Source of the DNA: Atriophallophorus winterbourni
Taxonomy: Eukaryota > Platyhelminthes > Trematoda > Plagiorchiida > Microphallidae
DNA length: 64,000 bases
Reading direction: 5' to 3'
NCBI GenBank assembly: GCA_013407085.1
Contig: JACCGJ010001780.1
Location: 25,001 to 89,000 of the forward strand
In this document: one piece after another, positions 1-64,000 of the stretch
How the letters are laid out: each line of letters opens with the position of its first letter
How positions within the stretch are numbered: position 1 is the first letter of the stretch
The notes under the pieces: model-generated
What the model was told of the DNA's origin: nothing
Databases searched by the model: none
The model's input: the letters and a program-made list of their open reading frames with translations, nothing else
Made by a program: the position numbers and the translations under genes

Positions 1-75
1 TAAGTAGACGAGAACTCCGATTCGCATTGCGCCATCCGTCTACACAAATACTAGTTCAAAACGAAAAGAGTCCAG

Positions 76-130
76 CGGATAGGCATAGCTGATGAGCGGC
101 AAAAACCTCGAAACCGGTCCTGTGCTTCCA
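76..130 (+). ncRNA. Hammerhead ribozyme, satellite copy 1 (core intact, stem II weakened)
   Basis: Stem I is GCATAG (83-88) paired with CTGTGC (120-125). The core CTGATGA (89-95) and GAAA are conserved. Cleavage is predicted after GTC at 119. Stem II here is GCGG/CCTC with one mismatch, so activity may be reduced. Confidence 0.7.
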
Positions 131-1616
131 GTGAGATTTTAGCGTTTCGGAATGGTATTCTATTTCAAACTATCCGAGGTTGTAATAACCCTCGCGGTTA
201 TACTCCTTTTGATCAGTTGGGGCTTAGTTTAGTCCATTCAGCTACTTATAAATTAGCAAGTAGACGAGAACTTCGATTAGCATTGCGCCATCCGTCTACA
301 CAAATACTAGTTCGAAACGCGAAGCGTCTAGCGGATATGCATAGCTGCTGAGAGTCGGAAACCTGGAAACCGGTCCTGTGCTTGCGGTGAAATTTTAGCG
401 TTTCGGAATGGTATTCTACTTCAAACTATCCTGGGGTTGTAGAAACCCTCGCGGCAATACGCCGTCCGATTAGTTGGGGCTTAGTTTGGTCCCTCCAGAT
501 TCTCATGATGTAGCAAGTGGACGAGAACTTCGATTCGCATTGCGCCATCCGTTTACACAAATACTAGTTCAAAACGCAAAGAGTCCAGCGGATACGCATA
601 GCTTATGGGAGGCAGAAACCTCGAAACCAGTCGTGTGCTTCCGGTGAGATTTTATCGTTTCGGAATGGTATTCTACTTCAAACTATCCTGGGGTTTTGAT
701 AATCTTCGTGGCAATACGCCGTCCGATCAGTTGGGGCTTAGTTTAGTCCCTTTAGCTACTTATAAAGTAGCAAGTAGACGAGAACTTCGATTCGCATTGC
801 GCCATCCGTCATCACAAATACTAGTTCGAAACGCGAAGAGTCCAGCAGATACGCATAGCTGCTGAGAGGCAGAAACCTGGAAACCGGTCCTGTGCTTCCG
901 GTGAGATTTAAGCGTTTCGGAATGGTATTCTACTTCAAAGTATCCTGAGGTTGTAATAAACCTCGCGGCAATACGCCGTCCGATCAGTTGGGGCTTAGTT
1001 AAGTCCCTTCAGCTTCTCATGAAGTAGCAAGTAGACGAGAACTTCGATTCGCATTGCGCCATCCGTCTACACAAATACTAGTTCAAAACGCAAAGAGTCC
1101 AGCGGATACGCATAGCTTATGGGAGGCAGAAACCTCGAAACCAGTCGTGTGCTTCCGGTGAGATTTTATCGTTTAGGAATGGTATTCTACTTCAAACTAT
1201 CCTGGGGTTTTGATAATCTTCGTGGCAATACGCCGTCCGATCAGTTGGGGCTTAGTTTAGTCCCTTCAGCTACTTATAAAGTAGCAAGTAGACGAGAACT
1301 CCGATTCGCATTGCGCCATCCGTCTACACAAATACTAGTTCGAAACGCGAAGCGTCTAGCGGATACGCATAGCTGCTGAGAGGCAGAAACCTTGAAACCG
1401 GTCCTGTGCTTCCCGTGAGATTTTCGCGTTTCGGAATGGTATTTTACTTCAAACTATCCTGGGGTTGTAATAACTCTCGCGGCAATACGCCGTCCGATCA
1501 GTTGGGGCTTAGTTAAGTCCCTCCAGCTACTCATAAAGTAGTAAGTAGACGAGAACTCCGATTCGCATTGCGCCATCCGTCTACACAAATACTAGTTCAA
1601 AACGAAAAGAGTCCAG

Positions 1617-1671
1617 CGGATAGGCATAGCTGATGAGAGGCAAAAACCTCGAAACCGGTCCTGTGCTTCCA
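1617..1671 (+). ncRNA. Hammerhead ribozyme, satellite copy 7 (intact core)
   Basis: A type I hammerhead with all core nucleotides in place. Stem I is GCATAG (1624-1629) with CTGTGC (1661-1666), one G-U wobble, extended outward by GGA/TCC across a small internal loop. CTGATGA spans 1630-1636. Stem II is GAGG/CCTC closing a six-base loop, followed by GAAA. Stem III is the minimal palindrome ACCGGT. The cleavage triplet GTC ends at 1660. A stem III this short is known from newt and schistosome hammerheads, which tend to cleave as dimers or with help. Confidence 0.85.
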
Positions 1672-3942
1672 GTGAGATTTTAGCGTTTCGGAATGGTATT
1701 CTATTTCAAACTATCCGAGGTTGTAATAACCCTCGCGGTTATACTCCTTTTGATCAGTTGGGGCTTAGTTTAGTCCATTCAGCTACTGATAAAGTAGCAG
1801 TAGACGAGAAACTTCGATTAGCATTGCCGCCATCCGTCTACACCAAATACTAGTCGAAACGCGAAGCGTCTAGCGGATATGCAAGCGGCTGAGAGTCGGA
1901 AACCTGGAAAAACGGTCTCCTGTGATTGCGGTGGTGGATTTGTGAGATTTTAGCGTTTCGGAATGGTATTCTACTTTAAACTATCCTGGGATTGTAAAAA
2001 CCCTCGCGTCAATACGCCGTCCGATCAGTTGGGGCTTAGTTTAGTCCCTCCAGCTTCTCATGAAGTAGCAAGTAGACGAGAACATCGATTCGCATTGCGC
2101 CATCCGTCTACACAAATACTAGTTCAAAACGCAAAGAGTCCAGCGGATACGCATAGCTTATGGGAGGCAGAAACCTCGAAACCAGTCGTGTGCTTCCGGT
2201 GAGATTTTATCGTTTAGGAATGGTATTCTACTTCAAACTATCCTGGGGTTTTGATAATCTTCGTGGCAATACGCCGTCCGATCAGTTGAGGCTTAGTTTA
2301 GTCCCTTCAGCTACTTATAAAGTAGCAAGTAGACGAGAACTTCGATTCGCATTGCGCCATCCGTCTTCACAAATACTAGTTCGAAACGCGAAGAGTCCAG
2401 CAGATACGCATAGCTGCTGAGAGGCAGAAACCTGGAAACCGGTCCTGTGCTTCCAGGGAGATTTAAGCGTTTCGGAATGGTATTCTACTTCAAAGTATCC
2501 TGAGGTTGTAATAACCCTCGCGGCAATACGTCGTCCAATCAGTTGGGGCTTAGTTAAGTCCCTTCAGCTACTTATAAAGTAGCAAGTAGACGAGAACTTC
2601 GATTAGCATTGCGCCATCCGTCTACACAAATACTAGTTCGAAACGCGAAGCGTCTAGCGGATACGCATAGCTGCTGAGAGGCAGAAACCTCGAAACCGGT
2701 CCTGTGCTTCCGGTGAGATTTTAGCGTTTCCGAATGGTATTCTACTTCAAACTATCCTGGGATTGTAAAACCCTCGCGGCAATAAGCCGTCCGATAAGTT
2801 GGAGTTTAGTTTAGTCCCTTCAGCTACTTATAAAGTAGCAAGTAGACGAAAACTTCGATTCGCATTGCGCCATCCGTCTTCACAAACACTAGTTCGAAAC
2901 GCGAAGTGTCCAGCAGATACGCATAGCTAAAGAGAGGCAAAAACTCCGAAACCGGTCCTGTGCTTCCGGTGAGATTTAAGCGTTTTAAAATGGTATTCTA
3001 CTTCAAACTATCATCAGGTTGTAATAACCCTCGCGGCAATACGCCGTCCGATCAGTTGGGGCTTAGTTAAGTCCCTTTAGCTACTTATAAAGTAGCAAGT
3101 AGACAAGAAATTCGATTCGCATTGCGCCATCTGTCTACACAAATACTAGTTCGAAACGCGAAGAGTCCAGCAGATACGCATAGCTGATGAGAGGCAAAAA
3201 CCTCCAAACCGGTCTTGTGCTCTCAGTGAGATTTTAGCGTTTCGGAATGGTATTTTACTTCAAACTATCCTGAAGTTGTAATAACCCTCTCGGCAATACG
3301 CCGTCTGATCAGTTGGGTCTTAGTTAAGTCCCTCCAGCTGCTTAAAAAGTAGCAAGTAGAGGAAAACTTCGATTCGCATTGCGCCATCCGTCTTCACAAA
3401 TACTAGTTCGAAACGCGGAGTGTCAAGCGGATACGCATAGCTGCTGAGAGGCAGAAACCTCGAAACCGGTCCTGTGCTTCCGGTGAGATTTTAGCGTTTC
3501 GGAATGGTATTCTACTTTAAACTATCCTGGGATTGTAAAAACCCTCGCGTCAATACGCCGTCCGATCAGTTGGGGCTTAGTTTAGTCCCTCCAGCTTCTC
3601 ATGAAGTAGCAAGTAGACGAGAACATCGATTCGCATTGCGCCATCCGTCTACACAAATACTAGTTCAAAACGCAAAGAGTCCAGCGGATACGCATAGCTT
3701 ATGGGAGGCAGAAACCTCGAAACCAGTCGTGTGCTTCCGGTGAGATTTTATTGTTTAGGAATGGTATTCTACTTCAAACTATCCTGGGGTTTTGATAATC
3801 TTCGTGGCAATACGCCGTCCGATCAGTTGGGGCTTAGTTTAGTCCCTTCAGCTACTTATAAAGTAGCAAGTAGACGAGAACTTCGATTCGCATTGCGCCA
3901 TCCGTCTTCCCAAATACTAGTTCTAAAGGCGAAGAGTCCAAG

Positions 3943-3996
3943 AGATACGCATAGCTGATGAGAGGCAAAAACCTCGAAACCGGTCCTGTGCTTCCG
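3943..3996 (+). ncRNA. Hammerhead ribozyme, satellite copy 16 (intact core)
   Basis: GCATAG (3949-3954), CTGATGA (3955-3961), stem II GAGG/CCTC, GAAAC, minimal stem III ACCGGT, cleavage after GTC at 3985, then CTGTGC (3986-3991). The outer part of stem I is mutated (GAGA in place of CGGA), leaving the inner six pairs. Confidence 0.8.
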
Positions 3997-4175
3997 TTGA
4001 GATTTAAGCGTTTCAAAATGGTATTCTACTTCAAAGTATCCTGAGGTTGTAATAACCCTCGCGGCAATACGCCGTCCAATCAGTTGGGGCTTAGTTAAGT
4101 CCCTTCAGCTACTTATAAAGTAGCAAGTAGACGAGAAATTCGATTTGCATTGCGCCATCTGTCTACACAAATACT

Positions 4176-4186
4176 AGTTCGAAACG
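4176..4186 (+). promoter_or_regulatory. Candidate Pol III B-box in satellite monomer
   Basis: AGTTCGAAACG matches the B-box consensus GGTTCGANTCC at about 8 of 11 positions and recurs in most monomers. About 45 bp upstream in each monomer is TAGCAAGTAG, an A-box-like string one base short of consensus. Pol III boxes are described in hammerhead satellites of schistosomes. Here this is a weak motif match only. Confidence 0.35.
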
Positions 4187-4455
4187 CGAAGTGTCCAGCG
4201 GATACGCATAGCTGATGGGAAGCAAAAACCTTGAAACCGGTCTTGTGCTCCCGGTGAGAATTTAGCGTTTCGGAATGGTATTCTACTTCAAACTATTCTG
4301 GGGTTGTTATAACCCTCGCGGCAATACGCCGTTCGATCAGTTGGGGCTAAGTTTATTCCCTTCAGCTTCTTATAAAGTAGCAAGTAGACGATAACTTCGA
4401 TTCACATTGCGCCATCCGTCTACACAAATACTAGTTCGGAACGCTAAGAGTCCAG

Positions 4456-4510
4456 CGGATACGCATAGCTGATGAGAGGCGAAAACCTCGAAACCGGTCC
4501 TGTGCTTCCG
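4456..4510 (+). ncRNA. Hammerhead ribozyme, satellite copy 18 (best-preserved)
   Basis: The most complete copy. The outer stem I pairs CGGA (4456-4459) with TCCG (4507-4510), followed by an internal loop and then GCATAG (4463-4468) with CTGTGC (4500-4505). The core CTGATGA is at 4469-4475. Stem II GAGG (4476-4479) and CCTC (4486-4489) close the loop CGAAAA. GAA is at 4490-4492. Stem III is ACCGGT, and the cleavage triplet GTC ends at 4499. It lies in the last monomer of the array. Confidence 0.87.
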
Positions 4511-4660
4511 GTGAGATTTTAGCGTTTCGGAATGGTATTCTACTTCAAACTATCTTGGGGTTGTAATAACTCTTGCGGCAATACGCTTTTCGATCAGTTG
4601 GGACTTAGTTTAGTCCCTTCAGCTTCTCATAAAGTAGCAAGTAGACGAAAACTTATGTTC

Positions 4661-4789
4661 GCATATATTATTAATATTACGTCATTAAGTTTATTGTTTT
4701 TCTTATTCGCTTTCATTTCATGAACAAATTTGCTACTTGGTATCTAAAACAAAAATATAGGTTTTCTTCAAATATTCATCTCTCCACCG
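4661..4789. other. AT-rich spacer between satellite and CR1 fragment
   Basis: Nothing recognisable. This is an AT-rich stretch marking the abrupt end of the satellite. Confidence 0.5.
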
Positions 4790-5715
4790 CAGTGCAAGCT
4801 GAAGCTTTACAAGTTACATACACTACCTCTATCAGATTACGGCAATATTATACCTGGCAACATTACTTGGTCTGATAGTTATGATTTAGAAGGCATCCAA
4901 CGTGCTTTCACACCACTTCTTTCACATCTAGTACCACCTATTCGGATAAACATTCATATAAAAAAAGATTGTATTGGAACCAATATGGTTTTAAAGACAT
5001 CGACATTTTTATTTACAATTAGATTTGAAGTAGTCTGAAGCATATAATCCCCGCCATAAAAACAAAATAAGTATACCGAAAATTCACAATGGGTAACGAA
5101 AATATTTCTTTATTTCTGAATATTCTGAACATTATAGATAATTTATAATTATACGGCATTAAAAGCTTCTGCTTCATTTAGTTTAAATTTTTTAAGAGCC
5201 ATATAACTTTTTTCTTCAGAATTTACTTTTCAAAATTATTGGAATGCAACAAAATACACTTTCGAAATTCTTGAAATGATGATACCAGTCAAATCTCCGG
5301 GAGTCGATGAAGTGAATTCCTAATTCGCATATGTCTTTTCGAAATTGTATGCTGAACATTATTCATGAATAAACAGTGCGGTTTAGAAGCTGCCAAAACT
5401 GTAATTAACCCATTTCCTATATTTTACAAATTTACTGTTATTTTGAGAAAAAATATGAATTTTCATTAATTATTGTTTCAATAATATATCCATTCTTATG
5501 TTTTATGCAAGCTACCATGTGTACCAATGTTACACAACTATTCTGGTTGCTAAGGCCAAAAATGTAATTATGCTTGACCTAACCATTTGTAAAATCACTA
5601 TTTTATTTGATGCCTTGTTCAAAAAAAATGATCATACATTGCATGAATAGATTTTTCCAAGAATATACATTATTATTATTATTAATATTATTATTATTAT
5701 CATCATTATTATGAG
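4790..5715 (+). mobile_element. 5'-truncated CR1-like retrotransposon, 3' end with (ATT)n tail
   Basis: Around 4800-4950 the + strand encodes a broken piece of the reverse-transcriptase thumb (residues such as LYKLHTLPLSDYGNII followed by LEGIQRAFT), the same region as in the larger copy downstream. The 3' untranslated part ends in CCAAGAATATA followed by TATTATTATT near 5660-5715. This ending is shared with the second copy at 8680-8705 and defines the family's 3' terminus. The reading frame is interrupted, so this is a dead copy. Confidence 0.72.
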
Positions 5716-6204
5716 TTTAGAATCAGAGTATTCATCTCGAGTCCAGGATTCAGTTTTAAGAATAATGCTCATAGGTTTAGAAGTAAGGTAAGATTTTAGT
5801 ATACAGATTAGAGGTATAATTGATCTAGCATTGATGACAAGAAAAAGATCAACACAGTGGTCGAAAGTTAAAGGATTTGGAATTCGTGCATCAAACCATT
5901 TTCTAGGCTTGAAATTCAATTCATTTTTTTTGAAAAAAATGACGTATTAGGAATAAAGTATGTTCATAAGTGGAGTGAGATACTTATGGATTATAAAATA
6001 AAGGTTGGGGTATGCAATTATCATAAAAGGGGAGATATTGTGTAATGGGTGCTGAATTATAGTAAGGTTGAATATTACAAAATATATAGGTGGAGCTGGT
6101 GAATGGTGATACTTTTGCTTATATGGTAGGTGGTTATTTATTTAGAGACGAGAAGAAGTTTTAATATGGTAACTCTATGTAATAAATTGTGTTGTATTGA
6201 ATTG
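5716..6204. other. AT-rich spacer between two CR1-like copies
   Basis: A/T-rich sequence with no recognised feature. A 95-codon minus-strand frame overlapping it (5632-5919) is low-complexity and reads the ATT tail as poly-isoleucine, so it is not called. Confidence 0.4.
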
Positions 6205-7461
6205 AATAACCAAACCAAGAATGTAAGTGAGAACAAAAAATCTTGTGCAACCTGCCAGTTAGAATATTTAGATCACATAACCAGTTCACTAGACCAAGGA
6301 CTATCAGTGATTATTGTATTCCCAGACATAAGCAAGGCTTTCGATCGGGTTCCACATACGCTACTCCTATTGGAGTTATCATATTTAGGTATTCATGGGC
6401 CTTCATTAAGCTGGTTTCATTCATTTCTGTCTGATCGCACCTTTTCAGTTAGCGTTAACGGTGTTAGTTCACCTAATCAGCCGATTCCAAGTGGCGTAAT
6501 TCAGGGCAGTGTTCTAGGCCCCCTTCTTTTTCTCATCTATGCTAATGATCTGCAAAGTGTTGTGAACCACTCTAAACTCTTTATTTTCGCTGATGACATA
6601 AAAGTCGTCCTATCATTTCCACCTAATGAAATGTCACAAACTCTGATATCCCTTAACACTGATCTTGCATCTCTATCAAGCTGGGGCGCACAATGGGGAT
6701 TAGAATTTTCGGCTCCTAAGACACACTATATGGGATTACGCTGCTTAATCCCCTGTGACACACTTACATTAAATGGCTCAACCATAACTCCTTCTGCAGA
6801 AGTTAGGGATCTCGGATTTAGGTATTCCTCTTCTCTGAACTTTAATGAGCAAGCAAGACATCTCCTCACGAGAGCACGACAAAACTTTGGTTTAATTAAC
6901 CATAAAATCCTCTTACGTGAAAGTAAAATTGCACTATATAAAATGAAGGTCCTGCCAATTCTTGATTATTGTAATATCATATATTCCCACATGGGGAGGC
7001 GTGATTCTTTTCTCTTAGAGAGACTTCAACGTAATTTCACCAAAATAACTTTGGGTTATTCTAACCCTTTGCCTTATCATGAAAGGTGTAATTTGCTGAG
7101 TGTCGAACCACTATGGCTACGCAGAATTCGTCTGAATCTGCTTCTTTTCTTCCGAATCATTACTCAACAGCGAGTTAAGCTTCAGTCTGGCATGCGCTTT
7201 CGCGATTATATTCAATATGATCTGCGTAATCGAACAAGGCTATTGAATATCCCTTTGTCTCGCGCTAAAGTTAGACGTAACTTCTTCTTAATTAGATATG
7301 CACAACTTTGGAATTCCCTTCCTCTTCTTTTCCGTATATGCACATCTACAGGAAAATTTAAAACTCTTGTAGAAACTCTTACCGTTCACTCACTATCCCA
7401 AATCCTTAAGATAAACTCTTCTCTAGATATTCTATACTCTCATGGGATCCCAGGTTTCTAA
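6130..7461 (+). CDS. Reverse transcriptase C-terminal half of CR1-like retrotransposon
   Basis: A 443-codon open frame without internal stops. Reverse-transcriptase motifs appear in order: a fingers/palm motif with SKAFDRVPHTLLL (about residue 70), PSGVIQGSVLGPLLF (about residue 120), the catalytic FADD (about residue 150), then the thumb with LYKMKVLPILDYCNIIY, and a Cys-poor C-terminal tail rich in Arg and Leu. It is about half the usual length of a CR1 ORF2 and lacks the endonuclease and N-terminal RT, consistent with 5' truncation. The first ~30 codons precede the recognisable homology, so the start at 6130 is only the first open codon. The intact remaining frame suggests a fairly recent insertion. 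CR1 versus another Jockey-group clade is inferred from motifs alone. Confidence 0.85.
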   Translation: MVIYLETRRSFNMVTLCNKLCCIELNNQTKNVSENKKSCATCQLEYLDHITSSLDQGLSVIIVFPDISKAFDRVPHTLLLLELSYLGIHGPSLSWFHSFLSDRTFSVSVNGVSSPNQPIPSGVIQGSVLGPLLFLIYANDLQSVVNHSKLFIFADDIKVVLSFPPNEMSQTLISLNTDLASLSSWGAQWGLEFSAPKTHYMGLRCLIPCDTLTLNGSTITPSAEVRDLGFRYSSSLNFNEQARHLLTRARQNFGLINHKILLRESKIALYKMKVLPILDYCNIIYSHMGRRDSFLLERLQRNFTKITLGYSNPLPYHERCNLLSVEPLWLRRIRLNLLLFFRIITQQRVKLQSGMRFRDYIQYDLRNRTRLLNIPLSRAKVRRNFFLIRYAQLWNSLPLLFRICTSTGKFKTLVETLTVHSLSQILKINSSLDILYSHGIPGF

Positions 7462-8705
7462 TTTCACATCTTTCTCCACATATTAGTATATCATGATGTC
7501 TTATGATATTCTCTGGATAACTGGCCATTCAAGTGTCAGGTTACCGGACCCTTAGATATCTTGTTACACATCTTCATCGTAACCGTGCGTTTTATAATCA
7601 TTTTTACCATATAACCATATCCTTAACCATTATCTGCTTATATATCTGCATATATTAGTATATCATGAGGTCAGATAGTATTCTCTGGATAACTGGCCAT
7701 TCAAGTGTCAGGTTACCAGACCCTAGAAATGCTTTTACACAAATTAATCTCAACATTGCCTTCGATAACATTTTCTATACACCATTATGTATATAACTGT
7801 CTTTTATTCCTCATGAGGCCTAGAAATGTCTCATTTTTTTTATCTTAACGTGCAAAATATTAAAAAAAATCTACCAAAAACATGAAAAAAACGTAAAAAA
7901 AACTATAAAAAAAACTTTATTTTTTAAATGTACATTCTTATTTCTTAAATGATGTACTATTTTACTTTGATGACCTCTCACCGTGCTGGTGAAGAGAAAA
8001 TCTTTCATTATATTCCAGTGTCTTCGAATAACGAACCATCACTGTAATTGGCTCGAAATCTATCCGCCCGAGATTTGTTCCGTATGCGATTCATTCTCCT
8101 GCAGATAACGAAAATCCGGCTGGTGAACACGTTTTGGTTCGATTGGTCGACAATTCTTCAAGTGTATTGGAGCACAGCACCCTACTGCCTCCTCCCCGCT
8201 ATTAGCCACACCCTCTCTCATCCCCCACAATTTCTTAGATTTTCTCATTCCGATGGATTCACGTTCCCTTTTCAATCTTCTTATTCAAACTTCCCGTAAA
8301 AACATGAACTTATTCATATATAATTTATTTATCAATTTTTCATGGCAACATCATTACAATTCGCACCACTTTTTCCATAATTACCTTCCATTTGTATTGT
8401 TGTGCTCACATCTTCATCCCTTACCTTCCATTTGTGTTCTCCATTTGTTTCTTCCATCCTTGCCATTCGTAAATCTTGACATAATTTGAATGAATTTTTA
8501 TTTCTATTAGACATTGATAAAAATTTTTTTCTTCTTACCTACTGTATATTAATTTCCCTTATTGAACGGAAAAAATGTTAAAAAATCCCGCTCACTTCGG
8601 TAACTTGCACTGTACTATTTTTTTTTGCTGTTCAAATGTGATAAACTGATCATGTATTGCATGCCTTGGATATCCAAGAATATATATTATTATTATTATT
8701 AACAA
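6205..8705 (+). mobile_element. CR1-like non-LTR retrotransposon, 5'-truncated, with long 3' UTR and (ATT)n tail
   Basis: Family resemblance starts near 6230 and the 3' end is the ATT tail at about 8680-8705, shared with the preceding copy. The open frame inside is described separately. The 1.2 kb 3' region contains a direct duplication: a ~70 bp block at about 7481-7553 recurs at about 7653-7730. 5' truncation is typical of target-primed reverse transcription. Confidence 0.78.
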
Positions 8706-9977
8706 ACCAGGCTCACTCTAATCATCGTATGTATTGAATAATGTAGGTTCTACAACGAGAACTTGAATAACAGTATTATTCATTATTGTTGAATGAATGA
8801 TGATGAATTATTAAGTATTATTGATCGTTAATCGAACAATCACCACAATCGACTGATTCTCCTTAACTTGAACTGTTTATTTGATGAATTGCAACTTTCT
8901 CTATGAACTTGAGCTGAATGTTGAATAATTCTCGTAAGAGATCCAGCGGCACTGAAATTCTTTGCAGTCGATTCTCGATTGATTGTCCCGAAATTGGACT
9001 GTTGATTGTCTGAAATGCCATTCATTGCATTAAATCTTCAAACATCTGCTTCTGTTGATTAGGCAATTCTTGTACGAATTCTGTTGGCACTGACATCCTT
9101 CGCTAAGTGAAAAAATTGTTCCGCACCCCATCGCCAATTGTTATATCTGTGAAGTGCAAATATTGGCCCAGCCGTGGGTTCGTCGGAACACAACGGTAAC
9201 CGAACTCGTGTATTGACCGAATGAATGAATATCACAAAGTTTGTACAGTGAACGAAAAAGTGAAAGGAAAAAGTTTTATTCATTTATGACTGTTGAGCAA
9301 TTGGTGTTGAAGGCGAGCAAACGGCGAGTTCATGTACGTTCGGTGTATCATCGTTATTAATACCATTTCGTAAACAGTATGTATTTGAGGAAAGAATCGC
9401 ACGAAAGCCTGTTCCACAGATAGGTGGTGTTTGTCCCCATCCGAGGTTGAGTCACTATATATGTCTCCTTCCTCGAGTTATTTAGCGGTTTTAGCAGACG
9501 CAGCTACGACTTTATTCTGACTAACTCCGTGCGTAACATTTGATGGTGGAAGACATATATCACATACCTTGCGAATAATATCACATGATGTCTTCTGAAG
9601 CCATCGGTATGTATCTGACTTTATTCCTCTGCATCGAATACGAATCCATTTGAAACATATTTCACTTTGTAAAGCTCTGCGTTATCCATAACCAGCTTAG
9701 AGAATACAAGACAAGAGTCCTCATAGCGAGCAGCTGGACACCGATTCCCTTGGCTCTTCCTTGCAGTAGATACTGTACTTTCTATTTTTGCAGGTTTTCT
9801 AATCATAACCATGTTGAAATCAGTTGATAATCAAATAAATACAATATCATAGGATTCATGAAAAGCAAAATTCCACGTTGACTATCGCCCTGTGATACTG
9901 ATACTGACATTACCAATATCTGAAAAGAAGAGCGTGTGAAACATACGACCTGTATAATCAATATGGAAGTGCCGGTT

Positions 9978-9998
9978 GCTCGACGTTTACCGTCGAGC
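9978..9998. other. Perfect inverted repeat (8 bp arms, 5 nt loop)
   Basis: GCTCGACG, loop TTTAC, CGTCGAGC. It is GC-rich in AT-rich surroundings, about 310 bp upstream of the MED13 start codon. It could be a protein-binding palindrome or an RNA hairpin. Function unknown. Confidence 0.5.
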
Positions 9999-10228
9999 GT
10001 GATAGGCTATTAGCAATCTTAAGCCATGTGCAACTTGTACGTGTACTTTAATCTCATATTGTTTACTTAGTGCAGGTTACTATATTATTTGAACCAATAC
10101 CGGAAATATCTTTAGGGCAATCTCAAAACATTGAATAAACTTAGACACTTGTACAAAAACGGTAAAACAACGTTTTGTGCTATTGAAAAAATATTGTTTG
10201 TTCTAATCATCTCATAATCTGAAGGGGT

Positions 10229-10238
10229 ATTTTTTCAG
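10229..10238 (+). promoter_or_regulatory. Candidate 5'-UTR or trans-splice acceptor of MED13
   Basis: ATTTTTTCAG is a strong polypyrimidine/AG acceptor 67 nt before the MED13 ATG, with no coding exon needing it. It may be the 3' end of a 5'-UTR intron or a spliced-leader acceptor, since flukes trans-splice a fraction of their mRNAs. Confidence 0.4.
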
Positions 10239-10305
10239 GTTGGCGGTACATTTATCCATCCTTTGGTATTCAATATGCCCTGAGATAATGTGATATTTTC
10301 ACGCA

Positions 10306-10380
10306 ATGTCTAATGCCGCGACACATGGGCGCTCCAGTGAATCCTCACTGGAGCATTCTTTCACCAATATTTTTGCTATT
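10306..10380 (+). CDS. MED13: MED13 exon 1
   Basis: Encodes residues 1-25, starting MSNAATHG and ending SLEHSFTNIFAI, which lines up with the SLEDC..N.F.L start of animal MED13. It ends at a GTACGT donor after a complete codon. The following intron is 34 nt. Confidence 0.85.
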
Positions 10381-13300
10381 GTACGTTCGTGCTTATATTC
10401 ATAACTTTTCCTAGACCGATTGTAGCGGTATTCATTATAAGAAATATACCTTGAAAGTTGAAAAAGAATACAAGGATGTGTTGGATGATCCGATTGTTAA
10501 ATCATTCGTTTTGTGTCAAAAGAATAGCGTCATGTCAGCATGGGTCCGTTCGAAAAAAGATTCACTTGAACAAGTTGATCCATGCATGGTCACGAAACAC
10601 AGCAGGGAATTATGGGTGTTTTGGTATGGGAACGGCGACTTTCCGAATTCGGAAAGTTGCATTCTTCCGGATTTGCGGGAAAGCGACAGAGGAAATTGGC
10701 GTCAAGGTCTATCCTACGAGACTCGAACGGTTCTTTTCCGGGCTTTGCATAATGTCTTAGAAAGGTAAACATGGTTTTCTTTTATATTTCGTAGATGCCT
10801 TGTATCCAAAGGATTCATCCGACTTGGAAAATGGTTTATTCAACCATATAAATCTAATTGCAGTGAAGATTAGTAGGTTTTTTCTTTTTTTAATTTTCTC
10901 CAGTGCGCAATACAGTGTTAGCTTTTCATTCTTTCTACACGGTGAGAGTACGGTATGCGCTAGCCTTGATTTGCGTCGACATCCATTGCTTCGACGTGTA
11001 GGCTCCAAGCACATCTTTCGTTGTTCTAGGATGCAAAAACCTATCCCAGGTATTTCTATGATAAATCTGCTGAATGCTTTTGAATTTTATTTATCTTCTG
11101 ACACCACTTCGTTGGTTGCCATGAAACCGGTGAAATATTCATTGATTTCGAACTCCTTGCCTGTTTATTCTTAGCATGCAATTTCTTAATATTTCTTACC
11201 GACAGTTGGTGTAGTACTGTTTATTTTGAATCTGTGGGAAGTGTTTTTCGAGTTCACCTTTATTTTTTAATGATTAGTGTCATTATCATCATTGCTTACT
11301 CTACTAAATTCAAGCAAGAAAATATGGAACTCACATTAGAAATACGTAGACTTTATTTTTGTTTTCTGCGTTGTACTTCATGACGTCTGTGTTCCTCGCC
11401 TTTTATTTAACAGTGGTTTTAGCACCTTATGGAATTTCCGCGGAACTTATTGGTCCCAGTTCTCATGTGGGCACCGATGGCTATGCAGATGAATTGGAAA
11501 CATGGTGTGGCTTTTATCCCTTGCGCTCTACTGCAAATTTTACCAACGGCGATGACGAATCAATGGGTGTGCCGAATTTTGCAACCTCATGCCAGACTCC
11601 TCAGAATTCTCGCACGCATAATCAACAACGATTTAGTGTACCTCATGACAAACGTCCCCTGTTCAAGGGCTCTACAATTAATTCTGATGCAACACCTTCT
11701 TTTGTCGACGTCATTATTGGTAAGGTTTTTTTATTTCTGCTCCTTTTACTGTCAAACGTTTGTTAAAATTGAAATCATACTTTTTATCCCCAGGGCGGTT
11801 CCGGATGCGCTATCCTTCTTGTTTTGTGTTGATTACGGACAAGCAAGTTGCTGCACGAAATCAGACTACTGACGTCTCGCCTACTGGTCATCAACCTAAA
11901 GCTATCGTGTCTAATTCTAGTCACCATATATCTCGATTCATGTGCAACTTTTCGGTAGAATCCAGTAATAGAATTACAATGGATGATCAGAAATTGCACT
12001 CATTTTGGCGAATTCCGTCCACCAAGCGAACGATATCTGCAGATAATTCAATCGAACTATTATCCACCGGGCTGCCCTGTTGCAACCTTTTATTTGACGT
12101 TCATCGAATTGGTCTAGCAGATCAATCTTTGCTATTGAGTTGTTTGCATTATGGCCTATCTATTAAGCGTCCTCGCTTGGAGCTGAACAACACAAATGAA
12201 ATCAACAGAGATGAGAGCAATGGATGTGTTCAAAACGCGGAGCATTTCAATCTCTCCGGTTCCCGAACAAAAATTTGCGACTGTCCACGGTAGTTCATTA
12301 TTCTTGCACAATCACTTTTTTATTTCATCCTCACATGTGTCGCTGAAAATTAGTCATATATTAATACTTCAAGATATTTGTCAAGCTTTTGTTACACTTC
12401 TAAAAAAATTATCTATGCTGCTCCGGAAATAGCATCTTGGGTTTTCAATAGCATTTTGGATACTTTATTGCAGAGAAGTAATGTTAGAACCCATGGTCCT
12501 TGTGTGCGACAGTTTGCAGTTTTGTCATAAGCTGTACGCAGGCAGATTGTTCTTTGTAAAAACACTCCCATAGTTTAATTAGGATTAGAATGTAGTACTT
12601 GTCTGATAGACTTGCAGATAGAGAAAGTGTGATTCGAACATTAGTTATAGCGTTGAACTCATCTCGCTGTAAACCATGCAGGGATTCTGTCTCCTACTCC
12701 GTCCGATCTACCGTAACGCGTTCTAATAACAAAATTGCTAATGTAAAAATAATTCGTGAAGATGAAGATGAGTTGTATGACTCCATTCTTAAATATATTT
12801 TGGGTGCACTATTCACTTTCCATTGTTTATGTTTATGGTAATCAGTTATGCTGCCTTATCCCTCGCTGTAGTTTTCAATATAGGGGCAGTTACCGAGGTT
12901 AAGCTTTGTTTATATGTAAAACATCACATATTCTCAAATATTCCGTTTCATTCTTTTTTGTCTCAACGGAGCCACAAGAGTTAAACCTATGTACCACAAA
13001 ACCATTGGTATTACCGTTCTAAGATACTTTCTGGTTCATAACGCTCGATCGTATGCATGAAAGAATTTGAATTGTACGGCTCCATCTAGTATGTGCTTTC
13101 ATTAAAAGCTGATTACTGAACGTGACTTTCTGTGAATACGCATTTCCATCAATATCACCACATTCTTATGTAATAATGAGCTGTCCGTATATTTAATTAA
13201 GCTACTTTTCAAGGGCTAGTTTGGATCGCTTCTCTTGAGCTCGGCTTTATGTGGTTTTGCCCTTATGCAATAATAACAACTTCTACAACGTATTTGACAT

Positions 13301-16300
13301 GGAATATTATTAGCACCACTCGTGTGGGTTCTTTTAGTAATGGCTAAACTTTGAGTTGTAGGTATGTTCATCATGCCGTTGATCTGTTCTCGTTGAGAAA
13401 CACGCGGTACCATGTTTCTCTATTGATTGGAAATGTCTCACATTGCTGTCATTTCGAAATGTATCGCTCTTAGTGTCTTATATTATTATTATATTTGCAC
13501 AATCTGATACAGATATAGTGCCGTTCAACATAAACAATGAGATGTACAAAGCGAGAAGGGGGGTACAAAGCGTTGTCATCGGCATCGTTGAACGTAGGCA
13601 TGATACTACCCGGTTGCCTACACCGAAGTAGGGCTTAGTGTCTTCCACCTTTGCTCCATTGTGTGTGTCATCACAGTAAATTATGTTTCGTGTTGAACCA
13701 CTTGTTTATCAACCCATATTTAAAATAATATTATTCATTCTCCAGTTTATCAGCGCAACAACAGACCAGTGCATATACAACGGCTCATCTTAGTGATTGC
13801 GGACTTCGCCATGCGCTTCGTAAATTTATCAATCAGAATGATCGCTTACGTAGCAATAAGCGAAATCATGCGGCGTCCCTCTCGTCTTTCATTGTCTCTC
13901 ACGATCCTTTGATGCCCACCCTGAGTCCCCAGCCGGCTTGTCTGCTAGCTACATGTTCTGCTTCATGTGGCAGTATTTGTAAGCGTAACAACGAAATATT
14001 GTCAGACTACAAGGTAGAACACAACGCAGATCCTGCTCCCTTAAAGTCGTTCACCCCGCCTTCACTTTCAACCCGGCCTGCGCCCGAACTCGCGGCAAAT
14101 CCGCAGAAAAATATGATCACCGTACGTTCACGTTTTATTTCATACAAGTGCTTTTATAATTCACCCAATTACACCGACACATTTCTCATCTATCGATCAT
14201 TAGCAGTGTCGTTGATTGGCTGTCACGCGTCGTACAAGAATAATACATGCAACGAAAAGAGGGAAGCGAGCTTAACATACTATGTCGTACATACTGTATT
14301 TAAGCGCCCATGTTGTTGCTAAGCAATCGTTATGGAACCCTAATGAATAAAGCAAGATCATTTAGAGAGATTCTTTTTGGCTGTTAGTGCCATGCATCAT
14401 ATCAATTTATCCTGAATCTTTCACCTGACGAACTTAATCGGAGGTTGAAAATCAGGGTTTTCCTTCCCTTAGATGAAATGCTCTCCTAGGCTAACGAGCT
14501 CCATCTGCCCGAAGCAAACTGGTTTTCAGTCACTCGTCCTCGCCCCTTCTCCTGTTGGTAGAAGCAGTTCCGTCGGGCTCGGGGAGCCACTCGTGCAGGC
14601 CAGAAGCTGGACGTTTCACAGCGTCATAACGTGCACAATACGGACTCAACACATTCAGCAATACCTTAGTCTATGACCGACCCGCTGCATGACTGTGCAA
14701 TCCTGCAGTACTTCCGTGCTGATTAGCTATCACCATGCTATTTTTCCACGGTATGGTATGGACTGAAAACACGAGCGTGATCCAGGCAAATTACCACACA
14801 GTCGGACACTGCATGTCGTAGAAGATACTGTCAGGTTGCCCAGGCCTAGACAGATATGGAAAAGAAAAATAGCAATGACAGTGAGACTCCAGCGTATTTT
14901 CGCGTGCAGCTCGCTACCGGTGACAAATTAATTTAGCACGGTGTTGACTGCGCAGCACAAAAATGCTACACGATTGCACATCCGTGCAACACCGGTACTG
15001 TGCTGCATGCTGAACACACTGGAATATCACTGCCTTCTCTATTTTCCGTTGTTATATCTGTCTAGATCTGGGCAACCTGACAGTATAATAGCCCATGCAG
15101 CCCGGACACCTTAGCTCGTGCGGTGTACGACTGTGTGGCGCTATGTCTGGATCCAGGCTTTTGATTTCATGCATAATAGCCCTCTCTAGTCTATGACTGT
15201 GCATCGCTTTGTTTGGATTAGTCTGGTGATTTCATACTTAATACACACATGGACCCAAACCGCATGGGTGTAACACGTTGTCAACAGCGAATTTCTGTTA
15301 TACTTGATTCTCTCACATTTCTTCAGATACCCAATGGACTTATCGCCTCTGATCGTTCGCGGACATCCTGCAACTTGAATTCCTACCAGCTTGCGAAACC
15401 TCCGTTACTGATATCCGTGCCTAAAGAGTTGCAGGAAAACCATTGGTTATGGGGACAGTCTAATACTCACAACCAGGGTGATATTCAAAAACCGGATCTT
15501 CAGTTGGATGTTCCCGATCTGATCGAATTGGAGGATTATTACGCTCTACGGACGGCTTCCGCTAATTGTGTTCGCTCAGAATATTTGGCGACCGATGAAA
15601 TGTGAGCCTTTATTTCCGTTAATTTTCTCGGTTAAATTGTGACTTGTGCTTTCCCACAAACAGTTTGATTAATTTGGCTTATCAGCTTTAATCTTCGTTT
15701 TTTTGTTTTTATGTTTTTCATGCCTTTCAACGGAGCCTCGTGTTTTATATTTTACTGAAATGAATACATCAACACAGCCAAACGCTCAAGCGCAGCATGA
15801 AAAACATGACTTTGTAAAATTATTGTATCGCCAACATCTGACACCTTGATGAGGGTTCACTGTGTTTTTCTATTTGAACCTCGTAGATCAGTATACGAAT
15901 ATTTATGAATATGTTATGTGAATATTTCCTTCGAAGTCCAACCTGGTCTCAATTTATCGTCCGTTGTTGAAGCTATTTTCCTATGCTATAATAATATCTC
16001 AGGTCATCGTAAAAGCCATCTTTCCTTCTATCCGGTATCATTCAACGTATTATTGTATTATTAGTATTGTAATGTGAAATTAAGTTGTCATCTACTAGCA
16101 CGCAGGAGTAATAGGATCGAGTTTTGTGACATTCGCGGGTCTGTTAATTGGAAATCATCGTTTTACTAACGTGGTTTTGTTTGCCACTCTGATTGGCCTC
16201 ATTGTAAGTGTGGCCAGACTGACTTGGCTCATGCAGATGAAGGCTTTGACTGTTAAACTAGCTGTATTTGGGGCCCAAGAGATCAGAATTTGCAGGGACT

Positions 16301-19300
16301 TCTTACCCTCAAAATGGTGTCCAATGGCGGTATTGTAGATATGTTGGCGTGTTTGATTAATCTGTCAAGTGAACTGGCGAGAAAAGCTGGTTATGATGTG
16401 TGACATTGAAAGCCGCAAGGAAGCTGTCATGCTGATGTCGCTCTACTGGTTCACAACACGTGTATGCATGTTTGATTTGAGGTGTAGGCAACTCATCCCA
16501 GTGCCTAATCTTCGATATGTTCAGTAGCTTTTTAAGTCCCACCATTCCCCGTCTTTTTTGAATTTTACTTTTACTTAAATTGAGGCTTAAATCTACCATT
16601 CTGAAGAAACGTTTGACCCATATATGTATAAAATCTTGCGCATGGAACCAAGCAAAGTGCCACACTCGCATAGCCTGTACATGGGTTTTGATAATGTCAG
16701 GCTGTTCATTTCTAGGTAGATGGAAGAAAGGGATAGAAGCAAAAAAACTCGAGTGCGTTTCTGTTTGCAGCTCGTTATCGGTGGTCAATCAGTTATCAGG
16801 TTTTTCTCTAAACAGTTAGCAAGTACTGCACGATCGCATATCTTTGCTACTCAGCTCATTATCCGAACGTTTTTTGCTTTATGATTTGCGATGGCGATAG
16901 TGCAACAGTTCAATGTCCTGTCGTATCCTTGCCAACTTTTCGACCTCCTGCAGCGATTTCTCTTGTATACATGGCTGTAAAATTATGTATCATCTCCATC
17001 CTGTTCACGTAACACCGTGGTACATTGCATGTCTCCGTAGTTTCGCTTGGTGTTTTGGTTTAACCAATTTTCATATTGGGTTTATCTTTTGAACAATCAA
17101 TTCTGTCACTGTTCTTGCATTGTTGTTTAATCGGTCTCTTATAATTGTTCTACGAATAGCAGCACAAGCGTTCACAATCAGAATTACAACACGATGGACC
17201 CCTTTCGTGTTGTGGAACACACGACAGACGGAGATCGGAACAACCTTTCACTTCATCGAGAGAAAGGTTAGTACGACCATTGATGCTTCCACTTCAATGG
17301 ATTGACCCTTCAATTTGAAGAAGAAAAATTTATTAAGGACATCTTCATTCGAAAATACTCAAAATTTCAGCTTAAGGCTTATGTTAATACCAAAATCTTA
17401 ACAAAATGTGCGTGAAAATATTTGCTGAAAATATACGAGATAAATTCGACTTTAATTGTATCAACTCATCTAAAAACTCCGTAGCAGTCGCTCGCGCTTG
17501 TCTCTCACACGAGCCAGAGTGCGCTTTGTATCTTTCCTTCTTTAACATGGTATTTGAAAATATTCGAGACCGATCCGGAGTCCATACTCATGAAAATAAA
17601 GTTTGCAATGAATCGGTTATAGCAAGTTTTCGGTAACGTTTCGCTTCTGAACTCAAAAGCTTCGTCAGACCAAGAGTGTCGGTACGAACAGTGTTCAGGT
17701 TAAAGTAATGTGTTGCTCACATCCCCATCCTGTTCAGGTTAAATGGCATTTTATTGACCAATCTTATGTTCTCTAAGATAGACAGACGAGATCAAGACAA
17801 TTGATCACACCCCCTAAATGCCGTGTTAATCCCTAAATTGTTTATTTAGTGTGCAGGTGCGAACAGCGTCCGCTGACGCACTGGTTACGTAATCAATGTG
17901 CACATTAGGCGTTATGCACGTTAATCGTTATCCGCTGCAAAACCGAACGCCAGATTGTTGAGATATCCACCACATCCACCTTGTTCACCGCATTCGCCCC
18001 AGCCTTTGTTATTTCAACTGCCTCGGCGTGAAGTCTTTCCTTATAAGATTTCACACCCCGTCTTATCGCTTCCACGTTATCAAGATCTACGCTGTGTCCA
18101 GCGTCTAGCACGTGTTCAGCTAGAGCAGAATCCCGAATCAGTGATTGCTATTCACAGGGATTGCGGGGTTGTTTTCATGCTCGTTTCCTATGTTCGTTTA
18201 CCCTGGTGAAAAGTTCTCTAGACGTTTGCCTAATGTAAACACCCGCGCAACCCTTGCATTCGATTTTGTAGATGCAGTTTGTCGCACAACCTAAAGGAGT
18301 CTTATATTTGAGATGCATTAATACGGAGCGGAGATTTCTACCTGCCTTATATATTACTCTAATACCTGCGTTATTCAAGATTCGACTTATTCCTTTGGAG
18401 GCGCTTTCGACATACGGTAGAGATACCGTAGCTCGCCAAACTTTTTCCGTTTTCGGTTGCGGAGGTTTAACTCGGTTCAATTGGCGCTCAATTAAGCTCT
18501 TGGGGTAACCATGATTTGCAAGTCGACGACTGACTTCTTGATGAGCTCGTCTCTTATCGGCATCATCGCTGCAGAGGCGGTCAACCTTGTAGAATAGCGA
18601 TTTTGCTACGGACTAAAATACCCTTCCAGGATGCGCAGATGTGAATCTCAAAATGACATCTGTGTCGATTGGCTTACGATGTACCGTGGTTCTTATCTTT
18701 TGCGCGAGACAGTCCAAGAACGGAAGTGTCCCTGGTTGCGATTAGTTGTTAAGAATCCCCCTCTTGACCAGGTAAACAATCGCGTTCGATCGATAACGAG
18801 AAAAATCAACAATGAAAGTAGTGTCAATGAAAACTAACATATCATCCATAGCGTTTTATTTTAGATAAATCGATTTTGTATATCTGGCATCGCCTTCAGT
18901 TTTTTCATCCAGACAAATTGCGCTTCTTTTCCTTTATCTTATCCCGCGGTGTTTCTCTTCGTCTAGTTACAATAGCCCCAGAGATCTCGGTCGATCGCTG
19001 TGATCTCGAGCCTCCCGTCGAACACTCGAACAATTCACATTCCATCGAAACGGTTCCCGCTTCCCAGCCTCCGTTGTCTGGCTCTACCACGTCGATTCTC
19101 AGTCGCACTTTGGGTTTCCTCCCACGTGTAAGTTGAAAGTCGTTCTGCAACGAAAGCTTTTCATGCATTCTTTTGATTCGCGAAATCCTTGTGTATTCCT
19201 TTTCCTGTAATCAATTTGCTGAAGCGTTACGGAATGCTGTTTTGCTCAACCCTTTACGCATCCCCTCGTTTATAGTGTAACCAAAATCTCTTTCTTGGAC

Positions 19301-22300
19301 CAAAAGTGTTTTGTCGAACTGACTTTAGCATTTCTATGCTACTAATCCTAGATTATTCTCGACTTGAAGTTACCTTAATGTAAAATTCATACCTGCTATC
19401 AAGTAGTCGGGCTTAAAACTGTTATTGATTTAGTTTTGTTTTGCGTTTTGTTTGGCATGTTGCGAGTAGCAATGCTGATTTCGGGAGTGGTTGCATCAGG
19501 ATTCATCACGCACTTCCTGATTTTTCGATTCTTGCGTAACCAGACCCCCGTATCTATGATATCACTGTTCGTAACTGGAAAACAACCGTTTCAATCCAAA
19601 TCATTAGTCTTAGTTGAAATTTCCCTAGCATCAATGCTTTCATATTGAACGCTTGTTCAACCTGACAAGAAAACATCTCGCTATCTTGTTGTGAGTTTTA
19701 TCTTTAAAATAGTTTGCGGTAGATGTGACGACTATCTAATTAATCACACCGATAAGACGCGTTATCAGCCCAGTAACCGTCCAACGTTTACACCGTCACA
19801 ATTCCCTTTTGAATTTCAGATGGGCATGAGTTTGGCGAGTAGCAGTGGGTCAGGATCCATCGGACCAGCTGAATTGGCGCTCATGCTACCTACCCCTCCA
19901 TCGCACGATGCCCCACAACCCAGTCCAGTTGACGGAGTGACCTCGAGTTCCTCCACCTTGAACGCTTCCAATACGATTGTGTCACGCTCGAATCATTCTC
20001 TAACTTCGTCGGCCAATTCTCCTATTCCCACTTCATTGCATGACGCAGCCGAGGCGTACAATGCTGGTACTTCAAATCTAAGCCTCCCGTTGGCCCATCT
20101 TCGACACGTTGCCAAGCAGTCGTGCATTCAAGATTATCATTACCTCAACCTGGATCCACATCAGGCGAGTAGCATTCGCATCCGAACCTTGTTTCCTTAT
20201 ATATGTTTGAAAGAGAGAGGGGGGGCTGTCAAGACGATTATTTCGTTCAATTTGATAGTTTATATTTTGACTAAAATATTATGTGATTAAACAGGCGTGG
20301 TCATACCAATATTTGTGGAATCCATCAGATCTCAAGCCCGAAGACCGTGCGAATAGTCGTCGTCATGAGGCAAAGTACGAAAAAATATGGGGTATGATAC
20401 ACGGGTAATCAAAGACGATATCCAAATAGTAAGCCATCACCGTTTGAGTGTGGTTCAATTATCCATGAACAAATCCGTACTCGTCAAATTAGAAAGCTGG
20501 GTTGAGCACATCTTTTCTATTTTCTTTCTATTTCTTTTGTCATATCTGTCTAGGCCTGGGCAGTCTGACAGCCCACTTGCAGTCTCTGGCTATGCGGCGC
20601 TTTGTCTGGATCAGGCTTGTGCTTTCACATCACATTTAACAATCGTCATTGATCCGGGCGACTGTTTGAAATTTTCAGTTCTAATTCATGCAAATCGCCT
20701 CAAAGTCATAAACTGCACGTGTGTTAATATGCATTCAGATTGCCCAGGTCTGCACAGACATAAGAAAGTGAAATTGGCGGTGAGATTCTAGCATGCAGCT
20801 CAGTCTCGGTGGCAAATTAATTTTTCTTTATTCATAATTTCACCCACTAGCATTCATATATTGATTCCAAAGGTTGTCATAGCCTGGGGTGGCAGTGGGG
20901 ATAAGCTCCCACTGTTTATAAAATGTTCCCACATGGAACGCGTCTCAAATAGCCTCTGACAACCAAGTCCAGCTTATAGCCTGCACTGCTTCTACCAACA
21001 GCAGAAGGGGCGAAGGCGAGTGACTGGCGCCTGAAAACCAGTTTGCTTCGCGCAGATGGAGCTCGTTAGCCTGGGAGGGCATTTTGTCTAGCGGAAAGAA
21101 AACCCTGATTTTAAACCTCCGCTGCCTTGCGGGATATCCAATCGCGGGAAAAGCTTCGGGAGTAAACCCTGAGGGAAAATCTGGAGCAGAGTCTGGTAGA
21201 CGGTTAGTTAGTGCACACCACGTCTTTCTGGCAACTCCCTGCTGCCTTGCAGGTCGCACTTGGTTGTGCAAGGGCTAGAGAAGTTTACTCGAACAAACGC
21301 CGAGTGGTGCTGGGGACGCCGCTTTGTACCCAAAATCCCAAAAATATTTATTGAAGCCGACTCATCCTCCAGGAGGAGATAGTCGCACAAAAGTAAAACT
21401 ATATATTGATTAGCACGTTTTTTTCGATAAATTCTGTTCTAATAAGATTTTCGAAACTTTTTAGTTGTAATTTTTTTCTTCAATCTCAAACAGGATTGGT
21501 CTTTCACAAAACCTTGTGCCGCTTACTACGGTGTGTCCAGCAATTACCAATTATCACGTAGCAGCTTTTTATCTCCCCTGAAATGCCTGCCGCTTGTTCA
21601 CTGGGCCTACGATCATCGAGCGCAACGTCAAAAATTACCGCTTAATGCAAGTTTCTCCGATTTCTCTTGGACGAATGCAATTTCATCCCGCCCCAGTCCT
21701 TACGCCACCTCACTCTCTCGCGGTCCGTACGAATCGGTTTCTCCTCGCCGGCCGATCAGCCCTTCCGCACACCGTGATCCTGGTTCCGACAGAGTTAAAC
21801 ATTCCTTACCTCAACCCCTGACGTGTGCTTCGGCGTTTTGTGGTGATTCTACACCACACGGCCTTCCAGCTGGTCTCGTTTTCAACGATCCTCACGATGA
21901 TCTTTGCGAACGACTGAGTAACTCTGTGGAAACCAATTCTATCCTCTTCAACGTTCTACTCTCAGACTCCATGTTAAACTTGTTCAAAGATCACAACTTT
22001 GATTCTTGTAACATTTGTGAATGCACCTCGTCTGTGCTTGGTTCGGAAGTGGATTTGTACTTATCCAATTGTGCTCCCAATCTCACTACTTCCGGAACCA
22101 GAACCAACCGGTCTTCTCTTGGCAGTGTTGCCAGTGGTGGGGCAGGGTTCGTAGCCACGGACTTGGTGGGAGGTTCTGCGTTTGCCGGATCGAGTGATTG
22201 CAAATGCGGTTTTAGTGCTGTGAGAAACCAACGCTACGTGGTTAATGGTAACTTGTTCTTCGAGGATGAAGTGGAGGTTACCAATTTGCGGCTGTGTCTC

Positions 22301-25300
22301 GGTTCTAATCATCGCCCGAGATCGTATTCACGTTCACCGGTCTATCGAAAGCAGCCCCGTTGGTGGAACGCATCAATGTCCTCCGTTGGTGGTCGACTAA
22401 CTTTGTTGAAACACCTTGCCCAGTGTTCGTACAATGAGTTTTTCGTTCGACAGCTTACCGGTTTTCTCACGAGAACAAATGCTGCTTCACCGTTAAAGAA
22501 TTTGAAGGAAAACTTCTTCGAGTTTGATGGTATGTTGTTTGTAAAGTTTGTAAATTCTTTTGATTACCTACGGTATTTGTATCGTTGGTCAACTACAAGA
22601 TTACTGGAAAATCACGAAAGATTCTGAACCAACATTTTTAATTTGACATTTAACCTGACGGTGATGATGATGGCGTCGTTTCAGATATTTGTACATTGGT
22701 TACCGCATCCTTGTACGAAGCATCTGGCTACGCAAATGATGGCTACCCAGACATCGTCGAGCAATTCGCCTCCGTCCATCCATCGTTTGTACTCGAGGAA
22801 TTCTCGAAAATCCCTGAAAATGACAATGATCAGATTCGGCTTTTATCGGTAAGTCAGCCAGGTTCAGGTATCATTGTTTCGCATTCGTTTGGTTGATAAT
22901 AAGTTCCTATACCGGTGAGCTACTGACAGAACCTTTGCTCAGTGCTCATTTCACATTTCTCAAGTTGGTCGAAACGATACTGGTGAACACTTCCCAGGCG
23001 CCACTTGTAGAATGAAACGAAAGCATCATCACTATCGGTGGCAGGCATATAACTATACCGGAATCATCATCACAGACAGCGTTACACCGGTAGCACGTAG
23101 CGAATGCTTAACTGCCATACAACCATGAAAAAGTAAAATCCTAAAAGATGGCGAAGGGTGGGACTTAAATTGCTACGGATTTGATAGAAGAGTAAGTACA
23201 AACAAACTGGAAGAGGTGCGTACACCTCGAATGGAACATGCATTCAAACAAGTTTTGTGAACGAGTAAAGCGACATCAGCATGGCAGCTTCCTTGTGGCT
23301 TTCACTGTCATGCATCATAACAAGTTTTTCTCGTCACTCCGCTTGATAACATGCCATGTGACGGTTTGGCCACCCCGAGATTTACGCCAATCAGGAATCA
23401 TACAGTGTATCTGTAGGCCGATAAATGTATTGTAGCCAACTATTTGATCTATAATTGTAAATGCTTAAATCCTGAGGTGGTCACGATGTGCCGTTGCAAA
23501 TGATTTCTTTAGTCGCACGCGAGGACAAAATGTTTTGAATGGTTTTCAGGTTAGCACCAAGTATGACTGACCCGTGCAATGATTTGGACACCACATATCC
23601 AACCATTTCATTGATTCGATTGTTGAGCGTATGACCTTTTATCAAATATGTGCTCCAAGCCTATTGGGGGGAGTCGTCAAATATTTTCCGCATTTTTGCT
23701 AATCAGTGTGATGAATTCATGCGTAATATTTATGATTATTATGTAAATACCAGACGGTTGAACAGGTCTTAGTCGATTGTCTACTTTAGTTTACTTGCGT
23801 AGTCTCAATCAAGAAAAGTTGAACGACGTTATTTCCAGCCTTATCTAACAGTGTCATGCAAGCACAACTTGTTTGCCATTCTTCCACTGTTTCAAACGCA
23901 TGTGGATCCTGATCCTACTATCCCTGCCGGATGAGTGAAAACAGCACGAAACCAGTCGTGGGGTGTGTGATGGAAATGTATGCTAATGAGCTTTGACGTT
24001 ATTTCCCGTTTTCATGTGATTTCTTTTAATAAAGACAACACGCAGACCATTTTAGCTCTTTTATAATTTGTGGTCTTGTGATCACTCAATTTATCGGTGG
24101 CCTGTTATTTCGCCGAGTTTGACCACCTTGAAGCATCTTGTTTTCGCTGATTTCCATAGACCCTCCGGCCATGGCTGCAAGAAGCGATATCTTCTACACG
24201 ACTGTTGGAATCGAACTACACCGTCGATGGCCCCTTATCCTGGAAGGCGTTTCATCAGCTTGCTGGTCGTGGATCTGATGAAACGTCTGAACCTCAGCCT
24301 ATTCCTCTTTTACGCATCGGTGGTGTTGATAAGGAGCATACGCTAATATCACCTTTCGCAATTCGCGACTGGGTTAGTGTCTTTTTCGCACCATATTTCA
24401 CTTTTTCTATTGACACTCGTTATACGACAACCTCGCTCATTTTGGCCAGTCACTATACTATAAGAAGTGAGACATCCCTAGTCAAGCCACGAATAATGGT
24501 TTCTTTGGCCAATTTTGCCCTGTATCCTAGCAAGCTTTTTCTCCCATTGACAACTACTAATTGATGAATAAAGCCGTCTAAGATGAATAGTGATTGGCCT
24601 CATCAGGATAACTTCGGTTTATACGCAGCACTTCTCCGAAGAAAGTTCACGACTAAGGCTTTCGCGACATTACTCGTTTAACGAAACCAGTCAACATTCA
24701 TATTGCTCCAGGGGCAATGTTTTAACTTAACAAATCGCACTGGATCAGAACCTTTTCGGTTGCTTTGCAAACTTTATCGTTGGGTCTCGTCTCGGCCAAC
24801 ATCGTGCTAAATTGATGGCCACCGGTAGTGAGCTGCATACTGAAATAGGCGGTTGTCTCACTCTTATCTCAATTTATATTTTGTTTCTCATATCTGTCTA
24901 GGCCTGGACAACCTGGCAGTATCTTAGCCCATGTGCAGTCTCTGACTGTGCGGCACTTTGCTTGGATCAGGCTTGTGCTTTCATACATACAATCTCGCTT
25001 ACTTCTTTGTATTTCGGTATCATATTCCTCACCAAACACAATTCAATGGATTACGCATACCGTGTTTGAAAAGTGTTGATTAACTCGCTTTTTATTTGTA
25101 GGATCGACTGTCGCTGTCCCCATTGTCATGTCAAAAACAAATTGCCTATGCTGTGGTCGTACCTGGGTTAGTTCAACCTGCCTCGAGTTCGACCGATTCC
25201 GGGAATCACATATCTCAGAGCCCACTTCCCCCACACAAAGACCGTCATGTTTCTGATGAGGAAAACCTTTTAGAGCGCTCGTTAGCCGCGTTTTTCAACG

Positions 25301-28300
25301 AATTGTCCATCACATACGAAAACTGTCGTTTGGGCCAGCACCTACCGTATTATCAACCTGAACTGAATCAGCCACAGACCGCGTTTATTTTGGTTGATCC
25401 TGTGGAAGGTGCGTTGTTTCATTCTCATTCAAAGTGTGAAAGCGATATGCTTTTCAGCCAGTTTTGTCGTTGCCCTTATTATTAATATTAATCTCATCCG
25501 CAAATATCATTTTATCGATATCGCTGTTATGTACTTATGAACTCACACGCCTAGCAAACTGCCATCATCGACGAGGGCTAATGTGTTTCCAGATTGCCCA
25601 AACATGGATGACATCACAAGTCAAGATCCCTGCAAAGTGCCACACTCGCATAGACTGTACGTGGGCTGAGATATTGTCAGATTGCCAATGCCTAACCAGA
25701 TAAAATAGAAATAAAATTGTAGTGAGAGTCCAGTATGCTTTCGCATGCACGGTGTTATTTGCGCAGTCGTCGTCATCATGGACAGGTAACAAGCATCAAG
25801 TCCTTAAGTGCCACACAACCATGTCAACGTAGAAAATTCTAACAAAATATGGGGAAGTGTGGGACCTGAAGTGCTACTGAACATAGGAAAGATTAAGCAC
25901 AAACAAACTGGGAAGAGCTGCCTACACCTCGAATGGAACATGCATTCAAACAAGTTTCGTGAACGAGTAGAGCGACATCAGCACGGCAGCTTCCTTGCGG
26001 CTTTCACTGTCATATGGAGCTTTCCTCCACCACTTGACAGATACAAGATTAATCAAACACTCCAAGAAGATGTCTACATTAAGAATGCGATGCTTGGCCT
26101 AACCAGCGAAGTTTATGCACGTTAACATTGTTTTGATATCCACGTCGCTACTAAAGGTTCCATTACGGATAGTTGCGTTACGTATCCGGTGATTACAAGC
26201 ACCTCTAGTGGTTGTGGAACACCTGAAGACGTCTGTGCGCTGTACGAATGCACATGCCAAAGCATAAGCAGGAATCAGCTTCTGAAAGTGGACTGGAGCG
26301 TCGATCGCGCTTAATGTATGTATGAAATCACAAGCCTGATCCGGCAAAGTGCCACACAGTCAGAGACTGCATGTGGGCTAGATACTGTCAGGTTTTGCCC
26401 AAGCCTAGACACGATAGGAGAAAATAAACAAAAATGGTAGTGAGTCTCTAGCCTGTTTCAGCATGCAGTTCACTACCTGTGGCCCATCAATTTAGCACGG
26501 TGTTAGCTACACAGCACAAAGTACTCGATCGCGCTAGTACGTCTATATTTCCTTCACAGTGATAAAGAGTATGTACGACTCAAAGAAATCACCAATCTTT
26601 GAATATTGATCGAGTGTGTGATGCGCACGAGTGATTGTTTCACAAGTAAGCGTCGATGCTAGCTATTGGTGTGTTACTTGACACATTTTCGACCTCATTT
26701 ACATTGCACAAATTCGTACTGCTGGAAACATGAAAATATCCGATTTGCTGGAAATTTCTAACCGTTGGATCGTTCACTGGCCTATTAGTTAATCAACCAA
26801 AGTTGTGCCATCTGTCGTGGGTGATAGTTTTATCTCGAATCGCCTGCTGCTCTAATTGACCATCTCGATGCTTGTGCAGTCACGTGATCCGATAAGACAA
26901 TAGTTAGTTACAATCAAGCATGTCTTATAATCTCATCAGGTAGCAGTCTTAAACATCTTGTTTTGCTTCAGTTAGGGCTTATTACGTGAAGTGATGAACG
27001 AAATTTTTTACACCATATGGCATTGACGACCCCACGAAACTATCATGATAATGTTACTGGATTTATTGATTGTGCAGGTTCATCGTTAGTAACAGTGATT
27101 TCTGTCCATTGGAAAATTCCCTGGGCGTTAACACCGGATGTTCCAGTCCGCGACAAGTTTATTTGGACATATTCTGAAGCTCGCAACGGTTTCTGAAGTA
27201 TTGAATATATAGTGTGTTTTGTCAGGTTGATATTGCTTATCAGCCTAACAGGTTCCCCCATCAAGTTACAATTTGTCGATGAATGATGTTTCTTGTCCGT
27301 CTTGATTGATAATTTCCACATATGATCCCGTTTTTAGCAAATGCCGTAACCAAAAGTTTCACAGCAATTCCCGGCATCTCGTAATTCGTTCAAAATTGAA
27401 TCAGTTGATACGAAAAAATGATGCATTTGGCCGCAGATAGCGTTAACATGTAACGAAAAAGCGGGAATAATGTGTGGAGAAATTAATGTTTTATACAGCC
27501 GATTTGAATGCCCCGCGTCATGATGCATGCAGAAATATGCTGTTTCGATTTTTCTCACATATCTCTTCAGGTCTGAGTAACCTGACAATATCTTTGCACA
27601 TGCACAGTTTGACTGTGCTGCACTTTGTCTGGCTCAGGCTTGTGATTTTATACATACATGCATACGGTATGGTGCTTTGTTACTGTTGACCTGCTTTGGT
27701 CGATGTCGAACATGAATGTGTGTCACAAGCGCAAGATTCTCTTATTTTTCACCGTTTCGTGTGACTGTACAGTCCGATTCGTAACGATGATCATTAACAG
27801 TGTTTGCGTGGTATTGGTATCGTTACTACCCCTTTATTGGTCTAAGGCCGTGTCATCCTGCGTTATCCACTCGCTTTCCTTGGATTTGAGTATCACTATT
27901 TAAAGAATAATTTGTTTGCTTCAAGTGACAATCGTCTCATGTTATATTATTATCTTACCTCTTTCTATACGTCGTATAATGCATTTTCATTTGCTCGTAG
28001 ACGCTCCGTCAACCGGGGATCAGCGGTCTGTGCTAAAGCGTCTGTATGAAGCGCTTTTTGAATGTTTACAAGACCCCGAGCACGTCTCGGAAGCGTTTAT
28101 CAATAGCCTCAGATCCTATCTCCTCTCCGCGTGTTCGACCGTGCTAACTGCGTTGCACGATCGTGGCGTATCCGTCAACCGTCGTTCCGCACGGGGATCC
28201 GGTAAATGCCCCGATGTGACAAATCCCTTTCCACCGTTCTCTCAATCCAACGCGGATGTCCACAAGTTCGATCGGAGCATAAAAGATGCTCCGAAGGGGA

Positions 28301-31300
28301 CTAAAATTGTAGGCCATTCGTCAAAAAATCCGCAGAACGGTCAAGGCCCTTTGACCACTTCATTGGACACGTCTGCCTGGAACTCATCGGAAGATACTTA
28401 TCTGATCATTTACCTTCTCAATCCGTTTTCTCAGGTACATTGTTCTTCCATCACTTGTTTTTTCCTCCGTGTCTGATGCATAAACTGTGTTTCCTGATAT
28501 TAGTGCGGAATCTATGAGTCAGCGATCTTGCTCCTCAAGTTTTCTTGATATAGACGTATGTGATTTACAGATGTGCAATCGTGCTGTACTGTGCGGCTAA
28601 CTCCGTGCGAAATTGATTGGCCAGAGGTAGCGAGCTGTATGCTGAAACAGGCTGGAGTCTCACTATTATCTCCTATTATTTCTTCTTCCTCATATCTGTC
28701 TAGGCCTGGGCAAACCGGGCAGTATCTTAGCCTACGTGCAGGCTTGTGCTTTCATAATAATAATATTAATATGTGATTTACAACAGCTTTGCAACGTATT
28801 CAACTATGTTTGATGGATTCATTGATACTTTTATAAAGTCCCTGGTGCTCAGTACTACATCTTGTGTTGCTGGTGATTAGCAATTTCGCATTTATGTTCG
28901 ATTTTAGTCTTCTCGGGTTCTACGTGAAGCACAATTGGATCGTATGTTTGGGCAACGTGTCGTGCCATCTTATAGACCAGGCTTTTGCAATTACTACTGC
29001 AATGGTTTCATTTAATGGTGAAAATTGCGATTTCCATAATTTAAATTTGGTGTATAAATTAGAAATCTAGCACCATGTCCTCTGTAAGAAACAATACGGA
29101 TCTTCAATGCTAAAAATGGCTTAAGAAAGCCATAGTGCCTTTTGAGTTTGAAAACCCTATCCTATCTGTGTTTTTTTGAAAATTAGACTCGTCAAAGGCG
29201 TTTTTAGATTGGGTAACATAATAATAATAATAGGTCCTGATATCTTACAATGTTCGCGTTTATCTTACTGCCAGCTCTGCGACACCAGTCCGGAATTAAC
29301 CCGAGCGGTGACACAAGGTTTCTTGGAATGTGGGCATCTAATTCTGACGGCGCTTCCCACCTCTTGGCAGCCTCGTGCCAACATTCAACTGCTTCCGATG
29401 GAGCAAATCACGTCGGACTATTTGTGGCGCTTGCGTTCCATTTCGTTAGCAGTTTACTCATCGGTTAATCGATACATTGAACCTACTCTGATCAATGCGA
29501 ATCGCACTTTGACCGGGCTAGGTCCAGCGGCGGAGAAAGAAACCATTTCCAACGAAAAAGAGGTAAGTCGAACGGAAGTTGAAATCTTAGTATTGTATTA
29601 AATATTTCATTTGAAAGCCGCCGCTGCCCCAAAGCACCGCTCCCACGGTAAAATTTGTTTTCCCCGAATTACGAGATTTTATTTGATTCCATAACCGGTT
29701 ACAATTTAATCGGTCGCTATCCATCAAGTAGTCTTTTGCACGTTTAGATCCAAGGGGTGTTGATTTACCTGTCACATAATATGTACTAGAGCACCTTCGC
29801 TGAGAGAGCCATCGACTCCTGCAGAGATGATCATTAAATTGTAATCAAAGTTACCACCCCATCTGATTTGTAACGTCAGGTCACGTCGTGATTTGTTACG
29901 TAGCATCAGTACTGAATTGTTGTTGTTGGCCTCCTTCGACGATGGTTGTACCTCACATACGCATGTTGGTTTCATCCTCCTCAACGTTTGGAATAATTCA
30001 ACAGTCTTATTCGGAAGGAACAATCTCTCCGATAGCGCTCACACTGATATTCAGCACTCGGTGTCAGTAATGAATTACACTTAAGAATTTGTTGTAATCC
30101 TCTTGATATCGTTATTTCAATGACTAGAATATATTTTACCTTTATTTTTATATTTATAATTGCTTGTGGGCGTGATACTACCCGGTTGCCCATACCGAAG
30201 TAGGGGGTTGGCTTAGGGGGCCGCACCCGGAGCCTTTGGCCAGAAAGCCTGAACCACAAGGCAGTGGGTGGAGACTGAGTTCGTCTGACCTCTATCCATC
30301 GACCTTCCTGTTATATGTAGCTCTGCTGGCACCAAAAGACACCACTCAGTATAGCTTAATGAGTCATGAAGGTACACAAACCATCGCACCACGTTAAGGT
30401 CCAGTCTCAGCGCGACGTACTAGAATATATAGCAATTCACGTGCAGTTTCATAGGTTTTCAGTCACGCACATTGTGTATGGACGTATATACTCACAAGCC
30501 TAATCCAGGTAAAGTGCCGCACAGTCAAAGTTATAACATCTTTAGTATGTATCTCGCCAGGCGGCCAGCTTTAGGGAGTGATAAGGAAGTGATGTGGGCT
30601 TGTTTATTAAGCGTGCTTGGTCGAATTTTTTGAATGATAGAAATGATTTGATTTTAATCATCTCACACCAAAGCAAAATAACGCTACGCTTGATTCCAAC
30701 ATATGCAAAAGGTTTCGTTCACTGACTTACTGACTCGGGTCGGTTTAAAAAAACATATTTTAGGTATCCATATTTTTGCAACTCGATTCAATGCTTCAGA
30801 CCTCTCGTACGATTGTTGATGCAAATGATTGTACAAAGAGTTGACTATCTTCAATGTTTTCTTAAACTTACCAATGTCTCACTCGTGGGTATTAACATCC
30901 GGCTAAACTACTCCCGGAGCCCGTCGCACAAATTTAAGTTTTCTCAAAGCGTTCGGTATTAGATGCAGTTCTTCTGTGTTTTTACGGAAACACTGGCTAC
31001 GTTTTTTTCAATGCAGCACACCCGAATACTGGCATTAAACCTTTCATTCTGCACGTAACCACTCCGTTTTTTCATCTCTACCATCTCCCTTTTCAGTTCT
31101 CTTTTTTTATCTTTCATTCAAGGTTTTCCACCGAAGAGCAGTGCATGCTCCTCCGTTCGTTCTGGCTGGCGATCAGAATTCCGCTCGGTGGGACCTGCCT
31201 CCGGCCGACCCGTTTTGTCGTTCATCGGTCTTGTTTGTAGCCTATTGTCTATCTCAAGATCAGCAATGGTTGCTTGCCAGTTTCACGGACGAATGTGGCA

Positions 31301-34300
31301 GCTTGCTTGACCAGACCATGATCAACGTTAGCGTGCCGTCGATGTTCTTCAACGAGATCGAAAAGCGCCGAACGCAATTGTCCACGGCCAATGGACAACA
31401 TTCCGATACGGTGCCCACGCACTTGATCAGCCCACGTCGTATTGGTCTTGCTCGTTTGTGGGATTACATCATCAACTTGCTGAGTCGTACTTCTAACCCG
31501 TGGCGTCTAGTGATTGGTCGAATCGGTCGGTTGGGCCACGGAGAATTGAAAGGTAAGGTTGCTCGCGAATATTCGTCATCCTGTGTTTGATCTCATCACA
31601 TCGCTAGCGATTTTGTTTTTTAAAGCATTATGGTTACTGAACGCGTGTAGATCGAAGAGCTAATTGTTCGGACGTCGGGATTCCGTTGCCCCAGTATTTT
31701 TGCGCTAGCTTCTTGATCAGCTCACTGTTGACGAACAATTCATGTGATAGAACGGTGGTTGAATGCACTCAGGTTGGCCGCTGTTGTTTCATTCGCTTGC
31801 CCACTGCTCGGGAACGATGGCCTTAGCTCGTCTAATGCTTCCATCTAGAATTGTAGAATGTGGACGTATATACCACAACGCGCGCCAGACTGACTCTTCG
31901 TTGGATCGCTATATCAAGTCCTCGTCTAGCCACTAGTCAGAATGGCCTTCCGCTTGTTAATATGTATTGCTGAATTCACTTGTGGACTGTGTATGAGGCC
32001 ATATGAACGATGCGCATTCTCGCAGTATTTCTGTGCTGAGTGCTAAATTGATTGGCCACCGGAAGTGAGCTGCATGCTGAAACCGGCTGGAGTCTTACCA
32101 TCATTTCCATTTCTGTCTTTTTTCTCATATCTGTCTAGGCTTGGGCAACCTGATAGTATCTTAGTCCACGTGCAATCTATCACTATGCGGCACTTGGCCT
32201 GGATCAGGCTTGTGCTTTGATACAGGTGCACATGAAGGTCTACTATCAGAACGGGCTTTAAACGTTGAGAGTATTTTCGCGTATGTGAGAGGAATTTATG
32301 TGACTACCTTTGACAATTGCAACTAAAAATGCAGTCTACAGTCCCATGACGACAAAACTTCTTGACCTTGGCGAATCAATACTTAGCAGAACGCTCGTTA
32401 AACACAGCCGTTTAAGTTATCATTACAACCATAATGTGCTCTTGATATAAGATTAAGATTACTTTGAAGCGACTGTATATTAGGCTTCGTACAAGAAACC
32501 AAGTTTGTCAAATACGCGATTACAGAGTGATTCCCGATAAAGCGCTCAAGTCGTTAATAAATACATTATGTTGCTCACGTAGATATGGAAGATGTTTTTA
32601 ACGTAATCTCGGTTGAACCAGCCAAGTATCTTTCATTCGCGATTTAGCAGAATACCCTTAATTTCCATAATGCAAAGAAATTTGAGTGCAGTCGGTTAGA
32701 GCAGTTCTTTAGGTAACGTTTCACTTCTGACACCGAAGCTTCGTCAGACCAAGGGTGATAGTCAGGACAGGGAACATGATTAAGTAGTAGTCAACCCACC
32801 ACCACTTATTTGACCTTACCGCTAAACAGCCTACAGTACGCCTAAGCTGTGCCACGTCTCGTGGGAATAACCAGAATCAGTGGTCGATTTTCCTCACAGT
32901 GTGTATCCACGTCAATCTGATACAAGTGAACACGGTCAAGGTCAGTTGACACAGCTGCGCACATACGTAAATGTACATAACTAACGGGGTTAAGCCCTGT
33001 ATGCTGTACACTTCACATGGCATCATTAGATTATATACGTATTTCTAGTTAGTTCCATCTTTATGTGATGCCTTGACGAGGTCTTCAGAAATAATGGCTA
33101 CACTAATTGAAAAGCTTCGGAAAGCAACGTATCTTTCTCGGACGCGATGAGTATTTTGAATCGACGACTGTCTCGATTGCGCTTTCACAATTTTTCTGCC
33201 TACACTTTTTGGCTTGGTATCGCCTGTTTCCATCCTTCGTTTTGCTTCCCAATCGTTGTTTCAAACACGTATTTTGTAATTTTTTCTCACACCTGTGCCA
33301 AAACTAACCGGACGGATTCTGCGGTCAATCAAGCAGATATGCTCTTGTCAGCTTTTGTGGCCTTTTTTAACTATCTAACCTGTGCTTAAACCGGGAATAA
33401 GCAAGCCATGCGACCAATTCGATCATGTAGATTAACATCTTTATTCCACCAAAAGTGTTTCATTTTGCGTGCTGTTTCGTAAAACGTTTATCGTCGCTGA
33501 ACGCACGCACTAGACCTCTGCAAACGGCCAGCGCTCGTTGTTCCGTGCCTATCCTACAAGTATGCCTGCTTCTTGATCAAACCCTGAATGGCTGTATGTC
33601 CGTTTGTTCGTACCACCAAGAACATGAGCATGCGATGTGTCACCAGTCCTGGTACCCCACCCAGCATTTCTGTGCTGTACGGCTAACATCGTGCTAAATT
33701 GATTGGCCAACGGTAGTGAGCTGCATGCTGAAACACGCTGGAGTCTCACTACCATTTCTATTTCTCCCCTCATATCTGTCTAGGCCTGGGCAACCCTGAC
33801 AGTATCTTCGCCCACGTGCAGTCTCTGACTGTGTGCAACTTTGCCTGGATCAGGCTTGTGCTTTCACACCATACCATACCTCACCCATCACCTCAACGGT
33901 CATTTAAAAAAATTTGTAGTTGTGTGAGTGGGAGAAAATTAGCCCTTCCTAGCTGTGGTGCTGTCATACTGAAACGCTCGGATATGTGGCCTGCGACTAC
34001 TGAATAACCCAAAGCAGACATACAACGAAAGATCACGACAGTCGAACGTGAATGGCAACAAATCTGCATCAGGTGCACGCGCACTTTATGTTATTCTCAT
34101 CCTACTGAATTGCATTCGTGTCCTTTTCTATTGATCTGACGGCGTATAATCACTGGGGTTTTACTCGTTTCGTTAAACCATTAATGACGTCATCTCTCTC
34201 TCTCTCTCTCTCGGTTTTCGCTTGTCCTACCTGTTATCAGTCGGTATGTTTCGGATTTGTGGCAAACAATTGATTGCATCGTTTGTTGTTTATTATCGAT

Positions 34301-37300
34301 GTCTGCCACTTATCTCGGTTCGTGTCATATACCTAGGCAAAAGCCCAGAGTCAGGCAGTGGGTGGGCTGGTCCTTGTTCGATAGGGATACGCATTATCTG
34401 TATTTGTTGGCCTCCTTCGGTCGATATGATGTTTAATCTTTTTTTCACCGTCTGGGATTTTTGTCTTTGCTGCCGCCTCAAATTGTTAAAAGCTAACCCA
34501 ATCGACATGGTTGCCTATTAAATGCAATGTGATACAAATAGTACCAGGTCGTCAATGTTTGCACATGCTATTTTTCTAGCTTTCTTTCTATCGTCACGCA
34601 TTTCAATACTGTACGTGAAAGAGCTAACTGCAACCTTTTTCAAGATTTTTTGTGAGAGTCAGCTAAAAGAAATATGCCCGTCAACGTGTTCTTTCAGAAA
34701 AGAGTTAGGAAAGTTTTGTTTGTCATGACTAATGCTTTCGTATTCCTCAACATTAATTCAAAAAATCTTGAACTTATCGGTTTCCCTCCGAGACAGCTTC
34801 AACTCTTTAAGTTCTCCGACTGCTATTAATTGTTCACTCAAGTTCACCAAGGCATCAAGCAAGGTTGTGTTCTTGCCCTTGGGTAGCTTGGCACTTACTC
34901 ATTTACAGGATGCAAGTTGTTCTCGTTTGGAAGCACGAATCATGATGCCGTCAAATTACGCTTACTTACAATGCAATCATTCTTTCTCATTCTGGAAAAC
35001 AACATCAATCGCTTTTTGCCTTATTTTTTATCGGCATTAGTAAAATTGAGTTTCATAGTCTGGACCAAGCCACCTCCTATTGTCATTATTGTGTGCTGTG
35101 AGCTTCGGCAGGTGCATCGCCTTACATCTCTATCTAAGAATTATCAATAACCTCTCACAAGAGGTATTTTGTATGTGTGAAATCACATACATGATCCAGA
35201 CAAATTACCTTGAAGTCATCGACCATACGTTGGCTATGATACTCGCAGACCGAGGCAGATATGCGAATGAAAATAGAAATAGCCATGAGACTCCAGCATG
35301 TGTTCGCATGCAGCTCACTACCGGTGGTAAATCAATTTAGCTCGGTGTTAGCTGCACAGAACTGAAGTACTTCACGGTAGTAAGTCCACAAGATACTCAG
35401 ATCAAAAGGCAAATCAGTATAACATCAATCCTGTTGTCATGTTTACTCTCCCGCGAAATGATTGATAAAACGCAGCTATTTGCAAGTGGTACTTGCGTCT
35501 TAATGCATGACAGTTAAATTTGCTTAATTCACTACCGATACTCATGCAAGGGGAACGATTTCCATTTAGTGAACATTCGTCGTGCCTTGAACATAACTTG
35601 AATGTACAGGGTCACGATTCCTAGCCTATGGTTGTTACCGGTGATATACTACATGGATTATCATCTGATCGAGTTTGAACTGTCATCGTTGTCATGTGTT
35701 TGAACGAACTCAACGTTTGGTTTTGCGAGATTTTCGTTTCCGCAAATGATGATACCGCGACAAGATCGTGAATACCCTTTCTTCTTTGATTCGATGTATT
35801 CATTTTCTGCGACATTAAATCGGAATTACCTGGTAATTATGGTCGTTTCATGTGTGAGACAGTTTCTCTCGGTGGGTCCTCCGTATGTTCTTTAGAAGAT
35901 GAGCGTTTGTTTATCAACTGGTATTTCTTCCGGTTTTACCGTAAAATAACATCTGTTCGAGCCGAACTGGACACGGCCTTTACCACTTCCCATCGCCACG
36001 GCAACGTGACAGTAACATCGCCCACGTGCAGTCTCTGACTGTGCGGCACTTTGCCTGGATCAGGCTTGTGCTTTCATACCATACCATACCACGGTTAAAA
36101 TCTGTCCGCTTGAATAAGTACGTCGTCTCACATATCTTAGTTGAAATATTGCGTAACATTCTCGCTAGAGACGGTAGAGACAAAAATTATGGTATGGTGC
36201 AATCTGGATTATAACAGTGGCCATGGGGATGACGGATCCAGCCTTATTGCAGATATAACAAATGCAACAGCAGATTGAACAAAATGGACGAAATACAGCT
36301 AAACTTTTCCAAGCACGAACAAAACACGATAGCACTCAACCTCAGACTTGATTAACATTTTCGGATTATGCGATTGTGCGCACTAAATGCCTTACTGTAT
36401 GGCAGCGAAACCTGGACAATCCATGCAAGTCACGAAAGGATGTGTTTTGCGATTTTCGGAGTATCCTTCACATGTATCGCAGATGGGCAGAGTAAAAATG
36501 TTGAAGTGCTTTTTAATGAAGATCCATACTACATGCTCACTATACTGTGACAACGTCGCCTACGCTGGCTGTGTCATATCTACTGAATCGAAAACGGTGG
36601 TATTCCGAAATATATGCTCATTGAGAAGCTGAAATCAAATAACTGGCCTTCAGATATACCGTACTCGTTTGTGAACGAGATATGAAGATCCCTTGATGTA
36701 GACCCTAGTAGTTTGGAAGAGCGTGCTCTTGACTCTGTTACTTTGGAGGCATAGTGTGAAGCGCTGGGTAAGATCAGTTGCTGCTTCCGCCTGGTGAGCG
36801 TAGATCACGCCGAAACGTTGCTGACTCCGCCATTCGCTTTGAACACTGTACGAGGTATATTTACTCCCGAATTGAACTATCTTGTCATGAAACAGTATGA
36901 TTTATGTGGTCACCATACGTTTGTGATGTTAATTAACGGTTGATATCTTCCACTGGAGGTCAACAACAACAATATATATACCAATGTATTGTGGTGTCCA
37001 CATCCCCATCCCTTACACACCACTACTGGTTACTGGCTGTTTGCCGTCATCAGGTGGAGACAGTAAGATCAGGTTCCGTGAGCAATATATATATATATAT
37101 ATATATGGAAATGTTTGGCTTCAACTTTTTTCGATCTACAACCTATTGTCATCGTTCCTCTTGTATCACTATTGTTCAACAATTTTTTCTTTCTGTTAAC
37201 TGTAATGAAAGCTGTGAAACAATAATCGAGTTCAATCAATAAACCTCAGATGAACTGCCCAATACGAGTGCATCCGTCTCTCCCACGTGACTGGATAGTC

Positions 37301-40300
37301 TGCAAATTAGTTGGCCATCCGAACGATCACGTGATTTGTTATGCGCTCGAATAGACACTTAAAAATCGACTGGCACAGTCGTGCATGAACTGCCGTCGTT
37401 TTTACGCTTGTATTCTTGTTAACATGTGGAACTCGTTTATCACAGTTTGCATTCCCCTATTAAGTTGCATCGCTTTTGTGTTGTTTAACTAAATTCTCAT
37501 TAACTTTTTAGTTGTCAACAATATCACGCGAACTCACCCAATTGTTCAACTTTTGCCATATTTAGTAGCTTGCCTACATTGTCTTCAACATGATAAAACA
37601 GCGGTATTTCTGAAGATTTACTTTAAGGAGTTGAAACCAATGTTGGTCTTTGGGTTGGCCGTGCTTGTGGTACAAATACGGCTGTTACTTGGAAGAGCTT
37701 TCTCTTGACAGCTTACTTTCCAGACAGTATTTCTGTGCTGTGCGGCTAACATCGTGCTAAATTGATTGGTTACCTGTAGTGAGCTTCATGCTGAAACACA
37801 CTGGAGTCTCACTACCGTTTCTATTTTTCTATTTCTTGTGTCATATCTGTCTATGCCTGGGCAACCTGACAGTATTTCAGCCCACGTGCAGTCTCTCACT
37901 GTGCGGCACTTTGACTGGATCAGGCTTGTTCTTTCACATCACACACACATCGCTTTCGAGACACTATGTAGAGTGTTGTCTTCAAGCTGAAGAAGCTCAG
38001 ATGTTGCTCTCGGCTGCTGTAAGCGTGCCATTTCCTCCCATTGACCGAGTACCGCCTATCGCTGTGAGCGCTGCCTGAGAGATTGTTCCTCTCGAAATGA
38101 ACTGTGTATTCGTAGTGTAGTATGTATGTATGATGTATGAAATCACAAGCCTGATCCAGGCAATGTGCCGAGTAGTCAACGACTGCACTTGGGCTAACGT
38201 ACTGGCAGGTTGCCCAGGCCTAGACATATATGGGGAAGGAAAACTGAAATGGCAGTGCGACTCCAGCGTGTGTTCACACACAGCTCACTACTGGTGGCCA
38301 ATCAATTTAGCACGGTGTTAGCTGCACAGCATAGAACTGCTGGACGATTGAACATCCGTGCAGTTTCATCGTGTAGTATTGCGTCATGGGCATGGAATGT
38401 CCATCCACGATGAACATTGTCCTTATAGCAATATCTATACAAAATTAATCACTGTTTTATATATCAACTACGAACTGAGCAATACGTCGTCCTTTTATTT
38501 GATTAATCGGATGTGATTAGTTGCGCTGTACGGGTAACCTAATCTTTTTTACCATAGTCGTCTTAATCCAGTGTCAGTAGAAATATATTGATTTAGAAAT
38601 GCACACATTTTAACAACGTTTTTCTCCGTGGTCATGCTTTCTGCTACATTATTTTTTACTTCTATGTAGCAAAACCTTCACACACATAAGTTACTTTCGT
38701 TTCGATGCGTTTTTTTAATTAGCATTCAACACCTTGATCTGTTGTATTTTCCAGGGTGGAACAGTCTCCTTGGTCGAAAGAGCCTTCAAGAAGTCAATCG
38801 TTTTTTTCGCGACCACTGCTCGGTTTGCAATGCCTCCGCGTCCATCCCTTCTCACACTGGCGCAAGTACCGGTTCCAAGGCTACTTTGAACTTGATCAAC
38901 AATACCAATGGTCCCAACAGCTGCACGCACGAATTGCCGAGCTTGATCAGCGCTTGTCTAACGTCGTTAGAACCGCAAAGCACGTTCCGTGTCTATCCTG
39001 GTCTCGGTCTTTCGTCTGAGGATGGTTTCGGGGCTGGCGGAGGTTCCGGTGCTGGTGGCACAATCGCAGGTACGGTCGGTTCCGCGCTTGCGGGGAATGT
39101 CTCGAGCTCCGGTGCTGCTGGTGTCACGGGGACGTTGAATAGTGCGTCTGCTTCTTCGTTCGCCATACGCACCATGATGCTGGTGGGTAATGAGATGGCT
39201 ACGGACATTCCCAGCACAACGCACATACTCGTTTTCCCCACGAGTACATCCGCTAGTGGTCCGTCGGTGAGTCACGTGGTTTTCCGTTACTAATCTTGTG
39301 TGACCGTTGTAGGTGGCAAGAGTTTTTCTCATAATATATCCCACTCTCTTTGCAGCTCATGTCATTCTAAATCAATTTGTTGCCGGTACTGAAACGAGAC
39401 CGGAGTCACACCTCATTTTTTCGTTTCATGTTATATATCTCTAGGCCTGGGTCCACGTGTGGTTTATGCCCGGATCGGGTGTTTTCTTTCATACATGCAT
39501 GTTATATATTACCCGAGTAGAACCCAAGTAATAATTACCCAAATGTTTAACACTGAAAAACCTTTATGCTATTGGTCACAATTGACTAATTAACCCAACA
39601 CTAAGTTTAGCAAGAACAAAGGCAGGCCGTTTAGACAAAGAGCTTTACCGTCTCTGACCAAAAAGCCATTGGGCTGCGGCTCGTGTGTATTTATACACTG
39701 AATCATTATGGCCGACAAAATGGACCAATCAGAATCGAGAATCATAAATTATAAGTTATAATGAGTTTTTGAGGAAAATAATAATATTTCCTCAACAATG
39801 AATACATTCCTCGCTCTAGTATTCATATATCTGTCGATGTAGTGGTTGCATTTGCTCCTTCCAATCTAGACATCCGTGGTTAAAACCAACTGCGGTCGCA
39901 CATAGAATGTGGGCCTAATTCCCCGTCATACACTGTTGTAAAATGGTGATAAAGAACTATCTTGTTTAATAGATGAAATCACTTATTCACACCGGCCCGG
40001 GTTACCTGCAGGGATGTGCAATCGTGCAGCATTCCTGTACTGTGCGGCTAACACCGTGCTAAATTGATTGGCCAACGGTAGTGAGCTGCATGCTGAAACA
40101 CGCTGGAGTCTCACTACAATTTCTATCCCCCCTCATATCTGTCTAGGTCTGGGTAACCTGACAGTATCTTAGCCCACGTGCAGTCTATGACTGTGCGGCA
40201 CTTTGCCTGGACCAGTCTTGTGCTTTCATACATACATATACCTGATAATTTATAGTATGGGTTTTGTGTCGATATCCTGCAAATAGATTCAACGACTGTC

Positions 40301-43300
40301 ATTGTCGGTGCTAAGATCTGAGCATGACTTGTTGCAATTTCATGTGTTTTGTCTGATTACAAACTTGTCCTTTTATGCATCAACACATTAATACAAACAC
40401 AAACATTTCCTTGTCTGTTGCATTAACTTGCCCGTTTGTCTGAACAGGAACACGATGCCACCGAATTGGATTATGTCATGAATGGCATGAATTTACTCGA
40501 TTTGTTTGTCTCCGGTAACAACGGGCTGGGTGATCTGGACGCTCCGGGTAATCCTGCCGTCGCAATGTTTGATGAATTCGACAACCCCGCTGGTCTGGAA
40601 TTCGGCTTTACCGAACTAAGCCCCACTGTGGCATCGGGTGCAGTGAATGATCATTGTGCGGTGGTTGGGCATAATTCCTCCGCTCTTGGAGAACCCAGCG
40701 GTGCCGTGCTCAGTCATCCGGACTACGCCAACTCATTACGCGACAATAGAGATCACGAACGCGTATCTGACGTGGCAGCTCTTCATGGTATGCAGAACGT
40801 TGGCATGAATTTAGATCCAAGTCTTTTCGATTCCGTCGCGAAATCAAGCAATACAAGACGCGCCAGTGGTGGGGGTTCCACCTCCGGAGCACTCCTGAAC
40901 ACAATGCCTCACGGTCTCGCCGATCGCCCGGTATGTTGAATCCGGTGAAACTTCACCAAGCCGTTTGCTATTTGGTGTTTTCATTGATCGATTGTTTTCA
41001 GTCACCTGATGTCTACAATCACGTGTTCGCACACAAGCCTGTGTTAGTTGTGTGGCAGGCACATCTTGGTCATCACAAGTATGATACGAAGCACGCTATC
41101 GTGGTGCGACATCGCCCAACTGATTTTTTAACTACAAATTTTTAACCCATGTCTAGCGAGCTGATTCGCGGTTTCACATACGCGTGACATATTTGTCAAT
41201 CTGTTTTATTCTCCATTCTAATGTCAACTCCACTTCTCACGTGCTACCTTGTGTTTCCACACGGACTTGACAGATAGATTTCTCTGCTAAAGTGTCTCGT
41301 GTACGTGTGCTCAAATTGTCAACCAATGGTTACCGCTTGTTTGGTAGTCTCACTTCAATCAATTCCGTGTTGATGTACTGTTTGAACATTAAACAGGTCA
41401 AGCTTCAGCCATCGCGTTTCGATACCTGAATTTCAAGTGTATGTATGTACGTATGAAATTACACGCTTGGAATTAGGCAAAGCGCCACTGCATGTGAGCT
41501 GAGATACTGTCACGTTACCCAGGACCAAACAGACGGTCATTTGGGCGGTTATACTCTAGCGTGTTCCCACATGTTCATTACCTACGGCAGGCAGTTATAA
41601 AACCTTTGAACCATTGCGAACCTGTTCATTTGTGTCACACGGTTAGAATTTGACGCGGAAACGGGTGACACGTTTATCTAGCCGATGATAATTTGACTTT
41701 CAGTCTCCGTTGGATATTCTTGCGATAACATCATAAAGTGTTGTGATGAAGGTCACCGTATCGCTAGGCTCAGTTGGACGCATTTGTTTGCCTGGGGGGT
41801 CTATGAAACCTGGTTTACTGACACTTAATCCCCAAGTCACTCATCCCCAGTCATTTAATCCCCAGTTTGATAACTTCTGAAGAGTGCAGAATACGTTTAA
41901 ATGAATTTATTTAGCAGGAGAAATATACAATTGATTTTAAGAACGTAGTTGAGTATCGCTGAATTGCTCGAGATGTCATGCCTTGCCACGACAAATATGT
42001 GAACTAGGGATGAAAGCAGATTATGAGGCAGACGATGATTTACGCCACACGATTGTGCAGTTGAATGATGTAGTCGACACATTTGAGATTTTAGCCGAAT
42101 CTATGCCTCAAAGTGAGAAGATAAATGAACTGTTATCTCATTTTGAACATATTTTTGTTCGTGGTCTACGAATTAGAGGTAGAAGAGAAAACTTTGCACC
42201 AGCTATATTTCCACTTGAAACCTGGAATAAGTATGAAGACCCAAATAGTGGTGTTGCCAGAACGAATAATGCTGTAGAAGGCTGGCATCATGCATTACAG
42301 CCAACATCCAACCATGTGGACATTTCTTAACAGTTTGCGAAAGGATAGCCGACCGCATCCAGCCTCTGTTACTCAAGCAAGTGCTGAGGTTCATATCAAA
42401 CAGAAAAAGAATTATGGTCAGATATGCGCCAGGACATCTCGAGCAATTCAGCGATACTCAACTACGGAAAGATTGACGTTCTTAAAATCAATTGCATATC
42501 TCTCCTGTTAAATAAATTCATTTGAACGTATTCTGCGTTCTTCAGAAGTTATTAAACTGGGGATTAGGTGGCTGAAGATTAAGTGGCCGGACACCATAAA
42601 ACCTACCTAATGTTTGGTTGGACATGTTACGCGATATGGATACAAGCAGGAGTCAGTGAGGCCAATGTAGTTTATTGTGTGTCATTTTTACTCCTATATC
42701 ATTGTAATATATTTTATACCAAAGAAAAAAACCACATTCAATGAAACGGCAAAACTAATCCGCTTTGGCTTCATGTTGCTTCACACTTTGTCTGGCTCCA
42801 AGATGAGGATAATGGTGGTTGACTCGAGTTCCGTTAGTCATTTCAGATTTTATTTTGTGAAAATATCTCATTTTTTGATTTGGCTGTTGGCATCCCATGC
42901 ACAAAAATCGAGACCCCCACTATTCCTTAGCTGCTAAACTTTTCGTTTTTCATGTTTTACGTTGATTGCTGCCGTGATTCAGACCATCTAAATTGACACG
43001 AAAGTATATTTCTTTAGTTATTTTAATTTCTTCTCGTTCGTCTCGTTATTCGTCCATCTTTGATGACATTGTAAACAATAAGTTTACTCCAGTTTATCTG
43101 GACATTTAATCTTTTCGTAACCCAACGAAGGAGAGACTCCATTTCCGATGCGCTAGTTTTCTCCATCGCAAACCAATCACAAAACGCATCTGACACGGTC
43201 AAATGACAATCTGCTCGCTCGACATGAAATCGGACGCCACCAGGTTTTTTCGTCGAATGCTCTGTGCGTGAGTGTGTGTGTGTGTTGATCAGTTATCGAT

Positions 43301-44980
43301 CCACGTGACTTACGGTTCATCGATCTGTTTGCAACCTTGACGTGATCACACACACACATGCGACGTGCTAAAATGTCTAAGCTGCTTTTATACGAATAGT
43401 TCCATGCTAGCTTTGCTTGTGAACGATGGTGTCGTTTCTTTGGGAGCAGTGGTGCATAATTCATTCGTCAAAATTTCCATTGTGTTTACCTTCCGATGTT
43501 GTTCCATTCCATGTGGCTGTAAAGGGCAAATAACTCGTGTATGTATGTATGAAATCAGCCTGATCCATGCAAAGTGCCGCACAGTCAAGGACTGCACGTG
43601 GGCTAAGATACTTTCAGGTTGTTCAGGCATAGACAGATATGAGGAAGAAAAAAGAACAGGATATGGTAGTGAGACTCCAGCCTGTTGCAGCATGCAGCTC
43701 ACTACCTCTGACCAATTAATTTAGCATGGTGTTAGCCGCACAGCACAAAGTACTGCACGATTGCACATACGTGTAGATGGTGGTGATGAAATCTGGTGTC
43801 CAGTATTACGGCTTGCTCATAGATGCCCGAAGAAATTGTGTAGACGGAACAGCCTTACCATAGCGATAACAGTAAATCTACAAAAGAGCTGATTAATGCC
43901 ATGAACACCGAAATAAAGGGACTCATTGCAAGGATTTATCTCTTCACCGTTGGTAATTAATGTTGCACAAATTCCATGTGTACAGCGTTAGTCATATGCT
44001 CTACACAGATGCACAAATTTGCAAGAGTGCCGTGTTTCTGTACTGCGCGTGTGAGATCGCGCTACATGGATATGCCAACGATACTGAGCTGCATGTGGAA
44101 ACACGTTGGAGTCTCACTGCCATCCTTCCTTATAGGGGTGTCTAGTTTGGCCAAACTAACAGTGTCTTGGTCCACAGCCAGTGCGGCACTGTTTGGATCC
44201 AGGCTTGTGATTTCATTTACTACACGGAACCTTCCAAACTGCGCAGCGTCGTACTCGTATATCTCTGAGTAACCAACTTTGGTTATCATCACGCCACACT
44301 TGTATTTTGTTTCCCCCTGATTTATTTAATCTGTTGGAACATGTTCGTTTGGATGTCGAAGATGCAGTCAACACTTTTGAAGCCAGACGATATGTTGGTT
44401 GGGTTGTGGTGAAACAAGAAGTTACCCATGGTGACTCGAGTCAGCCATTATTATATTCTACCCACTTGATTCCTGGAGAAAATCTATTTCGTTTTTATCA
44501 ATTTACCCATCTTCCCCCCCCTCGGAGTGTTTTATAATGTGCATTTTCCCCATATTTCAGGATGAAGTGACCAATTTAATGCAACAACCCTTAGCCATGG
44601 GCTATTACATCTCAACCGCACCAACTGGCCCCCTGCCCCCGTGGTTTTGGGCGTCTTGCCCACACTCCAGTCTACAATTTCCCGTGTGTCTTAAATCCGC
44701 ACTACACATCCAAACCAGCCTAATCGGCTTTGATGACGCCGCTGCTGTCGGTGCTGCCGCTGCCTCGGCATCTGGTCCCACAAACGGTGGCGCTGCTGAT
44801 CGTCCGAAACATTTGTTGGACTCCACCAGCACGTGTGATGTCTTGCGCTACGTCCTGGAGGCGTATAACGCGTTGTCGTGGCTCACGATGAATCCCACCA
44901 CCAACGATCGCCGCTCATGTTTGCCGATCCACATGCTGGTTCTTTCTCAGTTGTATCAATCTGTGGAAGTGTTTACTTGA
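10306..44980 (+). CDS. MED13: Mediator complex subunit 13 (MED13, skuld homologue), ~21 exons
   Basis: MED13 is the largest subunit of the Mediator kinase module (with CDK8, cyclin C and MED12). It ties that module to core Mediator in the nucleus and so blocks Pol II binding. Spliced exons encode about 2,300 residues, close to the 2,174 of human MED13. Anchors, compared with the family as I know it: an SLE..FTNIFAI start, RELWVFWYG and GLSYETRTVLF in the N-terminal domain, LPTPPS in the linker, KPCAAYYG, LNLFKD and CGFSAV in the middle, GPLSWKAFH, NCRLGQH, APPFVLAG, GHGELKG and THILVFPTS in the MID/PIWI-like C-terminal half, and finally YNALSWL and DRRSCLPIH just before the stop. The start ATG (10306) is the first one in frame. 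Introns range from 30 nt to 7.2 kb and are full of repeats. Two junctions (exon 8 to 9 and exon 10 to 12) are unresolved. Confidence 0.95.
10415..10764 (+). CDS. MED13: MED13 exon 2
   Basis: Opens after CCTAG with TDCSGIHYKKY and carries RELWVFWYG and GLSYETRTVLFRALHN, the hallmark of the MED13 N-terminal domain. It ends in phase 2 at a GTAAAC donor. The next intron is only 30 nt. Confidence 0.95.
10795..10872 (+). CDS. MED13: MED13 exon 3
   Basis: Encodes CLVSKGFIRLGKWFIQPY, matching the LMNRNFVRIGKWFVKPY element of human MED13. The 31 nt intron that follows removes an in-frame TAG. Confidence 0.92.
10904..11049 (+). CDS. MED13: MED13 exon 4
   Basis: Encodes YSVSFSFFLHGESTVCASL, equivalent to the FTFFLHGDSNVCTS block of the family. 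It ends in phase 1 at GTATTT. The next intron is 364 nt. Confidence 0.92.
11414..11719 (+). CDS. MED13: MED13 exon 5
   Basis: Encodes VVLAPYGISAELIGP and WCGFYPL, matching the VILCPFGLNGTLTGQ and WKQFYPI elements of the N-terminal domain. Phase 1 at both ends. Donor GTAAGG. Confidence 0.92.
11794..12289 (+). CDS. MED13: MED13 exon 6
   Basis: Begins RFRMRYPSCFVLI (family VRMTYPACFVL) and ends RTKICDCPR, comparable to RTNCSCLRH, which closes the conserved N-terminal domain. The intervening 130 residues are divergent. Ends in phase 2. Confidence 0.9.
12290..13745. other. MED13 intron 6
   Basis: No gene. An 80-codon frame at 12599-12841 is unrecognised and not needed to keep the MED13 frame. 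A short piece near 13590-13640 (gatactacccggttgcc) also occurs at 30168-30200 and marks an unclassified dispersed repeat. Confidence 0.5.
13746..14121 (+). CDS. MED13: MED13 exon 7
   Basis: Opens after TCTCCAG with one base completing the arginine codon left by exon 6, then LSAQQQTSAYTTAHLSD. It is Ser/Pro-rich with SHDPLMPTLSPQP, typical of the disordered linker of MED13. Ends in phase 0 at GTACGT. Identity rests on position, phase and splice signals rather than sequence similarity. Confidence 0.8.
14395..14635 (-). repeat. Truncated copy of ~550 bp RTE-5'-like repeat
   Basis: Shares the segment running from the aggttgaaaatcagggttt block through gctaacgagctccatct to ccagaagctggac with the fuller copies at 20880-21410 (opposite orientation) and 63365-63920. 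Confidence 0.75.
14765..14995 (-). repeat. SINE-like repeat copy, antisense
   Basis: Nearly full length and reversed. It lies back to back with a sense copy starting about 50 bp downstream, so the pre-mRNA could fold into a hairpin here. Confidence 0.85.
15043..15240 (+). repeat. SINE-like repeat copy, sense, diverged
   Basis: Contains tctgtctagatctgggcaac followed by a decayed 3' half. Forms an inverted pair with the preceding copy. Confidence 0.75.
15327..15601 (+). CDS. MED13: MED13 exon 8
   Basis: Follows a good acceptor (TTTCTTCAG) in phase 0, matching exon 7. Encodes IPNGLIASDRSRTSC through LIELEDYYALRT to YLATDE, and ends in phase 2 at GTGAGC. Poorly conserved linker region. Supported by open frame, splice sites and phase. 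Confidence 0.72.
15602..16334. other. MED13 intron 8, left part
   Basis: No recognised feature. A 70-codon frame at 16126-16338 is hydrophobic and unrecognised. A small missing MED13 exon should lie somewhere between 15602 and 18966 because the phases of exons 8 and 9 disagree. Confidence 0.4.
16335..16580 (-). repeat. Dispersed repeat family 2, antisense copy
   Basis: Reverse-complement copy of a sequence also found at 23080-23440 and 25770-26075 (shared core gagcgacatcagca then gcagcttcctt). Unclassified. Confidence 0.7.
16618..16850 (-). repeat. SINE-like repeat copy, antisense, diverged
   Basis: Recognised by aagtgccacac, then a decayed centre, then cagctcgttatcggtgg. Confidence 0.7.
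16851..17629. other. MED13 intron 8, middle part
   Basis: An ATG-started frame at 17406-17636 (76 codons) overlaps the end of the Penelope-like element and is not a convincing exon. Nothing else recognised. Confidence 0.4.
17630..17673 (-). ncRNA. Hammerhead ribozyme motif of a Penelope-like element
   Basis: On the minus strand: TTGGT (stem I), CTGACGA, stem II GCTT/AAGC with a ten-base loop, GAAA, minimal stem III ACGT, a GTT cleavage triplet, then ACCGA pairing back to TTGGT. Position 7 of the core tolerates C. Hammerheads of this compact form are known at the ends of Penelope-like retroelements, and this one lies 3' of the GIY-YIG coding remnant, as expected. Confidence 0.75.
18175..18480 (-). 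pseudogene. Penelope-like GIY-YIG endonuclease fragment
   Basis: A 101-codon open frame. CATNCIYKIECKGC is the cysteine cluster that precedes the catalytic GVYIRQTSREL (the GIY-YIG motif as GVY..YIR) and the R/E-containing VNEHRKRA helix. The linker SLPYVESASKGISRILNN is typical of the RT-to-endonuclease connector. Length is only the C-terminal domain of the full polyprotein. The same peptide is encoded at 63240-63360. Confidence 0.85.
18967..19127 (+). CDS. MED13: MED13 exon 9
   Basis: Follows CGTCTAG and ends at the strong donor CGT-GTAAGT in phase 0. Encodes VTIAPEISVDRCDLEPPVEH to TLGFLPR, Ser/Thr-rich linker. Its start is phase 1, which does not fit exon 8 (phase 2), so an intermediate exon is probably missing. 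The exact acceptor is uncertain (18967, 18976 and 18982 are all in the same phase). Confidence 0.65.
19128..19819. other. MED13 intron 9
   Basis: No recognised feature. Confidence 0.5.
19820..20164 (+). CDS. MED13: MED13 exon 10
   Basis: Phase 0 start after AATTTCAG. Encodes MGMSLASSSGSGS, then AELALMLPTPPSHD, the signature equivalent to DLHKMYPTPPSLE of human MED13, followed by Ser/Pro-rich linker ending DYHYLNLDPHQ. The 3' end is ambiguous: CAG-GCGAGT at 20165 (a GC donor, phase 0) or A-GTAGCA at 20169 (phase 1). Confidence 0.88.
20295..20391 (+). CDS. MED13: Possible MED13 exon 11
   Basis: Open stretch between ATTAAACAG and GGG-GTATGA encoding WSYQYLWNPSDLKPED and further charged residues. 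Attractive as coding sequence, but it ends in phase 1 while exon 12 begins in phase 0, so it may be alternative, mis-bounded or not an exon. Confidence 0.4.
20505..20640 (+). repeat. SINE-like repeat, 3' part, sense
   Basis: Contains tctgtctaggcctgggcag, then the tgtctggatcaggcttgtgc block. Confidence 0.8.
20735..20830 (-). repeat. SINE-like repeat, 5' part, antisense
   Basis: A short reversed fragment (gcatgcagctcagtctcggtgg) 100 bp from the sense copy above. Confidence 0.65.
20880..21410 (+). repeat. ~550 bp repeat related to an RTE 5' region
   Basis: Full copy. The left ~300 bp (from acgcgtctcaaatagcctct to the tgccttgcggg blocks) matches the leader of the RTE-like element at 48560-48900. 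The right part ends with tcatcctccaggaggag, a palindromic segment before the terminal aaagtaaaac. A reverse copy is at 63365-63920. It behaves like a non-autonomous derivative carried by RTE machinery (inference). Confidence 0.75.
21494..22529 (+). CDS. MED13: MED13 exon 12 (largest exon)
   Basis: Starts DWSFTKPCAAYYG (family DFSYVYKP), then SSFLSPLKCLPLVHW. After a Ser/Pro-rich insert come LLSDSMLNLFKDHNFDSC.IC and CKCGFSAVRNQRY, then NLFFEDEVEV, all colinear with human MED13 (LNLFKD of MNLFKDCNSDSCCIC, CTCGFSAV, GLFLEDEL). Ends in phase 1 at GGTATG. Confidence 0.94.
22685..22848 (+). CDS. MED13: MED13 exon 13
   Basis: Phase 1 start after TTTCAG. Encodes ICTLVTASLYEASGYANDGY and ends NDQIRLLS before GTAAGT in phase 0. 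The last residues join the next exon to give RLLSTLRPWLQEAI, matching MLLSLQPVLQDAI. Confidence 0.9.
22849..23079. other. MED13 intron 13, left part
   Basis: Nothing recognised. Confidence 0.5.
23080..23440 (+). repeat. Dispersed repeat family 2, sense copy
   Basis: Longest copy of the family (shared elements: gtgggacttaaattgctac-like start, cacctcgaatggaacatgc, gagcgacatcagca). Confidence 0.72.
23441..24159. other. MED13 intron 13, right part
   Basis: No recognised feature. Confidence 0.5.
24160..24372 (+). CDS. MED13: MED13 exon 14
   Basis: Encodes TLRPWLQEAI, then DGPLSWKAFHQLAGRGSDE, EPQPIPLLRIGG and LISPFAIRDW, matching QGPLTWQQFHKMAGRGS, EPLPIPTFLLG and LSPFALPYW of human MED13. Phase 0 at both ends. 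Confidence 0.95.
24795..24995 (+). repeat. SINE-like repeat copy, sense
   Basis: Near full length, ending in cttgtgctttcatacatac. Confidence 0.85.
25102..25408 (+). CDS. MED13: MED13 exon 15
   Basis: Encodes DRLSLSPLSCQKQIAYAVVV, then LAAFFNELSITYENCRLGQH, the highly conserved YESCRLGQHRP element of the MID-like region, and ends AFILVDPVE in phase 1. Contains a Pro/Ser-rich insert (PLPPHKDRH) absent from vertebrates. Confidence 0.95.
25600..25760 (-). repeat. SINE-like repeat copy, antisense, diverged
   Basis: Recognised by caaagtgccacac, gtgggctgagatattgtcag and gtgagagtccag. Confidence 0.75.
25770..26075 (+). repeat. Dispersed repeat family 2, sense copy
   Basis: Second sense copy, about 85 percent alike to 23080-23440 over the cacctcgaatggaacatgc to cttccttgcggctttcac span by eye. 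Confidence 0.7.
26312..26540 (-). repeat. SINE-like repeat copy, antisense
   Basis: Near full length, beginning atgtatgaaatcacaagcc. With the sense copy at 28565-28765 it brackets exon 16. Confidence 0.85.
26541..27559. other. MED13 intron 15, repeat-free part
   Basis: No recognised feature. Confidence 0.45.
27560..27665 (+). repeat. SINE-like repeat, 3' half, sense
   Basis: Diverged; ends in gattttatacatacatgcatac. Confidence 0.75.
28001..28434 (+). CDS. MED13: MED13 exon 16
   Basis: Joins exon 15 in phase 1 to give EDAPSTGDQR. A long polar linker ends in TYLIIYLLNPFSQ, matching AIVVYIIDPFTYE of human MED13. Ends in phase 0 at GTACAT. Confidence 0.9.
28565..28765 (+). repeat. SINE-like repeat copy, sense
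   Basis: Near full length with an internal deletion before the tail, which is (ATA)n here. Confidence 0.82.
28766..29274. other. MED13 intron 16, right part
   Basis: No recognised feature; short (ATA)n run at 29219-29232. Confidence 0.45.
29275..29562 (+). CDS. MED13: MED13 exon 17
   Basis: Starts after TTACTGCCAG in phase 0 with LCDTSPELTRAVTQGFLEC, continues ANIQLLPMEQI and RSISLAVYSSV, and ends in the ANRTLTGLGPAAEKETI element, equivalent to TLTGFGPGLAMETAL. Donor GAG-GTAAGT. Confidence 0.93.
29563..30164. other. MED13 intron 17, left part
   Basis: No recognised feature. Confidence 0.45.
30165..30440. repeat. Unclassified dispersed repeat, possibly retrotransposon leader
   Basis: The start (gatactacccggttgcc..accgaagtaggg) also occurs near 13590-13640. 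The GC-rich text that follows (ggccgcacccggagccttt) looks like a non-LTR leader, but no coding part follows. Confidence 0.5.
30485..30535 (-). repeat. SINE-like repeat, short antisense fragment
   Basis: tcacaagcctaatccagg and the adjacent gtgccgcacagtcaaag only. Confidence 0.7.
30536..31122. other. MED13 intron 17, right part
   Basis: No recognised feature. Confidence 0.45.
31123..31552 (+). CDS. MED13: MED13 exon 18
   Basis: Encodes VHAPPFVLAG, VLFVAYCLSQDQQWLLAS, GLARLWDYIINL and NPWRLVIGRIGRLGHGELK, colinear with YAPPFILAP, VLFVGYCLSHDQRWILAS, LQKLWEWCLGL and LPWRVVIGRLGRIGHGELK. This is the best-conserved block of the PIWI-like C-terminal domain. Ends in phase 1. The following intron is 7.2 kb. 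Confidence 0.97.
31553..32019. other. MED13 intron 18, left end
   Basis: No recognised feature. Confidence 0.45.
32020..32228 (+). repeat. SINE-like repeat copy, sense
   Basis: Near full length. Confidence 0.85.
32710..32752 (-). ncRNA. Hammerhead ribozyme motif of a Penelope-like element (second copy)
   Basis: Minus strand: TTGGT, CTGACGA, stem II GCTT/AAGT, GAAA, minimal stem III ACGT, GTT, then ACCTA. Compared with 17630-17673 the core is identical, while stem I and stem II each carry one weaker pair. No coding sequence of the element is recognised beside it, so it may be a solitary terminal repeat. Confidence 0.68.
32753..33654. other. MED13 intron 18, unassigned part
   Basis: Possibly the remainder of a solitary Penelope-like terminal segment on the left; otherwise nothing recognised. 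Confidence 0.35.
33655..33885 (+). repeat. SINE-like repeat copy, sense
   Basis: Full length; tail is (CATAC)n, seen as ccataccatacc. Confidence 0.87.
34193..34212 (+). repeat. (TC)n microsatellite
   Basis: Ten TC units. Confidence 0.9.
34730..35100 (+). mobile_element. RTE-like reverse-transcriptase fragment
   Basis: Frame-shifted remnant. It has a GFPPRQLQLF piece followed by GIKQGCVLA, the RT motif GVKQGCVLAP, and a downstream LTHLQDA piece like the LMF..MLQDA segment. Dead fragment inside MED13 intron 18. Confidence 0.65.
35165..35385 (-). repeat. SINE-like repeat copy, antisense
   Basis: Near full length, diverged in the centre. Confidence 0.82.
36005..36090 (+). repeat. SINE-like repeat, 3' third, sense
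   Basis: Starts inside the element at gtgacagtaacatcgccc and keeps the ccataccatacc tail, as expected of a 5'-truncated retroposon. Confidence 0.8.
36250..36830 (+). mobile_element. RTE-like element, 3' end of ORF2 (thumb region)
   Basis: NALLYGSETWT followed by a decayed CLRSIL/RRLRWLGH-like stretch marks the C-terminal connection domain of RTE/SR2-type elements. Several stops and frameshifts. Same region as 46750-47250 on the minus strand. Confidence 0.68.
37085..37106 (+). repeat. (AT)n microsatellite
   Basis: Eleven AT units. Confidence 0.9.
37107..37727. other. MED13 intron 18, unassigned part
   Basis: No recognised feature. Confidence 0.45.
37728..37955 (+). repeat. SINE-like repeat copy, sense
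   Basis: Full length. An antisense copy starts 170 bp downstream. Confidence 0.87.
38125..38365 (-). repeat. SINE-like repeat copy, antisense
   Basis: Full length, the right arm of a large inverted pair with 37728-37955. Confidence 0.87.
38366..38754. other. MED13 intron 18, right end
   Basis: No recognised feature apart from the exon 19 acceptor. Confidence 0.5.
38755..39266 (+). CDS. MED13: MED13 exon 19
   Basis: Joins exon 18 as ELKGWNSLLGRKSLQEVNR, equivalent to [20 protein letters not shown], then LISACLTSLEPQSTFRVYP (LSACLVAMEPQGSFVIMP), a Gly/Ala/Ser-rich insert of about 60 residues, and TTHILVFPTSTSA (CTHILVFPTSASV). Phase 0 end at TCG-GTGAGT. Confidence 0.96.
39385..39505 (+). repeat. 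SINE-like repeat fragment, sense, diverged
   Basis: ctctaggcctgggtcc and a cttt catacatgcat tail. Confidence 0.65.
39506..40011. other. MED13 intron 19, unassigned part with a perfect inverted repeat
   Basis: TTGAGGAAA and TTTCCTCAA (39769-39795) form perfect 9 bp arms around a 9 nt spacer. The surrounding AT-rich text may be the edge of an unclassified element. Confidence 0.4.
40012..40240 (+). repeat. SINE-like repeat (~225 bp), representative sense copy
   Basis: The cleanest copy of a family with at least 23 members here, in both orientations. Ordered blocks: gtgcaatcgtgcagcattcc, gtgctaaattgattggcc, gtagtgagctgcatgctga, ctggagtctcact, a T-rich middle, tctgtctaggtctggg, cagtctatgactgtgcggc, then a 3' simple-repeat tail (catacatac). 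The tail and the frequent 5' truncation suggest a retroposon read in this direction. No coding capacity. Pol III boxes are not clear to me, so SINE is a working label. Confidence 0.88.
40448..40930 (+). CDS. MED13: MED13 exon 20
   Basis: Encodes MNGMNLLDLFVSG and further acidic sequence, matching the MGIFDLLDTGDDLD segment, then a polar linker rich in Ser, Asn and His ending GLADRP. Phase 0 at both ends (donor CCG-GTATGT). Confidence 0.9.
41440..41595 (-). repeat. SINE-like repeat fragment, antisense, diverged
   Basis: Recognised from atgtatgtacgtatgaaatt and gagctgagatactgtcacg. Confidence 0.65.
41800..42600 (+). mobile_element. Mutator-like (MULE) DNA transposon remnant with terminal inverted repeats
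   Basis: The segment ttaatccccagtttgataac and the ~45 bp after it (41856-41920) recur inverted at 42505-42570, so the element has terminal inverted repeats of about 80 bp. Outer ends (cacttaatccccaag / gccacttaatcttcag in reverse) are less alike. Between them lies the C-terminal part of a MULE-type transposase. Flanks gaaacctgg and aaaacctac may be a decayed 9 bp target duplication. Lies inside MED13 intron 20. Confidence 0.72.
41983..42511 (+). pseudogene. MULE transposase C-terminal fragment (frameshifted)
   Basis: The first frame encodes FAPAIFPLETWNKYED and RTNNAVEGWHHAL, the signature that follows the catalytic domain of many animal MULE transposases. After a frameshift near 42290 the next frame continues with QHPTMWTFLNSLRKD and a basic C-terminal helix. 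The N-terminal zinc finger and DDE residues are missing, so this is an internally deleted copy that could only move in trans. Confidence 0.78.
42601..43534. other. MED13 intron 20, unassigned part
   Basis: No recognised feature; short (GT)n and (CA)n runs near 43270-43350. Confidence 0.45.
43535..43775 (-). repeat. SINE-like repeat copy, antisense
   Basis: Full length. Confidence 0.87.
44035..44220 (+). repeat. SINE-like repeat copy, sense, diverged
   Basis: Forms an inverted pair with the copy 260 bp upstream, just before the last MED13 exon. Confidence 0.75.
44561..44980 (+). CDS. MED13: MED13 exon 21 (C-terminus and stop)
   Basis: Encodes DEVTNLMQQPLAMGYYIST, GPLPPWFWASCP, FPVCLKSALHI and finally DVLRYVLEAYNALSWL, DRRSCLPIHMLVLSQLYQ, ending at TGA 44978-44980. 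It matches the C-terminus of human MED13 almost residue for residue and fixes the gene's identity. It has an Ala-rich insert (AAAVGAAAASASG) not present in vertebrates. Confidence 0.98.
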   Translation, partial: DEVTNLMQQPLAMGYYISTAPTGPLPPWFWASCPHSSLQFPVCLKSALHIQTSLIGFDDAAAVGAAAASASGPTNGGAADRPKHLLDSTSTCDVLRYVLEAYNALSWLTMNPTTNDRRSCLPIHMLVLSQLYQSVEVFT

Positions 44981-46689
44981 TGCGACGACCTCACAGTCTC
45001 AACGAATCATCTCATCTCGTGATTGATTGATTGATTTACACATTTGTACATAGCACTGTATCATATGAGACCTGCTGTACACATTTATTATTATTCCATC
45101 TCCTTTGGGGCTGTGGTGTACTAGTACACTTTTGACAACTCGTCGATCCGTTTGGACTGCCGAATGGGCTTTCGCTGTCAATTCTCGGGAGTGTGGAAAC
45201 GACACGCTTACAACCACCATTTGCCCTTCTTTCTCCGGCGCTCTTTTCATCACGATGACAGATTCCCGTTTTCTATCTTTAATCAATCCGCAGCGTTCAT
45301 CCCGTGTACATTTAATTTCTCTCAGTGTCCTTCTGTTCTCATGCGCATGTCTCTCGTGTGTTTCGCTAATCGCGCTGTCTGTGAACAAACATTTCGTGTT
45401 TATCATTTTTTGTGTGTGCCTTGTGAGCCGGCGTCGTATCAGAATTCAGCACCCGCATCATTTTGTACATATTTTTCTCGCAATGTTTCGTTCGTCCATC
45501 GTGTTCGTCTTCTTCATAGCACATTCACATCTTCCGTACGTATGCGCGCGTGTTTGTCACCGGAACTGAACTTTCCACCAGCCGAACGCGGAAATAAGTG
45601 ACTCGAGGAAAATCTGACGATCTGATACATACACGTCTTCATCAGCTTCACCCGAGGATGTAATGTTTGGATGTATCGGCTGGTAGAATACACTCAGCTG
45701 TGATGAATGTTTGTTTGCTTTTACCTCTATCTGGGTTTGGGATTGGGTCTTATGTTTAGGCATTATTTTGGTTTTTGAGTCTTCGATAAGATCGTGCACT
45801 CATCCTGCTAAGTGGGAGGTGTACTTTTGCTGAAGCTTACCGATTTAAGCATCATCGGCAACTGCTGACTCGATATCGTATCACAATGCTGCCCCGTCCC
45901 TTCCGAGTTAGATGCGCACATCTGGTTTGATAAATCAAACTTTCTGGTGAAACGTCATTATGTTTAATTTATCGCAATTCATTTCGGCTGACGCGTCTTA
46001 ATGCGATATTTGATGCTAATTGAGTTTATCACGATAGCCGCTTCCATAGCCAAATCTATCCTTTGTGTAGTTATTTCACACCGTGCACTCCCCGCGCTAC
46101 GTGATTTTGGCCATGCATGTTTCTCTGACGTTCTTCGAAGCATTACGGCTCAAAATTATTTGGTCAAAGAGAACGGCACTTCTACTGGCGTCTCTTTTGG
46201 GTTACTTTCTTGGCAGTTCCATGTCTTCTCATTGTGCTGTCCCGCTGCTTGGATCTCTTCAGCAACAAAGCACTTGCCTAAGATGTCCACATCATTGTGG
46301 CATTTCTGCTAAGATACGGTTGCTTAAACGTAACCATTTTTTCGGTATGAATCGCCCTTAATGTGGCATTGCGTTCACCCCAGACGGGAAGTTGGAATGT
46401 TCGACAAAGTATCTTAAAACCTCATTGCCGTGAGTTGTATGGCGTCAAACACGCTGTTCTAAACTCGACGAGCTTATGGACCTTCTGCGAGGTGTTACTA
46501 TGATTGTCGGCTGTTATATGTGGGTACGTACAAGTAAACAAGATCGAAATAATGCATAGCCAATATATGAAATGAACAATTACCAAGTTCAGTTAGTGGG
46601 TGTTCTATTCTACAATAAAATAATTGGAGTTTAGAATGTGGTTCGTTGGTCTACGGTCGATTTCGACCCTAGATGAACATCACAATCGC
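44981..46689 (+). other. MED13 3' flank / candidate 3' UTR
   Basis: No gene. Overlapping frames at 45105-45601 are not supported by any motif. The first AATAAA after the stop is at 46614-46619, so either the 3' UTR is about 1.6 kb or a variant signal is used. Confidence 0.45.
46614..46619 (+). terminator. Candidate poly(A) signal for MED13
   Basis: AATAAA, 1.63 kb after the MED13 stop and just before the RTE-like element on the other strand. Confidence 0.3.
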
Positions 46690-48060
46690 ATGATTTTTGT
46701 CATGTTCCGCAGCTTTTCGAGTGACTAAATAGTACGATTCGGGAGGAACAAGCTCCACCACAGCGCGCTAAACGATAGACAGAAATCGGAAACGTGATTT
46801 GCCTTCAGCGGTAAAGAGCTGTATCTGCTCCTCCCCAGCTTGCAGACGACGCTTTACACTGCCATGAATGTGAGCGGTCAAGAGCAAGTTCTTCCCAACT
46901 CGCGGTGTCAATGCTACGAGCTTTCATATCACTTTGTACCACAAGTGCCGTCTGCCCAATGGTTGACTTCCTGATTGCAACTCACAATTGAGTAGATCAT
47001 TTTTCATTCTGTAGATGAGTGCGAGAGGCGCTGTCGTAATAGGGTGAACATGCTCTGTAGATCAGCTTTTGAATGCACTCCAGCAGTAGTCACTTTGTCC
47101 ATCCACGATATGTTCAAGACGGATGCTTCTTAGATGGAAAGCATTCAGCTTCCGTTCGTGTTTTGCGTGTGTGATCCAGTTTTAACTGCCGTACAGTGTA
47201 GCATTTAATACGCACGCGCTGTATGCCATCATCTTTGTCTTCACAGTCAACTTGCGTTTACCCCAAACACGAGAGTTCGATAGGGGGAAATAAAAGCTGC
47301 TCTAACGATACGCTTATCAGTCTCCGTGTCTAGCGAGAGGTTATCCTCAACGGTTGAACCAAGATATGTGTAATGATTTACTGGTTCAAGTTGACATGTC
47401 GCAACAGTGATGTTTGGAGGTGATACAATCCATTTACCAAGGACTTTGTTCTTGCTTATGCTGATTGTTAGCCAGAAGTCGTTGCATGACGAAGAAAAAC
47501 AGTCCATTAGCGACGGGAGGTTTTTGGAGAGAGCAATAATGGCTGCATCGTCGGCGAACAGCAGGTCACGGATTAGTACATCCCGTGCCTTGATTTGTGC
47601 TGTTAACCGGTTCAGGTTGAAAAGCTTGCCATCACTTCGTGTGCATAGGTGAATGCCTTCTGTTCTAGTCCTAAAAGCATGCTTCACAAGCCGATTGATG
47701 AAAATGCCGAACATCGTTGGATCAAAAACATGTACTTATTTGACGCCTCGACGAATTTTAATGGCTTCTAAACTGAATCCGTTAAAATGGACTGAGCCCT
47801 TCATGACAGAGTGGAACGAAATAACGAGTTTGAGCAGTATTGGGGAGCAACCTATATGATCAAGCATTTTGAAAGGACTCCCTGCTGACGTAGTCGAATG
47901 CTTTCGTTAAGTCAAAAAGAACAGCATAGATCTCGTGAAGCAGACCACTTGATGACCTTGCAACATTCTCAAAAAGATCGTGTTTAATTAGTGATTCGAT
48001 AAACTTGACATCATCTGCAAAAATATTGCAGGGACACATTAATGACGCTGTCAAGTCATT
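46690..48060 (-). mobile_element. RTE-like non-LTR retrotransposon, reverse-transcriptase part, antisense
   Basis: Read on the minus strand from 48054: FDLTKAFDYVS (RT palm), frame-shifted middle, then MFGIFINRLVKHAF, DLLFADDAAIIA (catalytic), NHYTYLGSTVEDNLSLDTETDKRI, and the NATLYGS..WITHAKHERKL end with HLRSI. Gene order is normal for RTE ORF2, lacking the endonuclease. Same family as the + copy at 48550-52085. Confidence 0.85.
47247..47714 (-). pseudogene. RTE-like reverse-transcriptase fragment (FADD and thumb)
   Basis: A 155-codon open piece with FADDAAII at about residue 54 and YLGSTVEDNLSLDTE at about 118. The upstream part is shifted out of frame near 47720-47860, so the enzyme is broken. 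Confidence 0.85.
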
Positions 48061-48549
48061 GCTGACCTGACGGATCGGTGGCTTTATTCTGGTTTTGGAA
48101 TCTTTCAGTTTTTCGTTGGCTGCTGGATCATTATGATTTTAGGGGAAACTGCGTTTTAGGTTTCGTATAGTGGTCAGTGATGGTTGTGAGCCGGTAAGCA
48201 TAACCCTGAAAAAAAATTTCCAAGTGGTTTATTTTGCGTTTCTCTTGGTGAAAATGATTAGGAAACTTTTTATATATGAATTCGGGATTAACAAAACTAT
48301 TTTACTTCATTCGACCGACTTGGACTTTAATGAGAGTTAATATTATTTTGACGAGCTTCGTATTCTTCTCAGTCTTTAACATGCGCCAGACAAATGCTTC
48401 TACTAACTCAGAAATTCATTACCGTCTCTATCCGGGAATCAGATTCAGAATTTCAAAAATTTCTGTTTGTAAATCATAATTGCGTCAAGACTGCAATTCA
48501 TGTTTTGTAATATTTTTAAATTTTAATCCCTTGATTCAAAGGTTTTTAC

Positions 48550-51500
48550 GGCCGGGGCGGTTTGGGGATTAAGCTACCAATTAAAAAATGTTCCAATTAC
48601 ACGCGTCTCATATAGCCTCTTACAACCAAGTCCAGCTCCTCGCCAGCACGCGTGATCCTGTGTGACACGGCGGAACAGCTTCTACTGACAGGAGAAAGGG
48701 CGAAGGCGCTGACTGGCGCCTCAAAACCAGCATACTTCGGGCAGGTGGAGCTCGTAAGTCCGTGAAGGCAGTCAACCTAGGGAAAGGAATACCCTTATCG
48801 CAAACCTTCACTGCCTTGTGGCTGCATCCAATCATGGAATAGGTTGCAGGATTCAACCTCGAGGAAAATTCCGGAGCCGGAGTCCCGTTAGGCAGTCCGA
48901 AGTTTTATTCGACTTCGTCCTGTCAACTCCAGCGACAGCATAGTTGTCTGAACGTATCAGCCTAGCTGTTCCTTTGGTTCCGTTGGTGTCGTAGAGAGGG
49001 AGCACTTGCTGCATGGGCAACAGCTAGTTCTCCATATTGAACTGCCTATGCGTTCATCACAACGCACCAATGGAGAGGGCACTCCATTCCGCTTCTACGG
49101 CTAATAACACGGGAAGCAGCAGATACCGATTAAATGCGTAGAGCTCAGCGCCTAGGGCTGCTTCCGACTGTAGGAGAGACTTTCAGGTCTCACTGGACGG
49201 CTACCGTCCGCCTCAAGCTGGGCAGCACCCAGTCAATAAGGTGCCGTCATGTCACGGTCTGCTATCCTCATTGGGTGCATGGAGATTATGAATCAAACGA
49301 CAAGCAGACTGTATCTTTGCGCACCAGCGAAACGAAACAACAAAGGTCAGTTCCTTAACTGGGAACGTCCGGTCCATCCTTCTAGGATTTCATGACTACG
49401 TCTCGAATATCAGAGGCGTAAGAAAATCAGCTGTGATTATCAATGAGCTTAAGAGGCTGAATGTTGACGTGGCTGCTTCTCAAGAATCGCGATTTCCAGA
49501 CACTGGTATGCTAACAGAAAAACATTACACATTTTCGGAAAGAAACCGGTTCTGATGAGACTTGACTGCATGGAGTTGGGTTTTACCGTGCAAGACGACC
49601 TACTTAAAGCAGCAGTTTGAGGGAACGGATTTGGACTTTAAATCTGAAGTGCATTACTGGTACCATTACGTTGGTCAACGTTTATTTACTGACGCTCTTT
49701 GCGACCTGCTGAAAAAGACGGTTTTTATCATAACCTCACAACGGGTCGGGGCGGGGCCTTTGAATCGGCCGTGCTCAAATAACTTTATCTACGCATTTTT
49801 ATTTTTTTAAATCAACATGGAACCCTTTTGTTTTTTAAACTTTTTAACATATTTCTATGTAATCGGAGGACGTTATATGCCCCGCACGCTTTAAATGCTG
49901 TGCAATTTTTCAAAAATGGGTGATCTGCTCTACGCCGCTCAGAAAAATGGAAAAAAACTTGTGCATATGGATTTTTACAATTCGTCAACTTTCATCACAA
50001 CGCTTAATACTGGTGTAGACGAAATCGAAGCTTTTTTGGAATTTAATGTGACGGACAATCTCAAATTTTCCAACTAAACTTTAACTCTTCTGTCATATTC
50101 ATTATTCGCATTAAAAACTTATGTGATTAAATTAATTTGATTCGCTGAAAATTTGTATTAACGAATAAAGCCTTCTTCTTCTTTTCTAGTCTTCAAAAAC
50201 GAGCCACAAAGAAACTGTGTAATGGTATTGGGTGATTTCAATGCCAGAGTTGGTGCAAAATACGAGTTTTGGCAAAACTCTCTATAGATGTTCAGTGTAT
50301 GCTAAACCAATGCAAATGAACAAAGCCTTTTAGAAATGTGTAAACAGTTCTCTTTTTGTGTCAGTAACACTTTCTTTCAAACAATACCACAGCATAATGT
50401 CTCTTGGAAATATCTTCGCTCTAAGCATTGACATCAACTTGAACTTATTATTGTTAGGTGCACTAATATATGAAGCGTGCTCCTCACCAGATCATATCAA
50501 AGTGCGGACTGCGACACTGATCATTCACTGGTCTGTGCAAATCTGAAGCTTCCCCATACGAGATTTCACCTCACTAAATTGTCTGCTAAGCTCAGGATAG
50601 ACGTCACTCACATGTACGAACCAAATCTAGCTGCGCGATTTGCAAAGCCTTCACAGTCGATTTCAACAAGGCAACCCTACTCTAATCGGCTTCAGAAAAC
50701 TCATAATCAATAAAAAGCTGCAGATGCTGACTCCCACTTTCGGTTCGAAGAAAGCTCGAAGGATCAACTGGTTCGAAGCAAAAGCTTTTGTGATGACGGC
50801 TGTGTTAGATGAGATACAGTAAGCATTATTTAAGTATAAACGTATGCCAACAGATGAAAAACTTACGACTTCTAGGATCAGCTAGAAATAAGGTCCAAGC
50901 GACTGCAAGACGAGGTGAAAATGACTATTAGACTGAAATCAGCCCCAATATCCAAAACGCTGCCGATACTGCAAATTTTCACGGTATGTATGATGGGATG
51001 ATAGAGCCATTGTTCCAACCAAACTTAAAACGGCTCTCATTAGGTCTGTATATGGTAACCCGATTGTCAACAAAACTCGACAGATGGAAAGATGAGTAGA
51101 GCACTTCTCCTCTCTCTACACTAGAGACAGTACGGTTTCACCGCATGTACTTGAAATTGTCCAGCGGTTGCCGACCATTGAATATCTAGATAACCCCCTA
51201 CTCTTGATAAGATAAAAAGGGCAATAGACCACCTAGCGAATGGAAAGGCCCCTGGTGAGCTCAACAAATGCTGTAGAGCAGCATTATTAGAACCTGTTCA
51301 CCATTTGCGTCTTCAATGCTGGCAGGTGGAGTGTGTCCCACAAGTAATGTGAGACACAAAGATCATCACGCTATTTATGAATGAGGGTTATATAGGCGAC
51401 AGCAACAAATACAGAGGAATATCAATTCTGCATGTTGTAGGAAAATTGTTTGCTAAAGTATTACAGATCCGGCTACAAGTTTTAGCTGATAGAATTTATT

Positions 51501-52085
51501 CCGAATATCAATGTCGCTTTCGCAAGGGAAGATCAACGGTTGACATTATCTTCTCCCTCAGACAACATCAAGAAAAGTGTCGGGAACAGCGTATGTCATT
51601 ATATGCTGTTTTTATTGATTTAACGAAGGCATTCGACTAAGTCAGCAGGGAGCTCTTCTCAAAATGTTTGATTTAATAGGCTGCCCCTGAGGCTGCTCAA
51701 ACTCGTTATTTCGTTCCACTCTGTCATGAAGGGCTCAGTCCATTTTTCCGGATTCAGTTTAGAAGCCTTTAAAATTCGTCGTGGCGTAAAATAAGTACAT
51801 GTTTTTGTTTCCACGATGTTCGGCATTTTCATCGATTGGCTTGTGAAGCATGCTTTTAGGACTAGAACAGAAGGCATTTACCTATGCACGCGAAGTGATG
51901 GCAAGCTTTTCAACCTGAACCAGTTAACAGTACTAATCCAGGCACGGGATGTACTAATCCGTGACCTGCTGTTTGCCGACGATGCAGCCATTATTGCTCT
52001 CTCCAAAAACCTCCCGTCGCTAATGGACTGTTTTTCTTCGCCATGCAACGACTTCTGGCTAACAATCAGCATGAGCATCCCAAAG
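48550..52085 (+). mobile_element. RTE-like non-LTR retrotransposon with leader, interrupted
   Basis: Leader at 48550-49340 (its first ~350 bp shared with the ~550 bp repeats at 20880 and 63365). Endonuclease from about 49350 (TGNVRSILLGFHDYV, NELKRLNVDVAASQE), broken by an insertion at about 49590-50190, resuming with VLGDFNARVGAKYEF at 50223. RT from about 51380 (KYRGISILHVVGKLFAKVL, FRKGRSTVDIIFSLRQ, VFIDLTKAFD) to FADDAAIIAL at 51976. Stops and frameshifts throughout. The copy loses similarity after about 52080, so the 3' end is missing or replaced. Confidence 0.85.
49590..50190 (+). pseudogene. Insertion in the RTE endonuclease containing a thioredoxin-like pseudogene
   Basis: The insertion separates two halves of the endonuclease. 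Its frame at 49895-50077 (60 codons) reads LLYAAQKNGKKLVHMDFYNSS, then VDEIEAFLEFNVTDNLKF. These resemble the first strand (KLVVVDFYA) and the VDEIEALAEEFNVTAMPTF element of thioredoxins, with the CGPC active site and about 25 residues lost between them. AATAAA follows at 50165-50170. No introns are visible, so it may be a decayed retrocopy. Moderate confidence only. Confidence 0.42.
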
Positions 52086-53199
52086 TCCTTTGTATCAATA
52101 GAGCAAAACATGGTATCTGTGACATCTAGCTCAGGGAAGAAAGGCATAGTGCAGTCGATGCTTTCATGTGACGTTTTCCGTAAATCATGTGTGTGATACT
52201 GAGTTCAGAGTCGTGTATGGAATTACTCAACCGAGACTCTGTCACTGCAATCAAATCCCAAGACGCAAAGTTCGCACTCGAATAAAGTTTATTGAACTTG
52301 CCCAGCAAGCTCTGAGCATTGGTGTAACACCATTATAGAGATTTGATTAATATTTTAGATGAAGAACTAATAGTAGTGGATTTGCCGACTCAGAATTGGT
52401 CGGCTGCTCCAGTTTTTTGTCTCAGGTGCATTTGATTGGCTTCGCACCGAAGTCATCTAAGGAACAATAGTGTTTATGCATTTAATTTCGTATGCAGCCC
52501 GATTATGAATTTCAGGATGTGTGAATTTTCGGAATTGGTACCACGCCACGAGTATTCTATCATTCATCTCGTCTGTGCTGAATGTTGTTTTGAGAGGAGT
52601 AGGCTGTTGCGTTTCCTTTTCCGGTTTAAGGCGCATAACATGAGTCGTTAATCTCACCTTTAATCGTGAGATCTCTTGTAAAAATCTCCATTCACCACAC
52701 TCATGTTTTGCAGACGTTTACTGGATTCTTCTTCGTACGAACTGGGTATACCATGAACTATAAAAGCTCTGCGATTTATAGCCTCTTTTGCTAGTTCCGG
52801 ATTATTACGACAAATTTTTCGTTGTTTCCACGGAACGCCCCGAAATATTCGTACAGCCGATTTGTTTACAAATAAGAGGGATGAGGCGAGCAACTTATTT
52901 TTACAGTTTGGACGGACATTAGAACTACACGCAGTAAACTAGGTGCGTTCGCACGAGGTGAGTTCAGGGGTCTATATAATCTGATGAGCTACGCAGGTGG
53001 GGCAATGATGGCTAAGCTTCGGCGAAGGTCATTCCTTTGTTTCCTGTCATCTGCTTTAGCGATGGCGAAGTTGTTTCAATGAGATTATTACAAATTATCG
53101 TTAGATCTACAGTTTTTGTTTTTTGGGGAATTTTAGTGTTCAACCTTTTCGGTCTTAGCTTATGCACATCCTTCGATAATTTAACACATCCATTTACTT
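52086..53199. other. Unassigned stretch with minus-strand retroelement-like ORF
   Basis: The minus-strand frame 52660-52893 contains INRRAFIVHGIPSS, reminiscent of ORF1 of CR1/Jockey-type elements (RSVVVHGLPES). Nothing else is recognised, and the surrounding frames are broken. Confidence 0.4.
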
Positions 53200-55790
53200 C
53201 ACTACTGATCTGATTCACAGAATCATTGGTCCCTCCGAGATGTTCGAAGGAATTTTTGTCGATATCGTTCGATCAATATTCAAGCAGATAAACTGTGATC
53301 ACAGATCTGTCAGTAAGGTAGATCTATAAACTGTTTGATTTTGGTGGTTTGAATGCTCATAAAATTAATTAAGCTCCGCTAGATGATAGTTCTGTGTCAT
53401 TAGATCGGGACTTATTGGACACCGTAGTTAATTTGGGCCTCGTGCTGCATAATTTACATTCGACCAGAATAGGACCTACAAAGTGTGAGTCAATTTTTGA
53501 TTTGGTATTTACTCCATTGTCAACCGATGTTACGCAGCTTCTATGTGAAGCTCCATTACTTTGTAGTGACCATTCCACCTTGAGGTTCCTATGGAAAGGA
53601 ACAGTAGCTGGGTACCATATCCCTTTCTAGATTGAATTTTGGGAATGTAGGAGCGGATAATTTACATGATTATGCAACATCTCTAGATTGGTCTTTGGAT
53701 CAATTAGCTGACGTTTAAGATTTTAATGATGGTGATCCGTAAAATAAATGGACGGTTATTGAGGTGAATGTTCCGTTGTTAACGCGTCGACGTAAGGCAC
53801 AATTTCACACTTGGTTTGACAAGGAGCTTCGAAAACTCTTGTGGTAACGTCAAAGTCTGTGGTCGCTATTTGTGAGCTCGGGGGAAACCTCTAACCACGA
53901 CAATAATAGGCAATCCAGGAACCACTACACGGCTTTCAAACGCAGCAAACGTTTTCTGTACGAGCATCGATTGGTTGACGATTCTACTTATGCACCAAAA
54001 CGCGTATTCGCATATATTCGTAACCGCAAAAGGCTTCGCTATGTATACTTAATCTGACGGCTAATAGTTGGGTCGACGTTGCTGAGGATGGATTGAAAGC
54101 TGAAGCCCTGACTGAGCAAAATGCCTCCGTATACTGCCTTGATGTCATTGATCCATTTTATGTTATTAACAACAAAGAAATCCTTTCTGATCTTCATGTA
54201 GATTTACAGATGGTTAGTTTTCTGTTGGAACAGGTATACACACAAAATGCGCCAGGACCAGGCGACATTCAACCATTGGTTTTACAAGTGGTCTCACATG
54301 CCTTTTGGGATCCGCTGGCTAGGTTGTTTAAAAATCTGTAATATTAGGGTCCTTGCTACATGAATTAAAATATCGTATTATAAAAGCGATGTTTAAGGAT
54401 GAGACCATATTTGTCCTGCAAATTACAAGCCGGTCTAACTGACTTATGTGATCACAATACTTTTAGGGAATTTAAAAATTTCTTTTACAGGGTGGGCGTT
54501 GGTGTCCACAACAATATAGATTCGCCAAAGATCGCTCATACTTAAGTAACTTGCTTCTGGCACGAAATAGCGGATGTGTTTTAACTTATTCCTGTCAACC
54601 GGTTGATATTGCTTTTATCGTTTAAAGTACCGTGTTCCACCATGTGCCCTTCAGCCGATTGCTTATAAATCTGAAGGGTCAAGTTTTATAGGGTTTCTTC
54701 TGAAGTGGATCGAGGCATTCATTTCAAGGCGGTTAAACTGTGTAGAGGTGAATTACGTTTTGTCTTCAGAGGTGTTTTTAAAGCTCAGGTGGGCTACTGG
54801 GATCTGTTCTTGGACCATTGTTGTTCAAGATTTCCGTGAGCGACATTCCAAACGCGGTTACCATTGATTGTACATTATTCGCGAATGATCTAAAACTGTA
54901 AGCCACTGTCAGTTACTTCGATGGCCACGAGAGATAGCAATGAGCATTTGCTGACCTAGTCAAATTGACAAATCGCTAGTTCTGCCTATAAATTGGGACA
55001 AGTCAGTCATTCGCATAGGCTCCGGTGACGTGGCTGGAAAATACTTTATGGAAAGCAAGCCTATTACAGCGGTGACAGTCGTAAAAGACTTAGGAAATCT
55101 GGTTATTGATTCCTCGAAGTCGAAGGCAGACACTTATTGGAAAATTGGTTGCGCAACCAGGATGCTCTGGGCCATTCGGCTTTCATACGCAGTCATAACC
55201 CCACATATTCTTCAGGTCACCCGTCAGTTATGGTAGAATATGGTCTACTCGTTGAATTTCCTCAGTCTAAAGGCGAACGTGACTAATTAGTGACCTTAAA
55301 AAGGAGGGGGACTTATATGGTGCCTGGTTTGCGCCACCACGCGTTAGAGAATAGAGGGAGCTTTCTAAAACTCTACCCAATAGAACTTCAAAGAAAAAGG
55401 TGTGATATTCTCCTAACACGCCGCATCCTTTACAGTTAATATGGGGACGAGTTACTCCGGTTCTTCCAATTAGTAGGTGTATCGGGTATAGGGGACATTA
55501 CCTTGAGTTGCAGAATCCGAGTAATCCGAGTACGTCATACACGAGGGTGGTGAAAACTTGGAAATCTCCGCCGAATGAACTCCTGATTTTACCATCTTAA
55601 CAGGTATTCAAAACCGTGTAAATCGATATTTAATGAGACGGATGGACCTGATCCCCGGATTGATGTAGTGGTGATCCTATACTCTCAGGACTGGCCTTGT
55701 AAGCACAATATTAATGATTTGAAGAGGCTCAAATGGGAATGTATCCCTTCCGCTTTCGATGTAGAAGAAGAAAAAGAAGGAAATTTCTGC
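53200..55790 (+). mobile_element. Decayed CR1-like retrotransposon (endonuclease to RT thumb)
   Basis: Broken frames in collinear order: the GDFN..HKIN segment decayed at about 53350, then DTVVNLGLVLHNLHSTRI and SDHSTLRFLW at 53400-53620 (endonuclease end). RNHYTAFKRSKRFLYEHR follows at 53900 (linker), then NAPGPGDIQPLVLQ at 54250 (RT fingers), and VTVVKDLGNLVI with KIGCATRMLWAI at 55080-55160 (thumb). Ends near a GAAGAAGAAAAAGAAGG stretch. Many stops; long dead. Confidence 0.75.
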
Positions 55791-56384
55791 AATGAATCAG
55801 TATGAATCGAAAGGGTTCGTGTAAACAAGTATATATAATGATAATCCATAAATCAAAAATGTCAATATTTGCACCTTAAAACAAAAAATGAATGGCTTTA
55901 TTATTTACATTGAATTAACCAAAGGATTGTCACCGTCTACTCGAATAAAGGAAATGTTTTGCAATTGGGAGATTACAATACATCACGATTTCCATTATAT
56001 TTTTTGAATGTTCTTGTTTTTTTAAGTTGAAGTAATAATTTTCGGAAGCCCCGCAATGTTCAAAATTGTTTTCATCTTCGTTGTCGGAATTTTTTGCAAT
56101 AATTTTAGTTGCTGTAAATTGATTTGGTTTCATTCGGATTGATCTATTCCAATCTACTTCTGCTTGCGTTTAAAATGATACAATGGTTTACTTTATGATT
56201 GTTCTAAATGCTAGTTTCTGCTTGCATGTACGTGTGCATTTTTCAATTATCGAGTTTAGGTAATGGAATAGGCTTTCAGATGATATATTAAATCCATAAA
56301 CATGTTAATATTTTGTAGGTAAATGGGCCCATGTGAAAACGTTATCAAATTTTATAATTAAAATCTAAATTAAGAATTTGTTCA
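55791..56384. other. AT-rich spacer
   Basis: No recognised feature. Confidence 0.45.
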
Positions 56385-57470
56385 CTCATTTTCTTCCTCG
56401 GTTTTCTTAATAGGTAACCTCTCACCGTTCTCGTAACAAATGTACCTCAGTTTTCAGCTACTCGAAAGCAAAATTATGTAGATCGAAAGGCTCAATTATT
56501 CAATACCACATTGCTAGATTCTCATTCGCAATCATAGAAGTAATACTGACCACCCGAGTTCCTTTTAACCACCTCCAGCCATGCTCATCTTGTAATTGCT
56601 TGGTGTTGTACTCTAATAATTTCAAGATCATCACTAAATGTCCGATACAAATATTTTTCTGTCAAATTATTTCCCTTAATGTTTTCGTAATTTTGCATTT
56701 GTAACTCGATGTGCGCTAGCTGTGTACCGCGAATCGTTGAGTTCTCTTTAGCATATGTTAGATACGTTATTGTGAAGCCTTCTGAAACTTTTAGTAATTG
56801 GTATTTACTCCTTACTTTAGCAAAAATAGACATTCATTTTCGTTCGTGTGATTTTTCCTAAACCATTTGCCCGGCGATTTAAATTTCGTTGCCACGCTTC
56901 AGTGAAACATAGAAATTGGTAAAAGAATGGGCAATTTTTGACTTGGATTTCACGTTTTAATATTTGTACAGTCTGGCTGATTTTCGCTTTTTGGTTTAAA
57001 ATTCTTCGATTCACATATGATACGCCATCACTGCTTATCCTATTGAAATCCCGCGGACACATTCCGTTCGATTAAACTCGATTTCGCAACCATAAAGAAG
57101 CGTAGTACGCAGGACTGCGCCCTTTTGTGTGGGGATACATTTGTTGTCGCCACTGATGGTGAATGTTAGCAAGCGCAACATCCGCTTTGCGCACACGCTG
57201 AGATTTTTCCTCGACACAACAGACAGCTGGGTGATAACTCCTGAGGTCAAATAAGCTATCGACTAGTTCTAGATTGACATCATTGACAAATTTTCGAGAG
57301 AACAGGACGTCTTTGATAAGCGTTGTACGCTTGTTAGTTGGAAAGCACATGCCATACCTTGAAGCTTCCTGTGCCAGGCAGTCCAGGGTCATCTCTCCGA
57401 ACTGCGATGTCGTCTGCGTACTCTAGATCGTTAGCCCTCTCACCTAGCCTGTTGATGCATCATCTTTACC
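56385..57470 (-). mobile_element. RTE/SR2-like reverse-transcriptase remnant, antisense
   Basis: From 57470 on the minus strand: GERANDLEYADDIAV (catalytic YADD), then across frameshifts SRTSR, CACQHSPSV, LWSRNRV-like ends, and a decayed tail to about 56390. The adjacent minus frames 56585-57392 are pieces of the same element. A different family from the FADD-type RTE at 46.7-52 kb. Confidence 0.6.
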
Positions 57471-59436
57471 AAGGCTTGTGTATGTATAACAAAACATACA
57501 TAAAATAACCATTAAAATCTACTGCATTTATGTGTAACTCAAGTACGGCCAAGCAAATATATCTACCGCTCTATTTTAATTCACAAGAAAATTTTCCCGA
57601 AACTTTTGATTATTCATTTATGATATCTTTGATAGACCAACTGTCTTTGCTAAATTGCTTGCATTTGGAGGTACTGGTATTACGAACCTAACGCTATGAA
57701 TTATCAAAATGGCTGATGTTTGCTCCCTGAAATGCTTAGGAAACGTTTTAAGTTTACTTCCTCTCTGCGTAACATATCGCACCTCATTCACTGACCATGT
57801 TAGATACTGAAATAAATAACCCCTTGACGTGCCTTTCTGCGATAAAGATGCTCATGGCGACACTGTGCTTAGTGGGAAATGTTTGTATGCCTGACTTTTT
57901 TTTACAGAATATATGTCTAACTTGTAGTTGGAAGCGTTAGTTATCATTGCTGTAAAGGTAGCTTGTTGTGTGTATCATTTAAAAATTGCTAAATCACATG
58001 TTTCTTCATACGCTTTCAGCAATTATTTTTCTACTTTGATTAACCACCTATGCTCAGGTTACAAGCCACCACAAAATTAAATATAAATCGATTTTAACCA
58101 TTGATATGCATCGCTTTCCTCCACAAATCGATTCAGAGTCCGAGTTGGGGGCAACGTTTTCGCGAAGTACAATTTAGATCACCGCTGTTTGCGATTGTCT
58201 GCGTGATTACCGTTTAGTGGATGACACCAGCGTCTTATCTTCCTCGATATGATTAGTAAAGCTCTAGTTATTTCGATTTTGTAGAATGGTCAATTGCCTT
58301 TAACTTCGAGTATTATAGTGCCTTCAATCCGCTGCAAGAGAGTAACATTAAAGTTTAGCTGATCGACTTCATCGTTGATGACAAGCAATTTCCTGGTTAT
58401 TTGAAATGAGGCCCCAAAGGATTTACCGAAAGTTTACCGTTTCTCTATTTCAGAGCTGATCTCTATTTTAGCAGCTTTTTATGTGTGCAGAAAAATAGTG
58501 CCTACTCTTTTAATAATTCCCAACACACATGTATAACCGATACAGTAACTGACTGTCTAGGTGCTACCAGTTGAAGGTTTCCATCCATTGGGATTTAAAA
58601 ACATCTCTCATTAACAAAAAATATCCTCATGCGTTGAGCTACACACTGCTTGAGTCATTAGGTTTAACCAGTGTTTATGTTGTGACATACAATGGCGCAA
58701 TCTAATAAAAAGAGCTATCTCTTTCTCGTGCAGCCATGGCGTTTTGTGAATCAAAGGCGCAGCTACGCGTTCTCTGGTTATGGATATTGTTGCAATAAAG
58801 TCGATAGAAATTTGAATACAAATGCGAACGTTCTTAATTGTGTACTTTATTTTTATAACGTAAATGTGCTATTATGCAGCGCTTTGCGGTACTCATGTAA
58901 TGCCTCATACATGAATTGCAACCAAGAAGTAGCTTTCTTGGCCCGGCAATCTGATACTATTTCCAGCAATTTACTTGAGGTTCTATGGCGTGGTACAAAT
59001 TTTTAATCCACTCTTTGATAAGTTTTGCCCTACCAACCTGTTCAATCACACGTGCCCACACAGATGTCGACGGGGTTGAATCCATAGATTTAAAATCTCC
59101 ATTTCCACGCATTTCGAAATTTGTTTGACGTTTCTCGTGTGACTAGCACGATATCAGTCGCGGGCTGTTTGTGTGTGATGAAAATTCACATTTTTGGTCA
59201 TGCCCATTGGTTTAACCACATCTACATCTATGTGGGTACATGCGATTGAACAAATTAGTCGTGCAAACCTTTTCCAACAGTGGCTTACAAGTTTATACCT
59301 TGTTTCTCATACTTTCAGTTTTTTTCTTTTTAATTCATAAATCTAATTAATTTATTACAGCGTCCATTTTCGCTTATTTTCTCCTAATATAATGTTTGGT
59401 CGGCGATAGTCCGTTTGTATAAACCTATCTTCCGGA
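57471..59436. other. Intergenic, no gene recognised
   Basis: A 104-codon frame starting ATG at 58692 is not recognised and looks unlike coding sequence. A splice acceptor (TTTATTACAG, ending at 59360) lies 76 nt before the next gene's ATG. Confidence 0.4.
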
Positions 59437-62400
59437 ATGAGTCCTGAACATCAATCTCCCTTGAAGTAGGTGAACTAATTCTAAAATTGTTTACCAAAGT
59501 CTAAAAAATTTACAATTTCTCACTCCGCATTTACCGAAACTTGAAGAAGATTTGCAATCTTTGCTGTTTGAAATTGATCAGCTGATCGAGAAAAAGAAAA
59601 ACGATTGGAAGAAAGATTTTGCATCTATAAAATCACAAATATCAGAAAATGGAGATGTATCTGAACCTTGCAAAGATAAAAATCGCATGGTATTGTCTAG
59701 ATAATACAATATTATTTTTTTCCAGTCCAGTGCTTTTCATTTAATTCCACGCCCCGGATTTCCAAAAAATTATGATGTGGACCAATTAAGCCACCTCAAG
59801 TGTACCATTGAATGGATGCGTCGCAATTATGAATCGTTGAAATCTGCCTACGACAAACAAATTGCCGCCGAGAAAGAGAAAAGTCGCCAGGCCTTGCAAA
59901 AATTTGAAAAAGATAACCGAACGCTTTTATTGGAGTTAAAAAGTTTGAGGTAGGAATTAAATTATTAATTTGTGTCCTCGTGTTCTTCCCATTCCCCGCT
60001 GATTTGCGTCTTTTTCATGTGTTTATGATCACCGGCTTCTCTGGTTCGTCATCAATTGTGAATAAGACGTCACCGCCGGATTGTATTGTTGTGCAATACA
60101 TTTTCTTATTACGCTGCGACACCCAACTTACACCTTTGATTCTATGCCAGCATTTAGTATCATGTTTATCTTCTCCTACTACTACTCGTCAACTAGGAAG
60201 TTATAAAAGCAAATTTCTATCTCACAGATGAGAGAATGCACACAAACAAATTTTTAGGTGCAGGGGAAACAAAACTTAACTTTTTTTATGGAGATAGTCC
60301 AAATATAGCCTCTGATCACCTTTATATACGTTTCCTCATTACCCACCCTTTCACGTGAAATGCGGAATAAGTGCGGGTGAAACGAGATGGTAGTTTAACT
60401 CATTAATTATCACGAGTCCACTTGATCGCAACATTCACTCAAACATTCCAAACGATACTAGTTGATATCAAACACTTGTTTAGTGCATGATTTCCTGTTG
60501 TGATAGGTGATTTAACCCTAAAAACTGTATTTGTCACAACCTTACTCTGTTACTTTTTCGTGTTAGATGTAATTCCGTTCTGCATATGTGTCGTATTTGT
60601 GACTGTCGATACCAGGGTGTAGCTAAGTGTTTTTGTTTTCAGTCAGTATGGTTTCTACATATTTCCTTTCATCTTTATCCATTGGAATCTACTGTCACGC
60701 GCCAGACCGGCGTGGCACAGTTGTTATGACGTTCAACTTTCAATCAGACGGTCTAGATCTGGATCCCACCCGGTTGTATATTTCCTTACGACCTATTTCC
60801 TTTCACTATCATTTCCTTTTCTTTTTTCTTCCTCATATCTGTCTAGGCCTGGGCAACCTGACAGTAACTTAGCCCACGTGCAGTCTCTGACTGTGCGGCA
60901 CTTGGCCTGGATCAAGCTTGTGCTTCCATACCATATGTGTGATCAACTCAGGTCTCCACGATACCCAGGTGTCAATGGATATCAATATTAGTTTGGAACC
61001 TAACCAGGGCAGCTTAAAACTCTGTCCAGTGTGTGAAATCATATTACCTGTAGCACATTTTGCTAAAGCACCGACCCGTGCCACTATTTCGTGGAATACT
61101 ATTGATCAATTAGTAAAACAGGTAATTGTTGTCCGTTGAATAAGACGATAATATCGCCAGGTCTTTGGTAACTTGATGCTGTTAATCCCGTGCCATTATC
61201 ATATAAGGCAGTGTTAGATCAACAGTACATGAACGCCGTGTAGTTATGAAAAAATCTCAGGAAGTAGAAAACGGTCTCAAAAGTCTAAGGAAATTATAGG
61301 AGGCCAAAAAACACCAGGTCTTCGAAATCAAGAAAGAATGTTGTCATAGATTGCATATAAGTATGATGTTCTAAAGTTTGTCGGGTGCAAATTTCCGATC
61401 GATACATCTGTTACCGTGAAAGAAAACTGCTTGCTACTGGCAAATCCTTTATTTCAAGCTAGGAATACCTGACGAAATCATGTTTAATTAATTGGTTCAT
61501 ATTAAAAAATATATAACTTCAATATTTTTATTACGTGACAAAACTTCTAACGATCGCAAATCTTTTGTAATGATTGCTGTAAAATCACAGGTTGAGGGTA
61601 GAAAATAAGGGAAAAATATAAGAGAAGGCCAATCTAGAAAAAATTTGGGGCTAATTATGATAGAATGAAAACGAAATTTGTAGGAAAATATAAAGAATAC
61701 ATACAATGAGTACATAAACAAGAAATAAAAACCATAACATGTACCGTAGTAAACTGGTTAGTCTACGTGCGCATCTATCGATTTTCCATTGCCTCTATTC
61801 GTTGTCCATCCTGGTGTGAGTAGCTCTAATGGCATCTAAAGGACATTGCTCACTAGAACTGAATGGTTCATGGAATTAATTTCGCATGACGTTAATATAC
61901 AGTATTTTCTGGATTATGCTTACGTTCAACGCGGTTTTTAATTTAGCCGCGTTGATATCGTTGTCCAGCGTCAATGGTTTCCTGGACCGATTTTGTTAAC
62001 GACGTGGATATTTTACAACTTGCATAAGCAAACGTTTTGTATTCTATACCACTGCACAACCCGAAACATAGTAAAACTTCTTGCGCTCTCTCCACCGACT
62101 GGTTTACGACTTTTGCTTCGTATATCCTGCGCGCGCATCTAGGCTAATTTCTCATAATCTTCTTAATTTAATCTCAAAAAGTACGCCAGATAATGCCTTT
62201 CACCGGTTTAAGTATTTACTCCGCTTTTGCCCGGTACTTAGGAACAGTCGTTATATTAATTTCTAGTTTATTAAGTTTGTTTCAATCCATGGCAGACACG
62301 TCCTGCTGTTTCCACTGCAATCTTTTGCAAACTTGTTTGCCCACGGTCGTGCCTAGTAATTTTACTTTTTGATTTCTGTCTGTGTATCAGTCATTCAATT

Positions 62401-63083
62401 TTCACTAATCATTTTCTCCTCTTATCTGGTTATCACCCTGCCTACTTTAGCTGGGTTTCTATTTTCCGCGCCCTTTCATCCTCCAGGGAAAACAATCGCA
62501 CCAAAACCGAGGTTCTCGCTACACAACTGAGCGATGAGAAAACGCGGGCAACGCAGCTATCGGAACGATGTGCTGAACTCGAAGCTCGATTGCATTCGTG
62601 CCAAGCTGACCTGGAGCGTGAACGTGAGGAACAATGCAAGCTACAGCGCACGATGCACCAACGACAATCCGAGATGGACACGTTGCTTCAGAAGGCCAAT
62701 TTAACGGTAGACTTACAAGTACGCATCCTGTGTGTTCTTCTCATGTACTCTAATGTTTAGAAAAAAGAATTGTCCAAGCTGAAAAGTTTGCTATCCAGAA
62801 AAGAGGAAGAGCTCTCGTACTTGAATTCCTCCTTTTCCGCGAGCGAATCGGAATTGATCGCGTCGAAAGAAGTTGTTCATCGTCTAGAACGCACTGTGTC
62901 CAGACACCTCTCATTGCTTTCTCGCCACAAGGATGTATCCGGCACTCATCCTTCTGGTTCTGGTGATGTTCTGGATGCCGACTCCGGTTACGATAAACAG
63001 GGTTTGGGTGGAAAGCTTTACAAATTGGAACATCAGTTACGAGTTGCTCAGCAATCGCTACAGGACAAAATCCACGAATTCGG
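59437..63083 (+). CDS. Coiled-coil centrosomal protein, CEP63/DEUP1-like (5' part, continues beyond window)
   Basis: Five exons with matching phases: 59437-59465, 59500-59689, 59726-59949, 62487-62718, 62761-63083. Exon 2 reads PHLPKLEEDLQSLLFEIDQL followed by KKKNDWKKD, close to [24 protein letters not shown] near the N-terminus of CEP63. Exon 3 has SHLKCTIEWMRRNYESLKSA, like the LHEELCRLKRSYEKL segment. Exons 4-5 are long coiled coil (ERCAELEARLHSCQADLERE, KKELSKLKSLLSRKEEELSY) with a Gly/Ser spacer. CEP63 and DEUP1 act in centriole duplication. The start ATG is the only one that splices into this frame. Introns 1, 2 and 4 are 34, 36 and 42 nt; intron 3 is 2.5 kb. The end is open (phase 2 donor GTAAGT at 63084). 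Coiled coil makes family assignment uncertain. Confidence 0.7.
60815..60940 (+). repeat. SINE-like repeat, 3' half, sense
   Basis: tctgtctaggcctgggcaac through gtgcttccataccatat. It is the only copy in the second gene and sits just upstream of the candidate exon below. Confidence 0.82.
60969..61121 (+). other. Candidate exon or pseudo-exon with CPVC motif
   Basis: 51 codons bounded by CCCAG and CAG-GTAATT, encoding MDINISLEPNQGSLKLCPVC and then LVKQ at the end. It looks coding and has both splice signals, but it is phase 0-0 inside a phase 2 intron of the coiled-coil gene, so it cannot be a cassette exon of that frame. Unrecognised. Confidence 0.35.
61122..62486. other. Intron 3 of the coiled-coil gene, right part
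   Basis: No recognised feature. Confidence 0.45.
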
Positions 63084-63184
63084 GTAAGTTTGTATTCGCT
63101 TGACCTGTTCGCATTTTGACCCGATTCTGTCATGGTTGCCATTCTCTAAACTGGTATTATCGTGACTCGTTTCTCAACTAAGTG

Positions 63185-63362
63185 GAATCTTGAATAACAC
63201 GGGTATTAGAGGTAGAACACGCCGCTCCGTATTAATGCATCTCCTTTAGGTTGTGCGACAAACTGCATCTACAAAATCAAGTGCCATGGTTGCGCGGGCG
63301 TTAACATTGGGCAAACGTCGAGAGAACTTTGCACTAGGGTAAACGAACATAGGAAACGACTT
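63185..63362 (+). mobile_element. Penelope-like GIY-YIG fragment, sense
   Basis: Encodes CDKLHLQNQ in one frame and GCATNCIYKIKCHGCAGVNI, GQTSRELCTRVNEHRK in another, the same region as 18175-18310. Compared with that copy it lacks 13 bp between two CTC triplets (after gcat), so it is frame-shifted. Confidence 0.8.
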
Positions 63363-63364
63363 AC

Positions 63365-63920
63365 TTACTTTTACTTTTGTTCGACTATCTCCTCCTGGAG
63401 GATGAGTCGGCTTCGTTTTAAGTGTCTTTGGAATTTGGGTACAAAGCAGCGTCCCCAGCACCACTCGGCGTTTGTTCGAGTCAGCTTCTCTAGCCTTTGC
63501 ACAACTAAGTGCGACCTGCAAAGCAGCAGGGAGTTGACAGAAAGAGGTGGTGTGCACCAACTAACCGTCTACAAGACTCTGCTCCAGATTTTTCCTCAGG
63601 GTTCACTCCCGAAGCCTTTCCCGCGATTGGGTATCCCGCAAGGCAGCGGAGGTTTAAAATCAGAGTTTTCCTTCCCTTAGATGAAATGCCCTCCCAGGCT
63701 AACGAGCTCCATCTACCCGAAGCAAACTGGTTTTTAGGCGCCAGTCACTCGCCCTCGCCCCTTCTGCTGTTGGTAGAAGCAGTTCCGCCGGGCTCAGAGA
63801 GCCACTCGTGCAGGCCAGAAGCTGGACTTGGTTGCCAGAAGCTGTTTGAGACGCACGCCATATTGGAGCATTTTATAGACAGTGGGAGCTTATCCTCACT
63901 GCCACCCCCGGCTATGACAA
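63365..63920 (-). repeat. ~550 bp RTE-5'-like repeat, antisense full copy
   Basis: Reverse complement of the 20880-21410 copy, from actatctcctcctggagga to gctatgacaacctttgg. It interrupts the Penelope-like fragment. Confidence 0.82.
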
Positions 63921-63924
63921 CCTT

Positions 63925-64000
63925 TGGAACCGTATTAATGCATCTCCTTTAGGTTGTGCGACAAACTGCATCTACAAAATCAAGTGCAATGGTTGCGCGG
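63925..64000 (+). mobile_element. Penelope-like fragment, second copy (cut by window end)
   Basis: Repeats 63228-63300 almost base for base, including the same 13 bp deletion, then leaves the window. Confidence 0.82.

Follow-up and report, generated by a model that had tools for sequence, protein, structure and literature searches.

A hammerhead retrozyme family in the trematode Atriophallophorus winterbourni with array ends suggestive of insertion by Penelope-like elements

The digenean trematode Atriophallophorus winterbourni appears to harbor a new family of animal retrozymes, and the best reading of its anatomy is that these are mobilized by Penelope-like elements (PLEs), a link to which the ends of the arrays point. 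The family was encountered in a 64,000-nucleotide stretch of contig JACCGJ010001780.1, referred to here as the window. Most likely it is a non-autonomous, non-LTR retrozyme family whose RNA is cleaved by paired hammerhead ribozymes (HHRs), probably forms circles, and is inserted in the manner of a PLE at two sites of the unit, A and B. How animal retrozymes spread is an open question. According to the available text of a 2020 review (PMC7761336), they carry no conserved motif revealing an autonomous mobilizer, and PLEs/Terminons are no more than likely candidates. The arrays of the present family carry such a mark at their ends, namely two preferred starts inside the unit and products of both strands, as reported for a PLE in vitro in the 2024 study excerpted here (PMC11167929), and the question of the mobilizer therefore becomes directly testable. 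Copying by PLEs, which the array starts and ends suggest, would answer it, and some satellite arrays could then have originated in a single step.

The window array and its hammerheads

A preliminary description of the window placed a satellite array of ~257-bp, retrozyme-like hammerhead monomers at 1..4660. The monomer was confirmed by TRF (257-bp tandem units at 2-4654, 18.1 copies, 87% matches). The array itself proved larger; profile search extends it to ~11.5 kb, with a left limit at contig position 18138 (window start = contig 25001), where a B end and ~1.7 units in inverted orientation lie, and with a 1-kb N run at contig 20933-21932. The assignment to retrozyme-like elements is supported by the 257-bp tandem units, the type I HHR, a GC content of 46%, the lack of a long ORF, the dispersed copies and some target duplications. 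The array is indeed tandem, but the family goes beyond a mere satellite, being a mobile element whose ends are defined. No closed ORF of at least 130 aa was found in the array, so the unit has no coding capacity; it carries no RT and GIY-YIG frame, and the retrozyme itself is thus not a PLE. No LTRs were found, judged from array anatomy alone.

Table 1. Features of the window (positions in the 64,000-nucleotide stretch)
Feature	Position	Strand	Evidence
Retrozyme array, right part, 257-bp units	2..4664	+	TRF and profile search of contig pieces
Hammerhead, core intact, one stem II mismatch, predicted cut after 119	76..130	+	Rfam search, core scoring
Intact type I hammerhead, predicted cut after 1660	1617..1671	+	Rfam search, core scoring
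Intact type I hammerhead, predicted cut after 3985	3943..3996	+	Rfam search, core scoring
A site of one unit, AACTTCGATTCACAT	4393..4407	+	Sequence; end statistics (many sampled arrays stop 3' here)
Intact type I hammerhead, predicted cut after 4499	4456..4510	+	Sequence, Rfam search, core scoring, folding
B site of last unit, TACTTCAAACT	4541..4551	+	Sequence; end statistics (second 3' stopping point of sampled arrays)
Array 3' terminus, an A end, with unrelated flank adjoining	4650..4664	+	Profile search of contig pieces
Decayed resident Penelope-like element of the candidate mobilizer family, with its end at ~186 of the PLE unit	17550..18733	-	

The three hammerheads listed as intact in Table 1 had been named as such beforehand, and all have CTGATGA, a paired stem II, GAAA and CCGGTC; the cut that had been proposed for the last of them fits the TC at 4498-4499. 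The copy previously described as weaker has its one stem II mismatch. The claim of a hammerhead in each monomer was too broad, as 3/18 window copies are intact, 1/18 has the stem II mismatch and 14/18 have core changes (CTGCTGA, CTTATGG, CTGATGG, CTAAAGA, CGGCTGA and G12C in the dead copies). Rfam search of the window listed RF02275 Hammerhead_HH9 in 12 copies (best E 7e-8). The preliminary description had held that Infernal scores below the hammerhead threshold in all copies would refute the ribozyme, and formally this is the outcome; no copy in the whole window or in eight other loci reached the Rfam gathering score (best 40.1 bits vs 52), which leaves the family outside the Rfam hammerhead families. 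The shortfall is read as a limit of the models and not as absence of the hammerhead, because the copies align without the model's 5-nt loop III. As read from sequence, the identity of the hammerhead rests on core, stems and conservation, not on Rfam membership.

The folding that had been proposed as a check supports the 55-nt copy at 4456-4510, which beats 200/200 shuffles (z -3.05), and is less striking for 72-nt stretches of four copies (z -2.43, -1.44, -1.88 and -1.23), one of which is core-dead. ACCGGT, previously listed as an element of the hammerhead, gives no helix III within one molecule; it yields a single A-U pair with palindromic CCGG as its loop, or else pairs between copies. A double (dimeric) HHR is therefore modeled as the likely active form. 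When each of three copies was cofolded with itself, the double HHR was the optimum or contained in the optimum for two and lay 0.3 kcal/mol from the optimum for the third. Unit-length cleavage and circularization are predicted. Typical invertebrate HHRs have a longer helix III, whereas the one-pair helix III and palindromic tetraloop of the fluke HHR resemble those of axolotl HHR_Amex1 (PMC7229834, in part).

Abundance and conservation of the family

Near-matches to the HHR number 1734 genome-wide, and a reversed-pattern control gave 0. At 46 other sampled loci, 164/212 scorable copies have an intact HHR (101/131, 39/50 and 24/31 by locus set), a fraction biased upward because the loci were chosen by copy or HHR matches, L010-L048 as hits of the copy at window 4384-4640, and both L049-L064 and L082-L087 through exact matches to the HHR. 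The window array is an old, decayed member of this largely intact family. Its CTTATGG dead variant occurs in 8/41 of its copies and in 0/221 elsewhere, identical units stand at widely separated positions, and there is a periodicity of six units; DNA-level exchange has therefore probably acted on it after insertion.

The rate of non-majority bases is 0.027 in the HHR region vs 0.056 in the rest of the unit, and 0.024 vs 0.055 in loci not chosen by HHR match. The contrast is partly due to the polymorphic A and B sites, without which the rest of the unit stands at 0.038, and for the HHR core columns alone it reaches only p 0.042. Units were more alike within their own array than, on average, to those of other arrays in only 16/25 cases, in partial agreement with the expectation for a single circular template. 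Covariation over the whole unit was uninformative, because just 1 of 59 predicted pairs had changed on both sides. As a side observation, columns 116-228 and 117-227 co-vary, within a 5-bp helix that would pair A with B in the RNA; two of its pairs are broken in ~30% of units, and independent events are few.

Cervera and de la Pena have reported non-LTR animal retrozymes in coral, mussel and axolotl (PMC7229834, 2020). With these, as far as the excerpted text describes them, the fluke family has in common tandem units of 170-400 bp, a type I HHR with conserved core and stems, GC below 50%, no ORF, dispersed copies, no described LTR, PBS or PPT, occasional target duplications (>4 bp when present) and co-resident PLEs. 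One exact degenerate pattern found 0 relatives in IMG/VR, and an exact-phrase search of open papers for hammerhead ribozymes in a trematode genome returned none. As far as open papers go, it is plausible that the family is undescribed.

Array ends and insertion anatomy

The 3' ends of the arrays concentrate at two fixed positions in the unit, A (~233-243) and B (~115-125). In the first set, 52/60 3' ends lay inside two intervals that make up 14% of the unit. Six arrays fetched after the rule had been stated, sharing no flank with the earlier ones, gave 7/8. The overall count is 59/68, vs 19% from simulated random insertions (p 2e-33); 5/53 arrays had been removed beforehand as duplicates with a shared flank. 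By eye, among the 9/68 3' ends outside these intervals, those of L011 and L037 could be A ends that continue into target sequence, L018 seems to overrun A by a few bases, and the ends of L084, L051 and L056 fit neither site. The 5' ends are scattered (2/22 in the A and B intervals) and compatible with a uniform distribution (KS p 0.72). Separately, 5/22 of them lie near the ribozyme cut, at unit 71-82 (p 0.003, for an interval picked after looking).

It is unlikely that A and B instead mark the 3' ends left by RNA processing, through cutting or termination, with reverse transcription starting at these RNA ends. Genomic junctions would look the same for an internal start and for a defined RNA 3' end. 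The sole RNA end that the anatomy predicts, however, is the ribozyme cut, and 0/60 3' ends lie there, a count by which priming at the cut 3' end was rejected; internal initiation has moreover been reported in vitro for a PLE (PMC11167929, in part).

Target duplications of 7-14 bp accompany a minority of arrays. The duplication score is at least 8 in 8/34 arrays vs 0/1122 mismatched pairs, and below 7 in 24/34, the window array among them, for which this test found no duplication of its own; the test covers neither the two L051 arrays nor arrays cut by a contig end, stretch end or N. Head-to-head arrays make up 14/34 of those with both ends seen, plus 2/6 fetched later, and would reflect extension of both target strands. 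Under strict scoring, 10/12 of them have one A and one B end (p 0.019). Enrichment of AT in the flanks was not significant (0.632 vs 0.604, p 0.09, 51 ends). For the retrozymes of PMC7229834, neither two preferred 3' ends nor head-to-head arrays are described in the excerpted text.

Ordinary satellite DNA with relic hammerheads, spreading through unequal exchange or as reinserted DNA circles, would accommodate the array-specific dead variants, distant identical units and 6-unit periodicity of the window array, but preferred ends, target duplications and intact HHRs in most copies of the other sampled arrays are unexpected from recombination alone, and the plain satellite, now very improbable, was rejected on the first two.

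Penelope-like elements as candidate mobilizer

PLE machinery is proposed because two fixed 3' ends and head-to-head arrays, both found here, match the behavior of a PLE in vitro. In the excerpted report (PMC11167929), reverse transcription by the PLE begins internally, at two neighboring sites; unlike R2 and LINE-1, the PLE cuts both target strands and extends them, and its own HHR is dispensable for insertion. In the proposed pathway, transcripts of tandem units would be cut by their hammerheads, mainly in pairs through ACCGGU-ACCGGU contacts, and the resulting 257-nt monomers would probably be ligated to circles. A Penelope-like RT/GIY-YIG protein would nick both target strands ~7-14 bp apart, and reverse transcription would begin inside the RNA at A or B. 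Tandem cDNA would be made by the RT circling the RNA or running along a multimer; extension of one strand would give a direct array, fixed at its 3' end but random at its 5' end, and extension of both a head-to-head array with two 3'-type ends. We lean, by a little, toward a further proposal, in which the circular RNA is a parasite of PLEs, its two start sites mimic the internal RT starts of PLE RNA, and repeated copying of the circle by the PLE protein, from both target strands, creates an entire tandem array, direct or head-to-head, in one insertion.

A LINE-type element acting by ordinary target-primed reverse transcription, with twin priming for the inverted arrays, is quite unlikely as the mover. 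Another RT family is present in the window (6130-7461, RVT_1), and LINEs, too, are marked by a fixed 3' end, truncation at the 5' end and target duplications. Two alternative preferred ends, or a 3'-type end on both sides of a head-to-head array, are not known as LINE hallmarks, and by eye no poly-A or simple repeat was seen directly at the inspected array 3' ends. The cleavage and extension of both strands reported for a PLE, unlike R2 and LINE-1 (PMC11167929), likewise speak against a LINE.

Resident PLE candidates number 9185 in the genome (150 scored), with frames up to 878 aa, an HHR-like (minimal HHR) motif and a GIY-YIG domain below the Pfam cut-off (16.4 vs 22.6 bits). Their sequences also place 12/16 ends in two clusters and 4/16 outside both. 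These 16 leave out six ends in more diverged copies (L027, window 32692, L021, L019 and two in L011), because a BLAST end may differ from the element end, as well as the end of the L071 tandem itself (boundary of the repeat at 413); the set may hold ends sharing flanks.

Shared anatomy is what suggests the link between the PLEs and the retrozyme. In the excerpted sources, the retrozyme shares its tandem and inverted arrangement with the PLEs of anole (PAc, PMC11167929) and Adineta vaga (PMC3846280); the anole element has a type I HHR, the Adineta elements have target duplications of 8-10 bp, and PLEs have two alternative end points (tail) and extend both strands in vitro (PMC11167929). Unlike PLEs, the retrozyme is a noncoding unit of 257 bp; stem I is extended in its fuller HHR, and its two ends lie ~115 nt apart on the unit, farther than the ~41 nt between the PLE sites. 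As a candidate shared recognition sequence, the two have only a short UUCRA-like resemblance. SMalpha and the W-elements of Schistosoma mansoni (PMC8490949) are also trematode satellite-like repeats with a type I HHR; the likeness of SMalpha to the fluke family is architectural only, and a two-ended anatomy is not described in the excerpted text, which reports that some of these HHRs are active in vitro and calls the elements putatively mobile.

Hammerhead retrozymes in the window and in the genome

The 257-bp tandem array of the preliminary description was recovered at the start of the window, and a profile search of the contig (C1567) showed that these units are part of a longer array than was described (see table). 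The left end of the whole array consists of about 1.7 inverted units (3 profile hits, 434 bp), followed by about 39 direct units (41 profile hits) that are interrupted by a 1-kb run of N. Each unit contains one hammerhead site, with stem I GCATAG/CTGTGC including one G-U pair, followed by CTGATGA, stem II GAGG/CCTC, GAAA, CCGG and the cut site TC. The assembly (537 Mb, 15,840 contigs), in which the window occupies C1567:25001-89000, holds 1734 matches to a 37-base hammerhead pattern with up to three mismatches, 878 on one strand and 856 on the other, against none for the reversed pattern; the matches listed (contigs C64 to C2215) are spread over many contigs.

Coordinates of features in the window
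Feature	Position	Strand	Remarks
Tandem array, 257-bp units	window 2-4654		18.1 copies, 87% matches
Whole array	C1567:18138-29664 (window 1-4664)		3' end at window 4664; profile search of contig
Reverse-transcriptase ORF beside array, 443 aa	window 6130-7461	+	RVT_1, E 1.6e-18
Decayed Penelope-like element (PLE) fragment	window 17550-18733	-	ends at PLE unit position ~186
PLE fragments	window 63210-63359, 63944-64000	+	

The Rfam model RF02275 (Hammerhead_HH9) was matched by 12 window copies, and the Infernal threshold check formally went against the preliminary description: the best copy scored 40.1 bits (E 7e-8) where the gathering score is 52, and neither the window copies nor those at eight other loci reach the gathering score of any Rfam model. 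A hammerhead in each monomer had also been claimed; the motif is intact in 3 of the 18 window copies and has a single stem II mismatch in one more, and the claim did not hold for the others. Over the full length of the C1567 array the motif is intact in 7 of the 41 copies that could be scored, versus 164 of 212 at 46 other loci (a fraction biased upward by the selection of loci), and therefore the window array is a decayed member of a family in which most other sampled copies have kept the motif intact. Non-majority letters are less frequent in the hammerhead block (0.027) than outside it (0.056), also at loci not picked by a hammerhead match (0.024 vs 0.055). Without the polymorphic sites A and B, the two regions where array 3' ends cluster, the rest of the unit gives 0.038. 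When restricted to the 13 core columns, the contrast has a permutation p of 0.042. The units very probably form a hammerhead retrozyme family.

Two dead-core variants are concentrated in the C1567 array, CTTATGG (8/41 copies versus 0/221 elsewhere) and CTGCTGA (16/41 versus 3/221). Because these variants appear to have multiplied in place, identical units lie many positions apart and a 6-unit periodicity is present, the array was probably also altered at the DNA level after insertion. An expansion of the array after its insertion is probable.

At helix III, the hairpin available to ACCGGU alone is limited to one A-U pair with a CCGG loop. According to the available text of PMC7229834, this form occurs in HHR_Amex1 of the axolotl, whose cleavage is poor as a monomer and improves in the dimer. 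Folding is in line with this. Single copies favour other pairings, between core letters and the CCGG region. When a copy is paired with itself, the optimum is the double hammerhead for 3942-3996 and a fold that includes it for 1617-1671; for 4456-4510 the double hammerhead lies 0.3 kcal/mol off the optimum. The copies are predicted to act as dimers.

Array ends and insertion

DNA around arrays was fetched, units were located with a profile built from those of the window, and ends were scored for 53 arrays, of which 48 were kept and five dropped for a flank common to another array. The common-flank groups (loci L011/L013, L014/L033/L038, L021/L044 and L035/L036) may be haplotype copies, segmental duplications or a host repeat. 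The fetched DNA contains 60 3' ends, of which 26 fall in range A (unit positions 228-246) and another 26 in range B (112-128), the two ranges together making up 14% of the unit; the other eight are at 81, 83, 208, 249, 251, 253, 255 and 257. Inspection by eye suggests that two of these, at L011 (249) and L037 (255), could be A ends continuing into target sequence, and that the L018 end (251) overshoots A by a few bases. No 3' end of the 60 lies at the ribozyme cut (unit 62-78). The 5' ends (n=22) are scattered (KS p 0.72), with two inside the A/B ranges; five lie just beyond the ribozyme cut, a lead on which no claim is based. As a control of the method, 300 insertions of real array pieces with random breakpoints were simulated, and 57 (19%) ended within the ranges. 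Six further arrays, fetched after the end rule was stated and having no flank common to the earlier ones, placed 7 of 8 3' ends there (p 6e-5 against 19%), the miss being L084. Combined, 59 of 68 3' ends are in A or B (p 2e-33). Insertion by target-primed reverse transcription from two preferred points is very likely, and a circular template is reasonably favoured over a multimeric linear one. The two sites are also partly complementary, since unit 116-120 can pair with 224-228, with covariation at 117-227 (C-G/U-A) and 116-228 (U-A/U-G/C-G); this helix is short and often broken, and is noted as a lead without any claim.

For the 34 arrays with both ends seen, target duplications were scored by the highest-scoring direct repeat spanning the two ends. 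A score of at least 7 was obtained in 10 of these versus 0.45% of 1122 mismatched left-right pairs, and at least 8 in 8 versus none of the 1122. Examples are L025 (AACCTGACAGTAT), L027 (ATAACACCAAACCC), and L050, L057 and L061 (13-14 bp each); in the six later arrays, duplications were seen by eye at L082, with 14 bp, and at L083 and L087, both with 11 bp and the latter with one mismatch. The direct-repeat test found none across the ends of the window's own array. Inverted arrays with two 3'-type ends account for 14 of the 34 and two of the later six. Of 12 head-to-head arrays with both ends in the A/B ranges, ten, including the C1567 array, combine an A end with a B end; the remaining two are an A-A and a B-B array (one-sided p 0.019 against an expectation of half). 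The arrays at L020, L025 and L059 sit in copies of apparently one repeat family, a possible favoured target; TACTGTCAGGTTGCCCAGG is common to the L020 and L025 flanks, and a related sequence is present at L059.

Penelope-like elements and other features

A 145-aa frame at window 18175-18612 (minus strand) has no Pfam match of its own; 9185 candidate relatives were counted genome-wide, and the 150 scored have open frames of up to 878 aa. Two complete, near-identical units, each with an 872-aa frame, are present at locus L071 along with an incomplete third unit, at a spacing of 2753 bp. For the 872-aa protein, the RVT_1 match clears its cut-off (36.6 bits) and the GIY-YIG match does not (16.4 vs 22.6 bits), and because of this domain pair, the domain order and the tandem layout the element is read as a PLE. 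Near the start of the frame (unit positions 65-104), GGT-CTGACGA-AGCTTCTG...CAGAAGC-GAAACGTT-ACC is a putative minimal PLE hammerhead, a class described in the available text of PMC7761336; the Rfam search did not report it. PLE copies (n=16) end at 184-194 in eight cases, at 146-149 in four, and elsewhere in four (103, 119, 129 and 134). At L069 a head-to-head PLE insertion has ends at 134 and about 188, with TTCGTTAATA near both sides by eye. The nearer cluster of PLE ends follows the predicted hammerhead cut of the PLE by 45-48 nt, and the B end of the retrozyme follows the retrozyme's cut by about 51 nt. A short UUCRA-like stretch is common, by eye, to PLE and retrozyme end sites, a lead without any claim.

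Published work on PLEs, as far as the available text of each paper goes, bears on the mover of the retrozymes. With a purified anole PLE, reverse transcription begins at two adjacent internal RNA sites, both target strands are cut and extended, and genomic PLE ends coincide with the start sites (PMC11167929). Inverted copies, an optional tail and 8-10-bp duplications are described for PLEs (PMC3846280). It has been proposed that animal retrozymes are likely moved by PLEs, chiefly on the grounds that the two co-occur and both have type I hammerheads (PMC7229834, PMC7761336), and no motif is said to reveal the autonomous partner (PMC7761336). Among the open-literature matches listed (titles and abstract starts), no report of defined retrozyme ends was found. 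The enzyme that inserts the retrozyme is probably that of a PLE.

The host is placed among the digenean flatworms by COX1: in the best frame every internal stop is TGA, and the translation made with the flatworm mitochondrial code is closest to a digenean, Prosthogonimus cuneatus, at 80%. The reverse-transcriptase ORF beside the array matches metagenome entries and digenean proteins (e.g., Dicrocoelium), the latter at 36-47% identity. A weak Med13_C match (22.1 bits, cut-off 26.1) at window 38670-39293 (plus strand) is possibly an exon of Mediator subunit 13, between retroelement relics. COX1-like stretches with TAA/TAG stops on contigs C4746, C8922, C11485, C10138, C15234, C4773 and C4859 (63798-64589) are probable nuclear copies of mitochondrial DNA.
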